This document shows, in pieces, positions 1 through 64,000 of a stretch of DNA of 64,000 nucleotides. The stretch lies in the NCBI GenBank assembly GCA_017557885.1, contig JAFYXV010000007.1:62001-126000 (forward strand), written 5' to 3'. This stretch comes from a bacterium (lineage in GTDB: Bacteria > Auribacterota > UBA3054). Both the position numbers and the translations under genes were made by a program. Each line of letters begins with the position of its first letter. Position 1 is the stretch's first letter. The notes beneath the pieces are model-generated. The model was given only the letters and a program-made list of their open reading frames with translations, did no database searches and was not told the DNA's origin.

Positions 1-266
1 GCCTCTGCTTCGCCTTCAACCTTAAAAGGGCTTATGAGTTTGCTTCCTCAAGAGGACTTGATTTCACCACTTCCCTTACCGTCAGCCCCTACAAAAATTC
101 CAAAACGCTCTTCGAGGTGGGGGAGGCTTTTCCCAATTTCCTGAAGTTCGATTTCAAAAAGAAAGACGGGTATAAGCACAGCGTAGAGTTGTCCAAGGAA
201 TACGGACTCTACCGTCAGAATTACTGCGGCTGCGAGTTTTCCCTGGCGCAGAGGGAGAAGGAATGA
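1..266 (+). CDS. queH: Epoxyqueuosine reductase QueH, 3' end only
   Basis: This is the C-terminal part of a reading frame already open at the left edge (codons start at base 3) and ending with TGA at 264-266. The visible 87 residues carry SPYKN followed by a KFDFKKKDGYKHS stretch and then YGLYRQNYCGC near the end, which I recognise as QueH (DUF208), the non-B12 enzyme reducing epoxyqueuosine to queuosine in tRNA. The closing CGC supplies part of the cysteine set expected to bind the iron-sulfur cluster. Its stop codon directly abuts the hrpB ATG. The queuosine theme recurs in the window, since tgt lies at 27.4 kb. The N-terminal half is outside the window. Confidence 0.85.
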   Translation, partial: LCFAFNLKRAYEFASSRGLDFTTSLTVSPYKNSKTLFEVGEAFPNFLKFDFKKKDGYKHSVELSKEYGLYRQNYCGCEFSLAQREKE

Positions 267-2681
267 ATGAAGTGGCCGGAAAAGCTTAAAGCTCTTCCAA
301 TCTTTCCGCACCTTGGCTTGGTGACGGAAACGCTCGTCTCTTCCAATGCGCTTCTTATTGCCGCTCCCGGCGTCGGCAAGACCACGCTCGTTCCCCTCGC
401 GCTTTTGAATTCGCCTTCCGTTTCCAAAAAGATAATCATGCTGGAGCCCAGGAGGCTGGCTGCCCGCGCCGCCTGCGCCGTCATGTCAAAGCATCTGGGA
501 GAGGAACCTGGCGGCACGGTTGGCTATCGCACGAAGCTTGACACGAAGGTCTCCAAGGCCACCAGGATAGAGATAGTCACAGACGGCGTTTTCACGAGGA
601 TCATCCAGAACGATCCCGAGCTCAAGGACTATTCCGTCGTTATTTTCGACGAGTTCCACGAACGCAGTTTGCAAAACGACCTTGGCTTTGTCCTGACCCT
701 GGAAGTCCAGGAAAACCTGCGCCCGGATCTCAGGCTGCTTCTGATGTCCGCCACGCCTGATCCAGGCTTTTTGGAACGCTGCGATAATTTCAAAGCGCTC
801 GATATTCCCGGGAAAATGTATCCTGTCGAAACAGGTTATCTGCCGCCCAATTACGGCGAGAGGCTGGAAGAAGCCGCATGCCGCGCCGTGAAGCGGCTGC
901 TCAGTTCTGCGGAGGGTGACATACTCGTTTTTCTTCCGGGCATCGCTGAAATAGAGAACACGAAAAAACTTCTGGGCGAACTCAACAATGTTTCCGTCCT
1001 GACTTTGCACGGCATGCTAAGCAAAGAGGAGCAGGATCTGGTGCTTTTCCCGGGTGAAAAAAGAAGAGTTGTTTTGAGCAGCGCCATAGCGGAGAGCAGT
1101 CTTACCGTCCCGGGCGTCCGCAACGTAGTCGACAGCGGTTTGAGCCGCTATTCCGTTTACGACCCCGTCTCCGCTTTCGAGCGTTTGGAAACGCATGCGT
1201 CCGATCTGGGAACCATAACCCAAAGGACCGGCAGAGCCGGACGAATCGGGCCGGGACGCGTCATAAGGCTTTGGGAAAAAGGCGCGGAGAATTCCAGGCC
1301 TGATTCGGCGGAGCCCGAGATCGCGCACGCCGACCTTAGCGCCGTATGCCTTTCCCTGGCCGTCTGGGGCGAAAAGAATTACGAAAATCTGAAGTGGCCT
1401 GTCGTTCCGAAAAAAGAAATGATGCTTCAGGCAAGGGAACTTTTGATCTCCCTGGGAGCGCTTGGCAAGGAAGGCGGCGTGACTGAAAAAGGACGGCGTA
1501 TGGAAGAGCTGCCTTTGCACCCGCGCCTCGCCAGCATGATACTTCGGGCCAGGGAAGAGGGAGCGCTCAGGAAAGCCGCCAGGCTTGCGTCTTTATTGGA
1601 GAGCGGAGACGGCGTCAGAGGCGACCTTGAGGCGCTGCTTATGGGAAAGCTCTCTCAAGGCGCAGAGCGTTCTTCGGAAAGGCTCCTCAGACTTTTGAAA
1701 ATATCTTCCGAGGACGAACGTGAGATCCCGGCCGGAAGACTCGTCTCCTGGGCTTTTCCCGATCGGATAGCTGTTAGAAGGGGAAGCGGGAGCTTTTTGC
1801 TGCGGAACGGCAAGGGCGGCGCTTTGACTTTTGAAGGCGGCCTTGCGGACTGCGAATACATAGCCGCGGCCACGCTGGAGGGGAGGACCGGCAACGCGAA
1901 GATCTTTTCCGCCGCGGAGCTGACGCTGGAGGACATTACGGAGGATTTCGCCGCCTTTTTCTCAACGGAGGAAAATACGGTCTGGGAAGAGAAACGCCGC
2001 AAGGCTTTGACTGTGAAGGAGACGAAACTTGGCGAGATCACTTTGAAGCGCGAGGAGAAAAACTTTGGAAGCGAAGAGGAGAGCGCTCTTCTGCTTGAGA
2101 AACTTCTGGAGGAAGAGCTGAGGCCTTTGAAATGGACTCCCGCCGCCAAGGCCTTTGCGGAAAGGGCCGAGTGCGCTCACAAAAAACTCGGAGCCGACTG
2201 GCCGCCCTTTGACAAAGGGCAGCTTGAAAAAGACGCGAAGGATTGGCTGCTGCCTGCGCTGTCGGGGCTCAATTCTTTTTCCCAAGCTTCAGAGATCGAC
2301 CTGCTGAACGCCCTGAAAGGCAGGCTCGGCCCGAAAAGCCGGGAAATGGAAAAGCTTTTTCCAAAGACCTTGCTTCTTCCCTCCGGCAGATCTGCCAAAG
2401 TTGACTATAGCGATCCGATGAATCCTACGCTCTCCTCTTATCTGCAGGATTTCTACGGCATGGATTACAATCCGACGATCGCCGGCGGCAGGATCGTTTT
2501 GAGGGTGGAGCTTCTGAATCCTGCCGGCCGCCCGGTCCAGGTCACTTCCGACCTTGCGAACTTTTGGAAGAATTCCTACCCCTTTATAAGGAAGGAACTG
2601 AAGGGGCGCTATCCGAAGCACAACTGGCCCGAGGAGCCGACGCTTGCCGACGCGGCTAAAAGAACCAAAAAATTGCTATAA
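267..2681 (+). CDS. hrpB: ATP-dependent helicase HrpB
   Basis: This is an 804-residue DEAH-type superfamily 2 helicase of normal length for HrpB. A Walker A-like APGVGKTT lies near residue 33, DEFHERS forms motif II near residue 130, SATP forms motif III, and QRTGRAGR forms motif VI near residue 320. The long C-terminal half matches the HrpB-specific C-terminal region, including the late PVQVTSDLANFW segment. The RNA or DNA substrate of bacterial HrpB is poorly known, so only helicase activity is claimed. The ATG follows the queH stop without a gap, implying translational coupling. The last codons contain a promoter -10 box for the next gene. Confidence 0.92.
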   Translation: MKWPEKLKALPIFPHLGLVTETLVSSNALLIAAPGVGKTTLVPLALLNSPSVSKKIIMLEPRRLAARAACAVMSKHLGEEPGGTVGYRTKLDTKVSKATRIEIVTDGVFTRIIQNDPELKDYSVVIFDEFHERSLQNDLGFVLTLEVQENLRPDLRLLLMSATPDPGFLERCDNFKALDIPGKMYPVETGYLPPNYGERLEEAACRAVKRLLSSAEGDILVFLPGIAEIENTKKLLGELNNVSVLTLHGMLSKEEQDLVLFPGEKRRVVLSSAIAESSLTVPGVRNVVDSGLSRYSVYDPVSAFERLETHASDLGTITQRTGRAGRIGPGRVIRLWEKGAENSRPDSAEPEIAHADLSAVCLSLAVWGEKNYENLKWPVVPKKEMMLQARELLISLGALGKEGGVTEKGRRMEELPLHPRLASMILRAREEGALRKAARLASLLESGDGVRGDLEALLMGKLSQGAERSSERLLRLLKISSEDEREIPAGRLVSWAFPDRIAVRRGSGSFLLRNGKGGALTFEGGLADCEYIAAATLEGRTGNAKIFSAAELTLEDITEDFAAFFSTEENTVWEEKRRKALTVKETKLGEITLKREEKNFGSEEESALLLEKLLEEELRPLKWTPAAKAFAERAECAHKKLGADWPPFDKGQLEKDAKDWLLPALSGLNSFSQASEIDLLNALKGRLGPKSREMEKLFPKTLLLPSGRSAKVDYSDPMNPTLSSYLQDFYGMDYNPTIAGGRIVLRVELLNPAGRPVQVTSDLANFWKNSYPFIRKELKGRYPKHNWPEEPTLADAAKRTKKLL

Positions 2682-2690
2682 TTAAGTATG
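2677..2690 (+). promoter_or_regulatory. Extended -10 promoter, probably giving a leaderless transcript
   Basis: TGCTATAAT (hexamer 2677-2682) overlaps the hrpB stop codon, and the ATG of the next gene begins only five bases after the hexamer. A start site at the usual 6-8 bases from the -10 would fall on or beside the ATG, so the mRNA would have no ribosome binding site. No -35 is evident, as is usual for extended -10 promoters. Confidence 0.55.
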
Positions 2691-3557
2691 CGTAAATTTT
2701 ATTTCATATTTCTGGCGTTTTTCTGCGCTTTCGGAGCTCAGGCAAAAAAATACCATCTTGAGATGCCTTTGCACAGAGGCGTCTATATGGCTCTAGTCCA
2801 TGAGGCGACTGACACGAACAAAAGCCAGAGGGTCATCTGCTGCCGTTCCTTCCACGTGCAGGATTTCCCGGAAGCCGATCCCCAGCCCGACTGGGGCTGC
2901 AAGGGCCTTACGACGGACGATCCCTATTACGCCAACTCCTCCATCTCGGGCATGCAGGCCATCACGGCGGACGCGTTAAGGGACGAAGGCAATTACGTCC
3001 TGTACGCCGTCAACGCCGAGACAAACGCCGTGGAGACTTACGTGGACGTCGTCAACTGGCCGGGGTTGAAGAGCAAACGCTACCCGGTCAATCTGGAGGC
3101 CGAAAGCATTATCCTTTTAGGCTACCTGCCTGCCAATAAGAGCCTCAACATGCAGGTGGTGAACGCCTCCCAGAGCCGCAATTATTACGTGAAGATGAAG
3201 TGCGTGATCGATCCGGACGATCTGGCGGCCGTCATTCAGCCGAAGACCAACGCGGTTTACACTTCCTTTGAATTCGGCAACGACAATCTGCGCTGGCACA
3301 CCCTGACTTTCCTGAACAACATGTCGGTTTCCAAAAACTGCCGCCAGCTTTCCCTGAAGGCCGGGGGCTTCAAGGCCAAGGTCAACTGCCGCAAGGGCGT
3401 GGTCAATCTCCAGGGCATCGCCAAGCAGTATCTGCAGGATTACAACAACGTGCGCTTCTTCATGAACATCAACGGCTACAGCGACGTTGACTTTATCTGG
3501 TTCGACCATCAGCGGAAATACAATTGGAACAGGGAGTACAAGCCCCATTACAAATGA
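2688..3557 (+). CDS. Secreted protein of unknown function
   Basis: This 289-residue protein starts with a clear signal peptide (a hydrophobic stretch after MRK, ending near FGAQA), so it is probably exported to the periplasm or surface. I do not recognise a family. The mature part is rich in aromatic residues, asparagine and scattered cysteines (ICCRS, WGCKG, CRQ, CRK), and ends in a tyrosine- and arginine-rich tail. No catalytic motif is visible. It follows hrpB closely but appears to have its own promoter inside the hrpB stop, and there is no Shine-Dalgarno sequence before its ATG. Composition matches the neighbouring housekeeping genes, so there is no sign of recent transfer. Confidence 0.75.
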   Translation: MRKFYFIFLAFFCAFGAQAKKYHLEMPLHRGVYMALVHEATDTNKSQRVICCRSFHVQDFPEADPQPDWGCKGLTTDDPYYANSSISGMQAITADALRDEGNYVLYAVNAETNAVETYVDVVNWPGLKSKRYPVNLEAESIILLGYLPANKSLNMQVVNASQSRNYYVKMKCVIDPDDLAAVIQPKTNAVYTSFEFGNDNLRWHTLTFLNNMSVSKNCRQLSLKAGGFKAKVNCRKGVVNLQGIAKQYLQDYNNVRFFMNINGYSDVDFIWFDHQRKYNWNREYKPHYK

Positions 3558-3572
3558 GGCGGCGGTCCGCAT

Positions 3573-3600
3573 TTGATTTTAGGGACGATTATGCTATAAT
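3573..3600 (+). promoter_or_regulatory. Sigma70-type promoter for the bS22-like gene
   Basis: TTGATT (3573-3578), a 16-base spacer and TATAAT (3595-3600), preceded by TG at -15/-14 (TGCTATAAT). This is a strong consensus site in the gap before a very short gene with a good ribosome binding site, as expected for an abundant small ribosomal protein. Confidence 0.75.
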
Positions 3601-3654
3601 AGCCCCTAACTTAAATTGATTTGTTAATTTTTCACCTTAACAGGAGTTTTTGCT

Positions 3655-3744
3655 ATGCCTTGTGGACGCAAGATGCGCAAATCAAAAATGAACAAGCACA
3701 AGCGGAAAAAACGCTTGCGCAAGAACCGCCAGAAGAACAAATAA
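3655..3744 (+). CDS. Small ribosomal protein, bS22-like (AURKAIP1/COX24 domain)
   Basis: This 29-codon gene is below normal ORF cut-offs. Fifteen or more of its residues are Lys or Arg, with the core KMNKHKRKKRLRKNRQK. That closely resembles the short AURKAIP1/COX24 (DUF1713) proteins, which include mycobacterial bS22 and mitochondrial mS38, and which sit on the small ribosomal subunit near the decoding site. An AGGAG (3642-3646) lies nine bases before the ATG and a near-consensus promoter lies upstream, so the reading frame is clearly used. A hairpin follows at 3792. The family call is by motif only; the alternative is another tiny basic ribosomal peptide such as Thx. Confidence 0.75.
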   Translation: MPCGRKMRKSKMNKHKRKKRLRKNRQKNK

Positions 3745-3791
3745 TCGGCCGGTTTTTGGTTCGCCTGCCTATAGGCTAGTATAGGATAATC

Positions 3792-3826
3792 GAAGCCGCG
3801 CCTCAGACGCGGCTTCCTCTTATTTT
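3792..3826 (+). terminator. Hairpin with T-rich tail ending at the ispE start codon
   Basis: The perfect 9-bp stem GAAGCCGCG/CGCGGCTTC (3792-3800 with 3808-3816, 7-base loop) is followed by CTCTTATTTT and immediately by the ispE ATG. It looks like the terminator of the bS22-like gene. Any read-through transcript would place this structure right at the ispE initiation site. Confidence 0.65.
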
Positions 3827-4675
3827 ATGCCTTATCATTGTCCCGCCAAACTGAATCTTTTCCTAGGCATAGAAGGCCTTCTCCCCGGAGGTTTCCATTC
3901 CCTGTCCACTTTGATGCAGAGAATAGGCCTTTGCGACGAATTGGAGATCTATCCCAAAAGTGACGGACGTTTGACTTTGCGCTGCGACATCCAGCCCACG
4001 GAAGACCCGGAGGACAACCTTGTCCTGAAGGCGGCCCGTCTGCTGAAAGCCCGCGCCGGGAAACCTGAACTGGGCGCCGATATTCTGCTGAAAAAAAGAA
4101 TACCCACCGGCGCAGGCCTCGGCGGCGGTTCAAGCGATGCGGCCGGAACGCTGGTTTTCCTCAATGACCTTTGGAAGCTTGGTCTGAAGAGGGAAAAGTT
4201 GCTTAATTTGGCGCTTTATTTAGGTTCGGACGTGCCGTTTTTCCTTGGACCTCCGGCATCCCTTTGCCGTGGAAGAGGGGAATTAATAACGGAGCTCAAG
4301 CCAAGGGAATTTTCTCTTGTGGTCGTTAAGCCTTCTGAGAGCCTGCCCACTGCGGCTGTTTATCGCAAATTTGACGAAAGCGCGGGGGAAAAGCTTGATT
4401 GCAAGGCCTTCCTCAAAGCGTATGAAAGTGGAAGCATAGAGGACGTCGGCGCCTCTCTTTATAATGCATTGGAAGCTCCCGCCGTTGAGCTTGAACCCAA
4501 AATCGTATCGATCAGGAAACTTTTGGAAGCTTATACGCCTTACGTTTCCATGAGCGGCAGCGGCAGCGCTTTCTTTGGCCTTTTCAAAGATCTCTCCTCG
4601 GCTGCGGAAGCCGCGTCAAGAATAAACGCGGCTCATCCTGATCTTTTTGTCTGCGCAGCTAAAACGCTTACCTGA
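3827..4675 (+). CDS. ispE: 4-diphosphocytidyl-2-C-methyl-D-erythritol kinase
   Basis: This 282-residue GHMP-family kinase phosphorylates CDP-methylerythritol in the non-mevalonate (MEP) isoprenoid pathway in the cytoplasm. The N-terminus PAKLNLFLGI and the glycine-rich ATP loop PTGAGLGGGSSDAAG (about residues 90-104) are typical of IspE, and SMSGSGSAFFG near residue 245 is the third conserved GHMP motif. Length is normal. There is no Shine-Dalgarno sequence: the ATG directly follows the T-rich tail of a hairpin, so initiation may be leaderless or coupled to an upstream start. A possible -10 (TATAGGATAAT region, 3780-3790) lies before the hairpin. UppS in this window consumes the isoprenoid products downstream. 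Confidence 0.9.
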   Translation: MPYHCPAKLNLFLGIEGLLPGGFHSLSTLMQRIGLCDELEIYPKSDGRLTLRCDIQPTEDPEDNLVLKAARLLKARAGKPELGADILLKKRIPTGAGLGGGSSDAAGTLVFLNDLWKLGLKREKLLNLALYLGSDVPFFLGPPASLCRGRGELITELKPREFSLVVVKPSESLPTAAVYRKFDESAGEKLDCKAFLKAYESGSIEDVGASLYNALEAPAVELEPKIVSIRKLLEAYTPYVSMSGSGSAFFGLFKDLSSAAEAASRINAAHPDLFVCAAKTLT

Positions 4676-4684
4676 TTTTTGAAG

Positions 4685-6238
4685 ATGAAAAAATTCTTTT
4701 TATTTATTCTGTTCCTTATCGTGCTGGCGGCTGCCGGGCTTTACTTCCTTTTCCACAATCCCATGTACGTTTTGAAAAACGTGCCGGGGCTTGCGATCGA
4801 GGATATTTCCCTTAACCTTTGGCCGCCGGGCGTCAGGGTAAAAAACGCCAGCTACACGACAGACGATTTTTATTTTTCCACAGATCATGCGGTCATAGGC
4901 GCGACGATCAATTCCTTCAAAGGAATGAGGGAAAAGGATCCCCAGGCTTGCTTTATCGAGGCGTATGTTTCCAACGCTGTTTTTGAACTGACCGACAGCG
5001 CGAAGGGAGAAGGGGAGTCTTCTCCAAAAAATTATGAGGAACTGATCAGGACGCCCTTCCGATTCACAGTCAGTTTTGACGATGTCAAAATCCGTATGAA
5101 CGAGCCTAAAATGACGCTTACGCTGTCCGGTCATCTAGCCAACGCTTACGATGGCAGCCATTATTCTCTGACGGGCTCTGTTTCTACGGCTGTTTCCGAA
5201 ACTTTGTTGCCTAACGGCGGGGAGAACGCCAGGCTTGTCCTGACCGGCGGACTCGACGGTAACATCGTAAGATTGGAATGCAAGGGAAGAAGCACCGGCG
5301 ACATCCTGGATCTGGCTGGGATGGACCGCAAGACCGTTACCATGGACGAAGTGAAGTCGACTCTGAATTTCAGTTCGCGCGTGGATTGGAAGCTCTTGAG
5401 GAACGCTTATCCCAAAGACCTTCCACAGGCGTTTACCAACGTGAGCGCAAAGCTTGCCATGCGCGTTAAAAATATGGAGGCTATGATGGGGAAGATCATA
5501 GTCACCAATTTGACTTTGAGATCAGACCTCAAGACGGAGAACTTCCTTAAGGAAAGGGCCAATTACACTTCCCAAGCCTCCTGGCTTTTTCATACCATAA
5601 AGGGCGGGTTCGACTGTTCCTGCAGCGCCATTTCCTTTACAAATTTGGCGCCGCACGCCATAAACGTCAAGGAATCGAAAGCGGTTGCTTACCTGAAGAA
5701 GAACGGTCTTGTTTTGAGCAATCTTTATCTCTCCACCATGCGGGGGCAATTTACCGGACGCGCGGACATTTCCTCCAGGAAAGTCCAGGGGCAGGATTCC
5801 TATCTGCCTTATATCGAGCTCGACCTGAAAAGCCAGGACATCGACATCGGCCTCTTCTGCGACCTTTTCGACCTGAGGCAGAACCGTATGGACGGAAGAC
5901 TAAGCGGGGAGCTGCACACGGCTATCTTTGGCAAATATGTCAAGGCCCTGAAGGGGAAACTGTACGCCAACGAACAGGGGACCTTCACGCTTGGGCAGGC
6001 CGAAACATACCTGCAGGGTATGGAGGCCGGATACGGGAAAGACGTGGCAAACATCCTGGCTTCCCGTTTGAAAAAGTATCCTTATAAGACAGCTTCTGTG
6101 GAACTGGCCTACGAGAACAAGGTGACGAAGGTGACCTTCGATCTTGAGGGGGCCAACGACAACAGTCATATCAAGCTTCCCATCCACCTTCATTCTTCCT
6201 GGATGGATCTTCTTGACCTGGCGAAACAGTTCAAATAG
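4685..6238 (+). CDS. Membrane-anchored AsmA/YdbH-like protein
   Basis: This protein has about 517 residues with one N-terminal membrane helix (residues 1-20, MKKFFLF then hydrophobic) and a long beta-rich extracytoplasmic body. The TTG six bases upstream is in frame, but the ATG at 4685 gives the usual signal-anchor start. The architecture, with NPMYVLKNVPGLAIEDISLNLWP near the anchor and a C-terminus alternating short strands (VELAYENKVTKVTFDLEG, then IKLPIHLHSSW), resembles AsmA-clade and YdbH-like proteins thought to carry lipid between inner and outer membranes. That role is inferred from fold-level similarity only. It overlaps nothing and is followed after three bases by another anchored protein, suggesting a joint envelope function. 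Confidence 0.55.
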   Translation: MKKFFLFILFLIVLAAAGLYFLFHNPMYVLKNVPGLAIEDISLNLWPPGVRVKNASYTTDDFYFSTDHAVIGATINSFKGMREKDPQACFIEAYVSNAVFELTDSAKGEGESSPKNYEELIRTPFRFTVSFDDVKIRMNEPKMTLTLSGHLANAYDGSHYSLTGSVSTAVSETLLPNGGENARLVLTGGLDGNIVRLECKGRSTGDILDLAGMDRKTVTMDEVKSTLNFSSRVDWKLLRNAYPKDLPQAFTNVSAKLAMRVKNMEAMMGKIIVTNLTLRSDLKTENFLKERANYTSQASWLFHTIKGGFDCSCSAISFTNLAPHAINVKESKAVAYLKKNGLVLSNLYLSTMRGQFTGRADISSRKVQGQDSYLPYIELDLKSQDIDIGLFCDLFDLRQNRMDGRLSGELHTAIFGKYVKALKGKLYANEQGTFTLGQAETYLQGMEAGYGKDVANILASRLKKYPYKTASVELAYENKVTKVTFDLEGANDNSHIKLPIHLHSSWMDLLDLAKQFK

Positions 6239-6241
6239 GCT

Positions 6242-6844
6242 ATGAAAAAAGTTATAGTTTTCATCCTCGTTCTTATTGCCCTCGTTCTTTTGGGCCTGAA
6301 ACTCTACTACAGCGAACAGCTGAAGATCGCCTTCAACCGGCCGAAGTATCTTTACGACGGCAGGCACTACCTGACCGGGGACAACGAAAGCGCCCTCTTT
6401 TTGGTGCGCAACGAGCTGAAGGTCGGCAGGGGAGACGAAGTTTCCAACCGCTGGGAAAAAGCCATAAGGATCGTTCCCGGCGGAGGAATAGAGCTCCAGG
6501 GCGAAGACAGCGTGAGTTTCACAACTTCCAGAAAGGGATATCGCAGCATGCTGAAACTGCGCCCGATGATGAAAGAGGACGCTGAAAAAGAGCAGCCAAA
6601 GCCCATAGGCGGACGCGGCGACTGGGGCCTTTATCTAGAACGTCGGATCTATGACGGCGACGAGCTCAAAGGGCTGGAAAGAGACCTGCTTTTCGACGAC
6701 AGCGGAGCGGGCTTCATCAGCCGCGCTCCCGTGCCCGAACATATGGATTCTCCCGGGAAAGAAGGGAACTTTGCTTTCGACGACGATTACATCTACGTCT
6801 ATCACAAGGGACGCTGGCTAAGGTCGAAGCTGGAGACCTGGTGA
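6242..6844 (+). CDS. Membrane-anchored protein of unknown function
   Basis: This 200-residue protein has a single N-terminal membrane helix (MKKVIVFILVLIALVLLGL) and a charged extracytoplasmic body. No family is recognised. The body contains short repeated acidic and glycine-containing turns and a C-terminal YIYVYHKGRW segment that reads like beta strands. It begins three bases after the AsmA-like gene, so the two are almost certainly cotranscribed, and a strong terminator follows six bases after its stop. Together the pair may act in envelope assembly, but nothing in the sequence proves it. Confidence 0.65.
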   Translation: MKKVIVFILVLIALVLLGLKLYYSEQLKIAFNRPKYLYDGRHYLTGDNESALFLVRNELKVGRGDEVSNRWEKAIRIVPGGGIELQGEDSVSFTTSRKGYRSMLKLRPMMKEDAEKEQPKPIGGRGDWGLYLERRIYDGDELKGLERDLLFDDSGAGFISRAPVPEHMDSPGKEGNFAFDDDYIYVYHKGRWLRSKLETW

Positions 6845-6848
6845 AAGG

Positions 6849-6881
6849 AAGCGCCTCGGAAGGGGCGCTTTTTTCTTTTTC
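6849..6881 (+). terminator. Rho-independent terminator
   Basis: AAGCGCC/GGCGCTT stem (6849-6855 with 6864-6870) followed by TTTTTCTTTTT. It closes the ispE-side transcript just before the clpP promoter. Confidence 0.85.
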
Positions 6882-6912
6882 TAAATGTCTTGTTTTTTGC
6901 GCTTTTTCCCTG

Positions 6913-6941
6913 TTGCCTGCATGACGGAAAAAAGGTATAAT
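6913..6941 (+). promoter_or_regulatory. Sigma70-type promoter of the clpP run
   Basis: TTGCCT (6913-6918), a 17-base spacer and TATAAT (6936-6941), followed by AAACAATAT. A 37-base leader with AAGGAG leads into clpP. No heat-shock (CIRCE or sigma32-like) element is evident. Confidence 0.8.
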
Positions 6942-6978
6942 AAACAATATCTTTAACATATAAATTAAGGAGTATAGC

Positions 6979-7578
6979 ATGAAGAATTCTTATGCGCCGG
7001 TGGTTATAGAGAACAACGGCAGCGGCGAAAGGACCTATGACATTTATTCCCGTCTTTTAATGGACCGCATTATTTTTCTGGGCACCCCGATAAACGATGA
7101 TGTCGCGAACATCGTCGTTGCGCAGCTTTTGTATCTAGCTTCCCAGGATCCCGACAAGGATATAAGCGTTTATATCAATTCGCCCGGCGGCGCGGTTTCT
7201 TCCGGGCTGGCCATATTGGACACCATGCGCTTCATCCCCTGCGACATCAGGACCTATTGCATAGGCCAGGCCTGCAGCATGGGATCGCTGCTTTTGGCCG
7301 CCGGAACGAAAGGCAAGCGTTTCGCCCTGCCGAATTCCCGCATCATGATCCATCAGGTCATCGGCGGCTACGAGGGTTCCGCGCCGGACGTGAGCGTGCA
7401 CGCCAAGGAATTTTTTAACACCAGGGACAAGCTCAACGCCATTTTGGCGGAATGCTGCGGAAAAAGCGTGGAGCAAGTGGCAGCCGACACGGACAGGGAC
7501 AATTTCATGTCCGCCGAGGAAGCCGTCAAATACGGGCTGGTGGATTCTGTGGTGAAGAAAGCCGGAGACGTTAAATGA
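6979..7578 (+). CDS. clpP: ATP-dependent Clp protease proteolytic subunit
   Basis: This 199-residue serine peptidase forms the tetradecameric ClpP chamber. The nucleophile Ser is in GQACSMGS (about S100), the His in RIMIHQ (about H125), and the Asp in [11 protein letters not shown] (about D174). No long propeptide is present, but the first residues NSYAPVVIE match the normal processed start region. AAGGAG lies six bases before the ATG. ClpX overlaps the end by four bases (ATGA), so the peptidase and its unfoldase are translationally coupled. The trigger factor gene, often upstream in proteobacteria, is absent here. Confidence 0.96.
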
Positions 7579-8849
7579 ACGATCGCCCGAAAAAAGGCAG
7601 ATCTAGCCTGACTCCCGTCTGCTCTTTCTGCGGGCGCGAGGCTTCCAAGGACAACCCGGTCATCTCCGGGATCTACGACGACGAGGTCTTCATCTGCGGC
7701 GCCTGCGCCAAAGCCTGCGCCTCCATCGTCAATGAGGGCTCCTCCTTCGACGGAGGAGAGGTTTCCCTAAAGACTCCCGCTGAGATCAAAAAGTACCTGG
7801 ACGATTACGTCATCGGGCAGGACCGGGCCAAAAGGTCCATCGCCGTGGCCGTCTTCACCCATTATCTGAGGCTGCAAGCCTTCATGAAGAACAAGGGGAA
7901 AGGCACCCTGACTAAAAAAATGACAGATCTGCCGAAACCCGTCGAATCCGACGTGGAGCTTGACAAGAGCAACATGCTGCTCATCGGCCCCACCGGCACA
8001 GGCAAGACGCTTCTGGCCAAGACGCTGGCGAAGATGATGAACGTTCCCTTCGCCATCTCCGACGCCACCACGCTCACCCAGGCCGGCTACGTCGGCGAGG
8101 ACGTGGAGAACGTCATACTGCAGCTTTTGCAGAACGCCGATTTCAACGTGGCCAGAGCGGAGTGGGGGATAGTCTATATCGACGAGATCGACAAGATCAG
8201 AAAGACCGGCGACAACGTTTCCATCACCAGGGACGTTTCCGGCGAAGGCGTGCAGCAGGCGCTTTTGAAGATCATCGAGGGGACTGTTTGCAACGTGCCC
8301 CCCAAAGGCGGAAGAAAACATCCCCTGGAGGAATACATAAAGGTGGACACCACCAACATCCTCTTCATCTGCGGCGGTGCTTTCAACGGTCTTGACACCC
8401 TGATCTCCCGGAGGCTCGGGAAAGGCAAGGTGGGTTTCGGCAACTCCAAGAGCGCCTCTCTCTCTTCGGGCGAAACGCTGTCCCGCGTGACCGGGGAGGA
8501 TCTCATTTCCTTCGGCATGATCCCGGAGTTCATCGGCAGATTGCCAGTCGTCGTCTCTCTTGACGATCTCAGGAAAGACGATCTCGTCAGGATCCTGACC
8601 GAACCCAAGAACGCCATCGTGCGCCAGTACCAGAGGCTCTTCGAGATCAACGGCAAGAAGCTTTCCTTTACATCGGACGCCCTGGATTGGATCGCGGAAA
8701 AGGCCATCGAGAAGAAGACCGGCGCCAGAGGTCTGCGCGCCATCATAGAGAATCTTATGACATCGCTTATTTACGATCTTCCCGAAAGCTCCTCGCCCCA
8801 GGAATACGTCATCAGCGCAGAGGAGCTGAAAAAAGGAGAAGCGCTTTAA
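7575..8849 (+). CDS. clpX: Clp protease ATP-binding unfoldase ClpX
   Basis: This 424-residue AAA+ unfoldase delivers substrates to ClpP. The N-terminal zinc-binding domain has the CX2C...CX2C set (CSFCGRE near residue 14 and CGAC near residue 39). Walker A is GPTGTGKT near residue 138 and Walker B is YIDEIDKI near residue 200. The AAA+ lid domain follows through the C-terminus. The pore-type loop GYVGEDV is intact. It begins within the clpP stop codon and lon follows four bases after its end. An insert of lysine-rich sequence near residues 100-120 is slightly longer than in E. coli but within family variation. Confidence 0.96.
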
Positions 8850-8853
8850 TTTT

Positions 8854-11286
8854 ATGGACAAAAAGAAAACACAGTTTTTGAAAAAAGAAGACGTTCCCAT
8901 TCCCAATCTTCTGCCCATGATACCGGTCAGGGACCTTGTGACCTGCCCTTATCTGGTCAGCCCCATTCTGGTGGGCCGCCAGGCTTCCATCCGGTCTTTG
9001 GAAATGGCGCAGGAAAAGGACAAGATAATTTTCATCTGCACCCAGCGCCGCGAGCAGACCGAGGAGCCCAGGCAGAAGGATCTCTACCCCATCGGCACGG
9101 TGGCCAGGATATTGCAGATCCTGCGCCAGGACGACACTGTCAGCATCCTGGTGGAGGGCATCGAGTGCGGAAGAATGGTGAAATTGGTCAACCGCCCCTT
9201 CAACCAGGCTCTCATTGAAAAGCACGAGCCCGCGGCGGACATGCTGGGCACGGAAAGCCTCGGCTACCGCCGGGCGGCTTTCCAGCTGTTCTCAGATTAC
9301 GTTTCCAAGAACCCCCGGCTTTCCGACGAGCTGGTGCGCACACTGTCGGAAGAGAACGACAGCAAGAAATTCTTTTACCTGGTCATCGGCAATCTCCTCA
9401 TAAGGAACGAGGAGAAGATGAAGCTTCTGGAATGCGATTCCATGAAAGCGGGCTACAAGCTTCTCTGCGAGATCCTCTCCCGGGAGATAGAGCTCCTTAA
9501 CGTTGAGCACAAGATCCTTGGAGAAGTCAGGCACCGCATCGACGAGCAGCAGAAATCCTATTTCCTGAACGAACAGATCAGGGCCATCGAGAAGGAGCTC
9601 GGCAAGAAAGCCTACAGCGAGGCTGATGATTACGCTTCCCTTTTTGCGAAGACAAAGCTTCCCGGGAACGTCAGGGAGGCGGCGGAAAAAGAACTGCAGA
9701 AGCTCGACCACATGGCTCCCTTCAGCCCGGAATCCACCGTGGTGAGAAATTATCTGGACTGGATCTTCGACATTCCCTGGGGCCAATACACCGAGGACAA
9801 GAAGGACATCAAGGAAGCCAGGGCCGTTTTGGACCGCTCCCATCACGGGCTCAAGGAGCCCAAGGAGCGCGTCATGGAATTTCTGGCTGTCAAGATCCTG
9901 AAGGAGCGCGAAAAGAGCAGGGAAGCGAGCGACGACAGCACGGTCCTTTGCTTGACAGGACCTCCGGGGGTTGGCAAGACCACTTTGGCCAAATCAGTGG
10001 CGGAAGCCCTGGGCAGGAGATTCGTCAGGATCTCTTTGGGCGGCGTCTCCGACGAGGCCGAGATCAGGGGACACCGCAGGACCTACATAGGCTCCATGCC
10101 CGGGCGCATCGTCCAGGCGCTTAAGAAAGCCGGCACCATGAACCCTGTGATATTGCTTGACGAAATAGACAAGATGACCATGAGCTACCACGGCGATCCC
10201 ACCGCGGCGCTTCTGGAAGTCCTGGACCCCGAGCAGAACAAGGCTTTCAACGACCATTTCCTGGAAGTGGATCTCGATCTTTCCAGGATCATCTTCATCT
10301 GCACCGCCAACGTGGAGGACGCCATCCATCCCACCCTGAGGGACAGGATGGAAAAGATCGCCCTCACCAGCTATACGGAACTTGAGAAACTGGCCATCGC
10401 CAGGGGCTATCTGCTGGAAAAGCAAAGGAAGGCCAACGGCCTGAACTCCCTTCCGGAGATCAGCGACGCCGCCATTCTGCGCGTCATCCGCGACTACACC
10501 TGCGAGTCCGGCGTGCGTCAGCTGGAGAGGCTTCTGGCCAGCGTCATGCGCAAGCTTGCCCTGGAGGCCATATCCGGAGGCGAGCCCAGAACGAAACTGG
10601 AGGAGTCGGACATCCGCAAATTTTTAGGCACTCCCAAGGAGTTTCCGGATCTGGAGCTGCCCAAGCCTGTTCCCGGCGTGGCCGTGGGCCTGGCCTGGAC
10701 GGAAGTGGGCGGCGCCATTCTGAAGATCGAAGCGCTTACGGTGAAGGGCAAAGGCGAGCTGATCCTTACCGGCCAGCTGGGGGACGTTATGCAGGAATCC
10801 GCCCGGGCGGCCCTCACCTACGTTAAGAAGAAACTTTCCGCGGAATCCAAGGACGAGAAATTCTTCGTTCAGCACGATATCCACATCCATGTTCCCGAAG
10901 GCGCCATCCCCAAGGACGGTCCCTCCGCCGGCATAACTCTGGCCTGCGCTTTGTATTCCGTTATCACCGGAATTCCTCTCAAGGAAAAGCTGGCGATGAC
11001 CGGCGAGATCACGTTGGCTGGCGCGGTCCTGCCCATCGGCGGCGTGAAGGAGAAACTGCTGGCGGCCCACAGGGCCGGCGTCCGGGAGATCATCATGCCC
11101 GGACGTTCGGAAGCGGAGCTTGACGACGTTCCGCCGGAAGTCCTCGCCGACCTTAAGATAAACAAAGTGGAAAGCATGGACGAAGTTATCGCCATAGCCT
11201 TTCCCGCCGGCCCCAAGGGCAAGATCGCCAAGGCGGGAAGAATTAGCAAGGACACAAAGAAAACTTCCAAAGCGGGTAAAAAATGA
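8854..11286 (+). CDS. lon: ATP-dependent protease La (Lon)
   Basis: This 810-residue Lon protease has the N-terminal substrate-recognition domain (PMIPVRDLV near residue 23), a central AAA+ module with Walker A GPPGVGKTT and Walker B ILLDEIDKM, and a C-terminal protease domain with catalytic Ser in PKDGPSAGIT and Lys in GGVKEKLLAAHRAG. It degrades misfolded and regulatory proteins in the cytoplasm. The start follows clpX by four bases with no close Shine-Dalgarno sequence, so it probably depends on coupling. The tail after residue 785 is lysine- and serine-rich, not part of the conserved fold, and overlaps uppS by four bases. Confidence 0.96.
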   Translation: MDKKKTQFLKKEDVPIPNLLPMIPVRDLVTCPYLVSPILVGRQASIRSLEMAQEKDKIIFICTQRREQTEEPRQKDLYPIGTVARILQILRQDDTVSILVEGIECGRMVKLVNRPFNQALIEKHEPAADMLGTESLGYRRAAFQLFSDYVSKNPRLSDELVRTLSEENDSKKFFYLVIGNLLIRNEEKMKLLECDSMKAGYKLLCEILSREIELLNVEHKILGEVRHRIDEQQKSYFLNEQIRAIEKELGKKAYSEADDYASLFAKTKLPGNVREAAEKELQKLDHMAPFSPESTVVRNYLDWIFDIPWGQYTEDKKDIKEARAVLDRSHHGLKEPKERVMEFLAVKILKEREKSREASDDSTVLCLTGPPGVGKTTLAKSVAEALGRRFVRISLGGVSDEAEIRGHRRTYIGSMPGRIVQALKKAGTMNPVILLDEIDKMTMSYHGDPTAALLEVLDPEQNKAFNDHFLEVDLDLSRIIFICTANVEDAIHPTLRDRMEKIALTSYTELEKLAIARGYLLEKQRKANGLNSLPEISDAAILRVIRDYTCESGVRQLERLLASVMRKLALEAISGGEPRTKLEESDIRKFLGTPKEFPDLELPKPVPGVAVGLAWTEVGGAILKIEALTVKGKGELILTGQLGDVMQESARAALTYVKKKLSAESKDEKFFVQHDIHIHVPEGAIPKDGPSAGITLACALYSVITGIPLKEKLAMTGEITLAGAVLPIGGVKEKLLAAHRAGVREIIMPGRSEAELDDVPPEVLADLKINKVESMDEVIAIAFPAGPKGKIAKAGRISKDTKKTSKAGKK

Positions 11287-12017
11287 CCGTAGAAGATCTG
11301 GACAAAACTAGGATCCCCAAGCATCTGGCGATCATCATGGACGGCAACGGACGCTGGGCCAAGGCCCATTCGCTGCCAACGAGGCTCAAAGGGCACGAAG
11401 CGGGCGCCGAAGCGGTGCGCAGGGCCCTAAAAGCCTGCGACCTCATGGGCGTGCGCTATCTGACTCTGTACACTTTCTCCACGGAAAACTGGAAGCGTCC
11501 CAAAGCGGAGGTGGAGGGCTTGATGGCGCTCTTAAGCCGCTTTTTGGACGCCAACGTGGAGGAGCTCAGGGAAAAGGGGATCAGGCTCAGGATCATGGGG
11601 GAGAGGAAGCCCCTTCCGGAAGCGCTTCTGGAAAAACTTGACAAGGCCTGCGAATACACGCTGCCCGGGAAAAAGCTTGATCTCATTTTGGCTTTGAACT
11701 ACGGCTCCAGGCTGGAAATAGTGAAGGCCGCCGCCAAGATCGCCCGCAGCTCCGCCGCCGGAGAGCTTGATCCTGAAAGTCTGGACGAGGAGACTTTCAG
11801 CCGCTTCCTTTATCTGCCCGACGTTCCCGATCCGGAACTGATGATCAGGACCGGCGGCGAGATGAGGCTTTCCAATTTCCTTTTGTGGCAGCTTTCCTAC
11901 AGCGAGCTTTACGTCACGCCTAAATTTTGGCCCGATCTTGAAACAGAAGACATAATCGCGGCGGTTGCCGCTTACCAGAAACGCGACCGGCGTTTTGGAG
12001 AGGTTTCCTTATGCTGA
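11283..12017 (+). CDS. uppS: Undecaprenyl diphosphate synthase (cis-prenyltransferase)
   Basis: This 244-residue cis-isoprenyl diphosphate synthase makes the C55 lipid carrier for peptidoglycan and LPS precursors. The family start IPKHLAIIMDGNGRWAK carries the catalytic Asp, followed by the STENW-type motif FSTENWKRP and the C-terminal DPELMIRTGGEMRLSNFLLWQ signature. The ATG overlaps the lon stop (ATGA) and the end overlaps cdsA by seven bases, so uppS and cdsA form a tight envelope-lipid module embedded behind the protease genes. The MEP kinase IspE, which supplies its substrates, is 7 kb upstream. Confidence 0.95.
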   Translation: MTVEDLDKTRIPKHLAIIMDGNGRWAKAHSLPTRLKGHEAGAEAVRRALKACDLMGVRYLTLYTFSTENWKRPKAEVEGLMALLSRFLDANVEELREKGIRLRIMGERKPLPEALLEKLDKACEYTLPGKKLDLILALNYGSRLEIVKAAAKIARSSAAGELDPESLDEETFSRFLYLPDVPDPELMIRTGGEMRLSNFLLWQLSYSELYVTPKFWPDLETEDIIAAVAAYQKRDRRFGEVSLC

Positions 12018-12925
12018 AATATCGTTTGCCCAGCGCCCTTTTGCTCATAGCGATTTTTTCCCTGGCCATCTGGGGGATCTACAAGCCCTATCTTTTCTGG
12101 CTTCTGCCCGTGCTGGCGCTGCTTTGCGTCCTTTTGGCGACACGCGAGATGTTCGCTATTTTAGTGGAAAGCGAGCCATACAAAAAGTGGGGCTTTTTCT
12201 CCGCCTTCTTTTTGACGGCGTCAGCTTATATCTTCTTCCGCTATCCTTCCTCTCAAAGGGCCAGGGTGGTCCTTATTTTCGCCCTGATATTTGTTTCCAT
12301 TGGCACTTTCCTTCTGCCTTTAATGGTAAACAGGATCAAAGGCGCCCTGGATTCGGTCGCCGCGACTTTTCTGACTTTGCTTTACGTGCCTGTGAGCTTC
12401 TCGTTCCTTTTGGGCGTGGCGCTCATAGGTTTCAAATGCACGAATCTGGACGGCCGCTTTTTCCTGCCTTATTTCGTCTTCATCGTTAAGGGAGCTGACA
12501 TCGGCGCCTACTGCGTGGGGACGCTTTTCGCCAAGTCTCCTCTCGGGAACCATAAGTTCGTTCCGGACATAAGCCCCAAAAAGAGCATCGAGGGAGTCTT
12601 CGGCGGCCTCTTGCTATCCCTTGCGGTGGGCGTTCTGGGCGCGCTTTATCTGCCCGGCGTTTCCGAGGCCATGACAAGGTTGGGAGGCAACATAATGAGC
12701 AACGCGAATCTCGGCAGGATCGTCGGCGCGGTGGTGCTGTCGCTGATATTGAGCTTGCTGGGTATCGTGGGGGACCTGGTGGAATCGGTCTGGAAACGCG
12801 ATTCCGGCATCAAGGATTCCGGAAGTTACATTCCCGGAATGGGCGGCGTATTGGACGTGGTGGACAGCCTTCTTCTGACGGCTCCCATCATGTACGCTTT
12901 GATATTGACAATCAGCCGTTTTTAA
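12011..12925 (+). CDS. cdsA: Phosphatidate cytidylyltransferase
   Basis: This integral membrane protein of 304 residues has about eight hydrophobic segments. It makes CDP-diacylglycerol from phosphatidate and CTP, the branch point of phospholipid synthesis. The C-terminal signature is present as WKRDSGIKDSGSYIPGMGG followed closely by LDVVDS (about residues 258-288), matching the CDP-diglyceride synthetase pattern. It overlaps uppS at its start, as in many bacteria where uppS-cdsA are paired, and hldD follows after 25 bases with its own strong AAGGAG. Confidence 0.93.
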   Translation: MLKYRLPSALLLIAIFSLAIWGIYKPYLFWLLPVLALLCVLLATREMFAILVESEPYKKWGFFSAFFLTASAYIFFRYPSSQRARVVLIFALIFVSIGTFLLPLMVNRIKGALDSVAATFLTLLYVPVSFSFLLGVALIGFKCTNLDGRFFLPYFVFIVKGADIGAYCVGTLFAKSPLGNHKFVPDISPKKSIEGVFGGLLLSLAVGVLGALYLPGVSEAMTRLGGNIMSNANLGRIVGAVVLSLILSLLGIVGDLVESVWKRDSGIKDSGSYIPGMGGVLDVVDSLLLTAPIMYALILTISRF

Positions 12926-12950
12926 AAGCCAAACATAAAGGAGAAAGATA

Positions 12951-13919
12951 ATGTTAGTTTTGACAGGCGGAGCGGGCTTCATAGGAAGCTGTCTTCTTTC
13001 CAGACTGAACGAGGAGGGCCGCGACGACATCATCGTGGTGGACAATCTTGCCAGCACGGAAAAGTGGAAGAACCTTGTGGGAAAGCGCTACAACATGTAT
13101 CTGCAAAAGCAGGAATTCCTGACGCTTTTTTGCCAGGGCAAGCTTGACAAGGACATAGACGCCATCATCCATCTTGGCGCCTGCAGCAGCACCACGGAAA
13201 AGAACGCCGATTATCTGATGGCCAACAACCTGAACTACACCAAGGCTCTGGCGGCCTGGTGCCTGAAGAACGGCAAGAAGATGTGGTACGCCAGCAGCGC
13301 CGCCACCTACGGAGACGGCTCCCTTGGCTACAGCGACGACGACGCCCTGACGCCGAAGCTCAGGCCGCTCAACATGTACGGCTACTCCAAGCAGCTTTTC
13401 GACGAATGGCTTATTAAAAACAAATGCCAGAACAAGCTGACGGGCTTCCGCTTCTTCAACGTTTTCGGCCCCAACGAATACCACAAGGAGAGCATGCGCT
13501 CCATGATCCTGAAGGCTTTCCCCAAAGCCAGGGATGAAAAGAAGATCTCCCTTTTCGCCTCAGACCGCCAGGACTATGCCGACGGCGAGCAGAAGAGGGA
13601 TTTCGTTTACGTCAAAGACGTGGTGGAAGTCATCATGTATTTCTACAAGAATCCCAATGTCGGCGGGATCTACAACATCGGCACGGGGAAAGCCCAAAGC
13701 TGGAACGAAGTGGCCCGCGCGATGTTCAAGGCCCTCAACGTGCAGGGCGAGATAGAGTACGTCGAGATGCCCGAGATACTGAAGGGCAAGTATCAGTATT
13801 TCACCGAGGCGGACCTGACAAAATTAAGGAAGGCCGGCTGCAAGCATCAGTTCATGACGCTTGAAGAGTCCGTGGGCGACTACGTCAAGAATTATCTACT
13901 AAAGGAAGCGTATCTGTGA
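12951..13919 (+). CDS. hldD: ADP-L-glycero-D-manno-heptose-6-epimerase
   Basis: This 322-residue short-chain (extended SDR) epimerase converts ADP-D-glycero- to ADP-L-glycero-D-manno-heptose for the LPS inner core. The NAD(P)-binding GGAGFIG lies near residue 6, the catalytic Tyr-Lys pair is in YGYSK (near residue 144), and the family segments FFNVFGPNEYHK and QKRDFVYVKDV are intact. An AAAGGAG precedes the ATG. It indicates a Gram-negative outer membrane with heptose-containing LPS. The next gene starts with a GTG overlapping its stop. Confidence 0.92.
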   Translation: MLVLTGGAGFIGSCLLSRLNEEGRDDIIVVDNLASTEKWKNLVGKRYNMYLQKQEFLTLFCQGKLDKDIDAIIHLGACSSTTEKNADYLMANNLNYTKALAAWCLKNGKKMWYASSAATYGDGSLGYSDDDALTPKLRPLNMYGYSKQLFDEWLIKNKCQNKLTGFRFFNVFGPNEYHKESMRSMILKAFPKARDEKKISLFASDRQDYADGEQKRDFVYVKDVVEVIMYFYKNPNVGGIYNIGTGKAQSWNEVARAMFKALNVQGEIEYVEMPEILKGKYQYFTEADLTKLRKAGCKHQFMTLEESVGDYVKNYLLKEAYL

Positions 13920-14767
13920 GATTGTTTTTCTTCATAACTTTTTTCCTCTTTGCCGGAACTTTGTCTCTTTACGCGGAAGACTCCACGTCTTCGGAAGGAG
14001 CGGTCAGCAACAGGATCCTTGACGTGGCCAAGGAACTGGAAGCTTTCAAAAAAACCGAGAAAACTGAGAAAAAAGAAAAACACGTCAACCCTGAAAACTA
14101 CGATTACATCGGGGAAGGCGCGATGTACTGGGGCGACTGGGACGGCTCCATCACGGGGCGCGTCATCGACAAATACAAAGTTCCCGTTCCTTTCGCGAAA
14201 GTCAAAGTCCACTCCAAGGACCTGGAGACTCACGCGGACAAGGACGGATATTTCCAGATCGACGGGCTGCAGGTGGGAGGCCATTATTCCCTCATAATCA
14301 GCGCCCGGGGCATGGATCCCGGCGTGGCCCGCTGGATCCCCATCCCTGTGATGAAGGTCGCCAAGATTGGCGATTTCAGCATTGAGGCGGAAAAGGTCTG
14401 GACCAACTTCTGGGTGGTGACCACCAACACCATCGTTACGACGGAGCTGGACGCCCTCAGCAACTCCTTTGAAAAAGTCACCACGCTTTGCCTGAGCAAC
14501 TATTACGACGTGGTGGAAGGGGAGACGAACGTTTACGACTACACCGAGTGGTATTTCCGTTTCCATTTGAATTACCTTGAGCGGCGCGTTCTGGAAGCCC
14601 TCGGGATAACCAATGTTCCCTTGGCCAGAAAAGAACTCATGAGGCGGAACATCGGCTTCAGCTCCAACGGGCGTCCGTTGGACGAGATGGAAGAAGAAAC
14701 CAAGAAGGCCGAAGAGGAGGAGAAGAGCGATCCTCCTTCCGAAAAAGAGGCGGTAAAGGAAGATTAG
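13916..14767 (+). CDS. Secreted protein with carboxypeptidase-regulatory-like domain
   Basis: This 283-residue exported protein starts with GTG, overlapping the hldD stop. A signal peptide covers residues 1-20 (RLFFFITFFLFAG). A lysine- and glutamate-rich linker follows, then a CarboxypepD_reg-like beta-sandwich at about residues 78-130 (GSITGRVIDKYKVPVPFAKV, then DKDGYFQIDGLQVG), a fold common in periplasmic or outer-membrane proteins of this group. The C-terminal quarter is highly charged (repeated EE/KK) and probably disordered. It sits directly before a sensor kinase, so it could be a ligand or partner of the sensor, but this is only positional evidence. Confidence 0.65.
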   Translation: MRLFFFITFFLFAGTLSLYAEDSTSSEGAVSNRILDVAKELEAFKKTEKTEKKEKHVNPENYDYIGEGAMYWGDWDGSITGRVIDKYKVPVPFAKVKVHSKDLETHADKDGYFQIDGLQVGGHYSLIISARGMDPGVARWIPIPVMKVAKIGDFSIEAEKVWTNFWVVTTNTIVTTELDALSNSFEKVTTLCLSNYYDVVEGETNVYDYTEWYFRFHLNYLERRVLEALGITNVPLARKELMRRNIGFSSNGRPLDEMEEETKKAEEEEKSDPPSEKEAVKED

Positions 14768-14779
14768 TTTTTAAGGAAT

Positions 14780-16273
14780 ATGAGCAGCAAGCGGACATTC
14801 AGACGGTTCCCCGTCCTTTCCTCGCTCCTTCTGGCGGTCTTCATCGTGGCTTTCGCCGCGGCTTATTCTTACCGCGACCACGCGCTCTTCACCGAGTACG
14901 CCAGGGTCACCGTCATAAGGGAAGGCAACACGCTTTTGAGCGGTTTGCACAGCTGGATCAACCGGGGAAGAATAAGAAGCGTGAACCTGGTGGGTCTTAC
15001 CAACGCCACCATGTACGTCTGCCGCAATTCCTCCGCCCGCATCTACTCTTTCGTGATGCCCAACATGGAGATCTTCGACGCAGGTCCCAAGGAGCTTCCG
15101 CTGCGCTATCTTGAGGAACTGAAGGACAAGAGTTTTCCCACCAACGGATTCAAGGCCTTCCACTTTACGAGCAAGGACAAGCGTTTCGTGCTTTTCTGCA
15201 CTCCGGTCTTCCCGCTTTCCCAGAGAAGGGGACCCAACGGCACGCTCCTTTCCAACGCGGAGAACACCTCCGAAGAGGAGGAAAGGCAGAATGAGCTTTT
15301 GAGCCGCCGCCGGGGCGATATCAGGCATTTCTGCCGCATCATGACCGGCCGCTCCTGCCATCTCGAGCTGCTGCGCATGACCAGCGACGACCTGCCCTTC
15401 GTCATCATCGGCATTCCCACGGAGACCTATTCCGCCTTCGTGAACCCCAGGAGAGTGCACGGCCTCATCTTCCTCTCGGTCTTTGCGGTGGCCACCTTCC
15501 TTCTGATCTTCTTCGTCAGCTTCGCCAGGGAAAAGAGGAGCGTGGAGCATTCCCTGGAGATAGCGGAGCAGGAGAATGAAAAACTTCAGAACGAAAAGAT
15601 CTTCAACGACCGCTTGGTGACCATCGGCCGGGCGGCGGCGGCCATCGCCCACGATCTGAGAAATCCCCTGAGCTCCATCAGGGGCTTCATAGAGCTTTTC
15701 AAAAAGCACGCCGACGAAACCGGCGACGAAGTTTACGCCAAGCACACTACGGTGATGCTTCGGGAAATAGACCGCCTCAACAACCGCATCACCGGGATAC
15801 TGAATTTCGCCAAGCCGGACACGCTTAATCTCCAGCGCTGCCAGATAAAGGATTTTCTCGACCAATTGGCGGCTATGGAGGACACGGACGCCCGCTCGAG
15901 GGGCATAGACCTCATCGTCGACCTTGGGAGCGATCTGCCCGATGTCATGCTGGACGAGGCCGTGTTTATGCGCGCCGCCCTGAACCTCTGCGTCAACGCC
16001 TACGACGCCATGCCCTACGGAGGAGAATTGAGGATCCGCTGCCGCCGCAGCGGCGACATGCTTTCCATCGCTTTCCAGGATTCGGGATCCGGCATAGATC
16101 CGGCGATAATGGACCATATCTTCGATCCTTTCATCACCTCTAAGGCCGAGGGATCGGGATTGGGATTGGCCAGCGTGGAAAAGGCTGTCACTGAGCACAA
16201 GGGAACCATTTCCGCCCGCAACGCCGCGGGCGGGGGAGCCATATTCGAGATACTTTTGCCAGGAGTTGTATAA
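14780..16273 (+). CDS. Membrane sensor histidine kinase (NtrB-like)
   Basis: This 497-residue kinase has a membrane helix at about residues 12-28, an unrecognised extracytoplasmic sensor of about 195 residues, and a second helix at about 228-248. A short coiled coil (ENEKLQNEK) follows. The phosphoacceptor His is H291 in AIAHDLRNPLSSIRGF (HisKA), and the HATPase region has an N-box near LNLCVNAYDAM, then DSGSGID and GSGLGLA. It should autophosphorylate and pass phosphate to the sigma54-type regulator encoded ten bases downstream. AAGGA precedes the ATG. The sensor region does not resemble PAS or HAMP; its input is unknown. Confidence 0.9.
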   Translation: MSSKRTFRRFPVLSSLLLAVFIVAFAAAYSYRDHALFTEYARVTVIREGNTLLSGLHSWINRGRIRSVNLVGLTNATMYVCRNSSARIYSFVMPNMEIFDAGPKELPLRYLEELKDKSFPTNGFKAFHFTSKDKRFVLFCTPVFPLSQRRGPNGTLLSNAENTSEEEERQNELLSRRRGDIRHFCRIMTGRSCHLELLRMTSDDLPFVIIGIPTETYSAFVNPRRVHGLIFLSVFAVATFLLIFFVSFAREKRSVEHSLEIAEQENEKLQNEKIFNDRLVTIGRAAAAIAHDLRNPLSSIRGFIELFKKHADETGDEVYAKHTTVMLREIDRLNNRITGILNFAKPDTLNLQRCQIKDFLDQLAAMEDTDARSRGIDLIVDLGSDLPDVMLDEAVFMRAALNLCVNAYDAMPYGGELRIRCRRSGDMLSIAFQDSGSGIDPAIMDHIFDPFITSKAEGSGLGLASVEKAVTEHKGTISARNAAGGGAIFEILLPGVV

Positions 16274-16282
16274 AAATAAAAA

Positions 16283-17623
16283 ATGATAAAGACCAAGGAG
16301 ATCTGGATATTGGTGGCGGACGATGACCGCGCCCACCGCGACATGCTCCGGGCCAACCTGGAGCACGCCGGCTATTCCGTTATGGAAGTGACAAACGGAA
16401 AGGAGGCTGTGCGCTGCGTTAAGACGCAGCACCCCGATCTTGTCCTGATGGACATGCGCATGCCGGAAATGGACGGGCTTACCGCGGTCAGGGAAATTAG
16501 ATCTTTTGATCAGAAAGTTCCCATCCTCATAATGACCGCCTTCGGCACTATCGAGAACGCGGTGCAGACAGTGAAAGCCGGGGCTTACGATTATATTCTT
16601 AAGCCGCTGGATATGGGCGAACTTGAGAAGGCCATCAAGAGCGGACTGGACCAGCAGGGGAAAAGCGAGAACGCCGGCGAAAAGGAATCTTCCAGGGAAA
16701 GTTTCGTGGCGGAAAGCGCGGTCATGAAGGACCTTTTTTCCCTGGCTGAGAAAGTGGCCGCCAGCGAGGCTTCGGTCCTTATTACCGGCGAGAGCGGCAC
16801 TGGCAAGGAAGTGCTTGCCAATTTTATTCAGTCCCGCAGCGCCCGCAGCCAGAAGCCCTTTGTAAAAGTCAACTGCGCGGCTCTTCATGACCAGCTTTTG
16901 GAATCCGAACTTTTCGGCCATGAGAAGGGCGCTTTCACAGGAGCCGTGGCCCAAAGGAAGGGCCGCTTCGAGCTGGCGGACGGCGGCACGATCTTCCTGG
17001 ACGAGATAGGGGACATGGCCCTGGAGACCCAGGCGAAAATATTGCGCGCCCTGCAGCAGAAGACTTTCGAGCGTTTGGGCGGCACCCAGACCATACAATC
17101 CGACTGCCGCGTGATCTCGGCCACCAACAAGGATCTCAAGGAGGCCATAAAGGAGGGCAGGTTCAGGGAGGATCTTTTCTATCGTCTGAGCGTCGTTCCC
17201 ATGCACATCCCGCCTTTGAGGGAACGCAAGGAAGACATCCCGCCGCTGGCCGATTTCTTCATGCGCAGGCATTCCGAAAAGAACCGAAAAAACATGGCCC
17301 GGATCACCCCGGAGGCTCTCAGCGCCCTTATTTCCTACGACTGGCCGGGCAACGTCAGGGAGCTTTCCAACGTTATCGAGCGCGCCGTGATCCTTTCCCT
17401 GGGAGACGACCTGACCGTTGAATCGCTGCCCGCGGCCATGAGAAAAGCGGAGGCTCCGGAAGCGGAGCTGACAGTTCTGGAGCAGGCTGAGAAGAACCTT
17501 ATTATCGCGACCTTGAAAAAATACGGCGGCAACCGCGGACTGGCGGCGGAAGAGCTGGGAATGTCGCGCCGCACGCTGTATAATAAACTTCATCGCTACA
17601 ACATAAGCGAGGATATGATATGA
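16283..17623 (+). CDS. Sigma54-dependent response regulator (NtrC family)
   Basis: This 446-residue regulator has a receiver domain at 1-120 with phosphoacceptor D57 (LMDMRMPEMDG) and the acidic pocket DDD near residue 14. The AAA+ sigma54-interaction domain spans about 145-375 with Walker A GESGTGKE (169-176), the sigma54-contacting GAFTGA (216-221), and Walker B FLDEIGD. A Fis-type helix-turn-helix lies at the C-terminus (about 415-438, AAEELGMSRRTLYNKL). It should open sigma54 promoters when phosphorylated by the adjacent kinase. Targets are not identifiable here, and I saw no convincing -24/-12 site in the window. The next gene overlaps the stop by four bases. Confidence 0.94.
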   Translation: MIKTKEIWILVADDDRAHRDMLRANLEHAGYSVMEVTNGKEAVRCVKTQHPDLVLMDMRMPEMDGLTAVREIRSFDQKVPILIMTAFGTIENAVQTVKAGAYDYILKPLDMGELEKAIKSGLDQQGKSENAGEKESSRESFVAESAVMKDLFSLAEKVAASEASVLITGESGTGKEVLANFIQSRSARSQKPFVKVNCAALHDQLLESELFGHEKGAFTGAVAQRKGRFELADGGTIFLDEIGDMALETQAKILRALQQKTFERLGGTQTIQSDCRVISATNKDLKEAIKEGRFREDLFYRLSVVPMHIPPLRERKEDIPPLADFFMRRHSEKNRKNMARITPEALSALISYDWPGNVRELSNVIERAVILSLGDDLTVESLPAAMRKAEAPEAELTVLEQAEKNLIIATLKKYGGNRGLAAEELGMSRRTLYNKLHRYNISEDMI

Positions 17624-18762
17624 GACGTTTGATTTTTCTTCCGCTGTTTGTCCTTACGGCCCTCAGCGCTTTTTCCATCACGCCTTTTGAGAAGAAGCAC
17701 ATTGAGGAGATTGCCACCAACGTGGTGGAGGTCTCGGAGCCGACGCATTTCCCGCGGCTGGCTTTCGAACTGGGAAAGTTTCCCTGCGACGACAGCGTGA
17801 TGGCGCTGAACCTCATGTGGGAGAAATGCCAGGAAAAACCGAACCCCTATGTCAGCAGGACCACCAGGGAGGACATCTACACCGCGAGAGCCTATGTCCT
17901 CTACGCCCTGGCCAGGATCGGATCAAAATACGCTCCCGGGCAGAAAATGTTCAACGATTATTTCGAGATCTCCAGGCCGGTGGGGATCGCGTTGACGCAA
18001 GCCAAGAACGGAAGCCTTCTGAAATATCTGAAGAGAGGCATATCAAGCTTGTCCGGCAGCACTGAAATGGTCTCCAGCGATACGGAACTGTATTTGATGA
18101 AGAGATACATCGGCGGTTCGGAATTCATTTTGAAAAACTGCCCGGATCTGAACGGCCAGGGCATCCGCTTCGAGGATTACCAAAGGATCCTGGAAGCCAT
18201 CGCCATGCTGGAGTTTTCCCATTCCAAGGAAGCCCTGCCGCTCCTGAAGCTTCTTCTCGGGCGCGAGGAATCCCGCTATTGGGAGAAACCGGTCTTTCGC
18301 GCCATTTATAACCTTGACCTGACCGACGAGGAAAAATTCGAGGTTTACAAGACCGCCTACAAGGAGACGAAAAACAAGACTGCGGACAAGGCTCCCGGCA
18401 ATCTGAAAGGCGAGCCGGAGTTCGACATCAGGTACATTTCCGGCGAAGCGCATCTCATTCTTCTGATGTCCCGCCTGAACATCCCCCTCAAGGAAAAGGG
18501 CTCTTTCTATGAAAAATCTCTCGCCAGCAGATCCTTTTCCGCCAAGCAGGCCGTGGTGGACTCCATGATCAGGGAAGGACTTTTCGACAAGCTCATGGTG
18601 CTTTTCTCAAATCGCAACAAAGACATGAATCTTGCGCAATTCACCATCTTCCGCCTCGGTTACGATTCCGCCGCGGGAGCGAAGGATCTTCTCATCAAGA
18701 TCTCGAAACTGGAAAACAAGACGCTTTCCGACCTGGCCAAGGAAGCGCTGCTCATAAAATGA
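17620..18762 (+). CDS. Secreted alpha-helical protein of unknown function
   Basis: This 380-residue protein has a signal peptide at 1-20 (RRLIFLPLFVLTALSAFS). The mature part is mostly helical with spaced leucine- and alanine-rich segments, reminiscent of HEAT/ARM-like repeats (for example around residues 190-240 and 300-375), though I cannot define a repeat period with confidence. It overlaps the response regulator start-to-stop (ATGA) and is overlapped in the same way by nth, so it is part of the same transcript as the two-component pair. A sensory or scaffold role outside the cytoplasm is possible but unproven. Confidence 0.65.
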   Translation: MRRLIFLPLFVLTALSAFSITPFEKKHIEEIATNVVEVSEPTHFPRLAFELGKFPCDDSVMALNLMWEKCQEKPNPYVSRTTREDIYTARAYVLYALARIGSKYAPGQKMFNDYFEISRPVGIALTQAKNGSLLKYLKRGISSLSGSTEMVSSDTELYLMKRYIGGSEFILKNCPDLNGQGIRFEDYQRILEAIAMLEFSHSKEALPLLKLLLGREESRYWEKPVFRAIYNLDLTDEEKFEVYKTAYKETKNKTADKAPGNLKGEPEFDIRYISGEAHLILLMSRLNIPLKEKGSFYEKSLASRSFSAKQAVVDSMIREGLFDKLMVLFSNRNKDMNLAQFTIFRLGYDSAAGAKDLLIKISKLENKTLSDLAKEALLIK

Positions 18763-19394
18763 CGGAAAAGGAAAGAAAAGCGAGCGTTATCAAAGCTGTA
18801 AAAGCCGCTTATCCCAAAGCGGGCTGCTCCCTCAAACACAAAGGAGTCTGGCAGCTCATGGTCGCCACGATCCTTTCCGCCCAATGCACCGACGAGCGAG
18901 TAAACCTGACGACGCCAAATCTTTTCAAAGCTTACCCTACGCCCAAAGATCTGGGAAACGCCAAACAGGAGGACGTTGAAAAACTGATCCGTTCCTGCGG
19001 CTTTTATAAGAACAAAGCCAAAAACATCATTGCCGCTTCGAAGATCATAGCAAAGGAACACAAGGGCCGCGTGCCGAAAACCATGGAAGAGCTTACCAAT
19101 CTTCCCGGCGTGGCCAGGAAGACCGCCAACGTCGTCTTAGGGACGGGTTACGGCATCAACGACGGCATAGTAGTCGATACGCACGTGGCAAGACTCTCAA
19201 ACCGCCTTGGCCTCAGCAAAAACACCGAACCGGAAAAGATAGAAAAAGATCTGATTAAAATCGTCCCCAGGGAAGAGTGGACAGACTTCAGCCACCAGCT
19301 TATAGCGCACGGCCGCGCAAAATGCCAGGCCAGGAATCCCAAATGCGCCGACTGTCCTTTAAAAATCTTTTGCCCCAGCAAAGTCTTGATATAA
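18759..19394 (+). CDS. nth: Endonuclease III
   Basis: This 211-residue DNA glycosylase/AP lyase acts in base excision repair of oxidised pyrimidines. The helix-hairpin-helix LPGVARKTANVV carries the catalytic Lys near residue 121, the catalytic Asp is in GIVVDTHVARL near residue 139, and the [4Fe-4S] loop has the C-X6-C-X2-C-X5-C arrangement (CQARNPKCADCPLKIFC) near the C-terminus. Length and order are standard. The ATG overlaps the preceding stop by four bases. Confidence 0.95.
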   Translation: MTEKERKASVIKAVKAAYPKAGCSLKHKGVWQLMVATILSAQCTDERVNLTTPNLFKAYPTPKDLGNAKQEDVEKLIRSCGFYKNKAKNIIAASKIIAKEHKGRVPKTMEELTNLPGVARKTANVVLGTGYGINDGIVVDTHVARLSNRLGLSKNTEPEKIEKDLIKIVPREEWTDFSHQLIAHGRAKCQARNPKCADCPLKIFCPSKVLI

Positions 19395-19412
19395 ATTCAG
19401 GAGGATCAACAA

Positions 19413-21851
19413 ATGAAAAAAACTATTTTGTTAATCTGTGCCGTGATTTTCTTTATGGCTGAAACGTTATTAGCCGACACTGTCACCCAGGAAGTTGCGA
19501 ACGTCCAAAAATACGTTAAGGGCAAGACTACGCTTAAGCTGAGCGGAACGCTGACTGAAACCGCTATGCAAGCGCTTGCCGAAGGGGCGACGAGCGTCTC
19601 TGTCTGCAACAATCTCGGCAGTTACCTTTCTGCTCCAACACTCCTTCCCGAAGGCAAGAAAGGTTACGGGACAAAGACCGGTAGTCAGAAGATCTCCGTC
19701 AAATCGAAAAACGGAAAATTCAGTTGGACGGAAAAAGACGTTACCGCGAATTTTGCTTTTGTAGTAGGGGCTGAAACTGTAAAGCTCGACAAAGCGGCTT
19801 TGAAATCTTCCGGAACGATAGATACGAAAGATATCGACAACTTCAAGACGCAAAAGGCAACTGTTTTGGATATCCAGGCCTACGAAAAAGGCCAGGGAAG
19901 CGTCGCCGCCTACACCTTTACTCCTGAGATGACAGGCAACGGCTTCAAGCACGCGAATAAAGGCGCAGATCTGCAAGTTAAGTTTTCCGCCAATGCCAAA
20001 GGCAAAGCGACAGCAACATTCAAGCTTCTTCCCAACGCGGCTTCTCCTGCGTTCACAGGAGAATCTCCTGTAGATCCTCCTACGGTAGTGACAAACAGAT
20101 TGTACATGGTCATCGATCTTTCGGGAGGCCCCAGCGCCGAAAGCTATCCGATAAGCTATCTCAATGAAGTTCCGGAAGGCGGCTGGACGGAGGAATACAA
20201 GACCACAAAGTTGGTACTTAGCAAGATCAATGCTGGCAAATTCACTATGGGCAGCCCCGATGATGAACTGGGAAGAGACGATGATGAAGTCCAGCACGAA
20301 GTGACTTTGACCAAGCCTTTCTTCGCGGGTGTGTTCGAAGTCACCCAAAAGCAATATGAACTAATAACGGGAAACAATCCGGCGAATTATCAGGGAAACG
20401 CACGCCCTGTGGAATGCGTTTCATACAATAAGATCCGCGGAAAGGAAAAAGGCGCCGGTTGGCCGGATAACAATGAAGTCGACGAGGACTCTTTCTTCGG
20501 TATTTTGCGTGCTAAGACCGGTTTGGAATTTGATCTTCCCACGGAAGCCCAGTGGGAGTTCGCCTGCAGGGCGGGCACGACCACTGCTTTGAACAGCGGG
20601 AAGAATCTGTCAGAAAAGTTTGAGTGCGATGAAATGGCGGAAGTTGGCCGCTATTATTACAATCAAGAAGACGGCAAAGGCGGATACAGCGAGCATACTA
20701 CCGTCGGCTCTTATTTTCCGAATGCTTGGGGACTATATGATATGCACGGAAACGTATATGAGTGGTGTCTGGATTGGAAAGCCTCATACGACGGAGATGC
20801 CACTGATCCGAAGGGCAGAGAAGAAGGACATTACCGTGTTATCCGGAGCGGGTGCAATGGCAGTTCCGCCAGCAGCTGCCGCTCTGCTTTCCGCTACCCC
20901 CTCAGCCCCGGCTTCTCCGACTATGCCGACGGCTTCCGCGTTTTCTTGACAGGGTCCAATGAGCCGGCGCCTCCGCCGGGCACCAACACCTACATGGTCG
21001 TTGATCTTTCCGGCGGAACCAACGCAGCAAGCTTTGCGATAAGTTATCTCGACGAGGTTCCGGAAGGCGGCTGGACGGAAGAGTACAAGACCACCAAGAT
21101 GGTGTTGAGCAAGATCAATGCTGGCAAATTCACCATGGGCAGCCCCAAGGACGAACTGGGAAGATACAATGACGAAGTCCAGCATGAAGTGACTTTGACC
21201 AAGCCTTTCTTCGCGGGCGTGTTTGAAGTTACGCAGAAACAATATGAACTGATAATGGGAAACAATCCGGCGTATTATCAGGGGGACGCACGCCCCGTGG
21301 AATACGTTTCATACGATATGATCCGCGGAGCGGAAAAAGGCACGAACTGGCCCGCAAAAAGCGAAGTTGACGCAACATCGTTCTTTGGTATTCTTCGCTC
21401 CAAAACCGGCTTATCATTCGATCTTCCCACGGAAGCACAATGGGAATACGCCTGCAGGGCAGGCACGACCACTGCCTTGAATAGTGGAAAGAATTTGTCA
21501 GACGAGGATCAATGTGATGAAATGAATGAGGTCGGTCGCTGCTATGGCAATATGAATGACGAAAAGGGCGGATATGATGAACACACTACCGTCGGTTCGT
21601 ATCTTCCCAACGCCTGGGGATTGTATGATATGCACGGAAACGTGTTGGAGTGGTGCCTGGATTGGTACCAGTCAGATCTGGGCAGCGATCCGGCCACCGA
21701 TCCGAAGGGCAATACCGAAGGTCGTTATCGCCTCCTTCGCGGCGGCGGCTGGAACTTCTGCGCCAGCGATTGCCGCTCCGCTGACCGTGGCGAAGTCACT
21801 CCCGGCGAAGTCTACGGCTTTGGCGGGTTTCGTGTTTTCCTGGTTCAATAA
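19413..21851 (+). CDS. Secreted protein with two FGE-sulfatase (SUMF1, C-type-lectin fold) domains
   Basis: This 812-residue protein has a signal peptide (1-21) and a strong AGGAGG at 19399-19404. The N-terminal ~200 residues are beta-rich and unrecognised. Two FGE/SUMF1 units follow, at about 230-510 and 525-811, each starting with a DLSGG...VPEGGWTEEYKTTK lead-in and GKFTMGSP, and carrying FEVTQKQYELI, FDLPTEAQWE and WGLYDMHGNV. Each unit ends in a 33-residue RGG/RSG...CRSA.R....P.......GFRV cassette that is hypervariable. Catalytic formylglycine-generating cysteines are not evident, so a binding (lectin-like) role is more likely than enzyme activity. It ends the clpP-to-nth run and is followed by two terminators. 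It is related to the proteins at 24130 and 41427. Confidence 0.85.
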   Translation: MKKTILLICAVIFFMAETLLADTVTQEVANVQKYVKGKTTLKLSGTLTETAMQALAEGATSVSVCNNLGSYLSAPTLLPEGKKGYGTKTGSQKISVKSKNGKFSWTEKDVTANFAFVVGAETVKLDKAALKSSGTIDTKDIDNFKTQKATVLDIQAYEKGQGSVAAYTFTPEMTGNGFKHANKGADLQVKFSANAKGKATATFKLLPNAASPAFTGESPVDPPTVVTNRLYMVIDLSGGPSAESYPISYLNEVPEGGWTEEYKTTKLVLSKINAGKFTMGSPDDELGRDDDEVQHEVTLTKPFFAGVFEVTQKQYELITGNNPANYQGNARPVECVSYNKIRGKEKGAGWPDNNEVDEDSFFGILRAKTGLEFDLPTEAQWEFACRAGTTTALNSGKNLSEKFECDEMAEVGRYYYNQEDGKGGYSEHTTVGSYFPNAWGLYDMHGNVYEWCLDWKASYDGDATDPKGREEGHYRVIRSGCNGSSASSCRSAFRYPLSPGFSDYADGFRVFLTGSNEPAPPPGTNTYMVVDLSGGTNAASFAISYLDEVPEGGWTEEYKTTKMVLSKINAGKFTMGSPKDELGRYNDEVQHEVTLTKPFFAGVFEVTQKQYELIMGNNPAYYQGDARPVEYVSYDMIRGAEKGTNWPAKSEVDATSFFGILRSKTGLSFDLPTEAQWEYACRAGTTTALNSGKNLSDEDQCDEMNEVGRCYGNMNDEKGGYDEHTTVGSYLPNAWGLYDMHGNVLEWCLDWYQSDLGSDPATDPKGNTEGRYRLLRGGGWNFCASDCRSADRGEVTPGEVYGFGGFRVFLVQ
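20844..20942 (+). other. Hypervariable C-terminal cassette 1 (DGR variable-region-like)
   Basis: This is the 33-residue end of the first FGE unit in the 19413 gene. Framework residues match the other two aligned cassettes (R1, G3, A9, C12-A15, R17, P22, G30-V33), and the residues between differ. At variable positions 16, 18-21 and 23-29 all twelve codons end in C or T (TTC, TAC, CCC, CTC and so on), as expected if they derive from AAY codons by adenine randomisation. It lies mid-protein, because a second unit follows, which is unusual for an active variable region. Confidence 0.45.
21588..21746 (+). repeat. 159-bp block shared with 25561-25719 (copy 1)
   Basis: It matches 25561-25719 with one mismatch by eye. 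It encodes TVGSYLPNAWGLYDMHGNV through the RGG that opens the hypervariable cassette, in both FGE genes. Downstream of it the two genes differ at most codons. Confidence 0.9.
21738..21836 (+). other. Hypervariable C-terminal cassette 2 (DGR variable-region-like)
   Basis: This is the end of the second FGE unit, 15 bases before the stop. It has the same 33-residue framework as cassettes 1 and 3. Ten of twelve codons at the aligned variable positions are NNY; the two exceptions are GAA. The first three codons (RGG) belong to a block nearly identical to the 24130 gene, and the identity ends at the fourth codon, where variation begins. Confidence 0.45.
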
Positions 21852-21904
21852 AAAAGATACTCGCTTTCAGCCCTGTGCTGAACGAGAATAATCCATTCTA
21901 AAAG

Positions 21905-21934
21905 CAAGCGCGCCATCTGGCGCGCTTGTTCTTT
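21905..21934 (+). terminator. Rho-independent terminator of the clpP-to-FGE run
   Basis: An 11-bp perfect stem CAAGCGCGCCA/TGGCGCGCTTG (21905-21915 with 21918-21928; the innermost bases will open to form the loop) followed by TTCTTT. Confidence 0.85.
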
Positions 21935-21946
21935 GCCTGCTTTTTG

Positions 21947-22000
21947 CCGCGGATTATTTCGCTATCAAATTTAATAGCGAAAAGTCCGCGGTTATTTTTT
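21947..22000 (+). terminator. Second, bipartite hairpin with T-run
   Basis: CCGCGGA (21947-21953) pairs with TCCGCGG (21985-21991), and inside it TTTCGCTAT (21957-21965) pairs with ATAGCGAAA (21975-21983). GTTATTTTTT follows. It is a backup terminator or structural boundary before the RhuM pair. Confidence 0.7.
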
Positions 22001-22015
22001 GTTTGATATTGATTA

Positions 22016-22175
22016 TGTTTGCTATCTAAATCGATAGAATAATTCAAGAATCTTGTTTTCGTGGAAAAGTTTTCATATCATCTGGTAAACTCGATTAATC
22101 ATTCTTTTGAGTTTGCGATATGGAAAACGAGATAATCATCTATCAGCCTGATGAAACTATAAAGCTGCACGTTCG
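22016..22175 (+). repeat. 160-bp direct repeat, copy 1 (promoter and first codons of RhuM gene 1)
   Basis: It matches 23023-23182 with about four mismatches. It covers the upstream region, the putative promoter and the first ~18 codons, then identity collapses. The offset between copies is 1007 bp. Confidence 0.9.
22053..22081 (+). promoter_or_regulatory. Putative promoter of RhuM gene 1
   Basis: TTGTTT (22053-22058), a 17-base spacer and TATCAT (22076-22081), inside the direct repeat. The identical elements recur at 23060-23088 before gene 2. Upstream AAATCGAT/ATAGAAT motifs are shared and could be regulatory. There is no Shine-Dalgarno sequence before either ATG. Confidence 0.5.
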
Positions 22176-22986
22176 TGTAAAGAACGAAACAGTTTGGCTA
22201 ACACAAAATCAAATCGCTGAATTGTTTGGCACAAAAAGACCTGCAATAACTAAACACCTGACAAACATTTACAAAAGCGGAGAATTGGATAAAAAAAGTA
22301 CATGTTCCATTTTGGAACATATAGCCAATAAAAGAAAAAGATTGTATGAAACGGTGTATTATAATCTTGATGTTATTATTTCGGTCGGATATCGTGTAAA
22401 CACGATAAGGGGTATTCAATTCCGCCAATGGGCTACCCAAGTTCTTAAAGATTATCTCTTAAAAGGATATGCATTAAACCATAGAATCGAACTGCTTGAA
22501 ACCAAAACTGAAAAGAAATTTGACGAACATGATGACAGAATAACAAGAATAGAAAAAGAGATTGAGTTCTTTGTTAAGGCTTCACTTCCTCCTAGGCAAG
22601 GCGTTTTTTATGATGGGCAGGTCTTCGACGCCGATGTGTTTTTGACTAAGTTTATTTTGTCTGCCAAAAGATCTATTCTTTTGATCGATAATTATGTGGA
22701 CATTACGACTTTGGAAATGCTGGCGAAGAAGGGAAAGGGAGTAAGTCTTCGAATAGTTACATCTAAACGCGGGAATGAACTTGCGTCAAGTGACATCGAT
22801 AAGTTTAATGAGCAATATGGTGATTTGGTTGTATCCTTTTGTTCAAAATTTCACGATCGTTTTCTGATCATCGACGATAAAGAACTTTTCCTTATTGGTG
22901 CATCAATAAAGGACCTAGGTAAAAAATGCTTTGCTTTCACGAAACTGGACGCAGCAGAGATCGCTGGCTTGAAATCAAGAATTTGA
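22120..22986 (+). CDS. RhuM-family protein with C-terminal PLD-like domain (paralog 1)
   Basis: This 288-residue protein has an N-terminal RhuM (Virulence_RhuM) DNA-binding-type domain at about 1-125, with ETVWLTQNQIAELFGTKRPAITKHL (a helix-turn-helix) and the family hallmark VYYNLDVIISVGYRVNTIRGIQFRQWA. A short coiled coil at about 127-150 links to a C-terminal domain with SAKRSILLIDNYVD, and FHDRFLIIDDKELFLIGASIKDLGKK, an HxR...D arrangement like a degenerate phospholipase-D half-site. The RhuM family occurs in accessory regions and its function is unsettled. AT-rich composition and tandem duplication with the next gene suggest recent acquisition. Confidence 0.85.
   Translation: MENEIIIYQPDETIKLHVRVKNETVWLTQNQIAELFGTKRPAITKHLTNIYKSGELDKKSTCSILEHIANKRKRLYETVYYNLDVIISVGYRVNTIRGIQFRQWATQVLKDYLLKGYALNHRIELLETKTEKKFDEHDDRITRIEKEIEFFVKASLPPRQGVFYDGQVFDADVFLTKFILSAKRSILLIDNYVDITTLEMLAKKGKGVSLRIVTSKRGNELASSDIDKFNEQYGDLVVSFCSKFHDRFLIIDDKELFLIGASIKDLGKKCFAFTKLDAAEIAGLKSRI
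22561..22986 (+). repeat. 426-bp direct repeat, copy 1 (C-terminal domain of RhuM gene 1)
   Basis: It corresponds to 23553-23978 (offset 992 bp, because paralog 2 is five codons shorter). The two copies differ at scattered, mostly synonymous positions, and the encoded domains are almost identical. Confidence 0.9.
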
Positions 22987-23022
22987 GGAAACGTGTTGTT
23001 TTTTATAGCGACGTTTTTTCTT

Positions 23023-23182
23023 TGTTTGCTATTTAAATCGATAGAATAATTCAAGAATCTTGTTTTCGTGGAAAAGTTTTCATATCATCTGGTAAACTTG
23101 GTTAATCATTCTTTTGAGTTTGCGATATGGAAAACGAGATAATCATCTATCAGCCTGATGAAACTATAAAGCTGGACGTTCG
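23023..23182 (+). repeat. 160-bp direct repeat, copy 2
   Basis: Second copy of the promoter and first-codon segment, before RhuM gene 2. See 22016-22175 for limits and mismatches. Confidence 0.9.
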
Positions 23183-23978
23183 AATGGAAAACGAGACGGT
23201 CTGGCTTTCTATTGATCAAATGGCAGAGCTTTTTCAACGTAACAATAGTGTTATCGGGAAGCATATTCGCAATGTATTTAAAGAAAGTGAATTAGTAAGG
23301 GATTCAGTTTGGGCAAAATTTGCCTACACTGCATCAGATGGTAAAACATATCAAGTTGACTATTATAATTTAGATGTCATAATATCTGTTGGTTACAGAG
23401 TAAAATCATTGCGTGGCACCCAATTTAGAAAGTGGGCGACTAAGGTTTTAAGGGAGCATCTTCTCAAAGGATATAGTTTAAACAAGCGTTTTGAACAAGT
23501 AGAAGACAAATTATCTAAACATGATGTTCAAATAGAAGAACTCCAGAAAAATATTGATTTCTTTGTTAAGACTTCGCTTCCTCCTAGGCAAGGCGTTTTT
23601 TATGATGGGCAGGTCTTCGACGCCGATGTGTTTTTGACTAAGTTTATTTTGTCTGCCAAAAGATCTATTCTTTTAATCGATAATTATGTGGACATAACTT
23701 CTTTGGAAATGCTTGCTAAAAAGGGAAAGGGAGTAAGTCTTCGAATAGTTACATCTAAACGCGGTAATGAACTAGCGGCAAGCGACATCGATAAATTTAA
23801 TGAGCAGTATGGAAATTTAGTCGTTTCTTTTAGTTCAAAATTTCACGATCGTTTTCTGATCATCGACGATAAAGAACTTTTTCTTATCGGTGCGTCGTTA
23901 AAGGATCTGGGGAAAAAGTGCTTTGCTTTCACGAAACTGGACGCAGCAGAGATCGCTGGTCTGAAATCAAGAATTTGA
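23127..23978 (+). CDS. RhuM-family protein with C-terminal PLD-like domain (paralog 2)
   Basis: This 283-residue tandem paralog of the preceding gene shares its first ~18 residues and residues from about 143 to the end almost unchanged. The intervening RhuM domain is clearly diverged: the helix-turn-helix reads ETVWLSIDQMAELFQRNNSVIGKHI, and the following loop (SVWAKFAYTASDGKTYQ) has a different sequence. The hallmark YYNLDVIISVGYRVKSLRGTQFRKWA is intact. The linker coiled coil is also different. This leaves two proteins with a common effector-like C-terminus and different putative recognition modules. Confidence 0.85.
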   Translation: MENEIIIYQPDETIKLDVRMENETVWLSIDQMAELFQRNNSVIGKHIRNVFKESELVRDSVWAKFAYTASDGKTYQVDYYNLDVIISVGYRVKSLRGTQFRKWATKVLREHLLKGYSLNKRFEQVEDKLSKHDVQIEELQKNIDFFVKTSLPPRQGVFYDGQVFDADVFLTKFILSAKRSILLIDNYVDITSLEMLAKKGKGVSLRIVTSKRGNELAASDIDKFNEQYGNLVVSFSSKFHDRFLIIDDKELFLIGASLKDLGKKCFAFTKLDAAEIAGLKSRI

Positions 23979-24059
23979 ACAATACTAGCCTAGTTTTATG
24001 ACTTGTCTTCCTTTTCTTCCCCGTTTCTTTTGCGCGGAGTAGTACGCGACCTTCGCTTT

Positions 24060-24068
24060 TGCTACAAT
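24060..24068 (+). promoter_or_regulatory. Extended -10 promoter for the 24130 gene
   Basis: TTGCTACAAT-type extended -10 (hexamer TACAAT, 24063-24068) about 60 bases before the ATG. No clear -35. It resembles the TGCTACAAT box before rnfC. Confidence 0.5.
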
Positions 24069-24129
24069 TTATTAGCCAATAGCATTATAAAAACTTCAAA
24101 ACAATCATTGCCTCTTGGGGAGGAACCAA

Positions 24130-25824
24130 ATGAAAAATGCCATACTTGTTGGTATAGCTGCGCTTGTCTGTATTTCGGCATTCTGTGACGAATGCTGGTC
24201 GTCCGGCTTCCGCTTCGACGGAAGTGAGATCACGGAGGAAGCAATTATTTTGAAACCGACCGATCCCTTGGCCTACAGTAGCGCGCTCGCGGAAGGCGAA
24301 CCGAAGTCTCTTACCATAAACGTGGAAGACACTACGAACCCGGAAATATCGGCCAGCGTTTTCGCTGATTATTCCGAGACTGCCGTGGAAGGAACGGAAA
24401 CTTGGGATTACACAGACGAAGATTTCAAGGATTTTCCGACGGATGACACCTATCTTCTCACCGAAACGGTGACAAGCGATACTGATTCGAAAGTTCTAAA
24501 GAGAACTGTAACGATCCTGCCCGAGCCAATGGGCTTATTGCTAATTGCTTTCATCGGAGCACTAATTCTTCGCAAGCGGACCAAAAGTTTGATCGCGGTT
24601 TTGGCAATCATTACTATATGCTCTTTCAATGCCAAGGCGGACAGTTGTGTCAGTAACGTCAATTGTATGCAGATGTGGCCTTTTGACAGAAGCGTCATTA
24701 TTAACTACACCCTGACCTCCAACAGCGCCGAGCCCGTTTTCGACGTCAAGTTTTATGGATCGTTTGACAACGGCGAAACGACTTTTGACCTTGCGGAAAA
24801 AGGCACGATAACTAGGGACGGCGCAAATGGCACAATTTCCGGCACAGGTGAATTCAAAACAATCTGGACGCCGGACGAGAGCTTCTATGAGACTCACAGC
24901 GACGACATGCTGGTGAAAGTGGAAGCTAAAGAAAAGACGCCCCCTGACAGCAACACTTACATGGTAATAGACCTTTCCGGCGGAACCAACGCAACTAGTT
25001 TTGCGATAAACTATCTCGACGATGTTCCGGAAGGCGGCTGGACAGAGGAATACAAGACCACGAAGCTGGTCCTTAGGAAGGTCGAGGCAGGGAAGTTCAC
25101 CATGGGCAGCCCTGAGGACGAACGGGGAAGATACGATAACGAAGTCCAGCACGAAGTGATTTTGACAAAGGATTTTTACATCGGAGTGTTCGAAACGACG
25201 CAGAAACAGTATGAATTAATAAAAGGCGGCAATCCGGCGAATTATCAGGGAGACGCACGCCCTGTGGAATACGTTTCATACAATATGATTCGCGGAAGCG
25301 ACAAGGGTTCCGGTTGGCCAGCGAACAGCGACGTTGACTCAGATTCTTTCTTAGGCGTTCTGCGCGCCAAGACCAATCAGGCTTTCGACCTGCCCACGGA
25401 AGCGCAGTGGGAATATGCCTGCAGGGCGGGCACGACCACGGCGTTGAACAATGGAACAAATCTTATCGGTGTATATGACGACAGCAACATGAACATGCTT
25501 GGGCGCTATTGTTACAATTATACTGACGGGAAAGGCGGCTATAGCGAATATGCTCACACCACCGTCGGTTCGTATCTTCCCAACGCCTGGGGGTTGTATG
25601 ATATGCACGGAAACGTGTTGGAGTGGTGCCTGGATTGGTACCAGTCAGATCTGGGCAGCGATCCGGCCACCGATCCGAAGGGCAATACCGAAGGTCGTTA
25701 TCGCCTCCTTCGCGGCGGCAGCTACAACGCGAACGCGGCCGGTTGCCGCTCGGCGAACCGGTACTACTACGCCCCGTCGGACGGCATCGGCAGCATCGGC
25801 TTCCGCGTCCTTCTAGTTCCTTAA
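24130..25824 (+). CDS. Composite secreted protein: PEP-CTERM-like segment, internal signal-like helix, then FGE-sulfatase domain
   Basis: I place the start at the ATG preceded by GGGGAGG, giving 564 residues; an in-frame ATG five codons upstream lacks a ribosome site. A signal peptide (MKNAILVGIAALVCISAFC) leads a short beta-rich domain that ends near residue 131 in a PEP-CTERM-like tail: PEP, a hydrophobic stretch, then RKRTK. Normally such a tail ends a protein. Here it runs straight into SLIAVLAIITICSFNAKA, which looks like a new signal peptide, followed by an Ig-like beta domain and one FGE/SUMF1 unit (about 275-564) ending in cassette 3. Two genes appear to have fused in frame. An alternative is that the internal helices form a membrane hairpin. 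Confidence 0.75.
   Translation: MKNAILVGIAALVCISAFCDECWSSGFRFDGSEITEEAIILKPTDPLAYSSALAEGEPKSLTINVEDTTNPEISASVFADYSETAVEGTETWDYTDEDFKDFPTDDTYLLTETVTSDTDSKVLKRTVTILPEPMGLLLIAFIGALILRKRTKSLIAVLAIITICSFNAKADSCVSNVNCMQMWPFDRSVIINYTLTSNSAEPVFDVKFYGSFDNGETTFDLAEKGTITRDGANGTISGTGEFKTIWTPDESFYETHSDDMLVKVEAKEKTPPDSNTYMVIDLSGGTNATSFAINYLDDVPEGGWTEEYKTTKLVLRKVEAGKFTMGSPEDERGRYDNEVQHEVILTKDFYIGVFETTQKQYELIKGGNPANYQGDARPVEYVSYNMIRGSDKGSGWPANSDVDSDSFLGVLRAKTNQAFDLPTEAQWEYACRAGTTTALNNGTNLIGVYDDSNMNMLGRYCYNYTDGKGGYSEYAHTTVGSYLPNAWGLYDMHGNVLEWCLDWYQSDLGSDPATDPKGNTEGRYRLLRGGSYNANAAGCRSANRYYYAPSDGIGSIGFRVLLVP
25561..25719 (+). repeat. 159-bp block shared with 21588-21746 (copy 2)
   Basis: It has one mismatch to copy 1 by eye. 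The identity ends exactly at the first variable codon of cassette 3. Confidence 0.9.
25711..25809 (+). other. Hypervariable C-terminal cassette 3 (DGR variable-region-like)
   Basis: This cassette ends the FGE unit and lies 15 bases from the stop. The constant residues are encoded by G/C-ending codons (GCG, TCG, CGG, CCG), while nearly every position between them is NNC: TAC, TAC, TAC, GCC near 25762, then GAC, GGC, ATC, GGC, AGC, ATC near 25780. It reads like a template of AAC codons mutated at the adenines. Eleven of twelve aligned variable codons are NNY. No template repeat was found in the window. Confidence 0.5.
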
Positions 25825-25837
25825 AACGTTAGTTAAG

Positions 25838-25868
25838 CGTTTTTCTTTTTGCGAAGCAAAGAAAAACG
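25838..25868 (+). terminator. Hairpin after the 24130 gene
   Basis: CGTTTTTCTTT pairs with AAAGAAAAACG (25838-25848 with 25858-25868). It lacks a T-run after the stem, so it may only assist the following terminator. Confidence 0.45.
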
Positions 25869-25881
25869 TGCATTTGGAACG

Positions 25882-25918
25882 AAAAAAAGCGATGGCTTTT
25901 GGCCATCGCTTTTTTGTT
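25882..25918. terminator. Bidirectional terminator between convergent genes
   Basis: A-run, AAGCGATGGC/GCCATCGCTT stem, then TTTTTTG. The symmetric A- and T-runs serve both the plus-strand FGE gene and the minus-strand acyltransferase. Confidence 0.9.
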
Positions 25919-25940
25919 CGCAGATCAAGCGCACCTGCGC

Positions 25941-27104
25941 TTATTCGAACATGTGCTTCACGGAGTTGGCGTAATATTCCACCACGATGGGCTTGACGAT
26001 CTGGATCTCGTCGCCCTTGCGCTTTAATATATTCCTCAGTCTCCAGGGCATCGCCAGGTGAGGCTTAGCCAGTTTCCAGATATATCCCGCGTTGGCGTTC
26101 TGATCGACGCCGGGTATCATCTTGTAGCCGTTTTTCAAAGCCTGGTCTTTTTCCTTATCCATGCGGGCGTAAAGCTCCGTGAGTTTCAGCTTCGTGTCTT
26201 TGCCGAAGGCGTGGCAGACCAGGGAAACTGGAGTGAGGACGGTCTCTTTGATCATGGCGTTCCTGACTTTTTCTCCCAATTCGTCCAGATGCCTGAGATC
26301 TTCCATCGTTATGTAGATCGGTTCGCCGAAGGAGAACAAAACTCTTCCCCTGGCCTGCAGAAGGGCGTGCAGCTTGAAGGAATTGAGATCCTTCGCGCGG
26401 TAACGCTTGGACATTCCTTCCTTATCCTTTATTTCCTGCAGCTGATGGAAAACCTCGTCCTCCGTGACGCGCTCGTAGGTTATGCCCATGGGAAGGATGG
26501 CCATTTTGCCGTCTTCGTTGATGGCTCTCTTGGCCATGCCGAAGATGCCGTGGGCCAGCTTACCGACTTCACCGTTGTAGGAACGCCCGGCTTCCGGATA
26601 GATCAGGACCGTTTCGGATTTGCCGAAGATCTCTTCCGTCAGGTAATCGTAGAAGGTCCTCAAATAAATGATGTTTTCTTTTTTCCTGAGGTTCTCTTCC
26701 TTGATGCGCTCCCTGTCGAGGCAGATGCCCTTGACTTTTGGCAGCATGGTCTTGAAATATCCGTGAAAGAGATTTTTCCCGGCGATGGTGCAGGGGTAAT
26801 ATTCGATGGCCTTCAAGAGCACGCAGTCGATGAGAAGATAATCCAAGTGGCTCTTGTGGGTGGCGCTGATAATGACCGGAACGTTCTTGGGAATGGTCTT
26901 GAAGTTCTCGATGCCGCGCAGCATTATGTGCTTGACGCCGAGTTTGGCGATTGTCAGGATCACCCGCCTGATATGATAAGAGTACTTCTTGTCATAGTGG
27001 TGGCGGATCTCCTCCCGGAAACGAGCTTCCAGTTCCTCTTTGGAAAGATTTGATGTATCCACGGTCTTCTTAATTTTTTTGTTATATTTTACATATTCTA
27101 GCAA
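25941..27104 (-). CDS. PlsB/PlsC-type glycerolipid acyltransferase
   Basis: This 387-residue acyltransferase has the HX4D motif in ATHKSHLDYLL (about residue 82) and the second acyltransferase motif as IYPEAGRS (about 170), a variant of FxEGxRS. The AGKNLF and VKGICLDRER segments in between resemble the glycerol-3-phosphate O-acyltransferase family rather than short PlsC. It should acylate glycerol-3-phosphate or a lysophospholipid at the inner membrane face. The reading frame begins with TTG at 27102-27104 (complement); no ATG or Shine-Dalgarno sequence is better placed, so the exact start is uncertain. It converges with the FGE gene across a shared terminator. Confidence 0.8.
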   Translation of the reverse strand: MLEYVKYNKKIKKTVDTSNLSKEELEARFREEIRHHYDKKYSYHIRRVILTIAKLGVKHIMLRGIENFKTIPKNVPVIISATHKSHLDYLLIDCVLLKAIEYYPCTIAGKNLFHGYFKTMLPKVKGICLDRERIKEENLRKKENIIYLRTFYDYLTEEIFGKSETVLIYPEAGRSYNGEVGKLAHGIFGMAKRAINEDGKMAILPMGITYERVTEDEVFHQLQEIKDKEGMSKRYRAKDLNSFKLHALLQARGRVLFSFGEPIYITMEDLRHLDELGEKVRNAMIKETVLTPVSLVCHAFGKDTKLKLTELYARMDKEKDQALKNGYKMIPGVDQNANAGYIWKLAKPHLAMPWRLRNILKRKGDEIQIVKPIVVEYYANSVKHMFE

Positions 27105-27195
27105 AGTTGAGCCGTATTGTGAAATGGAGGCCCTTTTAGATTGACAAGCAGGGGATTGTTCCTCGGTTACGGTTCGCCGGGAACTCTTAAGATCC

Positions 27196-27271
27196 TGTTG
27201 ATAAGGTGTGGATTTGTTTTCAGTAAGTTTTGAAAAAACCGCCGCCGATCTGTTGATAAATTTTTGGATAA
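27196..27271. other. Cluster of four DnaA-box-like 9-mers
   Basis: In the 254-bp gap between the divergent acyltransferase and tgt there are two exact copies of TGTTGATAA (27196-27204 and 27251-27259), plus TGTGGATTT (27207-27215) and TTTGGATAA (27263-27271). On the minus strand these read TTATCAACA twice, AAATCCACA and TTATCCAAA, close to the TTATNCACA DnaA box and all in one orientation. The rest of the gap shows nothing else I can name. Confidence 0.35.
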
Positions 27272-27345
27272 TCTTTGGAAAGCTTGTAAAGAAACGGTGA
27301 ACAAATGATCTCGTTTCACGGCCCTGAAACAGCGGCCGTTTTTTG

Positions 27346-27351
27346 TATAAT
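27346..27351 (+). promoter_or_regulatory. -10 box of tgt, probably leaderless transcript
   Basis: TATAAT ends seven bases before the tgt ATG at 27359. CTGAAA (27324-27329) is a weak -35 at 16 bases. No Shine-Dalgarno sequence fits between the expected start site and the ATG. Confidence 0.6.
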
Positions 27352-27358
27352 AAATAAT

Positions 27359-28519
27359 ATGAATTTTAAGTTGGAACATAAGGACAGCGGCTCTCTGGCC
27401 AGGGCCGGGATAGTCAGGACCGCCCACGGGACCTTCACCACGCCGCGCTTCATGCCGGTGGGGACGAGAGGCTGCGTCAAGGCTATGCCTCACTCCGAAT
27501 TGGAGGCTTTGGGAGCCGACATAATCCTGGGCAACACTTACCATCTTATGACCCGCCCGGGCAAGGAGCTTGTCGCCTCCATGGGAGGCTTGCACAAGTT
27601 CATCTCCTGGAAAAGGTCCATTCTGACTGACAGCGGCGGCTTCCAGGTTTACAGCCTTGCGGCTTTGCGGGACATCACGGACGAGGGCGTGACTTTCAAG
27701 AGCCATGTGGACGGTCAGAAGATGTTTCTGGGCCCCAGGGAATCCATGGCCGTGCAGCAGGCCCTGGGCTCGGATATCGCTATGGCCTTCGACGAATGTC
27801 CTCCGGCTCTCTCGGAAAGGAAGGCAATCGAGAAAGCCGTCAACCGGACTTTAAGATGGGCTAAGATCTGCTATGAGGACAACAGGGCTTTCAACGCTCT
27901 GCCTCACGAGGAAGGCCTTGACGATTCCGTCCCGCGCCAGCAGCTTTTCGCCATAGTGCAGGGAGGAGTTCTGGACGACGAGAGAATCCGCTGCCTGGAA
28001 GGATTGCTTCCTTATGATTTTCCCGGTTTCGCCATCGGCGGCCTGGCGGTGGGGGAGCCGACCGAGGAAATGTACAGAGTGTGCGAACTGCTTTGCTCCT
28101 CGCATATGCCAAGCGAGAAGCCCCGCTATCTCATGGGCGTGGGAACGCCGGAGGATCTTGTTATGTGCGTAATGCGCGGCGTGGACATGTTCGACTGCGT
28201 CATGCCCACCAGGAACGCCAGGAACGGCACGGCTTTCACATCCAGGGGCAACGTCCCGGTCAAGGCCGGGCGTTTCGCGAAAGACGAAAGGCCTCTTGAG
28301 GAAGGCTGTCCCTGCCCGGTCTGCCAACGCTTCACAAGGGGATATCTGAGGCATCTTTTCAACGTGGGCGAATCTTTGGCCGGCCATTACCTGACGGTCC
28401 ACAACCTTTATTTTTACCTGGATCTTATGCGGAAAATGCGGGAAGCCATCTTGGAAGACCGCACGACGGAGTTCGCCTCCGCATTTTTAAGTTTGAGGCG
28501 CAGCGGAGAAAATGAGTAA
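27359..28519 (+). CDS. tgt: tRNA-guanine transglycosylase
   Basis: This protein has about 386 residues and replaces guanine 34 with preQ1 in GUN-anticodon tRNAs. The start is set at the ATG encoding MNFKLEHKDSG, because an in-frame upstream ATG at 27305 would add 18 residues reading through the promoter. The nucleophile region LTDSGGFQVYSLAAL and the acid FDCVMPTRNARNG are present, and the zinc site is the CPCPVCQRFTRGYLRHLF region near the C-terminus. It pairs functionally with queH at the left edge. SmpB overlaps its end by eight bases. Confidence 0.94.
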   Translation: MNFKLEHKDSGSLARAGIVRTAHGTFTTPRFMPVGTRGCVKAMPHSELEALGADIILGNTYHLMTRPGKELVASMGGLHKFISWKRSILTDSGGFQVYSLAALRDITDEGVTFKSHVDGQKMFLGPRESMAVQQALGSDIAMAFDECPPALSERKAIEKAVNRTLRWAKICYEDNRAFNALPHEEGLDDSVPRQQLFAIVQGGVLDDERIRCLEGLLPYDFPGFAIGGLAVGEPTEEMYRVCELLCSSHMPSEKPRYLMGVGTPEDLVMCVMRGVDMFDCVMPTRNARNGTAFTSRGNVPVKAGRFAKDERPLEEGCPCPVCQRFTRGYLRHLFNVGESLAGHYLTVHNLYFYLDLMRKMREAILEDRTTEFASAFLSLRRSGENE

Positions 28520-28994
28520 GAAAGAAGAAAAAAACGCCTCCCCGGTCCTCGTGGAAAACAGGAAGGCAAGATTCAACTACCACATCCTTGAAACGGTGGA
28601 GGCGGGCTTGGCGCTGGTGGGAACGGAAATAAAATCCCTGAGAGCGCACCAGGCCAACATCCAGGAGGCTTACTGCCGCCCCATCGACGGGGAAATGTAC
28701 CTTGTCGGCGCCAAGATCAACGAGTACGACAAGGGCAACCGCTTCAATCACGATCCGGAAAGGAAGAGAAAACTGCTCCTGCACCGCCAGGAGATCTTGA
28801 GATTGTCGAAAAAAATAGAATGCAAGGGGCTCACGCTCATTCCCTTGAAATTGTATTTGAAAAAAGGCAAGGTCAAGGTCGCCGTGGCCCTCTGCGAAGG
28901 CAAGCACACTTACGACAAGAGCGAGTCCCTGAAGGAAAAAGCCAAGAAGCGGGAGGACGAGATCGCTTTCGCCAAAAACACGCGGCGTCAGTGA
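28512..28994 (+). CDS. smpB: SsrA-binding protein SmpB
   Basis: This 160-residue small basic protein binds tmRNA and brings it to stalled ribosomes. The family sequences NRKARFNYHILETVEAGLALVGTEIKSLR near the start, and the lysine-rich C-terminal tail (KKREDEIAF then RR), which enters the ribosomal mRNA channel, are present. It overlaps tgt, so it is translated from the same message. No tmRNA gene was recognised in this window. Confidence 0.95.
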   Translation: MSKKEEKNASPVLVENRKARFNYHILETVEAGLALVGTEIKSLRAHQANIQEAYCRPIDGEMYLVGAKINEYDKGNRFNHDPERKRKLLLHRQEILRLSKKIECKGLTLIPLKLYLKKGKVKVAVALCEGKHTYDKSESLKEKAKKREDEIAFAKNTRRQ

Positions 28995-29005
28995 TAATGT
29001 TTTGA

Positions 29006-29011
29006 TATAAT
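29006..29011 (+). promoter_or_regulatory. -10 box upstream of hisD
   Basis: TATAAT 31 bases before the hisD ATG, with no clear -35. The leader is AT-rich and lacks a Shine-Dalgarno sequence. No attenuator-like histidine peptide was seen. Confidence 0.5.
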
Positions 29012-29042
29012 GACAGATAATAATTTTCTAATTTAAGCTCAA

Positions 29043-30323
29043 ATGAAGATCATCGAAAGCAAAGAAGCTCTGGAAGAAGTATTGAAGAGCCGCAGGAACG
29101 AGCGGCCGAGCTCCAGGCTTGTGGAGATCGTCAGCTCCATTATAAAAAACGTCTCCAAAGGGGGGGATGCGGCGGTCTGCGATTACACCAGGCAGTTTGA
29201 CAAATGCGAACTCAGCCCCAGCAAGCTGAAAGTTTCCAAGCGCGAGATAGAGAACGCCAAATGCCCGCCGGAATTGGAAAAGGCCATCAAAAACTCCGCG
29301 GAGGGCATCAGATCTTTCCATGAGAAGCAGCTTCGGACGCCCTGGAAAGCGGAGGGCCCCTTCGGAGGCAATTTCGGAGAGATCTACCGCCCGGTGAGAA
29401 GAGCCGGCATCTATGTGCCGGCCGGCACAGCGCCTCTTGTCTCCAGCGTTTTGATGAGCGTTATTCCCGCCCAGGTGGCGGGGGTAAAAAGCATTTGCGT
29501 GGCCACTCCCTGCAGCGAGGAGGGCAAGGTCAATCCCGGCATTCTGGCGGCCTGCAAAATTTTGGGCATCTACGAACTTTACCGCGGGCACGGCCCCTCT
29601 TTGGTCGCGGCAATGTGTCTGGGAACCAGGGCCATTGAAAAAGTCGATGTGATCGCCGGCCCCGGCAGCGCAGCCGTGACGGAAATGAAGCGTCAGCTTT
29701 TCGGTTGCGTGAACGTCGATCTTATCGCCGGCCCGAGCGAAAGCCTTATCATCGCGGACGAGAGCGCAAACGCGCGTTTCGTGGCGGCGGATATTCTTTC
29801 CCAGGCCGAGCATCACGGCAGCTCGACTTACATAATCACGACTTCGAAGAAATTCGCGGAAGCGGTGGCGAAGGAGATCGGAAGCCTGACCGCCAAGGAA
29901 CTTCAGGGCGCCGTGGAGCCCGCCGGCTTGGAGCGATTGAATATCCTTTGCGTGAAGGATCTCAAGGAAGCCGCCAGGATCTCCAACCTGATCGCTCCCG
30001 AGCATCTTCAGATAATGACTGCCGACGACGACAAAGTTCTTGCTTTGATCTCCAACGCCGGCGCGGTCTTCCTGGGCGAATGGACGCCGGTGCCCATGGG
30101 CGATTTCGCCTTCGGGCCGAGCCACGTATTGCCCACCGGCGCCGCGGCCGCTTTTATGAGCGGGCTTTCCACCGCCACGTTTTTGAAGCGCATGAGCGTC
30201 ATGAAGGCCGATAAAGCGGCCTTCGGCAAAATGTCCGAGACTATGGAAGTCTTTTCCCGCTACGAGCAGCTGCCTGCCCACGGTTTCACCTCCAGAGTCC
30301 GCAAGGAAAAAAACAACAGTTAA
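29043..30323 (+). CDS. hisD: Histidinol dehydrogenase
   Basis: This 426-residue zinc enzyme oxidises histidinol to histidine in two NAD-dependent steps. Diagnostic segments are GIYVPAGTAPLVSSVLM, VDVIAGPGSAAVTEMKRQ, IAGPSESLI, and LSQAEHHGSSTYIIT with the catalytic and metal-binding His pair near residue 260, and the late HGFTSRVRK. No other his gene is adjacent, so the pathway is dispersed. def follows after 15 bases in the same direction. Confidence 0.95.
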   Translation: MKIIESKEALEEVLKSRRNERPSSRLVEIVSSIIKNVSKGGDAAVCDYTRQFDKCELSPSKLKVSKREIENAKCPPELEKAIKNSAEGIRSFHEKQLRTPWKAEGPFGGNFGEIYRPVRRAGIYVPAGTAPLVSSVLMSVIPAQVAGVKSICVATPCSEEGKVNPGILAACKILGIYELYRGHGPSLVAAMCLGTRAIEKVDVIAGPGSAAVTEMKRQLFGCVNVDLIAGPSESLIIADESANARFVAADILSQAEHHGSSTYIITTSKKFAEAVAKEIGSLTAKELQGAVEPAGLERLNILCVKDLKEAARISNLIAPEHLQIMTADDDKVLALISNAGAVFLGEWTPVPMGDFAFGPSHVLPTGAAAAFMSGLSTATFLKRMSVMKADKAAFGKMSETMEVFSRYEQLPAHGFTSRVRKEKNNS

Positions 30324-30338
30324 AATTTTCGCTTCCCT

Positions 30339-30830
30339 ATGAAACTTGAGATCCTGAAAGAAGGCGACGAGCGCCTGAGAGTCATCTGCAAGAAAGTGGA
30401 CAAGGTAACGCCGCGCATCAAGAAGCTTGTTGCCGACATGATCGAGACCATGTACGCCAAGAACGGCGTGGGCTTAGCCGCTCCTCAAATTGGGAGCGAC
30501 CTGAGGATCATCGTCTTCGATCCCAGGACCACCAGACGCAAACATCCCATGGTGCTCATCAATCCTGAGCTTTCGGAATTGAGCGGGGAAATCAGGGGCG
30601 ACGAAGGCTGCCTCAGTTGTCCGGGATTGTGGGGCGAAGTGACGAGAAGCGCCCATGTGAAAGCTACAGGACTCAATGAAAAAGGCGAGGAAGTCGTGAT
30701 AGAATCCGACGGCGGAGTCCTGAGCGTAGTCTTGCAGCACGAAACGGATCACCTGGACGGGATTCTTTTCCTTGACAGGCTCGATCCCAGTCAGCAGCTC
30801 AGGGTGATGAAGGAGAGGGAAGAATTATGA
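30339..30830 (+). CDS. def: Peptide deformylase
   Basis: This 163-residue metalloenzyme removes the N-formyl group from nascent proteins. Motif 1 is GVGLAAPQIG (about residue 44), motif 2 EGCLSCPG carries the metal-binding Cys, and motif 3 QHETDHLDG carries the two metal-binding His and the catalytic Glu (about residue 134). The stop lies one base from the minus-strand tRNA-Val. Confidence 0.95.
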   Translation: MKLEILKEGDERLRVICKKVDKVTPRIKKLVADMIETMYAKNGVGLAAPQIGSDLRIIVFDPRTTRRKHPMVLINPELSELSGEIRGDEGCLSCPGLWGEVTRSAHVKATGLNEKGEEVVIESDGGVLSVVLQHETDHLDGILFLDRLDPSQQLRVMKEREEL

Positions 30831-30831
30831 A

Positions 30832-30908
30832 TGGTGGGCGTTACTGGACTCGAACCAGTGACTTCTACCTTGTAAGGGTAGCGCTCTAACCAACTGAGCT
30901 AAACGCCC
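30832..30908 (-). tRNA. tRNA-Val (anticodon TAC)
   Basis: On the minus strand, acceptor GGGCGTT pairs with AACGCCC, followed by discriminator A and an encoded CCA (30832-30834). The D-arm is GCTC...GAGC, the anticodon arm is CTACC-CTTACAA-GGTAG giving TAC, and the T-arm is ACTGG-TTCGAGT-CCAGT. All stems pair. Confidence 0.95.
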
Positions 30909-30995
30909 ACATAAAACGCCAAAGATTCTACTAAAAGAGCGCTTTTTTTGTCAAACGAAAATTAATAAAAAACAAAATAAATTTTAAGGAGAATT

Positions 30996-32333
30996 ATGAA
31001 CAAAGACCTCACCAAAGAATATCTTGGCAAGCTTGCCCAAGATTTTTCCAAATGCCCGAAGAACAAACTGGCGATGAACGCCGTAGTGAAGAGCGGACCG
31101 AGAGCCGCCACCACCAACTGGGACGTCGTCAAGACCCCGAGCCGCGTCTTCTCCGACTACATCAAGACGCCCGCCATCACGAACCAGAAAGGCAGCGGAC
31201 GCTGCTGGCTCTTCTCCGCCCTGAACACTTTCAGGATGAAAGCCATCAAGAAGATGAACATCGACGAGTTCGAGTTCTCCCAGGCTTACCCGATGTTCTG
31301 GGACAAGCTGGAAAAGGCCAACTACTTCCTGGAATCCGTGCTTGAGACTCTGGACGAAGAGACCGACGGCCGTCTTATCCAGCATCTTTTGGGCGATCCT
31401 CTGGGCGACGGCGGCCAGTGGGACATGATGGTCAACCTTGTTCAGAAATACGGCCTCGTTCCCAAGACGGTCTATCCCGAAAGCTTCAGCAGCAGCTCCA
31501 CCGGCTCCATGAACGGTATCCTCACCAGCAAGCTTAAAGAATTCGCCTGCACTCTTAGAGAAGCCTACAAGAAAGGCGAGAAAGTCGCCGCTTTGAGAGC
31601 CAAGAAAGGCGAAATGATCCAGCAGTTCTACAACATCCTGACCATCCATATGGGCACTCCTCCCACGGAATTCATGTGGCAGTGGCGCGATAAAAAAGGC
31701 AAATTCCATCGCAAAGGTATAATGACCCCGCAGCAGTTCTACAAAGAATTCGTGGGCATCAACCTCGACGACTACATCTGCCTCATCAACGCCCCGACCA
31801 AGGACAAACCCTATGAGAAGATGTACACCGTGAAATTCCTCGGCAACGTGGTGGGCGGTCATCCCGTCAGATACCTCAACGTTGAAATAGACGTCATGAA
31901 GCAGGCCGCCATCAAGACCATCAAGGGCGGCGAAGTCGTCTGGTTCGGCTGCGACGTAGGCAAACAGCTCGACGGCAACCTCGGCATACTCGACCTCAAG
32001 ATGTACGACGAGGATCTCCTCTGCGGCGCCGGCTGCAAATTGAACAAGGCCCAGCGCCTCGACTACAACGAGAGTCGCATGAACCACGCCATGGTGCTTA
32101 CGGCTGTCGATCTTGACAGTAAGGGCAAACCCGTCCGCTGGCTCATCGAGAACAGCTGGGGCGACAAGAACGAAGGCAAAGGCTTCCTGACCATGACTGA
32201 CGAATGGTTCAGCGAATACACCTACGAAGTCGCCGTCAACAAGAAATACCTGTCCGAGAAACTCAAAAAAGTCCTCAAGCAGAAGCTCATTGAGCTGAAG
32301 CCTTGGGATCCCATGGGCTCTCTCGCCAAGTAA
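30996..32333 (+). CDS. pepC: Aminopeptidase C / bleomycin hydrolase-type C1 cysteine peptidase
   Basis: This 445-residue papain-family cytoplasmic peptidase is of the PepC/bleomycin hydrolase type. The Cys nucleophile is in NQKGSGRCWLFSALN (about residue 69), the His is in RMNHAMVLTAVD (about residue 363), and the Asn is in WLIENSWGD (about residue 387). There is no signal peptide. These enzymes form hexamers with C-terminal self-processing tails. AAGGAG lies close before the ATG. A weak TTGTCA is present at 30948 in the upstream gap, but no good -10 follows. Codon usage is strongly biased to C-ending codons, consistent with high expression. Confidence 0.92.
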   Translation: MNKDLTKEYLGKLAQDFSKCPKNKLAMNAVVKSGPRAATTNWDVVKTPSRVFSDYIKTPAITNQKGSGRCWLFSALNTFRMKAIKKMNIDEFEFSQAYPMFWDKLEKANYFLESVLETLDEETDGRLIQHLLGDPLGDGGQWDMMVNLVQKYGLVPKTVYPESFSSSSTGSMNGILTSKLKEFACTLREAYKKGEKVAALRAKKGEMIQQFYNILTIHMGTPPTEFMWQWRDKKGKFHRKGIMTPQQFYKEFVGINLDDYICLINAPTKDKPYEKMYTVKFLGNVVGGHPVRYLNVEIDVMKQAAIKTIKGGEVVWFGCDVGKQLDGNLGILDLKMYDEDLLCGAGCKLNKAQRLDYNESRMNHAMVLTAVDLDSKGKPVRWLIENSWGDKNEGKGFLTMTDEWFSEYTYEVAVNKKYLSEKLKKVLKQKLIELKPWDPMGSLAK

Positions 32334-32352
32334 AAAAACGCGCTCTTTCTAA

Positions 32353-33615
32353 GTGGTAAAGATTTATCTGACAATCGCTGTCCTGATAATCCTTTCGGCG
32401 TTCTTCTCGGGCTCCGAAACGGCTTTCTTTACCCTTAGCAGAGTGCAATTGAAGATGCTGGGGGAGAAGGGAGGAAAAGTCGGCGCCGCCATTGCGAAAC
32501 TCCTTTCCAACCCAAGGCGCGTCCTGAACACCCTTCTCCTCTGCAATCTTCTGGTCAACACGATCCTCTCCGCCCTTCTTTCAAAGATCTTCCTTGATCT
32601 TTTCGGCCCGAGCGGACTTGGCATAGCGGTCGTCGTGGCGACCATTTTGCTTCTCATTTTCGGCGAGATCACGCCTAAGGTCATAAGCCTTGGCAACTAC
32701 ATGACCGTTTCCAAGATCGCGGTCTATCCAATTAGTTTTTGCTGCTATGTTTTGGCGCCTTTCCGTTTCGCCCTGCGCATAGTCTCCAACGGCATCCTAA
32801 GGCTTCTGGGCCTTCCTCTTGAGAAGGCTGACCGTTTCACCAGGGAAACGTACCTGGCGGCTTTGATGACTAGCAAGGAGAAGGGCGCGCTGGAAATGAA
32901 CGAAGCGGACATGATCCACGCCATCTGCGCCTTCCGAACGATGAAAGCGGTGGACGTCAGGACTCCCAGGACGGAGATGGTAGCCATAAGCGAGGAGGAA
33001 AATCTTTTTCAAGCCGTCGCTCTGGCTGAGCGCAGCGGCGTGTATTTTATTCCCGTTTACAGAGGCAGCATCGACCGCATTGTCGCGATATTGGAGATCC
33101 CGATCCTGACCAACAACTGGCGCGCCGCCAAAAAGGACGCCGTCATAAAGGATCTCATCGATTCCGCCGACTACATCCATCCGCCTTTTTTGAGTCCCGG
33201 CACCAGGCTTCTTGACGATCTCATCAAAGAGATGCGCGACAAAAAGGAAATGATCGCCGTCATCCTTGACGAATACGGCGGAACGGACGGCATCATCCAG
33301 CGCCACGAAGCCGTTGACACCATGTTGGGCGGCATAATGGGCTTAAAAGAAAGAGAGATCCACATCAGGCCGAACGGGGACATCATCTCCGCGGCTTCCG
33401 CCAAACTCGTGGACCTCAACTGGGAATGCTCTCTTTCTTTCCCGACTGACTTAGACGCCACGTTAGCCGGCTACATCATGCGCATGACCGGCAAGATTCC
33501 GGAAGTCGGTTTCACCTTTGAGAGCGAAGGCTTGAAGATCACTATCCTTAAGCGCAGCGGCCTGAAGCTTGAGACCGTCAGGTTAAGGCCTATAGACAAC
33601 GGAGGCGCCCAGTGA
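32353..33615 (+). CDS. CNNM/CorC-family transporter (DUF21-CBS-CorC_HlyC), first of pair
   Basis: This 420-residue membrane protein starts with GTG. A DUF21 (CNNM) transmembrane domain spans about 1-150 with several helices (FFSGSETAFFTLSR early, FGEITPKVISLGN near residue 100), then a CBS pair (about 185-310; VRTPRTEMVAI, AVILDEYGGTDG) and a C-terminal CorC_HlyC domain ending near residue 410. Such proteins act in magnesium or cobalt efflux, though many are annotated 'hemolysin'. The next gene is a paralog overlapping its stop by four bases, so the two may form a heteromeric transporter. Confidence 0.9.
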   Translation: MVKIYLTIAVLIILSAFFSGSETAFFTLSRVQLKMLGEKGGKVGAAIAKLLSNPRRVLNTLLLCNLLVNTILSALLSKIFLDLFGPSGLGIAVVVATILLLIFGEITPKVISLGNYMTVSKIAVYPISFCCYVLAPFRFALRIVSNGILRLLGLPLEKADRFTRETYLAALMTSKEKGALEMNEADMIHAICAFRTMKAVDVRTPRTEMVAISEEENLFQAVALAERSGVYFIPVYRGSIDRIVAILEIPILTNNWRAAKKDAVIKDLIDSADYIHPPFLSPGTRLLDDLIKEMRDKKEMIAVILDEYGGTDGIIQRHEAVDTMLGGIMGLKEREIHIRPNGDIISAASAKLVDLNWECSLSFPTDLDATLAGYIMRMTGKIPEVGFTFESEGLKITILKRSGLKLETVRLRPIDNGGAQ

Positions 33616-34883
33616 CGACAGTCCTTATAATAGCCGTCATTTTCTGCCTTATGGGCTGCTTCTTCTGCGCCGGTTCGGAGATCGCTCTGCTTTCCGTTGA
33701 CCGCTCTTACGTCAAGAGCTGCCTCGGCAAGAAAACAGGCGCGGTCGCCACTTACAAGCTCATAACCACCATGAGCCTGACGCTCTCCTGCATTCTCCTC
33801 GGCACGAATTTGTTCAACACTATGACTTCGGCGCTCTTCACGCCCTTGATGGACAGCATGCGAACCGCGCTGAAACTACCAGAGAGCATCTCCACATCGC
33901 TCCTTACTACGCTGATCGCGACGCCCGCCATGCTCGTTTTCGGAGAAGTCGTGCCCAAGGCCATCGGACTCAACGACCCGGCCTCCTTCTCTTTCAAAGC
34001 TGCGCCGGCGCTTCTCTTTTTCAGGAATATCTTAAAGCCCGTGCTCATAGTCCTTGACTGGATAACTTCCCTTATCGCCAAGCCTCTTGGCGGCAAAGGC
34101 GGCGGACAGATCGTCGCCAAGGAGGAAGTGGAAGCTATGACTTCCATGGGCAGGGAAGAGGGCGCCCTGACCGACGAGGAGTGCCTTCTCATCAAGCGCG
34201 CCATGGACCTTACCCAGCAGACCATCGCTTCCGTCATGACGCCCATCATCGAGCTGCATTGCTTCCCCGCCACCATGACGGTCGGCGACTTCCTCGATTT
34301 AAGCGCCGACAAGAACGAAGCCATCTTCCCGGTCTATGACGAACGTCCTGAGAACGTGGAAGGCGTCATGTACAAGAGCCTGGCTTTGAAAGCCATCATG
34401 CTCGATCCCAAAGCCGAATTCAAGCCGCTTTCCGAAGTCATGTATAAGGACATCAACTTCGTTCCGGAACTCCTCAGCGCCGACACCATCATAAGGGACC
34501 TTAGGAAACAGGGCGCCAAACTGGCCTTCGCCGTGGATGAATTCGGCGCCGTAACAGGCATGGTCACTCCCATCGACGTCGCCGAGGAGATCGTCGGCAC
34601 GATGTTCGACATGACTCCCCGTTACGTCCTGCACAAGAATCCGGACGGCAGCGTTGAGTGCGACGGCAGGGCGGACGCTGAAAAAGTTGGCGAAGCCCTG
34701 AACGTCATTTTCGACCGCAAAGGCTACGACACCATAGGCGGCCTCATCATGAAGCTCGCTTCCAAAGTCCCTGAATCCGGCGAAATTTACACGCAAGGCA
34801 AAGTCAAATTCACCGTCATCTCCGCCACGCCAAGACGCATCAGCCGCGTCAAAGTCGAAATCGACAAATCCAACGCTAAATAA
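33612..34883 (+). CDS. CNNM/CorC-family transporter, second of pair
   Basis: This 423-residue paralog of the preceding gene has the same order: DUF21 membrane domain (CAGSEIALLSVDRS early, FGEVVPKAIGLND near residue 115), CBS region (VMTPIIELHCFPA, FAVDEFGAVTGMVT), and a CorC_HlyC C-terminus (GLIMKLASKVPESGE). It starts with GTG inside the previous stop. The arrangement of two different adjacent copies is common in several phyla and suggests complementary subunits. A short perfect hairpin straddles its stop codon. Confidence 0.9.
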   Translation: MTTVLIIAVIFCLMGCFFCAGSEIALLSVDRSYVKSCLGKKTGAVATYKLITTMSLTLSCILLGTNLFNTMTSALFTPLMDSMRTALKLPESISTSLLTTLIATPAMLVFGEVVPKAIGLNDPASFSFKAAPALLFFRNILKPVLIVLDWITSLIAKPLGGKGGGQIVAKEEVEAMTSMGREEGALTDEECLLIKRAMDLTQQTIASVMTPIIELHCFPATMTVGDFLDLSADKNEAIFPVYDERPENVEGVMYKSLALKAIMLDPKAEFKPLSEVMYKDINFVPELLSADTIIRDLRKQGAKLAFAVDEFGAVTGMVTPIDVAEEIVGTMFDMTPRYVLHKNPDGSVECDGRADAEKVGEALNVIFDRKGYDTIGGLIMKLASKVPESGEIYTQGKVKFTVISATPRRISRVKVEIDKSNAK

Positions 34884-34891
34884 TTAGCGTT
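34872..34891 (+). terminator. Short hairpin across the stop codon
   Basis: AACGCTAA/TTAGCGTT stem with ATAA loop, including the TAA stop. It lacks a T-run, so it is a weak terminator at best. Confidence 0.4.
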
Positions 34892-34907
34892 AAGTGATTG
34901 ATATATT

Positions 34908-34937
34908 TTGCTTTTTAAGAAAGTTTATTATATAATA
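34908..34937 (+). promoter_or_regulatory. Promoter of the secreted-protein island operon
   Basis: TTGCTT (34908-34913), an 18-base spacer and TATAAT (34932-34937), in an AT-rich gap. A leader of about 40 bases leads to the ATG at 34985. Confidence 0.65.
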
Positions 34938-34984
34938 GAGAAAAAGTGTACCTATTTAGTCTAAGACTTGCTGGGTTGTTGCCT

Positions 34985-36136
34985 ATGAGAAAATCTTTAC
35001 TATTACTTAGTTTTATTGCGTCTTTCTGTATTTTTGCGGAAGATGTATCTGTTAAACCTGCCGGCGAAGGCACCGCGGAGAATCCCTATTTGTTTGACCG
35101 CTTGGAGAATTTCTTCTGGCTCAGGCAAAACATTCTGGAAATGGATCCGGAAGTTCCGGTCTATTGCAAGCAAATCAAAAATATCGACGCTAGCGCGACG
35201 CAGGATGGCGGAGATTATGCTTGGCAAACGATTGAGTTTAACAAACATTTTTTTGTTTATGATGGACAGTGCTATACAATTTACGGTCTTGAGCCAGAAG
35301 AAAAAGCCGCTTTATTCGGAACCGGGTATTTTCAGTTAAAGAATATCAGAATACAGGGTGCGGAAGGAAAAAAGACCTGTTCGCTTGCTGAAATTTTGTA
35401 TTCATCACCCGAAAAAAAAGGTTTCTTAGAGAACTGCCGCATCAAAGGACTTATTGTCGGAAGCCCGGCTTTGGTATCAACTGTTTCGGGAAGTGACGTA
35501 AGAATCGAAGACTGTGTTGTAGAAGCGGATATTGAAAATTTAGAGGGAAGCGGTGCGTTGATTCAACGTTTTGCCTCATTTGGGCCTTGCTCAATCAAGA
35601 GTAGTTGTTTTAAAGGAAAAATTGAAACAACTAATACGTCGATTGCTGGGTTGATTTATTGTGTTTATCTTTTTTCAAACGCTGCTGTCACCATAGAAGA
35701 TTGTTATTCTGATTTTGAAGTATCGGTGGGTTCGGAAGATGTTTGCTGGTTTGCGGGAATGATACAGCTTTTTTTCCCAGTCGGAGGCGCTGCAACAAAC
35801 TCGACGGTAAATATTGAACGTTGTTATATCTCTGGCACACTAAAGGGCTCTCTCTCTGCTAATAGCAAAGCCTTTATTTCGGATGCGCCCTCGATTAATA
35901 CACTTAATGTCAAGCATTGCTATTACGATGAGACTATGAATTTATCGGATGATTACGCAATGGCCAAGACAGACGAGGAAATGAAGCAGAAAGCAACGTT
36001 TGAAAACTGGGATTTTGAAAATGTATGGGATATTGACGAAGACGAAGGAATGCCGTATTTAAGATGCGAAGTTCCCGAACCGTTTGGAATGGTTGCTCTG
36101 ATTTTGCTGCTTTTGCTCAAAAAACTTGGGCATTAA
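34985..36136 (+). CDS. Secreted GLUG-type repeat protein with PEP-CTERM-like tail
   Basis: I choose the ATG at 34985 (MRKSLLLLSFIASFCIFA, a signal peptide) over the upstream in-frame start at 34946; this gives 383 residues. The mature part begins VKPAGEGTAENPYLFDRLENFFWLR, and continues with repeated beta-helix-like turns (EDCVVEAD, EDCYSDFEV, ERCYISGTL, KHCYYDETM), each with a Cys before Tyr or Val. It ends in TDEEMKQKATFENWDFENVWDI, typical of GLUG-motif proteins. The C-terminus is PEP followed by a hydrophobic stretch and KK, like a PEP-CTERM sorting signal. It shares start and end modules with the 38575 protein. It is probably surface-exposed; ligand unknown. AT-rich. Confidence 0.75.
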   Translation: MRKSLLLLSFIASFCIFAEDVSVKPAGEGTAENPYLFDRLENFFWLRQNILEMDPEVPVYCKQIKNIDASATQDGGDYAWQTIEFNKHFFVYDGQCYTIYGLEPEEKAALFGTGYFQLKNIRIQGAEGKKTCSLAEILYSSPEKKGFLENCRIKGLIVGSPALVSTVSGSDVRIEDCVVEADIENLEGSGALIQRFASFGPCSIKSSCFKGKIETTNTSIAGLIYCVYLFSNAAVTIEDCYSDFEVSVGSEDVCWFAGMIQLFFPVGGAATNSTVNIERCYISGTLKGSLSANSKAFISDAPSINTLNVKHCYYDETMNLSDDYAMAKTDEEMKQKATFENWDFENVWDIDEDEGMPYLRCEVPEPFGMVALILLLLLKKLGH

Positions 36137-36153
36137 ATATAAGGAGACGACTA

Positions 36154-37575
36154 ATGATAAAACAAATAAAAAAATATACTTTAAGTTGTTTATTACTTTT
36201 TTTAATGCCTTGGCTTTCTATAACGGGTAAAGCCGTTGTTCCAGATTTTATGACGATTTCAGGTCCTTCTAAAATAGCAGTTGGGAAACCAGATTTGGAA
36301 TATTCGGTTTACTATTACATTAATGGTTCGTTTACATTAATTAATTTTGATTTTGTGGTATGGGATGGAGATGATCTTCTTAGCCAAAGCAATTCTGAGC
36401 ACCAATTACATCTGTATTTTAATGCTCCTACTCACGAAGGCATTTTGGCAATGACGGCTGTTTTTGATTATAAAGACGCAAACGGTGCAGACCATAGACT
36501 TATGTGTGAAAGGAATCTAAAAGTACAAAAACCATTTTTGCAAGCGCTAAGAACAGGTTTAAATGGCGTCGTTTATAACAATAACGATACGGCGGTTCCA
36601 ATACATTGGAACATTGACGATGATGACAGGGATGCGGGAGATTTGAATAACTATTACGGCATGGATTGTAAACAAATTACGGAAATGAGTTGTGCTGACA
36701 ATGATCTTTATTGCGTTAACGCTTGGATAACCAATGACCTTCTCAATACTAGCCAATGTAATTTTAAAATAAAGACGCCCGAGTCCATGCGCTTGTGGTT
36801 CACTCAAAATAAAAGTTCGTTGTGCTGCGATTCCAACAGCGTTTATGAAACCACTTGTGACATAAAGACCTGGTTTAACAACAATGCGAATTCAACGGGT
36901 AACAGGTTATATGTTGAATGGATAGTTTCGCCAGATACAACGACAAACGAATATGTAGAGTTCTACTGCAACGATGTTCAATTTGCAAAGTTGCGCTACA
37001 AAGGGTATGCGCTGACTCATGGCGCATTGCCGAACAAAGCTGAACGTATATATTTTGAGGATCGCTGTGAACTGGATGGGTGCGAATGGAGGATTGCTCC
37101 GGGCGGCGGCACTCACGAACACGACCGCAATTCGCTTGCTGAAGCGGTTGACCCCAATTTTACAAAGTACGGAGAACCATTTGTCGCAACGACTAGTTCG
37201 CCGTATGGCACAAACGTTTATGTTTTGCAAGATTCGATATACAATACTTTCTTGTGCCGCTGCATAAGTATGGATACGTTTGGCAACCAAAATCATGTTT
37301 TTGAAGATTCCGATGCTACGGCATTTTTCACTAGGCAATATTTTTGGACATACAACTACTGCAATTACTCAATGTCCGTTCCATTTAGCGATATACTTTA
37401 TTATAGCGGTCAGTTTGCAGCTACAAAAGTTCCCTCGTCTTGGGCGATAAATTGCCATCCGTCCTGGGCTATGTTTACTAGTCGCTTTTTTAATCGTCCA
37501 AAGATAATTCACAGAGCAGAGCAATTGGAAGCAACAAGAACGATTCAAAAAACTTATGTGAAAGAACTGCCATAA
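36154..37575 (+). CDS. Secreted cysteine-rich protein of unknown function
   Basis: This 473-residue protein starts at the ATG preceded by AAGGAG; a longer frame reaching back to 36064 overlaps the previous gene and lacks a signal peptide. The signal sequence (LSCLLLFLMPWLSITGKA) ends near residue 27. An Ig-like beta domain (about 28-140) precedes a larger region with many cysteines and aromatic residues (SLCCDSN, FLCRCIS, YNYCNYS) and an HEHDRN motif near residue 325. I do not recognise a family. The cysteine spacing suggests disulfide-stabilised extracytoplasmic folding. It is the second gene of a four-gene operon of exported proteins; composition is AT-rich. Confidence 0.7.
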   Translation: MIKQIKKYTLSCLLLFLMPWLSITGKAVVPDFMTISGPSKIAVGKPDLEYSVYYYINGSFTLINFDFVVWDGDDLLSQSNSEHQLHLYFNAPTHEGILAMTAVFDYKDANGADHRLMCERNLKVQKPFLQALRTGLNGVVYNNNDTAVPIHWNIDDDDRDAGDLNNYYGMDCKQITEMSCADNDLYCVNAWITNDLLNTSQCNFKIKTPESMRLWFTQNKSSLCCDSNSVYETTCDIKTWFNNNANSTGNRLYVEWIVSPDTTTNEYVEFYCNDVQFAKLRYKGYALTHGALPNKAERIYFEDRCELDGCEWRIAPGGGTHEHDRNSLAEAVDPNFTKYGEPFVATTSSPYGTNVYVLQDSIYNTFLCRCISMDTFGNQNHVFEDSDATAFFTRQYFWTYNYCNYSMSVPFSDILYYSGQFAATKVPSSWAINCHPSWAMFTSRFFNRPKIIHRAEQLEATRTIQKTYVKELP

Positions 37576-37594
37576 AAAATATCGGAGACAGAAT

Positions 37595-38557
37595 ATGAAA
37601 AAATGTTTATATATAGCTTTATTATCTTCTTTAGCTTTCGGCATAGCGCCGGATGAATACGTGCTTTTGTTAGAAAAAGTTGCACAAACACCTGCCATTG
37701 TCTTTGAAAAGGAAGATTTCTCCTGGGATAAATACTCGCCGGCAGTTACAAATCAATTCATAGAAGGAATAAAAGCTGGAGATGAATTAGCAAAACTTTC
37801 TCCGGCTGAAACTATTCCGCTTCTTTTTGATTTTATAGAAAGTGGACAAGGAGCTGAGAAAAAAACGGTTACTTTCTTTGAAACACGCGGATATTACACT
37901 AATTTTTTCTCGGAAGAAATCTATAAACAGATTAGAGATCAGGGCGGAATTCACTGCGGATTTAGCGGCATGGGCAAACTAGCCTTCCCATGGTTAACGA
38001 AAAAATATAGAGGGAAAGATTTTAACGAATACGAGATTCAGTATTTCTGGTGGGTATATGACAGGAAACATCTTCCTAGTATCTGGCAGTCCTGGTATTA
38101 TTGCTGGCAGGAAGAAAACGCCAGACCTGAACCGAGAAAGTATGTTCAGGAACGTTTAATTGGCGATGTTTCCTGCTTGGGTTTCTACGTTTTTCCATAT
38201 CTTGCCGAGAGCTTGAAAAACGACAAAAGCTTGGATACGGTGGTTGAAGTCTTCAGAACATATTCCTGTTTTTCCATCAAAGGAGATTTCCAGACCTGGT
38301 GGGAAGGGAACAAAGACAGATATGCTTTCCCGGAAGCAAAAGGCTGGAACCACGCTTTAGAAGTCCTGAACAATGGAAAACTAGCGGTGTATAAGTCTGC
38401 CAGGGAAAACATGCCATCCTGGCATGAACTGGCGGAAAGCTATTACACCGAAAACAATAACATAAATCGCTATTGGTATTATTTTCTCTCCGACAAAGAC
38501 GAAATAACGGAAGAAGACGTTACCGAAGCGATTTGCAAAGCCATTGAAGACAAATGA
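37595..38557 (+). CDS. Secreted protein of unknown function
   Basis: This 320-residue protein has a short signal peptide (KKCLYIALLSSLAFG). The mature protein is helical and very rich in Trp and Tyr (YFWWVYDRKHLPSIWQSWYYCWQEE near residue 150; WWEGNKDRY near 231). There is no known motif. A GGAGA lies before the ATG, 19 bases from the previous stop. It is likely cotranslated within the island operon. The length and helix pattern hint at TPR/HEAT-like packing, but I cannot support a family. Confidence 0.65.
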   Translation: MKKCLYIALLSSLAFGIAPDEYVLLLEKVAQTPAIVFEKEDFSWDKYSPAVTNQFIEGIKAGDELAKLSPAETIPLLFDFIESGQGAEKKTVTFFETRGYYTNFFSEEIYKQIRDQGGIHCGFSGMGKLAFPWLTKKYRGKDFNEYEIQYFWWVYDRKHLPSIWQSWYYCWQEENARPEPRKYVQERLIGDVSCLGFYVFPYLAESLKNDKSLDTVVEVFRTYSCFSIKGDFQTWWEGNKDRYAFPEAKGWNHALEVLNNGKLAVYKSARENMPSWHELAESYYTENNNINRYWYYFLSDKDEITEEDVTEAICKAIEDK

Positions 38558-38574
38558 TCTTCAAGGAGTCCACT

Positions 38575-40275
38575 ATGAAAAAACTTGCTGTATTTATAAT
38601 CGCTTTGGCAATGAGTTTTTCTTCGTCTGCCCAAAATGCTGACGTTAAGCCGGAAGGGGAAGGGACGAAGGAATCGCCTTATCTGTTTAAGCAGATACAA
38701 AATTTTAATTGGATCGCTCACCAAAGAGATAAGATCGATGCCGGAACGACCGTTTATTGTGTTCAGATAAACGATATTGATGCGTCGGAAACAGAAAATT
38801 GGTTTCTTCCTGAAATAGAGACAAACAATATTAACGGTGAGAAACGCGGGTCTTGGATACTGAATTATGACGGACAAGGCTTTAACATTGAAAATCTTTA
38901 TATTTATTGTCAGGGTACTTTTCACGCGCTTTTTGCTGTAGGTAATTTTCAATTAAAAAACATCAACATTATAAATGCAAAAAACAAAGTGTTTGATGGC
39001 CGTATACTAAGTTGTCAAGGGATATTGGTAGGTCGCATGGGATCCGGTTACATAAAAAATTGCCATATTCGTGAAACATCGATGTACGCTAATGCGGCTT
39101 TGGTCGATCAATTGTGCGGCTCTGATGTTGAAATTAGCGATTGCTCGGTTGATGTTGAACTAAAAAACGCTTATGCGGGATTAATTAATTTTGTGCGCAA
39201 TTATGGAACCGTGGTAATTAAAAACACAAGCGTTAAAGCTAAAATTAAAATTGATGACATTGAGTGCGAAGTAGCATCAGCTGGTTTTATTAATGCTTTG
39301 CAACTGGAGAAGAAAAGCAAGAAAACAGTTATTGAGGACTGTTATACCGATGTAGATATTAGGGCCCCACATGGTGGCCTAGTTGGATTTATAGGCACAA
39401 TTACCACTCTTAGATACGGAGAACAGGTTGACTTCTCAATCAATCGTTGCTATTCCACAGGAACAATAGGCAACACGAAATCCTGGGGGAGTGCAAGTTT
39501 TCTGCATAAAATATACGATTGCGAACCTGAAATAAACAATTGTTATTACAACGCCTCAACGTTATTGAAGGAAGACAAATACGCTCTTCCTAAGACAGAA
39601 GAAGAGATGAAGCACCAGGCGACCTTCGAGGGCTGGGACTTCGAGAACGTCTGGGCAATAGACGAAGGAAACGGCTTCCCTTATCTTAGGGAAGCGGAAG
39701 TTGAGAAGATATATCCGAAACTCCTCGTCAATTATAACGGCACAGGGGAATGCACCGTTGACAACGGCGTGGTGACGATCGAAGGCGGGAGCGACAAAGA
39801 CACTATTGCTATTTCCGGACTGCTTGGCAACAGATGCCAGGTTAAAAATATCGTAACCGATCACGGCCTCAAAAAGGTCAAAGTTACGGGAGACCTTGAA
39901 GGCATGCAGGTGGCCGGTAAGGTCGGCGCGCTGCTTGTTAATCGCGGAAATTTAGGCAAGGAAGGAAAAGATTTCGCCATAGTTTTCGACGCTGACAACG
40001 CGGTTATCAAAGTCAAAGGCGAAAAAGGCAATATCGTCAAGGGAAGCAAGGCGGTTGGAACGATAATCGGCGGAGACATCAAAGGCAATATCCTCTGCGG
40101 AACGAGAGACGAAAACGGCAAGATAACTACGCTGGGAACCGTGAAGAAAATTGCGGCTTTAGGCGGCAACCTTGAAAATGGCAAGGTTGTGGCTGAACGT
40201 GTCGGAAAGGTCAGCGCCAAGCCTAAGGGCGGCAAAGGCGGCCAGATCATTGATTTCAAGACGGAAACCAATTAA
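38575..40275 (+). CDS. Secreted GLUG-type repeat protein, mosaic C-terminus
   Basis: This 566-residue protein starts at the ATG with AAGGAG seven bases upstream; an earlier ATG at 38554 overlaps the previous stop. Signal peptide (KKLAVFIIALAMSFSSSA), then VKPEGEGTKESPYLFKQIQNFNW, beta-helix-like repeats with Cys-Tyr turns (EDCYTDVD, NRCYSTGT, NNCYYNAS), and the GLUG end TEEEMKHQATFEGWDFENVWAIDEGNGFPYL. After residue ~375 follows a different glycine- and lysine-rich beta domain not present in the 34985 paralog. Base composition shifts from AT-rich to GC-rich around 39590, at the GLUG end. No PEP-type tail. A strong terminator follows. Confidence 0.75.
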   Translation: MKKLAVFIIALAMSFSSSAQNADVKPEGEGTKESPYLFKQIQNFNWIAHQRDKIDAGTTVYCVQINDIDASETENWFLPEIETNNINGEKRGSWILNYDGQGFNIENLYIYCQGTFHALFAVGNFQLKNINIINAKNKVFDGRILSCQGILVGRMGSGYIKNCHIRETSMYANAALVDQLCGSDVEISDCSVDVELKNAYAGLINFVRNYGTVVIKNTSVKAKIKIDDIECEVASAGFINALQLEKKSKKTVIEDCYTDVDIRAPHGGLVGFIGTITTLRYGEQVDFSINRCYSTGTIGNTKSWGSASFLHKIYDCEPEINNCYYNASTLLKEDKYALPKTEEEMKHQATFEGWDFENVWAIDEGNGFPYLREAEVEKIYPKLLVNYNGTGECTVDNGVVTIEGGSDKDTIAISGLLGNRCQVKNIVTDHGLKKVKVTGDLEGMQVAGKVGALLVNRGNLGKEGKDFAIVFDADNAVIKVKGEKGNIVKGSKAVGTIIGGDIKGNILCGTRDENGKITTLGTVKKIAALGGNLENGKVVAERVGKVSAKPKGGKGGQIIDFKTETN

Positions 40276-40296
40276 GAATAGGAATTGACCAGATTA

Positions 40297-40335
40297 TTTC
40301 ATGGCGGAAGGAAATCTTCCGCCATGAAAGTTTTG
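40297..40335 (+). terminator. Terminator of the island operon
   Basis: A 14-bp perfect stem TTTCATGGCGGAAG/CTTCCGCCATGAAA (40297-40310 with 40316-40329) followed by GTTTTGG. Confidence 0.8.
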
Positions 40336-40775
40336 GAGAAGAGGACATATGCTTGCTAAAACAGCAAAAACAGCGGTGATCCTTTGTTCGACATTGCCTG
40401 TTACAAGGATCTTTTGCTTTTTCCCGGTTATTCCGGAAAATGATGGTTGAAAGTCTCTACGAGGCCGTTACGCACAAATGGCCGGACATAAATTCTATCC
40501 CAGAAGCTATTGCCACCAACCGTGTTTTGAACAACAATATTTTTTCATTGCCGGAACGAAAATAGCGCTGCTTACCTATGATATTTTTCATAAGCTGCTG
40601 ACAATGTCGGTTTTTCGTGAGCTTGCGGAAATGGTCTGCCCATATTAAACCTATGCAAAATAGGTAATGTCTCAAATCTAAGACACAATGCTATAATTTT
40701 TAATAGCATTTTTAAAAACATTGCAATCCTGTTTGCTTTTTCCTATTCTAGGAACGATACAGCCAATAAGCGCTA
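40336..40775. other. Gene-poor stretch with decayed reading frames
   Basis: No intact gene is supported. One frame is open from about 40453 to 40647 and, from the ATG at 40480, would encode about 56 residues, ending FRELAEMVCPY before TAA. It has no ribosome binding site and I recognise no family, so it may be a remnant. A perfect AATGCTAT/ATAGCATT hairpin (40686-40709) with flanking T-runs, containing a TATAAT, could terminate it or be a cryptic promoter. Confidence 0.4.
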
Positions 40776-40804
40776 TTGACCTAATCACTATTTAGTGATA
40801 TAAT
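40776..40804 (+). promoter_or_regulatory. Promoter with palindromic operator in the spacer
   Basis: TTGACC (40776-40781), exactly 17 bases, TATAAT (40799-40804). The spacer holds a perfect inverted repeat ATCACTATTTAGTGAT (40784-40799). A dimeric repressor bound there would block RNA polymerase. The obvious candidate is the HTH protein encoded next. Confidence 0.75.
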
Positions 40805-40837
40805 CGCAAACAACTTTATAGAAAAGAACTTTTAATA

Positions 40838-40882
40838 ATGTGGGACACTCAAAAGTTTAAGAAACTTGCCCCGCTAGAATAG
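40838..40882 (+). CDS. Possible 14-codon leader or truncated partner ORF
   Basis: ATG to TAG, 14 codons (MWDTQKFKKLAPLE), placed between the operator-bearing promoter and the DUF2442 gene, whose AGGAG starts right after the TAG. It has no ribosome binding site of its own. It may be the remnant of a partner gene or simply leader sequence. Confidence 0.25.
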   Translation: MWDTQKFKKLAPLE

Positions 40883-40893
40883 AGGAGAATTAT

Positions 40894-41331
40894 ATGTTTC
40901 ACAAAATCAAGGGAGTCAGCGCGCTGCCTAAATTCCGCCTTTTAGTTCAGTTCACTGAAGGTGTAACAAAGATCTACGATGTTAAACCGCTTTTCCAAAA
41001 ATGGAAAGCTTTCAGAGCCTTGGAAGAATCAGAAGATTTGTTTTACGATGTTGAAGTCGATGTCGGCGGCTGTGGAGTGATCTGGAACGACGACGTTGAT
41101 CTTTCCTGCGACGAACTGTTCGCAAATGGCAAAGCGGTTAAGACGCCTTTCGATGGTTTGATCGCTTTCACCGAGGCGACAAAACTTTGGGGCCTGAACG
41201 AAAGCACTCTCCGCAAAGCCATATCCTATGGCAAGCTTGTGGACGGCGTCGATGCCTGCAAATACGGCAGGCAATGGGTGATTTCCATCGAAGCCATGAT
41301 CAGGGAATACGGTGATCCCAAGTCGGATTAA
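40894..41331 (+). CDS. DUF2442 protein with C-terminal helix-turn-helix
   Basis: This 145-residue protein has a DUF2442 domain at about 1-80 (FHKIKGVSALPKFRLLVQF, then VKPLFQKWKAFRAL, and GVIWNDDVDLSCDELF), followed by a helix-turn-helix-like region at about 90-140 (AFTEATKLWGLNESTLRKAIS, then GRQWVIS). DUF2442 genes often pair with DUF4160 partners in toxin-antitoxin-like loci, but no DUF4160 is present here. AGGAG sits just before the ATG. The upstream promoter contains a palindrome, so this protein probably represses its own transcription. An antitoxin left without a toxin is one reading. Confidence 0.75.
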   Translation: MFHKIKGVSALPKFRLLVQFTEGVTKIYDVKPLFQKWKAFRALEESEDLFYDVEVDVGGCGVIWNDDVDLSCDELFANGKAVKTPFDGLIAFTEATKLWGLNESTLRKAISYGKLVDGVDACKYGRQWVISIEAMIREYGDPKSD

Positions 41332-41426
41332 GGCTTTTTGTTCAAGAAAAGAAGTTGGATTTATTCACAAGCGATTCGCAAATTATGATAAAATATAGAA
41401 CGTAATATCATCCTTTCAAAATATTT

Positions 41427-43757
41427 ATGAGATTTATTCTTGTTTCCTTGTCCCTTACTCTTGCCACGTTAAACTGCGTCTCGGCTGAGGTTACCAATGT
41501 TTTCTCTAGGGTCAGGGAAGACGGTAAGATTGAGATAGCATACGCATTAAAAGCAGATGATCTGAAGAATACCCTTCCGGTTTTCTCTGTAAAGTTTAGA
41601 GGCCAGTTGTACGGCAAGAAGCCTTTTACCCTAAAATCGATAGACGGTGCGGGAAAAACCGGCATCATTTTAGGCGCAGGTGTGCACGTAACTGTTTGGG
41701 ATGCCGCCAAGGATCGAAAAAAAGGCGACCTCAGCAATATCGATATAAGCGTACAGGTTGAGGATGTTTCAGATGAAGCGGCTTATCTTTGTCTCGATTT
41801 GAAAAAGTACAAAATGCGCTATCAGAACGAACCGCCGAACATACAAAAAAACAAATGCAAAACCAAGGAACTTTGGTTAAGAAGGATCGAACCAGCAACC
41901 TTCAAGATGAAGAATAATTTTACCGTAGTAATATCAAAGGCTTTCTATATCGGCATTTTTGAAACGACGCAAAAGCAGTTTAAAACCATCACCGGCTATA
42001 ATCATTCGAGATATATTGGAGCGGCAAGACCCGCTGAAAAAGTTTCATACGATATGCTTCGCGGCTTCGATAAAGGGAGCTTGTGGCCCAAAGGATACGA
42101 GGTTGATGAGACTTGTACCTATGTCGTAAAAAAAGGCGAGGAAAGAATAACTTTGGAGGGGCCGACCTTTTTTTACGCCTTACGCAGCAAGACGGGAAAC
42201 GATTTGATTTTTGATCTTCCAACAGAAACCCAGTGGGAATATGCAGGCAGAGCGGGAACCACAACTGATTTGAATAGCGGCAAAGACGTTACGAGTCAAC
42301 ATAATTGTCCAAATATGGATGAAGTCGGTCGCTATGTGGACAACGGAGGAGAAATTAAAATTGGCAAGGATTATGCGGCTCATACCGTTGTGGGTTCATA
42401 CCTGCCCAACGCCTGGGGTATTTACGATATACATGGCAATGTGTGTGAGTGGTGCCTGGACTGGTACGAGAAATATGACAATTACATTATAGACCCTAGG
42501 GGAGCAGAAAGCGGAGAATTTCGTATTCTTCGCGGCGGAGCATGGAATCAAGATGCTCAAATGTGTTCTCTCAATCATGTCACACATTTATCCACCTCTA
42601 ATTTCGATCCCGACAATTATGGCTTTCGCATCGCGTTAATCAGAAATGAATGTTCCCGCGATTTTGAGTATGTTTTGTCGCCTGAGACCGAAAATACTCT
42701 GCCGGTTTTTAAGATTAAGTTTTTTGCCGTGTCCAGGGACGGCCAAAAAATTCCGCTGGAGGAATTGGGGGAACTTGAAAACGACGGGGCTTCAGGAATA
42801 GTCGTGGGCGGTGGATCGCATAGAGTCACATTGCTTTATGATGAGAATTGTCAGGATTTCATCGACGAGCTCGAATTGCTCGTTGAGGCCGAGGAGATAA
42901 CTGATGAAGCAGATTATCTGATCCTTGATCTTCCGTCTTGTAAGATGCGGACATCAAAGGTTGCGCCAGATCTTAACGATGACAAGTGCAGAACCAATGA
43001 GCTTTGGCTCAAAAGGATAGAGACAAATTCTTTTTGTATGGGAAGTCCATCCGGTGAACTGGGGAAATCAGATGACGAAGCGTCTCATATGGTAGAGTTA
43101 ACTGAAGCCTACTATGTCGGCGTATTCGAAATGACCCAGAAACAATTTGAATTAATAACTGGCTATAATCCATCGCAGCATTTGGGAGAAACCAGGCCTG
43201 TGGATACCGTATCGTATAATGCGGTCAGAGGAAAGAAGAAAGGCAATCAATGGCCGCTTAACAGAGATGTTGATGAAGGCAGTTTTTTAGGATTGATCAG
43301 GAAAAAAGCAGGAAACACTTTTGACATTCCCACCGAAGCGCAGTGGGAGAACGCTTGCAGAGGGGGCACGAATACGGCCTTAAACAGCGGAAAGAATTTG
43401 ACCGACACAGGCGCTTGCACCAATTTGTCCGAACTGGCGCGCTATTCCGGCAATGGCGGAACAGATAAAGACGATGAAGGCAATTTTATAGCTCATGCTA
43501 TCGTCGGCTCTTATTTGCCTAATTTTTGGGGAATCTACGATGCTCACGGCAACATTGCTGAATGGTGCTTGGATTGGCACGCTCAATATGACGGCGACCA
43601 AACAGATCCTTTGGGGCCTTATTCAGGAGATTCTCGTATCCTTCGGGGAGGTTCATGGAGCGAACCTGCTCGTAATTGCCGTTGCGCTGCCCGCAAAAGA
43701 ACTCGTCCGGACAGCGTTAACAGCCGCCACGGATTTCGCATTGTAATAGTCAAGTGA
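41427..43757 (+). CDS. Secreted protein with two Ig-like/FGE-sulfatase units
   Basis: This 776-residue protein has a signal peptide (RFILVSLSLTLATLNCVSA). Each half contains an Ig-like beta domain (IEIAYALKADDLKNTLPVFSVKF; second copy near residue 410, FEYVLSPETENTLPVFKIKF) followed by an FGE/SUMF1 unit. The first unit has lost the GKFTMGSP entry motif (TFKMKNNFTV instead) and carries an inserted segment; the second retains FCMGSPSGELG, FEMTQKQFELI, FDIPTEAQWE. Both end in the RGG...GFR cassette. More diverged and more AT-rich than the 19413 and 24130 proteins. No ribosome binding site is obvious; TATGATAAAAT near 41385 may be its -10. Confidence 0.8.
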   Translation: MRFILVSLSLTLATLNCVSAEVTNVFSRVREDGKIEIAYALKADDLKNTLPVFSVKFRGQLYGKKPFTLKSIDGAGKTGIILGAGVHVTVWDAAKDRKKGDLSNIDISVQVEDVSDEAAYLCLDLKKYKMRYQNEPPNIQKNKCKTKELWLRRIEPATFKMKNNFTVVISKAFYIGIFETTQKQFKTITGYNHSRYIGAARPAEKVSYDMLRGFDKGSLWPKGYEVDETCTYVVKKGEERITLEGPTFFYALRSKTGNDLIFDLPTETQWEYAGRAGTTTDLNSGKDVTSQHNCPNMDEVGRYVDNGGEIKIGKDYAAHTVVGSYLPNAWGIYDIHGNVCEWCLDWYEKYDNYIIDPRGAESGEFRILRGGAWNQDAQMCSLNHVTHLSTSNFDPDNYGFRIALIRNECSRDFEYVLSPETENTLPVFKIKFFAVSRDGQKIPLEELGELENDGASGIVVGGGSHRVTLLYDENCQDFIDELELLVEAEEITDEADYLILDLPSCKMRTSKVAPDLNDDKCRTNELWLKRIETNSFCMGSPSGELGKSDDEASHMVELTEAYYVGVFEMTQKQFELITGYNPSQHLGETRPVDTVSYNAVRGKKKGNQWPLNRDVDEGSFLGLIRKKAGNTFDIPTEAQWENACRGGTNTALNSGKNLTDTGACTNLSELARYSGNGGTDKDDEGNFIAHAIVGSYLPNFWGIYDAHGNIAEWCLDWHAQYDGDQTDPLGPYSGDSRILRGGSWSEPARNCRCAARKRTRPDSVNSRHGFRIVIVK
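43644..43742 (+). other. Hypervariable C-terminal cassette 4 (diverged)
   Basis: This 33-residue cassette of the second FGE unit has the same spacing (R1, GG, A9, C12, R13, A15, R17, P22, GFR). Ten of twelve variable codons are NNY; the exceptions are AAA and AGA. The matching end of the first unit (42531-42632) is 34 residues and has lost the framework CRSA, so only this one fits. Confidence 0.35.
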
Positions 43758-43823
43758 TTTTCCAAATCTGTGCGATATCTAGCACAATATTTGCATAAAA
43801 TTACACGAAGACTGATTTGAAAG

Positions 43824-43861
43824 AGCAATATGCATATTTTGCATATTGCTTTTTCGTTTTT
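43824..43861 (+). terminator. Rho-independent terminator
   Basis: A 10-bp perfect stem AGCAATATGC/GCATATTGCT (43824-43833 with 43841-43850) followed by TTTTCGTTTTT. It closes the 41427 gene. Confidence 0.9.
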
Positions 43862-43896
43862 GGTGGTTTGGGGCATCGCGGAAAACGGGGGCTTTT

Positions 43897-43904
43897 GCTA
43901 CAAT
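43897..43904 (+). promoter_or_regulatory. Extended -10 promoter of rnfC-pheT
   Basis: TGCTACAAT (hexamer 43899-43904) followed by AGATAAATAAT, 28 bases before the rnfC ATG. No -35 and no Shine-Dalgarno sequence. Confidence 0.55.
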
Positions 43905-43932
43905 AGATAAATAATCAAAATTATTTACCGCT

Positions 43933-45303
43933 ATGAAAGTCTTCAAATTCAAAGGGGGAGTGCATCCTCCTGATTTCAAGGCCCTGACGGCCGATTTCCC
44001 GATAACGGCTATGCCGCTGCCGGAAACTTTGCTCGTTCCTTTGTCCCAGCATATCGGTGCTCCCTGCAAGGCCGTGGTAATTAAGGGCGACCATGTTTCG
44101 AGGGGACAGGTGATAGGCGAGGCGGGTGGCTTCGTCTCCGCACCGGTGCACAGCCCTGTAAACGGAACGGTCGTTAAAGTTGATACGGCCGGCAACGCCC
44201 TGGGACGCACTGTCCCGGCCATCGAGATCAAGCCGGACGAAACGGATCCTTTGGCGTTCAGCGGGGAAGGCGTTACGGAACTGACGGCCGAAGCGGTGAA
44301 AAAAGTCGTGAAAGATGCGGGTCTGGCCGGTATGGGCGGCGCGACCTTCCCGACGCACGTTAAACTGAGTCCTCCTCCCGACCAGAAGATAGAAGTCGTT
44401 TTGATCAACGCTGCGGAATGCGAACCGTTTTTGAACTGCGACAACAGGCTTATGCTGGAAAGCCCCGGCAAGGTCCTGCGCGGGGCCTGGCTCTTCAAGC
44501 TGGCTATGGGCGTTGAGAAATGCATAATCGGCGTTGAGAAGAACAAGCCGAAAGCCATAGCGGCCCTGGAAAAGGAATTGAGCGGCGGCGCCTATCCCGG
44601 CGTTTTCGTACAGCCCCTTAGGACGCGTTATCCGCAGGGCGGCGAAAAACAGCTTATCTACGCTCTGACAGGTAAGGAAGTGCCTTCGGGCGCTCTTCCG
44701 GCGGCGGTGGGCGCGGCGGTCTATAACGTCGGAACGGCCTGCGCATTGGTGGACGCTTTCGACACCGGGCTGCCCTTGGTGCAGAGAGTGCTGACGGTAA
44801 GCGGCGACGCTGTGACGCGGCCCGGCAACTATCTCGTGCAGATCGGCACGAGAGTGAGTTTTGTTTTGGAACAGGCCGGCGTTATTCCGGAAAAACTGGC
44901 GAAACTGGTCTTGGGCGGGCCTATGACGGGTTTCGCAACAGGCAACCTCGACATTCCGGTGACGAAGGGAACTTCCGGTATTCTGGCTTTGTCGGAAGCT
45001 ATGGCGGAAGAAGCCGACCAGGGACCTTGTCTGCGCTGCGGAAAATGCCTGACCGTTTGTCCGATGGGACTCTCTCCCACGCAGCTCGACCAGGCCGCTA
45101 ACGCCAAACGCGTGGACATTCTAATGGACCTGCGCGTCAGGGACTGCATCGAATGCGGAAGCTGCGCTTACAACTGCCCAGCGCAAAGATCGCTGCTTCA
45201 GAGCATGCGCGTCGGCAAGGGCCTTGTGATGGCCCATCTGCAGGCTGAAAAAGCCAAGGCGGAGAAAGCGGCTGCGGAAAAAGCCGCCGCTGAAAACAAG
45301 TAA
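43933..45303 (+). CDS. rnfC: Electron transport complex subunit RnfC
   Basis: This 456-residue protein has the RnfC N-terminal fold (FKGGVHPPDFKALT, SQHIGAPCKAVV), a central NADH/FMN-binding-type region (GMGGATFPTHVKL, INAAECEPFLNCD), an SLBB-like segment, and two [4Fe-4S] motifs near residues 362 and 400 (CLRCGKCLTVCP and CIECGSCAYNCP). It is the NADH-side subunit of the ion-pumping ferredoxin:NAD oxidoreductase. The C-terminal tail is short and alanine- and lysine-rich. None of rnfD, G, E, A or B is adjacent; pheT follows by 12 bases. The rest of the complex must be encoded elsewhere or this copy is solitary. Confidence 0.9.
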   Translation: MKVFKFKGGVHPPDFKALTADFPITAMPLPETLLVPLSQHIGAPCKAVVIKGDHVSRGQVIGEAGGFVSAPVHSPVNGTVVKVDTAGNALGRTVPAIEIKPDETDPLAFSGEGVTELTAEAVKKVVKDAGLAGMGGATFPTHVKLSPPPDQKIEVVLINAAECEPFLNCDNRLMLESPGKVLRGAWLFKLAMGVEKCIIGVEKNKPKAIAALEKELSGGAYPGVFVQPLRTRYPQGGEKQLIYALTGKEVPSGALPAAVGAAVYNVGTACALVDAFDTGLPLVQRVLTVSGDAVTRPGNYLVQIGTRVSFVLEQAGVIPEKLAKLVLGGPMTGFATGNLDIPVTKGTSGILALSEAMAEEADQGPCLRCGKCLTVCPMGLSPTQLDQAANAKRVDILMDLRVRDCIECGSCAYNCPAQRSLLQSMRVGKGLVMAHLQAEKAKAEKAAAEKAAAENK

Positions 45304-45315
45304 AAGAGGTGAATC

Positions 45316-47730
45316 ATGTATATATCTTACGAATGGCTGAAAGAAATTATCGACATACCCTATAGCCCGGAGGAATTGTCCAAGATCTTTACTTCCCAGG
45401 GCATGACCGTGGACGGTATGGAGCATGTCGGGATGTCCTATGACAACGTCGTCATAGGTCGTCTGCTGGAAGTTGCGGAACATCCCCAGGCGGATAAACT
45501 GCACGTGTGCAAAGTGGACGTGGGCGGCGAAGTCTTGCAGATCGTCTGCGGAGCGCCCGGCATCAAAGTCGGCGACACCGTGCCTGTCGCGAAGATCGGC
45601 GCGAATTTCGGCGACTTCAAGATCAAGGCTTCGAAGCTGAGAGGCGTGGATTCCTACGGCATGTGCTGCGCCGCGGACGAACTCGGCATTTCCGGCGACC
45701 ATGAATCGCTTCTCTTTTTGGACGACAGCCTCGTTCCCGGAACGCCCTTCGGAACCTTGCTGAAAGGCGAAGACTGGATCTATGATCTGGACATCCCCGG
45801 CAACAGGCCGGATCTGCTTTCCCATATCGGCGTGGCCAGAGAGATCGCCGCGCACCTTTCCTTAGAAGACGAGAAGTATCTGAATTGGCAGCCAAGGGAA
45901 CCGCAGTATAAGGAGAGCGAACTGAAAGCCGGCGACGGCGTCAGCCTCGAAGTTGAAGACACGGCGCTTTGCCCGCGCTATACCGCCAGGATAATCGACA
46001 ACGTGAAGATCTGCGCTTCGCCTCTCTTCATGCAGTTCAGGCTTTTCCATTGCGGCATGCGCCCCATTAACAACGTGGTTGACATATCGAACTACGTTAT
46101 GCTGGAGACCGGTCAGCCTTTGCACACCTTCGACTATGACAGGATCGGCAACAAGAAGATCGTCGTCAGAAGAGCCAAGGAAGGCGAAGTGTTCGTGACC
46201 TTGGATGAAGAAAAACGCGAATTAGATAGCGAAATGCTGATGATCACAAACGGCGAGCGCGGATTGGCTATAGGCGGCGTGATGGGAGGATTGGATTCCG
46301 GCGTCGAAAACGATACCAAGACGATCCTGCTTGAGAGCGCTTATTTCTACGGCCCCAATATCAGGCGCACCGCCAGGAAACTTAACTTGCACTCCGAGGC
46401 CTCCGGGCGTTTTGAGAGATGCATAAGAGGCACCTGCGAATACGCCAGCAAGCGTGCGGTGGAACTTATGACTCTGTATGCCGGCGCCACGGCCCGCTCG
46501 GGCGTGGTGGACGTAAACTGTGAAGAGAAGGGCGAACCCATAAAAGTCTCCCTGAAGAAGTGCTCGGCGCTACTTGGCATGGAGATCCCGGAAGAAAAGA
46601 TAGAGAGGATCCTGAAAGGCCTGAACTACGTCCTTACTCCGGATTCTGGAGACATCAGGGAAGTGACTGTTCCGGAATACAGAGTTGACGTACATGTCAG
46701 CCCGGATCTCAGCGAGGATCTGGCCAGGATGCTTGGCTATGATTCCATTCCTCTGGACGACAGCATTCCTTACTACAGCCAGAAACCTGTTCCGCCTAAC
46801 TTCATCACCAGGGAAAAAGTCAGGAATATTCTTTCCGGCGCAGGATTGAGGGAAGTGCTTAACCCGACTTTGGTCTCCGCGGAACTTATGAACGCCGCCG
46901 GCGCGGAAATAAAAGAAGAGGACATCATCTATCTTTCCAATTCCGCCACGCTCGACCAGTCCCAGGTCAGGACGATCCTGTATCCCGGACTTATCAAGAA
47001 CTGCCAGACCAACGCCGCCAGGGGACAACTGGGCGTCAAGCTTTTCGAAATCGGCAGAGCGTACCTGAACGCCCCCGACGGCCGCAGCTTCACGGAACTT
47101 GAGAGACTCTCCTTCGCTCTTTGGGGCGAAGCGACGGAGAAGACTTGGTCTGAAAAACCCAGAAGCGTCGATTTCACCGACGGTGTGACTGTCCTGGAGA
47201 TCCTTGCGAAGCGTCTGGGACTGCCGGCGCTTTCCTTCGAAGCCGCGACTATTCCCGGTCTGCATCCGGGAAGATGCGCCGACATATCTCTTTTCTACCG
47301 CGGCCAGAAGAAGCAGCTCGGCTTCATCGGCGAGATGGATCCACGCGTAGTGAGGGAACTCGACCTTAAGGGCAGACTTCTTGTCTGCGAACTCGACCTG
47401 AACGTTATTACCGAGACCGCCCGCCAAGCCTACACTTACAAGAAACTGCCGAAGTTCCCGGCCTCCGAACGCGACGTTTCCGTTTTGGTCGGCTCCGACA
47501 AGACAGCCGGCGACGTCGTCGAGATCATCAGGAAGGCCGGCGGCCGTCTCTTAACCTCCGTCGAAGTGCTTGACCTCTACCGCGACGATAAGATGGAGGA
47601 GGGCAGCTGCAGCCTGACCTTCCGCGCCATCTACCGCGCCGAGGACAGGACGCTGACCATAGAGGAAGTTGACAAGGCCCACCAGAAGGTCCTTGAAGCG
47701 CTAACAAAAGCGAACCTTACGATCAGGTAA
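45316..47730 (+). CDS. pheT: Phenylalanyl-tRNA synthetase beta subunit
   Basis: This 804-residue beta subunit is of bacterial type. The N-terminal tRNA-binding OB domain (about 39-150) reads VVIGRLLEVAEHPQADKLHVCKVD. The B3/B4 editing domain follows (about 205-385, GMRPINNVVDISNYVMLETGQPLHTFDYD), then B5, the catalytic-like core, and the C-terminal anticodon-fold domain (FPASERDVSVLV... at about 714-804). It works with PheS, which is not adjacent. AGAGGTG lies before the ATG. Co-oriented and closely spaced with rnfC. Confidence 0.95.
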   Translation: MYISYEWLKEIIDIPYSPEELSKIFTSQGMTVDGMEHVGMSYDNVVIGRLLEVAEHPQADKLHVCKVDVGGEVLQIVCGAPGIKVGDTVPVAKIGANFGDFKIKASKLRGVDSYGMCCAADELGISGDHESLLFLDDSLVPGTPFGTLLKGEDWIYDLDIPGNRPDLLSHIGVAREIAAHLSLEDEKYLNWQPREPQYKESELKAGDGVSLEVEDTALCPRYTARIIDNVKICASPLFMQFRLFHCGMRPINNVVDISNYVMLETGQPLHTFDYDRIGNKKIVVRRAKEGEVFVTLDEEKRELDSEMLMITNGERGLAIGGVMGGLDSGVENDTKTILLESAYFYGPNIRRTARKLNLHSEASGRFERCIRGTCEYASKRAVELMTLYAGATARSGVVDVNCEEKGEPIKVSLKKCSALLGMEIPEEKIERILKGLNYVLTPDSGDIREVTVPEYRVDVHVSPDLSEDLARMLGYDSIPLDDSIPYYSQKPVPPNFITREKVRNILSGAGLREVLNPTLVSAELMNAAGAEIKEEDIIYLSNSATLDQSQVRTILYPGLIKNCQTNAARGQLGVKLFEIGRAYLNAPDGRSFTELERLSFALWGEATEKTWSEKPRSVDFTDGVTVLEILAKRLGLPALSFEAATIPGLHPGRCADISLFYRGQKKQLGFIGEMDPRVVRELDLKGRLLVCELDLNVITETARQAYTYKKLPKFPASERDVSVLVGSDKTAGDVVEIIRKAGGRLLTSVEVLDLYRDDKMEEGSCSLTFRAIYRAEDRTLTIEEVDKAHQKVLEALTKANLTIR

Positions 47731-47748
47731 ATTCCAGAAAACATATTA

Positions 47749-47783
47749 GGTAGTTAATTAGCTTCTAAAGCTGATTAACTACC
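47749..47783. repeat. Inverted repeat at the left edge of the restriction-modification block
   Basis: GGTAGTTAATTAGC (47749-47762) and GCTGATTAACTACC (47770-47783) pair with one wobble, loop TTCTAAA. No T-run follows on either strand, so it is more a structural boundary than a classic terminator. Confidence 0.55.
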
Positions 47784-47822
47784 AAAAATAAATCCCACAT
47801 GCAACAAACAGGAGGATTTGAA

Positions 47823-49787
47823 ATGATTAAAGATATTATCGCCTCAAACGAAGAAGTCAGGCCTAATACCAAAGAAATGGAAATCCTCAAGGAAAACTTC
47901 CCAGCCTGCTTTAAGGAAGATGGAAGTTTTGATATAGAAAGATTCAAAGAATACTTATCTGATAAAGTTGCTGTCACAAAAGAGGGATACGAATTAAAAT
48001 TCTTGGGCAAGAACTATGCTCGTTTATTAGCATCATTGGATACAACTACCGTAATCGTCCCTGATGAAGAGCACAACAGCAAGCCAGAAAATATTAATAG
48101 TCAAAATGTTTACATAAGTGGTGATAACCTTGATGGCCTTAAGCATCTTCTAAAATCTTATTCTAAAAAAATAAAGTGCATATATATTGATCCACCTTAC
48201 AATACAGGATCAGATGGATTTGTTTACAATGATAAATTTAATTTTACTCCGGAGGATTTGGCAGACAAATTAAGTATTAGCATGGATGAAGCAAAGAGAA
48301 TACTTGACTTAACTAAACGTGGTAGTGCTTCTCATTCCGCTTGGTTATTGTTTATGTATTCTAGACTGTTGGTTGCAAGAGACCTTTTGAAAGATAATGG
48401 TGCTATTTTTATTTCGATAGATAACAATGAATTTGCAAATTTAAAACTGATATGTGATGATGTGTTTGGAGAAAACAATTATATTGGCGACTTAGTAATA
48501 AAAACTGCAACTGATAATAATCCAACACAAATTAACATGGAGCATGAATATATGCTCTGCTATTCAAAATGTAAGGATTCATTAGATTATTGGTATAGGA
48601 AAAGCGAGGCTGCAGCTAAAATACAAAAAGAGTATGAAAGATTAAAGACAACATGTCAAGATACTGAGGAGATTCAGCAAAAATTACGTAGTTGGATTAG
48701 AAAAAACAAGGAAGAATTAGACCAAGTTGAACATTATAACAATGTAGATGAGAGAGGAGTCTATAGTAGTTCGTCTAATCCTTCAAACCCTCATCCAGGT
48801 GGATACATGTATGATATTTTGCATCCAATAACAAATTTGCCATGCCCTAGGCCAGAAAATGGTTGGAGATGGCCTGAGACCACCTTTGAAGATGCTAAGA
48901 ATAATGGGGATGTGTGTTGGGGAGAAGACGAGACAACGCAACCACACATAAAAAAACGAATTGAAACAGCCCGTGAACAGCTTAAGAGCATTATTTATAA
49001 AGACAACAGAAGCACTACAAATCTTGTAAGAGAATTGTTCGGGAATAGAAATGTTTTTGATAATCCTAAACCTCATGATGTAATTAAACGTATTATTGAA
49101 TTTATTACAAATGATGACGATATTGTGCTTGATTTCTTTTCTGGTTCTTCAACTACAGCGCAATCAATTATGGAATCAAATATTGCCGAAAAAACAAAAA
49201 AACGTTATATATTGATTCAACTACCTGAGATGGTAAAGTCTGGTAGTGAAGCCAAACGGGCCGGCTATAACACTATTGATCAAATAGGCATAGACAGAAT
49301 TAAATTTGCGGCGGAAAAATACAAGATAGATTATCCAGATACCAAAGCTGATCTTGGTTTTCGCCATTTTACACTTGCTGAGCCATCAGACGATACTTTG
49401 GATAAGTTAGATAAATATGATCCAGCTGATCATGGATTTGCCATAGACAAAGATATTTTGAAACAGTTTGGGGTGAACACTGTTTTACATACTTGGTTAG
49501 TTCGCGATGGTTATGGCTTAACGGCACCAGTGCAAACAATCGATTTCGCTGGTTATTCTGGTTATTATTTGAACAAGCATTTGTATCTAATTAATCCGGG
49601 TTTAAGTGATAATGCGATTGCCACTATTACAGAGAAGTATGAAACTGATGGGACATTTAATCCAGAAAATGTGATTGTATTCGGATATAGTTTTTTGTGG
49701 AGCGAAATGGATTCATTAAGAATTAATCTTGCACGGCTCAAGGATACGGAGAAAAATTTGCGAATTAATATCGATGTTCGTTATTAA
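47823..49787 (+). CDS. mod: Type III restriction-modification system methyltransferase Mod
   Basis: This 654-residue adenine N6-methyltransferase starts at the ATG preceded by AGGAGG; an in-frame ATG eight codons earlier lacks one. The catalytic DPPYNTG lies at residues 123-129, ahead of the SAM-binding motif VLDFFSGSSTTAQ near residue 440, the beta-class order typical of Type III Mod. The region between (about 235-400) is the target recognition domain and is rich in Asn, Tyr and Trp. Mod methylates one strand of an asymmetric site, and is needed with Res for cleavage. AT-rich relative to pheT and alaS on either side. Confidence 0.93.
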   Translation: MIKDIIASNEEVRPNTKEMEILKENFPACFKEDGSFDIERFKEYLSDKVAVTKEGYELKFLGKNYARLLASLDTTTVIVPDEEHNSKPENINSQNVYISGDNLDGLKHLLKSYSKKIKCIYIDPPYNTGSDGFVYNDKFNFTPEDLADKLSISMDEAKRILDLTKRGSASHSAWLLFMYSRLLVARDLLKDNGAIFISIDNNEFANLKLICDDVFGENNYIGDLVIKTATDNNPTQINMEHEYMLCYSKCKDSLDYWYRKSEAAAKIQKEYERLKTTCQDTEEIQQKLRSWIRKNKEELDQVEHYNNVDERGVYSSSSNPSNPHPGGYMYDILHPITNLPCPRPENGWRWPETTFEDAKNNGDVCWGEDETTQPHIKKRIETAREQLKSIIYKDNRSTTNLVRELFGNRNVFDNPKPHDVIKRIIEFITNDDDIVLDFFSGSSTTAQSIMESNIAEKTKKRYILIQLPEMVKSGSEAKRAGYNTIDQIGIDRIKFAAEKYKIDYPDTKADLGFRHFTLAEPSDDTLDKLDKYDPADHGFAIDKDILKQFGVNTVLHTWLVRDGYGLTAPVQTIDFAGYSGYYLNKHLYLINPGLSDNAIATITEKYETDGTFNPENVIVFGYSFLWSEMDSLRINLARLKDTEKNLRINIDVRY

Positions 49788-49799
49788 GGAGGCATTTTA

Positions 49800-52700
49800 A
49801 TGGAATTGATCCTCCAACAAAATTTGCCACATCAGCAGAAAGCAATCGATGCTGTTTGCGATGCATTCGATGGAGTTAATATAACTCCCCCTGTTCAGTT
49901 TTATGAGAATCCTCAGATTAATTTATCTGATGAGCGTTTTAATGATAATCTGAAAGGATTACAAGATGCTAATCTAATACCGTTAGAATTTAGGACGTCT
50001 ACAGAGGTTGGATCTTGTTTGAATTTAGATATAAAGATGGAAACAGGTACTGGCAAAACCTATGTATATACTAAGACGATATACGAATTACACAAACGTT
50101 ATGGACTAAATAAGTTTATAATTGCCGTTCCTTCACTTGCAATTAAAGCAGGTACAGCACAGTTTATGCAAGATGAATATTCAAGACGTCATTTTACTGA
50201 TGTCTGTGGATACGGAGCAGAAATTGAAATAGGAGTTCTTGAGGCTCCCAAAAACAGGAAAAAAGGTCGTAGTTATTTTCCTGGAGTAGTTAGTGACTTC
50301 ATTAAAGGTAGTTGCCAAAATACGAATAAAATTTATGTGTTATTGGTAAACATGCAGTTGATTACCAGCAATATTCAACGAGGTGGACGAGATACGGGAT
50401 TACTTTGGCGTGATGATTACGATTATGGTGTTGAAGGTTTTTATCGTCCTTTTGATGCACTTAGAGCAACGAGGCCAGTTGTAATTATTGACGAACCGCA
50501 TCGCTTTTCTCGCGATCAAAGGGCATACCAGACAATTATGGACGAAATTCACCCCCAAGCAGTTATTAGGTATGGTGCGACATTTCCAGAAATGACAATT
50601 GGTAGGGGTAGAAACAGAAGAACTGTTAAAGATTATCAATATTTGCTTTATGATCTTAATGCTTGCAAATCTTTTAACCAAAGACTTATCAAAGGCGTTG
50701 CCAAAGAGCACTTTGAATCTCCTTCTGGGCAAAAAGAAAAGATTAAAATCCAAAACATAACAAATAGGACATTTATTACAGTTCAGCAAAAGAAAGATGG
50801 AGAGGCCACTCGAAACTATATTCTGCGACCTGGTGATTCCCTTGCAATTATAAATAATGCTTTTGAAGGTATAACTGTTGCCTCTATTTCTAGTAATACT
50901 GTAGAATTTTCAAACGGGGAAAAACGTGTTGTTGGTGAGGAGATGGATGTAGACGTTTATATGACGTCTTATCAGGAGCAGATGATTAAGCTAGCGCTTC
51001 AACGTCATTTTGAGACAGAGAGAGTAAATTTTAGTGGAAGGTCTTTTAAAATTAAAACTCTTGCTCTATTTTTTATCGATGATATTTCTTCTTATCGACC
51101 TGATGAAGATGGTAAGAAACCTTACCTGCTAGAAGCTTTTGAGAAGTTGCTGAAAGAGCGTATTGAAATTACTTTGGCTGCTCTGGATGAACACGAGGAG
51201 GAATATCGTTCTTTTTTGGAAGCTTCATTAGCTAATATTTCTGCTTGCCATGCCGGTTACTTTTCTCAAGACAATAGTGATTCAGACGAGGAAATAGCAA
51301 AAGAAGTTGATGTGATATTGAATGGGAAAAAGCAATTATTATCTTTTAAAAATCCAGATGGCTCGTGTAATACTTTGCGTTTCCTTTTCTCAAAATGGAC
51401 GTTGAAGGAAGGTTGGGACAACCCCAACGTTTTTACTATTGCCAAACTAAGATCTAGTGGTAGTGAGATAAGTAAACTCCAAGAAGTTGGACGAGGTTTA
51501 AGACTTCCTGTAGACGAGAATGGGAATCGTATTTCCAATGAAGAATTTCAATTAAATTATATAGTCGATTTTACCGAAGCGGATTTTGCCCAGCGTTTAG
51601 TTGAACAAATTAATGCTGAAGTTCCGCAGGCTATTATTATTACTGACGAAAGAATAAAGGAGGTTGCTTCTAAACTTAATATAGATGCTGGAGTGTTGTT
51701 TACTGAATTGATGAGCAAAAACTACATTGATTGGCAACGCAAGATCGTATTTGAAAACAGGGCAGCCTTTTTTGAAGAATATCCACTGTTTAAATCAGGA
51801 CTCGGAGTAGGAAAAGTTAAAGATAGAAACAAAGAAAGTCTCAAGCCAATTAAGATTCGCAAGAACGTTTATGCTGAAATTCGTGAATTTTGGGAAAGAA
51901 TCAATCAAAGGTATTTACTTTTTTATGATAATGATTTGGACTCAAAGATTGAGGATGTTGTTGTTTCAATATTTGAAAACGGTGGTGTTTTTTCCACAGT
52001 TTCTATCGCTAGTAGCAGGGCTATTATTCAAAGTGACGGCACACAAATGAGCGTTGTATCTGAAGCGGGAGTTGAATATTCCGCAGAACGACCGATTAAA
52101 TATGGCGACTTCCTGAAAAAAATATCGCGTGTAACCAATATCCCTATAAAGACACTTCATTCCTCAATTGTTAAATATTGCGATAAGCATGGTGCCATAG
52201 ATCCAATAAAGATAAACGACAAATCAGCTGGTACCTTTTGTGAAAAGTTTAGGGATTGGAAAATAGAAAATTTACAAGGGCGTATTCATTATGTCAAAAA
52301 CGGATCATTGCGTAGAGCTACTGCTTTGTCATATAACGATGGAACCCCAAGAGAAGAAATTGCTCAAGGGCGAATTGGCACAAGGATAATACCTGGCATT
52401 CCATGCGAAAAATATTTATACGATGCTTTTGCCTATGATTCCGATCTTGAAAAAGATAATATTATGTCAGATATTGAAGAAGTAGTCGTATACGGTAAAA
52501 TTCCTCGTAGCAGTATTGCAATTCCAACAATTACAGGAGAGATGTACAGTCCAGATTTTATGTATGTGGTGAAAAGAAAGTCTGGCGAAAAAGAACTTAA
52601 TGTTGTTATTGAGACAAAAGACGTTGAGGGAAAAAGTGAATTAAGGGGTATTGAAAAAGCCAAAATTGAATGTGCTAAGATCTTCTTTAATAATTTATCC

Positions 52701-52820
52701 AAAGAGGGTTATGTTGTTAAATTCCATACCCAATTAAACAATAAGAAGATGGGTCAAATTATAAACGAGTTATTGAGCGAGCCGGCAGAACAATTAGGTT
52801 TATTGAATTCTTCCACTTAA
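49800..52820 (+). CDS. res: Type III restriction-modification system endonuclease Res
   Basis: This 1006-residue helicase-nuclease has Walker A METGTGKTYVY near residue 82, the DEAD-like box VVIIDEPHRF near 225, a late helicase motif LQEVGRGLRLP near 562, and a C-terminal PD-(D/E)XK nuclease with SPDFMYVV followed by VIETKD (about 925-945). It cuts DNA after ATP-dependent translocation when two unmethylated inverted sites are sensed by the Mod2Res complex. It begins 12 bases after mod with AGGAGG-like sequence (TAAGGAGGC). Both genes read full length with no frameshift, so the system appears intact. Confidence 0.93.
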   Translation: MELILQQNLPHQQKAIDAVCDAFDGVNITPPVQFYENPQINLSDERFNDNLKGLQDANLIPLEFRTSTEVGSCLNLDIKMETGTGKTYVYTKTIYELHKRYGLNKFIIAVPSLAIKAGTAQFMQDEYSRRHFTDVCGYGAEIEIGVLEAPKNRKKGRSYFPGVVSDFIKGSCQNTNKIYVLLVNMQLITSNIQRGGRDTGLLWRDDYDYGVEGFYRPFDALRATRPVVIIDEPHRFSRDQRAYQTIMDEIHPQAVIRYGATFPEMTIGRGRNRRTVKDYQYLLYDLNACKSFNQRLIKGVAKEHFESPSGQKEKIKIQNITNRTFITVQQKKDGEATRNYILRPGDSLAIINNAFEGITVASISSNTVEFSNGEKRVVGEEMDVDVYMTSYQEQMIKLALQRHFETERVNFSGRSFKIKTLALFFIDDISSYRPDEDGKKPYLLEAFEKLLKERIEITLAALDEHEEEYRSFLEASLANISACHAGYFSQDNSDSDEEIAKEVDVILNGKKQLLSFKNPDGSCNTLRFLFSKWTLKEGWDNPNVFTIAKLRSSGSEISKLQEVGRGLRLPVDENGNRISNEEFQLNYIVDFTEADFAQRLVEQINAEVPQAIIITDERIKEVASKLNIDAGVLFTELMSKNYIDWQRKIVFENRAAFFEEYPLFKSGLGVGKVKDRNKESLKPIKIRKNVYAEIREFWERINQRYLLFYDNDLDSKIEDVVVSIFENGGVFSTVSIASSRAIIQSDGTQMSVVSEAGVEYSAERPIKYGDFLKKISRVTNIPIKTLHSSIVKYCDKHGAIDPIKINDKSAGTFCEKFRDWKIENLQGRIHYVKNGSLRRATALSYNDGTPREEIAQGRIGTRIIPGIPCEKYLYDAFAYDSDLEKDNIMSDIEEVVVYGKIPRSSIAIPTITGEMYSPDFMYVVKRKSGEKELNVVIETKDVEGKSELRGIEKAKIECAKIFFNNLSKEGYVVKFHTQLNNKKMGQIINELLSEPAEQLGLLNSST

Positions 52821-52900
52821 ATTTCAACGGTGAGATTTGAAAAGCGCTTTGGAAGATATTTTGGCTATGTTTTGCACCGAAATTTGGCGGCCATTTTCAT

Positions 52901-52969
52901 CAAATTGCCGAACGAAAATCCAACAAATTGCCGAATGAAAGTTCAACAAATGACCGAACGCTTTTTCTA
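52901..52969. repeat. Three degenerate 23-bp tandem units downstream of res
   Basis: Units starting at 52901, 52924 and 52947 share the core CAAATTGCCGAA(C/T)GAAA, the third being truncated in similarity. The whole 52821-53139 stretch has no supported gene; besides these units I see only a short open frame crossing them. Confidence 0.6.
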
Positions 52970-53139
52970 AGTGTGCTTAGAAACGATAGATGAGAAAAGT
53001 TGGCAATATGGTGGATAAGAACTGTTGTCTGGTCTTCGTAGACCCCCATCCCGTCGGCGCAGCGCAGACAGTTCCAAAGTTGTTCGAGGAAGGCGGGGGA
53101 GAAGGGCAGAAATAAGTTTTAGGGGAGCGCAAAACAAAA

Positions 53140-53170
53140 AGCGCCGCGTGAGCGGCGCTGTTTTTGTTTT
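53140..53170. terminator. Bidirectional terminator (tRNA-Leu side)
   Basis: AAAACAAAA, stem AGCGCCGC/GCGGCGCT (53140-53147 with 53152-53159, loop GTGA), then GTTTTTGTTTT. It terminates the minus-strand tRNA-Leu transcript and any read-through from the res side. Confidence 0.85.
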
Positions 53171-53176
53171 AAAGGG

Positions 53177-53263
53177 TGGTGCCGAAGGGGAGAATCGAAC
53201 TCCCACGGGATCACTCCCGGCGGATTTTGAATCCGCTACGTCTACCAATTCCATCACTTCGGC
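53177..53263 (-). tRNA. tRNA-Leu (anticodon CAA)
   Basis: On the minus strand, acceptor GCCGAAG pairs with CTTCGGC, then discriminator A and encoded CCA (53177-53179). The anticodon arm GCGGA-TTCAAAA-TCCGC gives CAA. A long variable arm (CGGGAGTGATCCCG) marks a class II tRNA. T-arm GGGAG-TTCGATT-CTCCC. Confidence 0.95.
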
Positions 53264-53370
53264 GACCGTTTGAAATAATACTAAAAGGGAGTTTTAAAAG
53301 CAAGAAAGGAGGAGTGAGCCTTTGGTTATAAAGAGAGGTTAGTCAGTGATTCCTTTGGAGGGGCGTTTTT

Positions 53371-53378
53371 GCTATAAT
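53371..53378 (+). promoter_or_regulatory. Extended -10 promoter of alaS
   Basis: TGCTATAAT (hexamer 53373-53378) followed by AAACAAATAAT, 34 bases before the alaS ATG. No good -35. Confidence 0.6.
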
Positions 53379-53412
53379 AAACAAATAATTTAACTCTTTT
53401 ATTAAGAAATCT

Positions 53413-56079
<2,667 letters not shown>

Positions 56080-56101
56080 AAACATAAACTAAGGAAAAAC
56101 A

Positions 56102-57208
56102 ATGCAAGTCCCTCTTTTGGATCTGAAAGCGCAGTACGCTCCTTTGAAGGAAGAGACCATGAAAGCGGTCTCGGAAGTTTTTGATTCGCAGTATTTCATC
56201 ATGGGCCCCAAAGTCAAAGAGTTTGAGGAAGCCATGGAAAAATATACCGGAGCCAAGCACGCCCTGGGCGTCTCCTCCGGAACGGACGCCCTTTTGTTGG
56301 CGCTGATGGCGCTGGGAATAGGGGAGGGCGACGAAGTCATCACGACTCCCTACACCTTCTTCGCCACCGCGGGCTCTATTGCCAGGACGGGCGCCACGCC
56401 GGTCTTCGTGGACATCGACCCCATCACCTTCAATATCAACGCCAATCAGATCGAAGCGAAGGTGACTGAGAAGACCAAAGCCATTCTGCCGGTCCACCTC
56501 TACGGCCAGTGCGCCGACATGGACGCCATACGCGCCATAGCCAAGAAGCACGGGCTCTTTGTCATCGAGGACGGCGCCCAGGCCATCGGCGCGAAATACA
56601 AGGGCGAGCAGGCCGGCACCATGGGAACCGTGGGCTGCTTCTCCTTCTTCCCCTCGAAGAACCTGGGCGGCGCGGGCGACGGCGGTCTGGTGACCACCAA
56701 CGACGACGAACTCTTTTCTAAACTCGAGAAGATGAGAGTGCACGGCATGCATCCGAAATATTACCACCAGTACATCGGCGGCAACTTCAGGCTGGACGCC
56801 CTGCAGGCTGTGGTTTTGAGCGTCAAGCTGCCCCATCTCAACGACTGGCATGAAGGTCGCAGAGCTAACGCGGCTTTCTACACCAAGGCTTTCGAGAAAT
56901 GCGAAAAGATCATCACGCCGAAGGAAATGGCCGGGAATTATATGATCTTCAACCAGTACATCGTGCGCGTGCCCAGAAGGGACGAAGTGATAGCGGGACT
57001 TAAGGCTGCCGGCATCGGCTGCGACATCTATTATCCGGTCTCATTGCACATGCAGGAATGTTTCAAGTATCTCGGTTATAAAAAGGGTGCGTTCCCGGAA
57101 TCCGAAAAGGCCGCAAGCGAAACGCTGGCTCTGCCTATCTACGCGGAACTCACGACGGAACAGAAACAGTACGTGGCCGACACGCTTATCTCCATGGTGG
57201 AAAAATAA
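56102..57208 (+). CDS. DegT/DnrJ/EryC1-family sugar aminotransferase
   Basis: This 368-residue PLP-dependent aminotransferase has the PLP-Schiff-base Lys at K186 in [17 protein letters not shown], and the preceding [15 protein letters not shown]. Substrate-binding residues lie in the [17 protein letters not shown] start region. Such enzymes transaminate keto-sugars on nucleotide diphosphates for LPS O-antigen or capsule synthesis. No other nucleotide-sugar gene is adjacent, so the exact sugar is unknown. AAGGA precedes the ATG; the next gene follows after six bases. Confidence 0.88.
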
Positions 57209-57214
57209 GACGCT

Positions 57215-60200
57215 ATGTTTTCCCTTCTGGCACTGCTGACTTCCACGCTGCTCTCCTCCTTCGTTCTGGGGGCGATGCAGTATTTTGTCATGGAACAGCT
57301 GACGGGCATCTACGGCATGAATAACCGCGCCTGGATCACCCAGGCGGTGGCGGCCACCGTGACGGTAGGCCCGGCTTTGATCTACTTCTTCTCTGGAGCG
57401 CTGGTCTCCGCGATGAAGAAGGCTTACGTGATGGCGCTTTCCATGGCGGGAGTTCTGCTTCTGCTCATAGGGATCTTCCTAAGCCTGAAGTTCGGGATCA
57501 TTCCGGCTCTCTGGGTGAGCCTTACAATTATCGGCATCATCTTCGGGCTTTACAGCGCCGGCAAGATGTCCGCCATTCCTTTCGTGCAGAAGAATCTTAA
57601 GATGTCCATGGCGGCCGTCAACGGGCTGATGTCCATGGTCTTCATCTTCGGACTCATGCCCGGGGCTTTCTGCGGAACGCTGATGTATCAGCACTGCCCA
57701 AATAGCTGGCATTATATTCTGGGCGGCGTCTCTATCGTTACGATCATTATTTCCCTTGCTTGCCTGCCCAAGGGCGAGGATCTGACGTCTTACGGTGAAA
57801 CGCAGCGCTCTATTCTGTCAGGCACCAAGGACGTATTTACGAAGCACTGGACGCTTCTCATTTGCGGCGCCTCTTTGTGGGGCTGCGCCAACGCCGTCCA
57901 GATGGCCCTGAACGCCTACCTTACCATGAACGGGTATGCGAATATCCAGCAGGCCGCCACCCTGCCCGTAGCGGCCGCGGGAGGCGCTGTAATTGGCACT
58001 CTGGTGTCGCCCGTAATGAACAGGGCGCGCTTCATCTTCATAAGCCTCTTTACGGTCCTGATGGGGTCCATTATTTTCCTGGTTCCCTCAATCTGCCACT
58101 CGACTTCCTCGGTCATGATCTGCACGGTAGTGATGGGCATCTTCTTCGGGGCCGCGGTCAACCTCAACGACTCGACTTTCCTTGAGATCAGCCAGAAGGG
58201 GAATTTCGTGGGCATCGGCGCTTCCTTGCAGAGCGCGCTTTTGGCTTTGCTTTCGGCTTTGATATCAACGCTGGTCTTTTTCCTTCTGCAGGTGGCGCAC
58301 GTCATCGATCCCAACCAGTCCTTTACGGTCTTCGCGATCTGCTGCGCCGTCATCGTGCTTCTTAGCTTGATCGTGGGCTTCAAGTACGGTTCCAGGGAAC
58401 TCAATCCCTCCGTGGCGCTGATGATCCTGGGCGCCAAAATTCTCATGAAGCTCAGGTACCGCGCAACTATAGAAGGCTTGGAGAACATCAAGAGCGTGAA
58501 AGGCGCTCTCATTCTCCCGAACCATCCCGCGGAAATGGACCCTGTCATGGAAGTCCTGACTTTCTGGAACGCCGCGCATCCCAGAGTTGTGGTCATCGAG
58601 GACTTTTACAATATGAAAGGCCTGCAGTGGCTCTTCAGAAGACTGGACGCCATCCCGATGCCCGACATCGAGGGAACAGTCTCCGCCTGGAAAAAGAGAA
58701 GAGTAGAGAAAGCCCTGGACGCCGTGGTCGAAGCTCTTAAGCAGGGCGACAACGTCGTCATTTATCCGGGCGGCGCGCTTTGGCGCCAGGATCATGAAGT
58801 CATAGGCGCCAAGTCGGGTCTGCACTATATCCTTTCCAAAGTTCCCGAGGCCCCGGTGGTGCTGTCGCACGCCGCGGGCTTCTGGGGCAGCTCGTTCTCC
58901 TACGTTTACGAGAACCGCCGTCCAAAGTTGTTCGCCCAGCTCTGGCACGGGGTCAAGGTCGTGCTTGCCAATCTGATCTTCTTCGTGCCCAAGCGGCCCA
59001 TTGAAATAAAGATCGAGATGGCGGGCGGCGACTTCCCCAGGAACTGCCAGGACAAGATGATATTGAACGCCTGGCTGCAAGGGTGGCACGACCAGTTCGG
59101 CAGGGAAGAGCTCAAGCTTTATCCCTTCTATTTCTGGAGCAAGAAACTGCCCGTGATGGCGGAGGTGAAGGAGAAGGAGAAAGTTGACGAAAGCACCCTG
59201 AACGCCAAGATACTTAAGGAAGTGACCGCGGAAATAGCCAGGATGAAGAAAATGGCGCCGGAAGAGATCACGCCCGGCGACCGTCTGACGGACGACCTCG
59301 GCATGGACTCCCTTGAGACCGCGGAAGTCTTGGGCTGGCTCCAGGACAATTACGGCGTGACGGACGTGGCTCCCCAGGAGCTCGTCAACATCGCCGCCGT
59401 CGCGCATTTCGCCGCCAGCGCTTCCCAGCAGGTGCTGCCGGAGCAGGTGGCCCTGGCGCCCGAGGAATGGCGCAAGGGAGAAATAAGGCCCTGCGGACTG
59501 CCGGAAGCCGAAACGGTCATAGAAGCGTTCCTGAAAGCCCTGGACAGGGGAGGAAAACTCCCCATGGCGGCGGACGAGACCTTCGGCATACTGAGCTACG
59601 AAAAATTCAAGATGGCGGTCGTTGTCTTTGCCTCGCTCATTAAGGAGATGCCGGGGGACAGGATCGGCATTATGCTGCCCTCCACCGTGCTCTGCGACAT
59701 ACTTCTGTACGCCTCCATGCTGGCCGGCAAGATCCCCGTCATGCTGAACTGGACCTTGGGCGAAGCGAATCTTAAACACGTGGTGGCGGCCTCCGATCTT
59801 GAAGTCATTCTTTCCGCTGAGGCCTTCGTCGATAAAGTCGAGAATCTTCCCGTGGAGCTTCTGGAAGAGAAGCTTGTTTTGGTGGAAGACATGAAGAAGA
59901 GAATAGGACTTTCCCTGAAACTGAAAGCCCTGAGGCAGAAGGGCTATTCGGCTGAAAAGATGCTGAGAGCCTGGGGCCTTCTTAACAAAGCGGCTGACGA
60001 CACCGCGGTCATCCTCTTCACCAGCGGCTCCGAGAACGTGCCCAAAGGCGTGCCTTTAAGCAACCGCAATCTCTTGAACAATATTCAAGGCGTCTTTTTG
60101 AACGCGAAGATCGTGGCGAGCGACGTATTGTATTCTTTCCTGCCGCCCTTCCACTCCTTCGGACTTACCATGACGACCTTGATGCCCACCATCTGCGGCA

Positions 60201-61054
60201 TCAGGATCGCGCACTATCCCGATCCCACCGCTTACCGCAAATTGGCCTACGGCACTTGCAAATGGAGCGCCACGGTGATGGGCGGCACGGCGACCTTCAT
60301 GAAGGGCATCATAAGAGCCGGGAAACCGGAGCTCTTCAAGACCGTGAGATTAGTCGGCGTGGGCGGCGAGAAAACGCCCAAGGAACTCTTCGACCTCTTC
60401 GCCCTGAGAACGCCCCAGATCAACGTCATCGAAGGCTACGGCATCACGGAGTGCTCGCCCCTGGTCTGCCTCACCACGGCAGGGGACGAAGTGGTGGGCG
60501 TCGGGCGCCCGATAGCTGGAATGGAAGTCAAGATCGTGGATCTGGAAACGCATGAAGACAAGCCCGCGGAAACCCAGGGGCTCATAGTCGTCAAAGGTGT
60601 GAGCGTCTTCAAGGGGTACCTGGAAGGCAAGCCCGATCCTTTCCTTACGCTCGGCGACAACGAGAAGTGGTACAACACCGGCGACCTGGGGTATTTCACC
60701 AAGGCCGGACAGTTGATCATTACCGGCAGGGAAAAACGCTTCGTGAAAATAGGCGGCGAGATGATCAGCCTGCCGGCCCTGGAAGCCGTTTTGAACCACC
60801 GCTGGCCAAGTAGTGACGAGCGTCCCCTGATCGCGGTGGAAAGCCGCGAAATAGAAGGGGAGAGGCCGGAACTCATAATTTTCTCCGTATTGGAAAACCT
60901 CACAGTGGAAGACGCGAACGAGGCGCTGAAAGAAGCCGGCATCGGCAATGTGGCCCGTATCTCTTCCGTCATAAATATTCCTGAGATGCCGCTCCTTGGA
61001 ACCGGCAAAACAGACTACCGTTCACTTAAGTTAAAACTCAAGCAAAGCAAATGA
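57215..61054 (+). CDS. Four-domain fusion: MFS transporter, PlsC acyltransferase, acyl carrier domain, AMP-ligase
   Basis: This 1279-residue protein has residues 1-400 as a multi-helix MFS transporter like LplT. At about 405-640 is a PlsC acyltransferase (NHPAEMDP HX4D site near residue 436; VIYPGGALWR in the region of the second motif). At about 655-735 is an acyl carrier domain, DDLGMDSLETAEVLG, with the Ser for phosphopantetheine near residue 700. At about 760-1279 is an AMP-binding ligase with FTSGSENVPKGVPL near residue 932 and a C-terminal RFVKIGGEMISL. Fused LplT-Aas enzymes import and re-acylate lysophospholipids; the inserted carrier domain is the unusual part. The next gene overlaps its stop. 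Confidence 0.9.
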   Translation: MFSLLALLTSTLLSSFVLGAMQYFVMEQLTGIYGMNNRAWITQAVAATVTVGPALIYFFSGALVSAMKKAYVMALSMAGVLLLLIGIFLSLKFGIIPALWVSLTIIGIIFGLYSAGKMSAIPFVQKNLKMSMAAVNGLMSMVFIFGLMPGAFCGTLMYQHCPNSWHYILGGVSIVTIIISLACLPKGEDLTSYGETQRSILSGTKDVFTKHWTLLICGASLWGCANAVQMALNAYLTMNGYANIQQAATLPVAAAGGAVIGTLVSPVMNRARFIFISLFTVLMGSIIFLVPSICHSTSSVMICTVVMGIFFGAAVNLNDSTFLEISQKGNFVGIGASLQSALLALLSALISTLVFFLLQVAHVIDPNQSFTVFAICCAVIVLLSLIVGFKYGSRELNPSVALMILGAKILMKLRYRATIEGLENIKSVKGALILPNHPAEMDPVMEVLTFWNAAHPRVVVIEDFYNMKGLQWLFRRLDAIPMPDIEGTVSAWKKRRVEKALDAVVEALKQGDNVVIYPGGALWRQDHEVIGAKSGLHYILSKVPEAPVVLSHAAGFWGSSFSYVYENRRPKLFAQLWHGVKVVLANLIFFVPKRPIEIKIEMAGGDFPRNCQDKMILNAWLQGWHDQFGREELKLYPFYFWSKKLPVMAEVKEKEKVDESTLNAKILKEVTAEIARMKKMAPEEITPGDRLTDDLGMDSLETAEVLGWLQDNYGVTDVAPQELVNIAAVAHFAASASQQVLPEQVALAPEEWRKGEIRPCGLPEAETVIEAFLKALDRGGKLPMAADETFGILSYEKFKMAVVVFASLIKEMPGDRIGIMLPSTVLCDILLYASMLAGKIPVMLNWTLGEANLKHVVAASDLEVILSAEAFVDKVENLPVELLEEKLVLVEDMKKRIGLSLKLKALRQKGYSAEKMLRAWGLLNKAADDTAVILFTSGSENVPKGVPLSNRNLLNNIQGVFLNAKIVASDVLYSFLPPFHSFGLTMTTLMPTICGIRIAHYPDPTAYRKLAYGTCKWSATVMGGTATFMKGIIRAGKPELFKTVRLVGVGGEKTPKELFDLFALRTPQINVIEGYGITECSPLVCLTTAGDEVVGVGRPIAGMEVKIVDLETHEDKPAETQGLIVVKGVSVFKGYLEGKPDPFLTLGDNEKWYNTGDLGYFTKAGQLIITGREKRFVKIGGEMISLPALEAVLNHRWPSSDERPLIAVESREIEGERPELIIFSVLENLTVEDANEALKEAGIGNVARISSVINIPEMPLLGTGKTDYRSLKLKLKQSK

Positions 61055-62697
61055 GCAACGAACAAGACAACAGATCCTTCCGTTTCATGCCTTCAAAAAA
61101 ATGGTTCGCCAATGAAAATAGGCCGGAACCGTTCATCGACGGCTCAACGATCCCCGAAGCCTATCTGAAAGCATGCGCGCGGTTGGGCAGCAAATACATT
61201 TCCGACGCCGACGCCATCCTTGGCGAACTGGACTACGCCAAGTCGAGAGTCGTGACGCTTCTCATCGCGGATTCCGTCAAGAACATCAAGGCGGAAAGGA
61301 TCGGCATCTTTATGCCTTCCTTGGCGGCCACCGACCATCTTCTAGTGGGCTGCATCATGGCGAAGAAAGTGCCCGTGCCCCTGAACTGGACGCTGGGCAG
61401 AAAGAGCCTGGAGCACGTTTTGAAGAGCGCGGAACTGACGACCATTCTGACTTCCAAGAAAGTCTGGAGCCGCATGGACAACGTGCCCAAGGATCTTTTT
61501 GAAGACAAGCTTTTGTTCCTTGAGGATATTTTGAAAGCGGGCGCCACGCCCTGGGGCAAACTGAAAGCTTTCGTGAAGAGTCTGCTGCCTATCAACACCA
61601 TTCTTTCCCTCTACAATCAGAAGGACACGAAAGAGGACGATGTCGCGCTGATCCTTTTCACATCCGGTTCCGAGAACCTGCCCAAAGGCGTTCCCCTTAC
61701 CCACAAGAATCTTCTTATCAACAGCGGCGACGCGGCCGAGGCTCTCTTGGCCAACTCCCAGGATTCCATTTTCTCCATTCTCCCGCCCTTCCATTCCTAC
61801 GGCCTTACCACTTCCGTGGTGCTGCCGATGGTGGCGGGCGTCAGAACGGTGCACTATCCCAATCCTCTTGACTACAAGAATCTGGCCCAGATGCTGGAAG
61901 ATTGGAGAATGTCCATTCTGCCGGCCACTCCCACTTTCCTGAAAGGCATTCTGAAAGCGGCCAGGCCCGAGCAGCTGCAGTACGTTCTGAAAGTCGTGGC
62001 GGGCGGCGAGAGAACGCCCCAGGAAGTTTTCGAAGGATATGAGAAGGTCGCGCCCCAGGCCATCCTGAGGGAAGGCTACGGCGTGACGGAATGCGCGCCG
62101 GTCATTTCCGTGGGCGATTACAGAGTCGAGAGGACCGTGGGCGTAGGCAAGCCCTTCAGGCACGTGAAGGCCGCCATCGTCTCCTTAGAGACCGGCGAGA
62201 AACTTCCGCCTATGCAGGAAGGCATCATCTGTGTTAGCGGCCCCAGCATTTTCCATGGTTATCTTGACAAATCTCTGAAGAGCCCCTTCCTGGAATTCGA
62301 CGGTCTGACCTGGTACAACACCGGCGACATCGGTTACCTTACGGAAGAGGGAGTCATCGTCATAAGCGGCCGCCTGAAACGCTTCGTGAAAATAGGCGGC
62401 GAAATGATCAGCCTGCCGGCCCTGGAGCAGATATTGGAAGCCAAGTGGCCCTCCAACGCCATGGGCCCGAGCCTTGCCTTGCAGTATTTCGAAGGCGACG
62501 GCAAGCCTTTCATCGTCATGCTGACGACGCAGGACATCGACAGGACGGAAGTCAACAATGCGTTAAAAGAAGGCGGCTTCTCCAATCTGGCCAGAATCAG
62601 CCAGGTCCTGAAAGTCGAAAAGATCCCGCTGCAGGGCACCGGCAAGACTGACTTCCGCGCTTTGAAAGAAATGGCCGAAGAGCTTCTGAAAAAGTGA
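61051..62697 (+). CDS. AMP-dependent acyl-ACP synthetase/ligase
   Basis: This 548-residue adenylating enzyme closely resembles the C-terminal ligase of the preceding fusion. It has the P-loop-like FTSGSENLPKGVPL near residue 208, YGVTECAPVISVG near 347, WYNTGDIGYL near 423, and RLKRFVKIGGEMISLPALEQIL, which matches the corresponding stretch of the upstream gene almost word for word. It probably arose by duplication of that domain. The ATG overlaps the upstream stop (ATGA). It may load fatty acids on the carrier domain encoded just upstream, but the division of labour is unknown. Confidence 0.88.
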   Translation: MSNEQDNRSFRFMPSKKWFANENRPEPFIDGSTIPEAYLKACARLGSKYISDADAILGELDYAKSRVVTLLIADSVKNIKAERIGIFMPSLAATDHLLVGCIMAKKVPVPLNWTLGRKSLEHVLKSAELTTILTSKKVWSRMDNVPKDLFEDKLLFLEDILKAGATPWGKLKAFVKSLLPINTILSLYNQKDTKEDDVALILFTSGSENLPKGVPLTHKNLLINSGDAAEALLANSQDSIFSILPPFHSYGLTTSVVLPMVAGVRTVHYPNPLDYKNLAQMLEDWRMSILPATPTFLKGILKAARPEQLQYVLKVVAGGERTPQEVFEGYEKVAPQAILREGYGVTECAPVISVGDYRVERTVGVGKPFRHVKAAIVSLETGEKLPPMQEGIICVSGPSIFHGYLDKSLKSPFLEFDGLTWYNTGDIGYLTEEGVIVISGRLKRFVKIGGEMISLPALEQILEAKWPSNAMGPSLALQYFEGDGKPFIVMLTTQDIDRTEVNNALKEGGFSNLARISQVLKVEKIPLQGTGKTDFRALKEMAEELLKK

Positions 62698-63176
62698 AAA
62701 CACACAAGACCAACGCGGTGAGGATATTGGAAAAGGAAGGCGCAGCTTTTGAGCTGCGCTCCTTTTCTTATAAGGAAGTTCCCAGCGCCGTGGAAGTCGC
62801 GGCTATCCTGGATTTCCCGGCCGAGATGGTCTATAAGACGCTGGTCACCACCAACGGACATCCCAAGGGCATTTTTGTTTTCGTCATTCCGGGGCCCAAG
62901 GAACTCGATCTTAAAAAGGCCGCCAAGGCGGCGGGGGAGAAGAGCCTTTCCATGCTGAAAAGCCGGGAGCTTTTTCAGGAAGTGGGCTACGTCCACGGCG
63001 GCTGCTCTCCCATCGGCATGAAAAAAAGGTTCCCGGTCTTTCTGGACGAATCGGCGCTTCAATTGGAGAAGATCTGTTTCAGCGCCGGCGAGATCGGTTT
63101 CCAAATAATAACGGCGCCGGAAACGCTTTTGAAAACGACCGGCGCCGCAACTTTCGATCTTGTCTTGGACAATTGA
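62694..63176 (+). CDS. ybaK: YbaK/EbsC-type Cys-tRNA(Pro) deacylase
   Basis: This 160-residue protein starts with GTG inside the preceding stop. The YbaK/aminoacyl-tRNA deacylase fold is shown by KTNAVRILEKEGAAFELRSF, then EMVYKTLVTTNG with the family Lys near residue 46, and the GGCSPIGMKKRFPVFLDESAL segment near residues 101-121. It hydrolyses mischarged Cys-tRNA(Pro) in trans. Its link to the lipid genes is only positional; alaS editing earlier in the cluster offers a loose functional theme. It converges tail to tail with the next gene with no visible terminator. Confidence 0.88.
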   Translation: MKTHKTNAVRILEKEGAAFELRSFSYKEVPSAVEVAAILDFPAEMVYKTLVTTNGHPKGIFVFVIPGPKELDLKKAAKAAGEKSLSMLKSRELFQEVGYVHGGCSPIGMKKRFPVFLDESALQLEKICFSAGEIGFQIITAPETLLKTTGAATFDLVLDN

Positions 63177-64000
63177 TCAAGGCTTGGTGGCTTCCTCCCG
63201 GCACCAGCTGCTAAGGAAATGCATGACGATGAGGATGTCCAGGGAGGAGACTTCCTCCAGATTTTTGGCGGCGTCGTTAAGCTGCTGCATGAACCACATC
63301 CCAAGTCCGAAGCGCTCGTCGCAATCGTAGAGGTTCTCCAGGTATTCCGCTTCCGTTATGCTATTGCGGGGCGAGGCGAAGCCGAAGCGCAAATACCCGA
63401 TGTCTTTGCCTATGTTCCAGGCCAGCAGGGCCGCCAGCGGCGGGTTGCTCTCGTAGGCCATGAGCATCTTCTTGGCTTTTTCTTTCTGCGTGCTGGCGAG
63501 AAGAACGTTCTGGTGGTGCGTCCTTCCGGGAGTTTGGGAAGAGGAAAGGCGCTCGGCAATGCACATGATGCTCCAGGAGAAAGTGGAGATCATTTTTTCC
63601 GGCTGGCTGGCGAAGGCTTTGTCCTCCTTGGTCATGATCTCGTAAAAGCCGCCGCCGGGAACAAGAATGGTGCTTATGGCCAGGGCCATTTCCTTTTTCA
63701 AGGTCATGTTTTCCGTCTGCCTGTAGTGGGGCCAGATGTCCTTCAGGGCGTCGGCGCAGCCAAGCTTCGCCAGGGCGCCGGAGACGGCGGTGGCTACGGT
63801 GGCGTTGTTGGTGGTCTTCAATAGTTCCCAAAGTCTGGGCACGGCGGAAACGCCTCCCAAAACGCCCAAAGTCCTGGCGGCTTCGCGCTGCACGAAGGGA
63901 TTCTGGGAATCCAGTTTTTCCGTGATGATGGGGATCCCTTCCTTGCTGTTGTTCATCCTCAAAGCCCTGATCAAAGTGATGGGCAGATCGGTGTCCTCGT
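63177..64000 (-). CDS. HEAT-repeat protein, 5' end beyond the window
   Basis: The frame stays open to the right edge (residues EDTDLPITLIRA precede the first internal TTG), so the gene is truncated by the window rather than starting at 63974. At least 274 residues are present. The first part has HEAT/PBS-lyase-type repeats (QREAARTLGVLGGVSAVPRLWELL, ATAVSGALAKLGCADALKDI). The C-terminal half is helical, with FWSIMCIAE-like hydrophobic stretches and no recognised motif. Function unknown. Its stop codon directly abuts the ybaK stop. Confidence 0.75.
   Translation of the reverse strand, partial: EDTDLPITLIRALRMNNSKEGIPIITEKLDSQNPFVQREAARTLGVLGGVSAVPRLWELLKTTNNATVATAVSGALAKLGCADALKDIWPHYRQTENMTLKKEMALAISTILVPGGGFYEIMTKEDKAFASQPEKMISTFSWSIMCIAERLSSSQTPGRTHHQNVLLASTQKEKAKKMLMAYESNPPLAALLAWNIGKDIGYLRFGFASPRNSITEAEYLENLYDCDERFGLGMWFMQQLNDAAKNLEEVSSLDILIVMHFLSSWCREEATKP

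Follow-up and report, generated by a model that had tools for sequence, protein, structure and literature searches.

Are the hypervariable C-terminal cassettes of secreted FGE-fold proteins in a rumen bacterium the variable regions of a DGR, and is such an element at work in its genome? The cassettes lie in a stretch of 64,000 nucleotides (the window; G000:C7:62001-126000) of G000, a rumen Oligosphaerales-type MAG of 2.24 Mb in 13 contigs that is 92.7% complete. A first-pass annotation of the window had singled out three 33-residue cassettes, in which an invariant framework is interspersed with variable positions, and had read them as DGR variable regions. We set G000 beside seven sister species, a same-genus set of eight incomplete assemblies (83-93% complete), and beside seven other genomes that bring the class sample to 15. 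Oligosphaera ethanolica is the nearest cultured relative that we found.

Two genes carry the three cassettes. ORF1 (19413..21851, plus strand, as are all features with strand given here; 812 aa) starts with an N-terminal signal-peptide-like stretch and has two FGE-sulfatase (PF03781) domains: domain 1 (20178..20972, +; G000:C7:82178-82972), with cassette 1 at 20844..20942 (+), and domain 2 (21066..21848, +; G000:C7:83066-83848), with cassette 2 at 21738..21836 (+). ORF2 (24130..25824, +) encodes 564 aa from ATG, or 569 from an upstream TTG, and has a single FGE domain (25033-25821) with cassette 3 at 25711..25809 (+). Its first part, 24130-24620, contains an internal PEP-CTERM-like stretch (LPEPMGLLLIAFIGALILRKR) followed by a second signal-peptide-like stretch, and resembles a fusion of two secreted proteins. 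The three cassettes are in frame and have the framework that had been claimed for them. G000 as a whole has about 40 FGE domains (39 PF03781 matches; 44 protein matches), and about 26 of these end in a CRSA-type cassette (R-x-G ... CRSA-x-R ... GFRV) of 33-40 residues, with borders set by regular expressions that exclude some atypical cassettes. The seven sister genomes contain 16-41 FGE matches each.

The codons of the cassettes provide the first line of evidence. A recount at the twelve positions named as variable again gives 33 NNY codons out of 36, and every variable codon of cassette 1 is NNY. The three exceptions comprise two GAA codons, both in cassette 2, and the TCG at position 23 in cassette 3, which matches a fixed Ser codon (CCG TCG) of the O. 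ethanolica template described below. The reported excess of NNY over ordinary gene stretches proved to be above chance in a test of four-fold codons, both in G000 and across the genus. In 25 CRSA cassettes of G000, C or T is the last base of 87% of the four-fold codons found at variable positions, compared with 60% in the domain bodies (Fisher p=4e-13), and codons ending in C amount to 77% (n=155) and 36% (n=2458), respectively. Genus-wide, 101 distinct cassettes give 85% C/T endings at variable positions versus 62% in bodies (p=1e-33). The bias also distinguishes positions within the same G000 cassettes, where four-fold codons end in C at 119/155 variable and 145/283 framework sites (p=1.6e-7). 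Because four-fold codons share the C/T-ending bias, the amino-acid make-up of the loops does not explain it. The cleanest cassettes have C as the third base of nearly all variable codons (NNC); cassette 1 of the window and those at G000 C9:18094, C7:133390 and C7:134539 are among the NNC-rich ones. Across 14 distinct cassettes of one codon dialect (A, below) the variable codons take all or most bases at positions 1 and 2 and mostly C at position 3. Some cassettes of the family are not NNC-rich. A two-domain FGE protein of the same family elsewhere in the window (41427..43757, +; 776 aa) has two cassettes without the NNC signature, the second of which reads RGGSWSEPARNCRCAARKRTRPDSVNSRHGFRI.

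The third codon position is ordinarily the least conserved. Among 91 paralogue pairs with 33-codon cassettes, third-position identity exceeded first- and second-position identity by more than 0.10 in nine; in body windows of those pairs, the same inversion occurred in 0 of 5,573, with a maximum of 0.015. Between cassette 3 and its counterpart in G000:C1:161122, identity at codon positions 1, 2 and 3 is.67,.64 and.91 in the cassette and.80,.84 and.54 in the body. Judged by sequence, this is how copies of one template would look after randomisation of its AAC codons. Randomised NNY codons among invariant, template-derived framework codons are a mark of DGR targets, and the cassettes have both. 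Inverted codon-position identity may thus serve as a test for hidden DGR targets where the genome has no RT.

At least two dialects can be told apart by their framework codons. Cassettes 1 and 2 of the window belong to dialect A (CGG GGC GGG, GCC, TCY GCY, CCC). Cassette 3 belongs to dialect B (CGC GGC GGC AGC TAC ... GCG ... nnT TGC CGC TCG GCG ... CGG ... CCG TCG) and shares its framework codons with G000:C1:161122-161910. The first-pass annotation had raised an objection to its own reading, namely that cassettes with TCC and cassettes with TCG in the framework could not all have been produced by a single template. One template is indeed excluded, and two or more could suffice: the mismatch is explained by the existence of at least two dialects, that is, by more than one template in the history of the family. 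Two template types occur inside one species in Treponema denticola (PMC4891356).

A complete DGR with a homologous target is present in O. ethanolica DSM 24202 (NZ_JAUSVL010000001.1). Target, VR, HRDC protein, RT and TR all lie inside 4.3 kb (locus L216: target 8507-10903, HRDC 11061-11567, RT 11564-12550, TR 12596-12739). The target combines LRRs with an FGE domain and shares 58% identity with residues 272-561 of window ORF2, so that in this genome a homologue of the window proteins is physically linked to an RT and a template. The HRDC protein has 168 aa; the RT has 328 aa and the motifs IGNLTSQ and YMDD. The template (RGGSWNNNANNCRSANRNRNWPSNRNNNLGFRLV) and the VR differ by 22 mismatches, 21 of them at template adenines and the remaining one at the 3' edge. 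When aligned to this TR, the window cassettes mismatch it at 14/26, 19/26 and 20/26 template adenines versus 18/73, 28/73 and 28/73 other positions. Together, the codons of the cassettes and the template of the relative point to adenine specificity in this genus. O. ethanolica provides a cultured strain in which randomisation could be tested. FGE targets beside IGNLTSQ-type RTs were also seen at two further loci (L225 and L246), in a rumen Kiritimatiellae MAG, there with a template-like repeat, and in a Bacteroidales MAG.

Structural comparison leads to the same class of proteins. The AlphaFold model of the ORF2 FGE domain (pLDDT 95.7) has as its closest solved fold T. denticola variable protein 1 (TvpA; Z 31.1, rmsd 1.3, 216 residues), and its list of structural matches also includes TaqVP and Mtd; all three are solved DGR targets. 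The cassettes are thus placed like VRs, at the 3' end of genes for a PF03781 domain with a C-type-lectin/FGE fold. The formylglycine-generating enzyme/SUMF1 shares this domain family and fold with the window proteins, and human FGE aligns through the framework, which bears out the earlier caveat that the framework is general to the FGE family. The catalytic cysteines of FGE are C336 and C341, which also appear in the names of PDB entries 2aft and 2afy. Where the enzyme has this pair, the window proteins are variable and have no conserved cysteine pair. Since the catalytic stretch corresponds to the variable part here, enzyme activity is unlikely, and the family proteins are probably not formylglycine-generating enzymes. 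The analogy of TvpA and Mtd suggests that the secreted FGE-fold proteins may instead bind ligands.

We consider it probable that the cassettes are orphan, mostly frozen DGR targets, written in the past by DGRs with at least two templates, the core of which is now absent from the assembled genomes of the genus. The family would consist of secreted, non-catalytic binding proteins with an FGE (C-type-lectin) fold and with the cassettes as their variable regions. The templates, two or more in number and rich in adenine, would have followed the pattern R-G-G-S-W/Y-N-N-N-A-N-N-C-R-S-A-N-R-N-N-N-N-P...G-F-R, and reverse transcription would have randomised their adenines, so that AAC codons become NNC. 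By past retrohoming, copies would have been inserted in trans into many target genes, each time at the 3' end. Later the genus would have lost RT and template, the core, after which most cassettes would have been stably inherited, with recent bursts of change at some loci only. Against this stands the spread of cassette lengths, 33-40 codons, which a single template copied by plain retrohoming does not produce; our guess at its source is slippage within runs of AAC. What survives of the DGR variable-region reading is the codon footprint and the homologous target in a complete O. ethanolica DGR; its other half, a DGR at work in G000, does not find such backing. If the past origin is correct, the output of DGRs can outlive the DGR at large scale, as some 26 cassettes per genome, genus-wide, that were randomised and then inherited.

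Searches for the core were negative. The RVT_1 profile has no match in G000, and what it matches in the seven sister genomes and in the remaining seven of the class sample is not DGR-like; the O. ethanolica RT as query yielded nothing further of that type. Other RTs in the class sample are of group II intron type (G008, G011) or retron-like (G010), or are long ORFs with other motifs (G005, G014), labels that rest on motifs judged by eye; none has the DGR motif GxxxSQ. G005:C178 (L062 745-2631) encodes a 628-aa RT-domain protein with a QGG motif, which is not DGR-like and is possibly a defence-type RT. For the template, three DNA patterns and a sequence profile were run against the window and the genome, and they hit cassettes of FGE genes and no template. 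At E<=1e-3 the profile hits 31 sites in G000, nearly all of which belong to whole or partial FGE domains. The template pattern, with as many as 3 mismatches allowed, is absent from all 15 class genomes. Thus neither a DGR-clade RT nor a template repeat, the components of a complete and active DGR, was found in G000 at 92.7% completeness, and the earlier statement that the window has neither now extends to the genome. A phage origin was considered and rejected: phage and plasmid records hold no FGE relative above 60% identity, and IMG/VR has no match to the window protein or the templates. Relatives of the O. ethanolica RT in IMG/VR are at most 36% identical, and 0/80 of those fetched have such a template.

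Comparison between species shows how much the cassettes change. We compared orthologues with at least 90% body DNA identity, taking one pair from each of 30 clusters, as pairs inside clusters are not independent. Cassettes are identical in amino acids in 14/30 clusters, have two or fewer changes in 22/30 and have three or more in 8/30. Cassette 2 and its G004 counterpart have identical amino acids and one synonymous change, alongside 15 synonymous changes in the body. Cassette 1 differs from its G004 orthologue by 12 amino-acid changes and one synonymous change, and retains the framework along with the majority of third positions. The cassettes of the G006:C62/G003:C216/G001:C46 group show 11-14 nonsynonymous and 1-4 synonymous changes, and at a locus shared by G001, G006 and G002, 3-4 cassette changes accompany 1-4 amino-acid changes in the body. 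Overall, cassettes change amino acids at about twice the rate of bodies (0.068 versus 0.035 per codon) with an equal synonymous rate (N/S p=2.5e-4). The first-pass annotation had named the absence of RT and template, and a lack of excess variation among strains, as what would count against it. The former is what we found; as to the latter, there is a mild excess of cassette amino-acid change, between species.

A DGR at work here is unsupported, given that RT and template were both not found and most cassettes are conserved across species. The cassettes look mostly inactive now, and their variety looks mostly inherited rather than still generated, since the machinery was not found in G000 or in the seven sister species. 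The bursts would fit a return of randomisation at some point in the history of the genus; alternatively, they may reflect strong selection after few mutations. Recent change at some loci although no RT is present counts against orphan, frozen targets, as do the incompleteness of all eight same-genus assemblies and the failure to find a template of this genus. It is conceivable, though we think it unlikely, that a DGR is still present and acts in trans, with RT and template on a piece that is missing from the assemblies (a plasmid, a phage, a contig left out of the bins or a stretch that the many FGE repeats broke up). Such an element could have produced bursts confined to cassettes, as in cassette 1 versus G004 and in the G006:C62 group, and the doubled amino-acid rate at equal synonymous rate. 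For the cassette of ORF2, a gene that is new in G000, the fetched set offers no close copy (best 62%), and remote targets have precedents (PMC7517822, PMC10907252). However, the RT is missing from eight genomes that are 83-93% complete, no template-like site occurs in the 15 class genomes or IMG/VR, and orthologous cassettes are mostly unchanged across species. Incompleteness alone would hide the RT in all eight genomes with a chance of about 2.5e-8 (the product of one minus completeness, assuming independent losses), a figure that is void if one cause underlies all the losses, for instance a mobile element left unbinned or repeats at which the assemblies break. It is more doubtful still that the genus owns no DGR and that a visiting mobile element, or a process independent of RT, rewrites the cassettes of dozens of secreted FGE proteins in trans in bursts and then leaves.

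The locus of ORF1 and ORF2 differs between species. ORF1 has syntenic orthologues in four sister species. Between it and an acyltransferase-like gene, G000 has an insertion of ~3.9 kb (about 21992-25935) that consists of ORF2 and two tandem RhuM-like genes (PF13310; 22120-22986 and 23127-23978, with a common 5' flank and C-terminal half) and that four other species do not have. ORF1 domain 2 (21582..21746, +) and ORF2 (25555..25719, +) are identical at 163 of 165 bases in a tract that ends at the border of cassette 2 in the one and just upstream of cassette 3 in the other; the cassettes beyond are only ~56% identical. ORF2 has this recent tract in common with its neighbour ORF1, to which its body is related, and its dialect-B cassette came from elsewhere. 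Body and cassette were also separated by recombination in G003:C207:5224 and G007:C52:5723, the cassettes of which are 97% alike and the bodies 67%. Directly behind the gene at G000:C1:157829-158644 lies an out-of-frame 54-residue C-terminal FGE piece (G000:C1:157633-157800; L159), a possible silent cassette, and its core 17-mer recurs in G003:C120.

Such a tract that stops at the cassette, mosaic genes and an out-of-frame C-terminal piece are what would be expected if paralogues and incomplete silent copies exchanged cassettes by recombination (gene conversion), with no retroelement involved. Yet donors were not seen, the best matches among 135 parsed genus cassettes being 68% for cassette 1 and 62% for cassette 3, and exchange alone creates neither the inverted codon-position pattern nor the C-ending bias; as an account of the cassettes, we find it very improbable. 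Ordinary FGE divergence under selection on surface loops, with NNY as a by-product of amino-acid preference, can point to the generality of the framework and to the cassettes that are not NNC-rich, but we give it hardly any credence, as the C/T-ending bias persists in four-fold codons, it is in cassettes alone that the third codon position is better conserved than the first two, and in O. ethanolica the same domain family is under a complete DGR.

The orphan-target reading places the G000 cassettes among known systems as follows. The O. ethanolica DGR resembles dialect B in several places of the framework (GCG, TCG GCG and CCG TCG). Unlike the window, it has an RT, an HRDC protein and a template, which make it a complete DGR in cis, and its target carries upstream BspA-type LRRs. 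Cyanobacterial DGRs with remote C-type-lectin targets share with G000 the many dispersed paralogous targets per genome and the VR at the 3' end; unlike G000, they have RT and template in the same genome as the targets (PMC7517822). The TvpA family of T. denticola has the same FGE/C-type-lectin fold; here too, several targets are dispersed through each genome, templates are of more than one type, and targets persist in strains that lack the core. Its complete systems include an HRDC accessory protein, which on this side is found in O. ethanolica. The present family differs in its unusually large scale of ~26 CRSA cassettes on ~40 FGE domains per genome, in the absence of the core from all eight genomes and in its varying cassette length. 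T. denticola strains without RT and TR retain target genes with VRs that are still adenine-patterned (PMC4891356). These strains are a direct precedent, and we therefore class the G000 cassettes as orphan DGR targets, not as a DGR.
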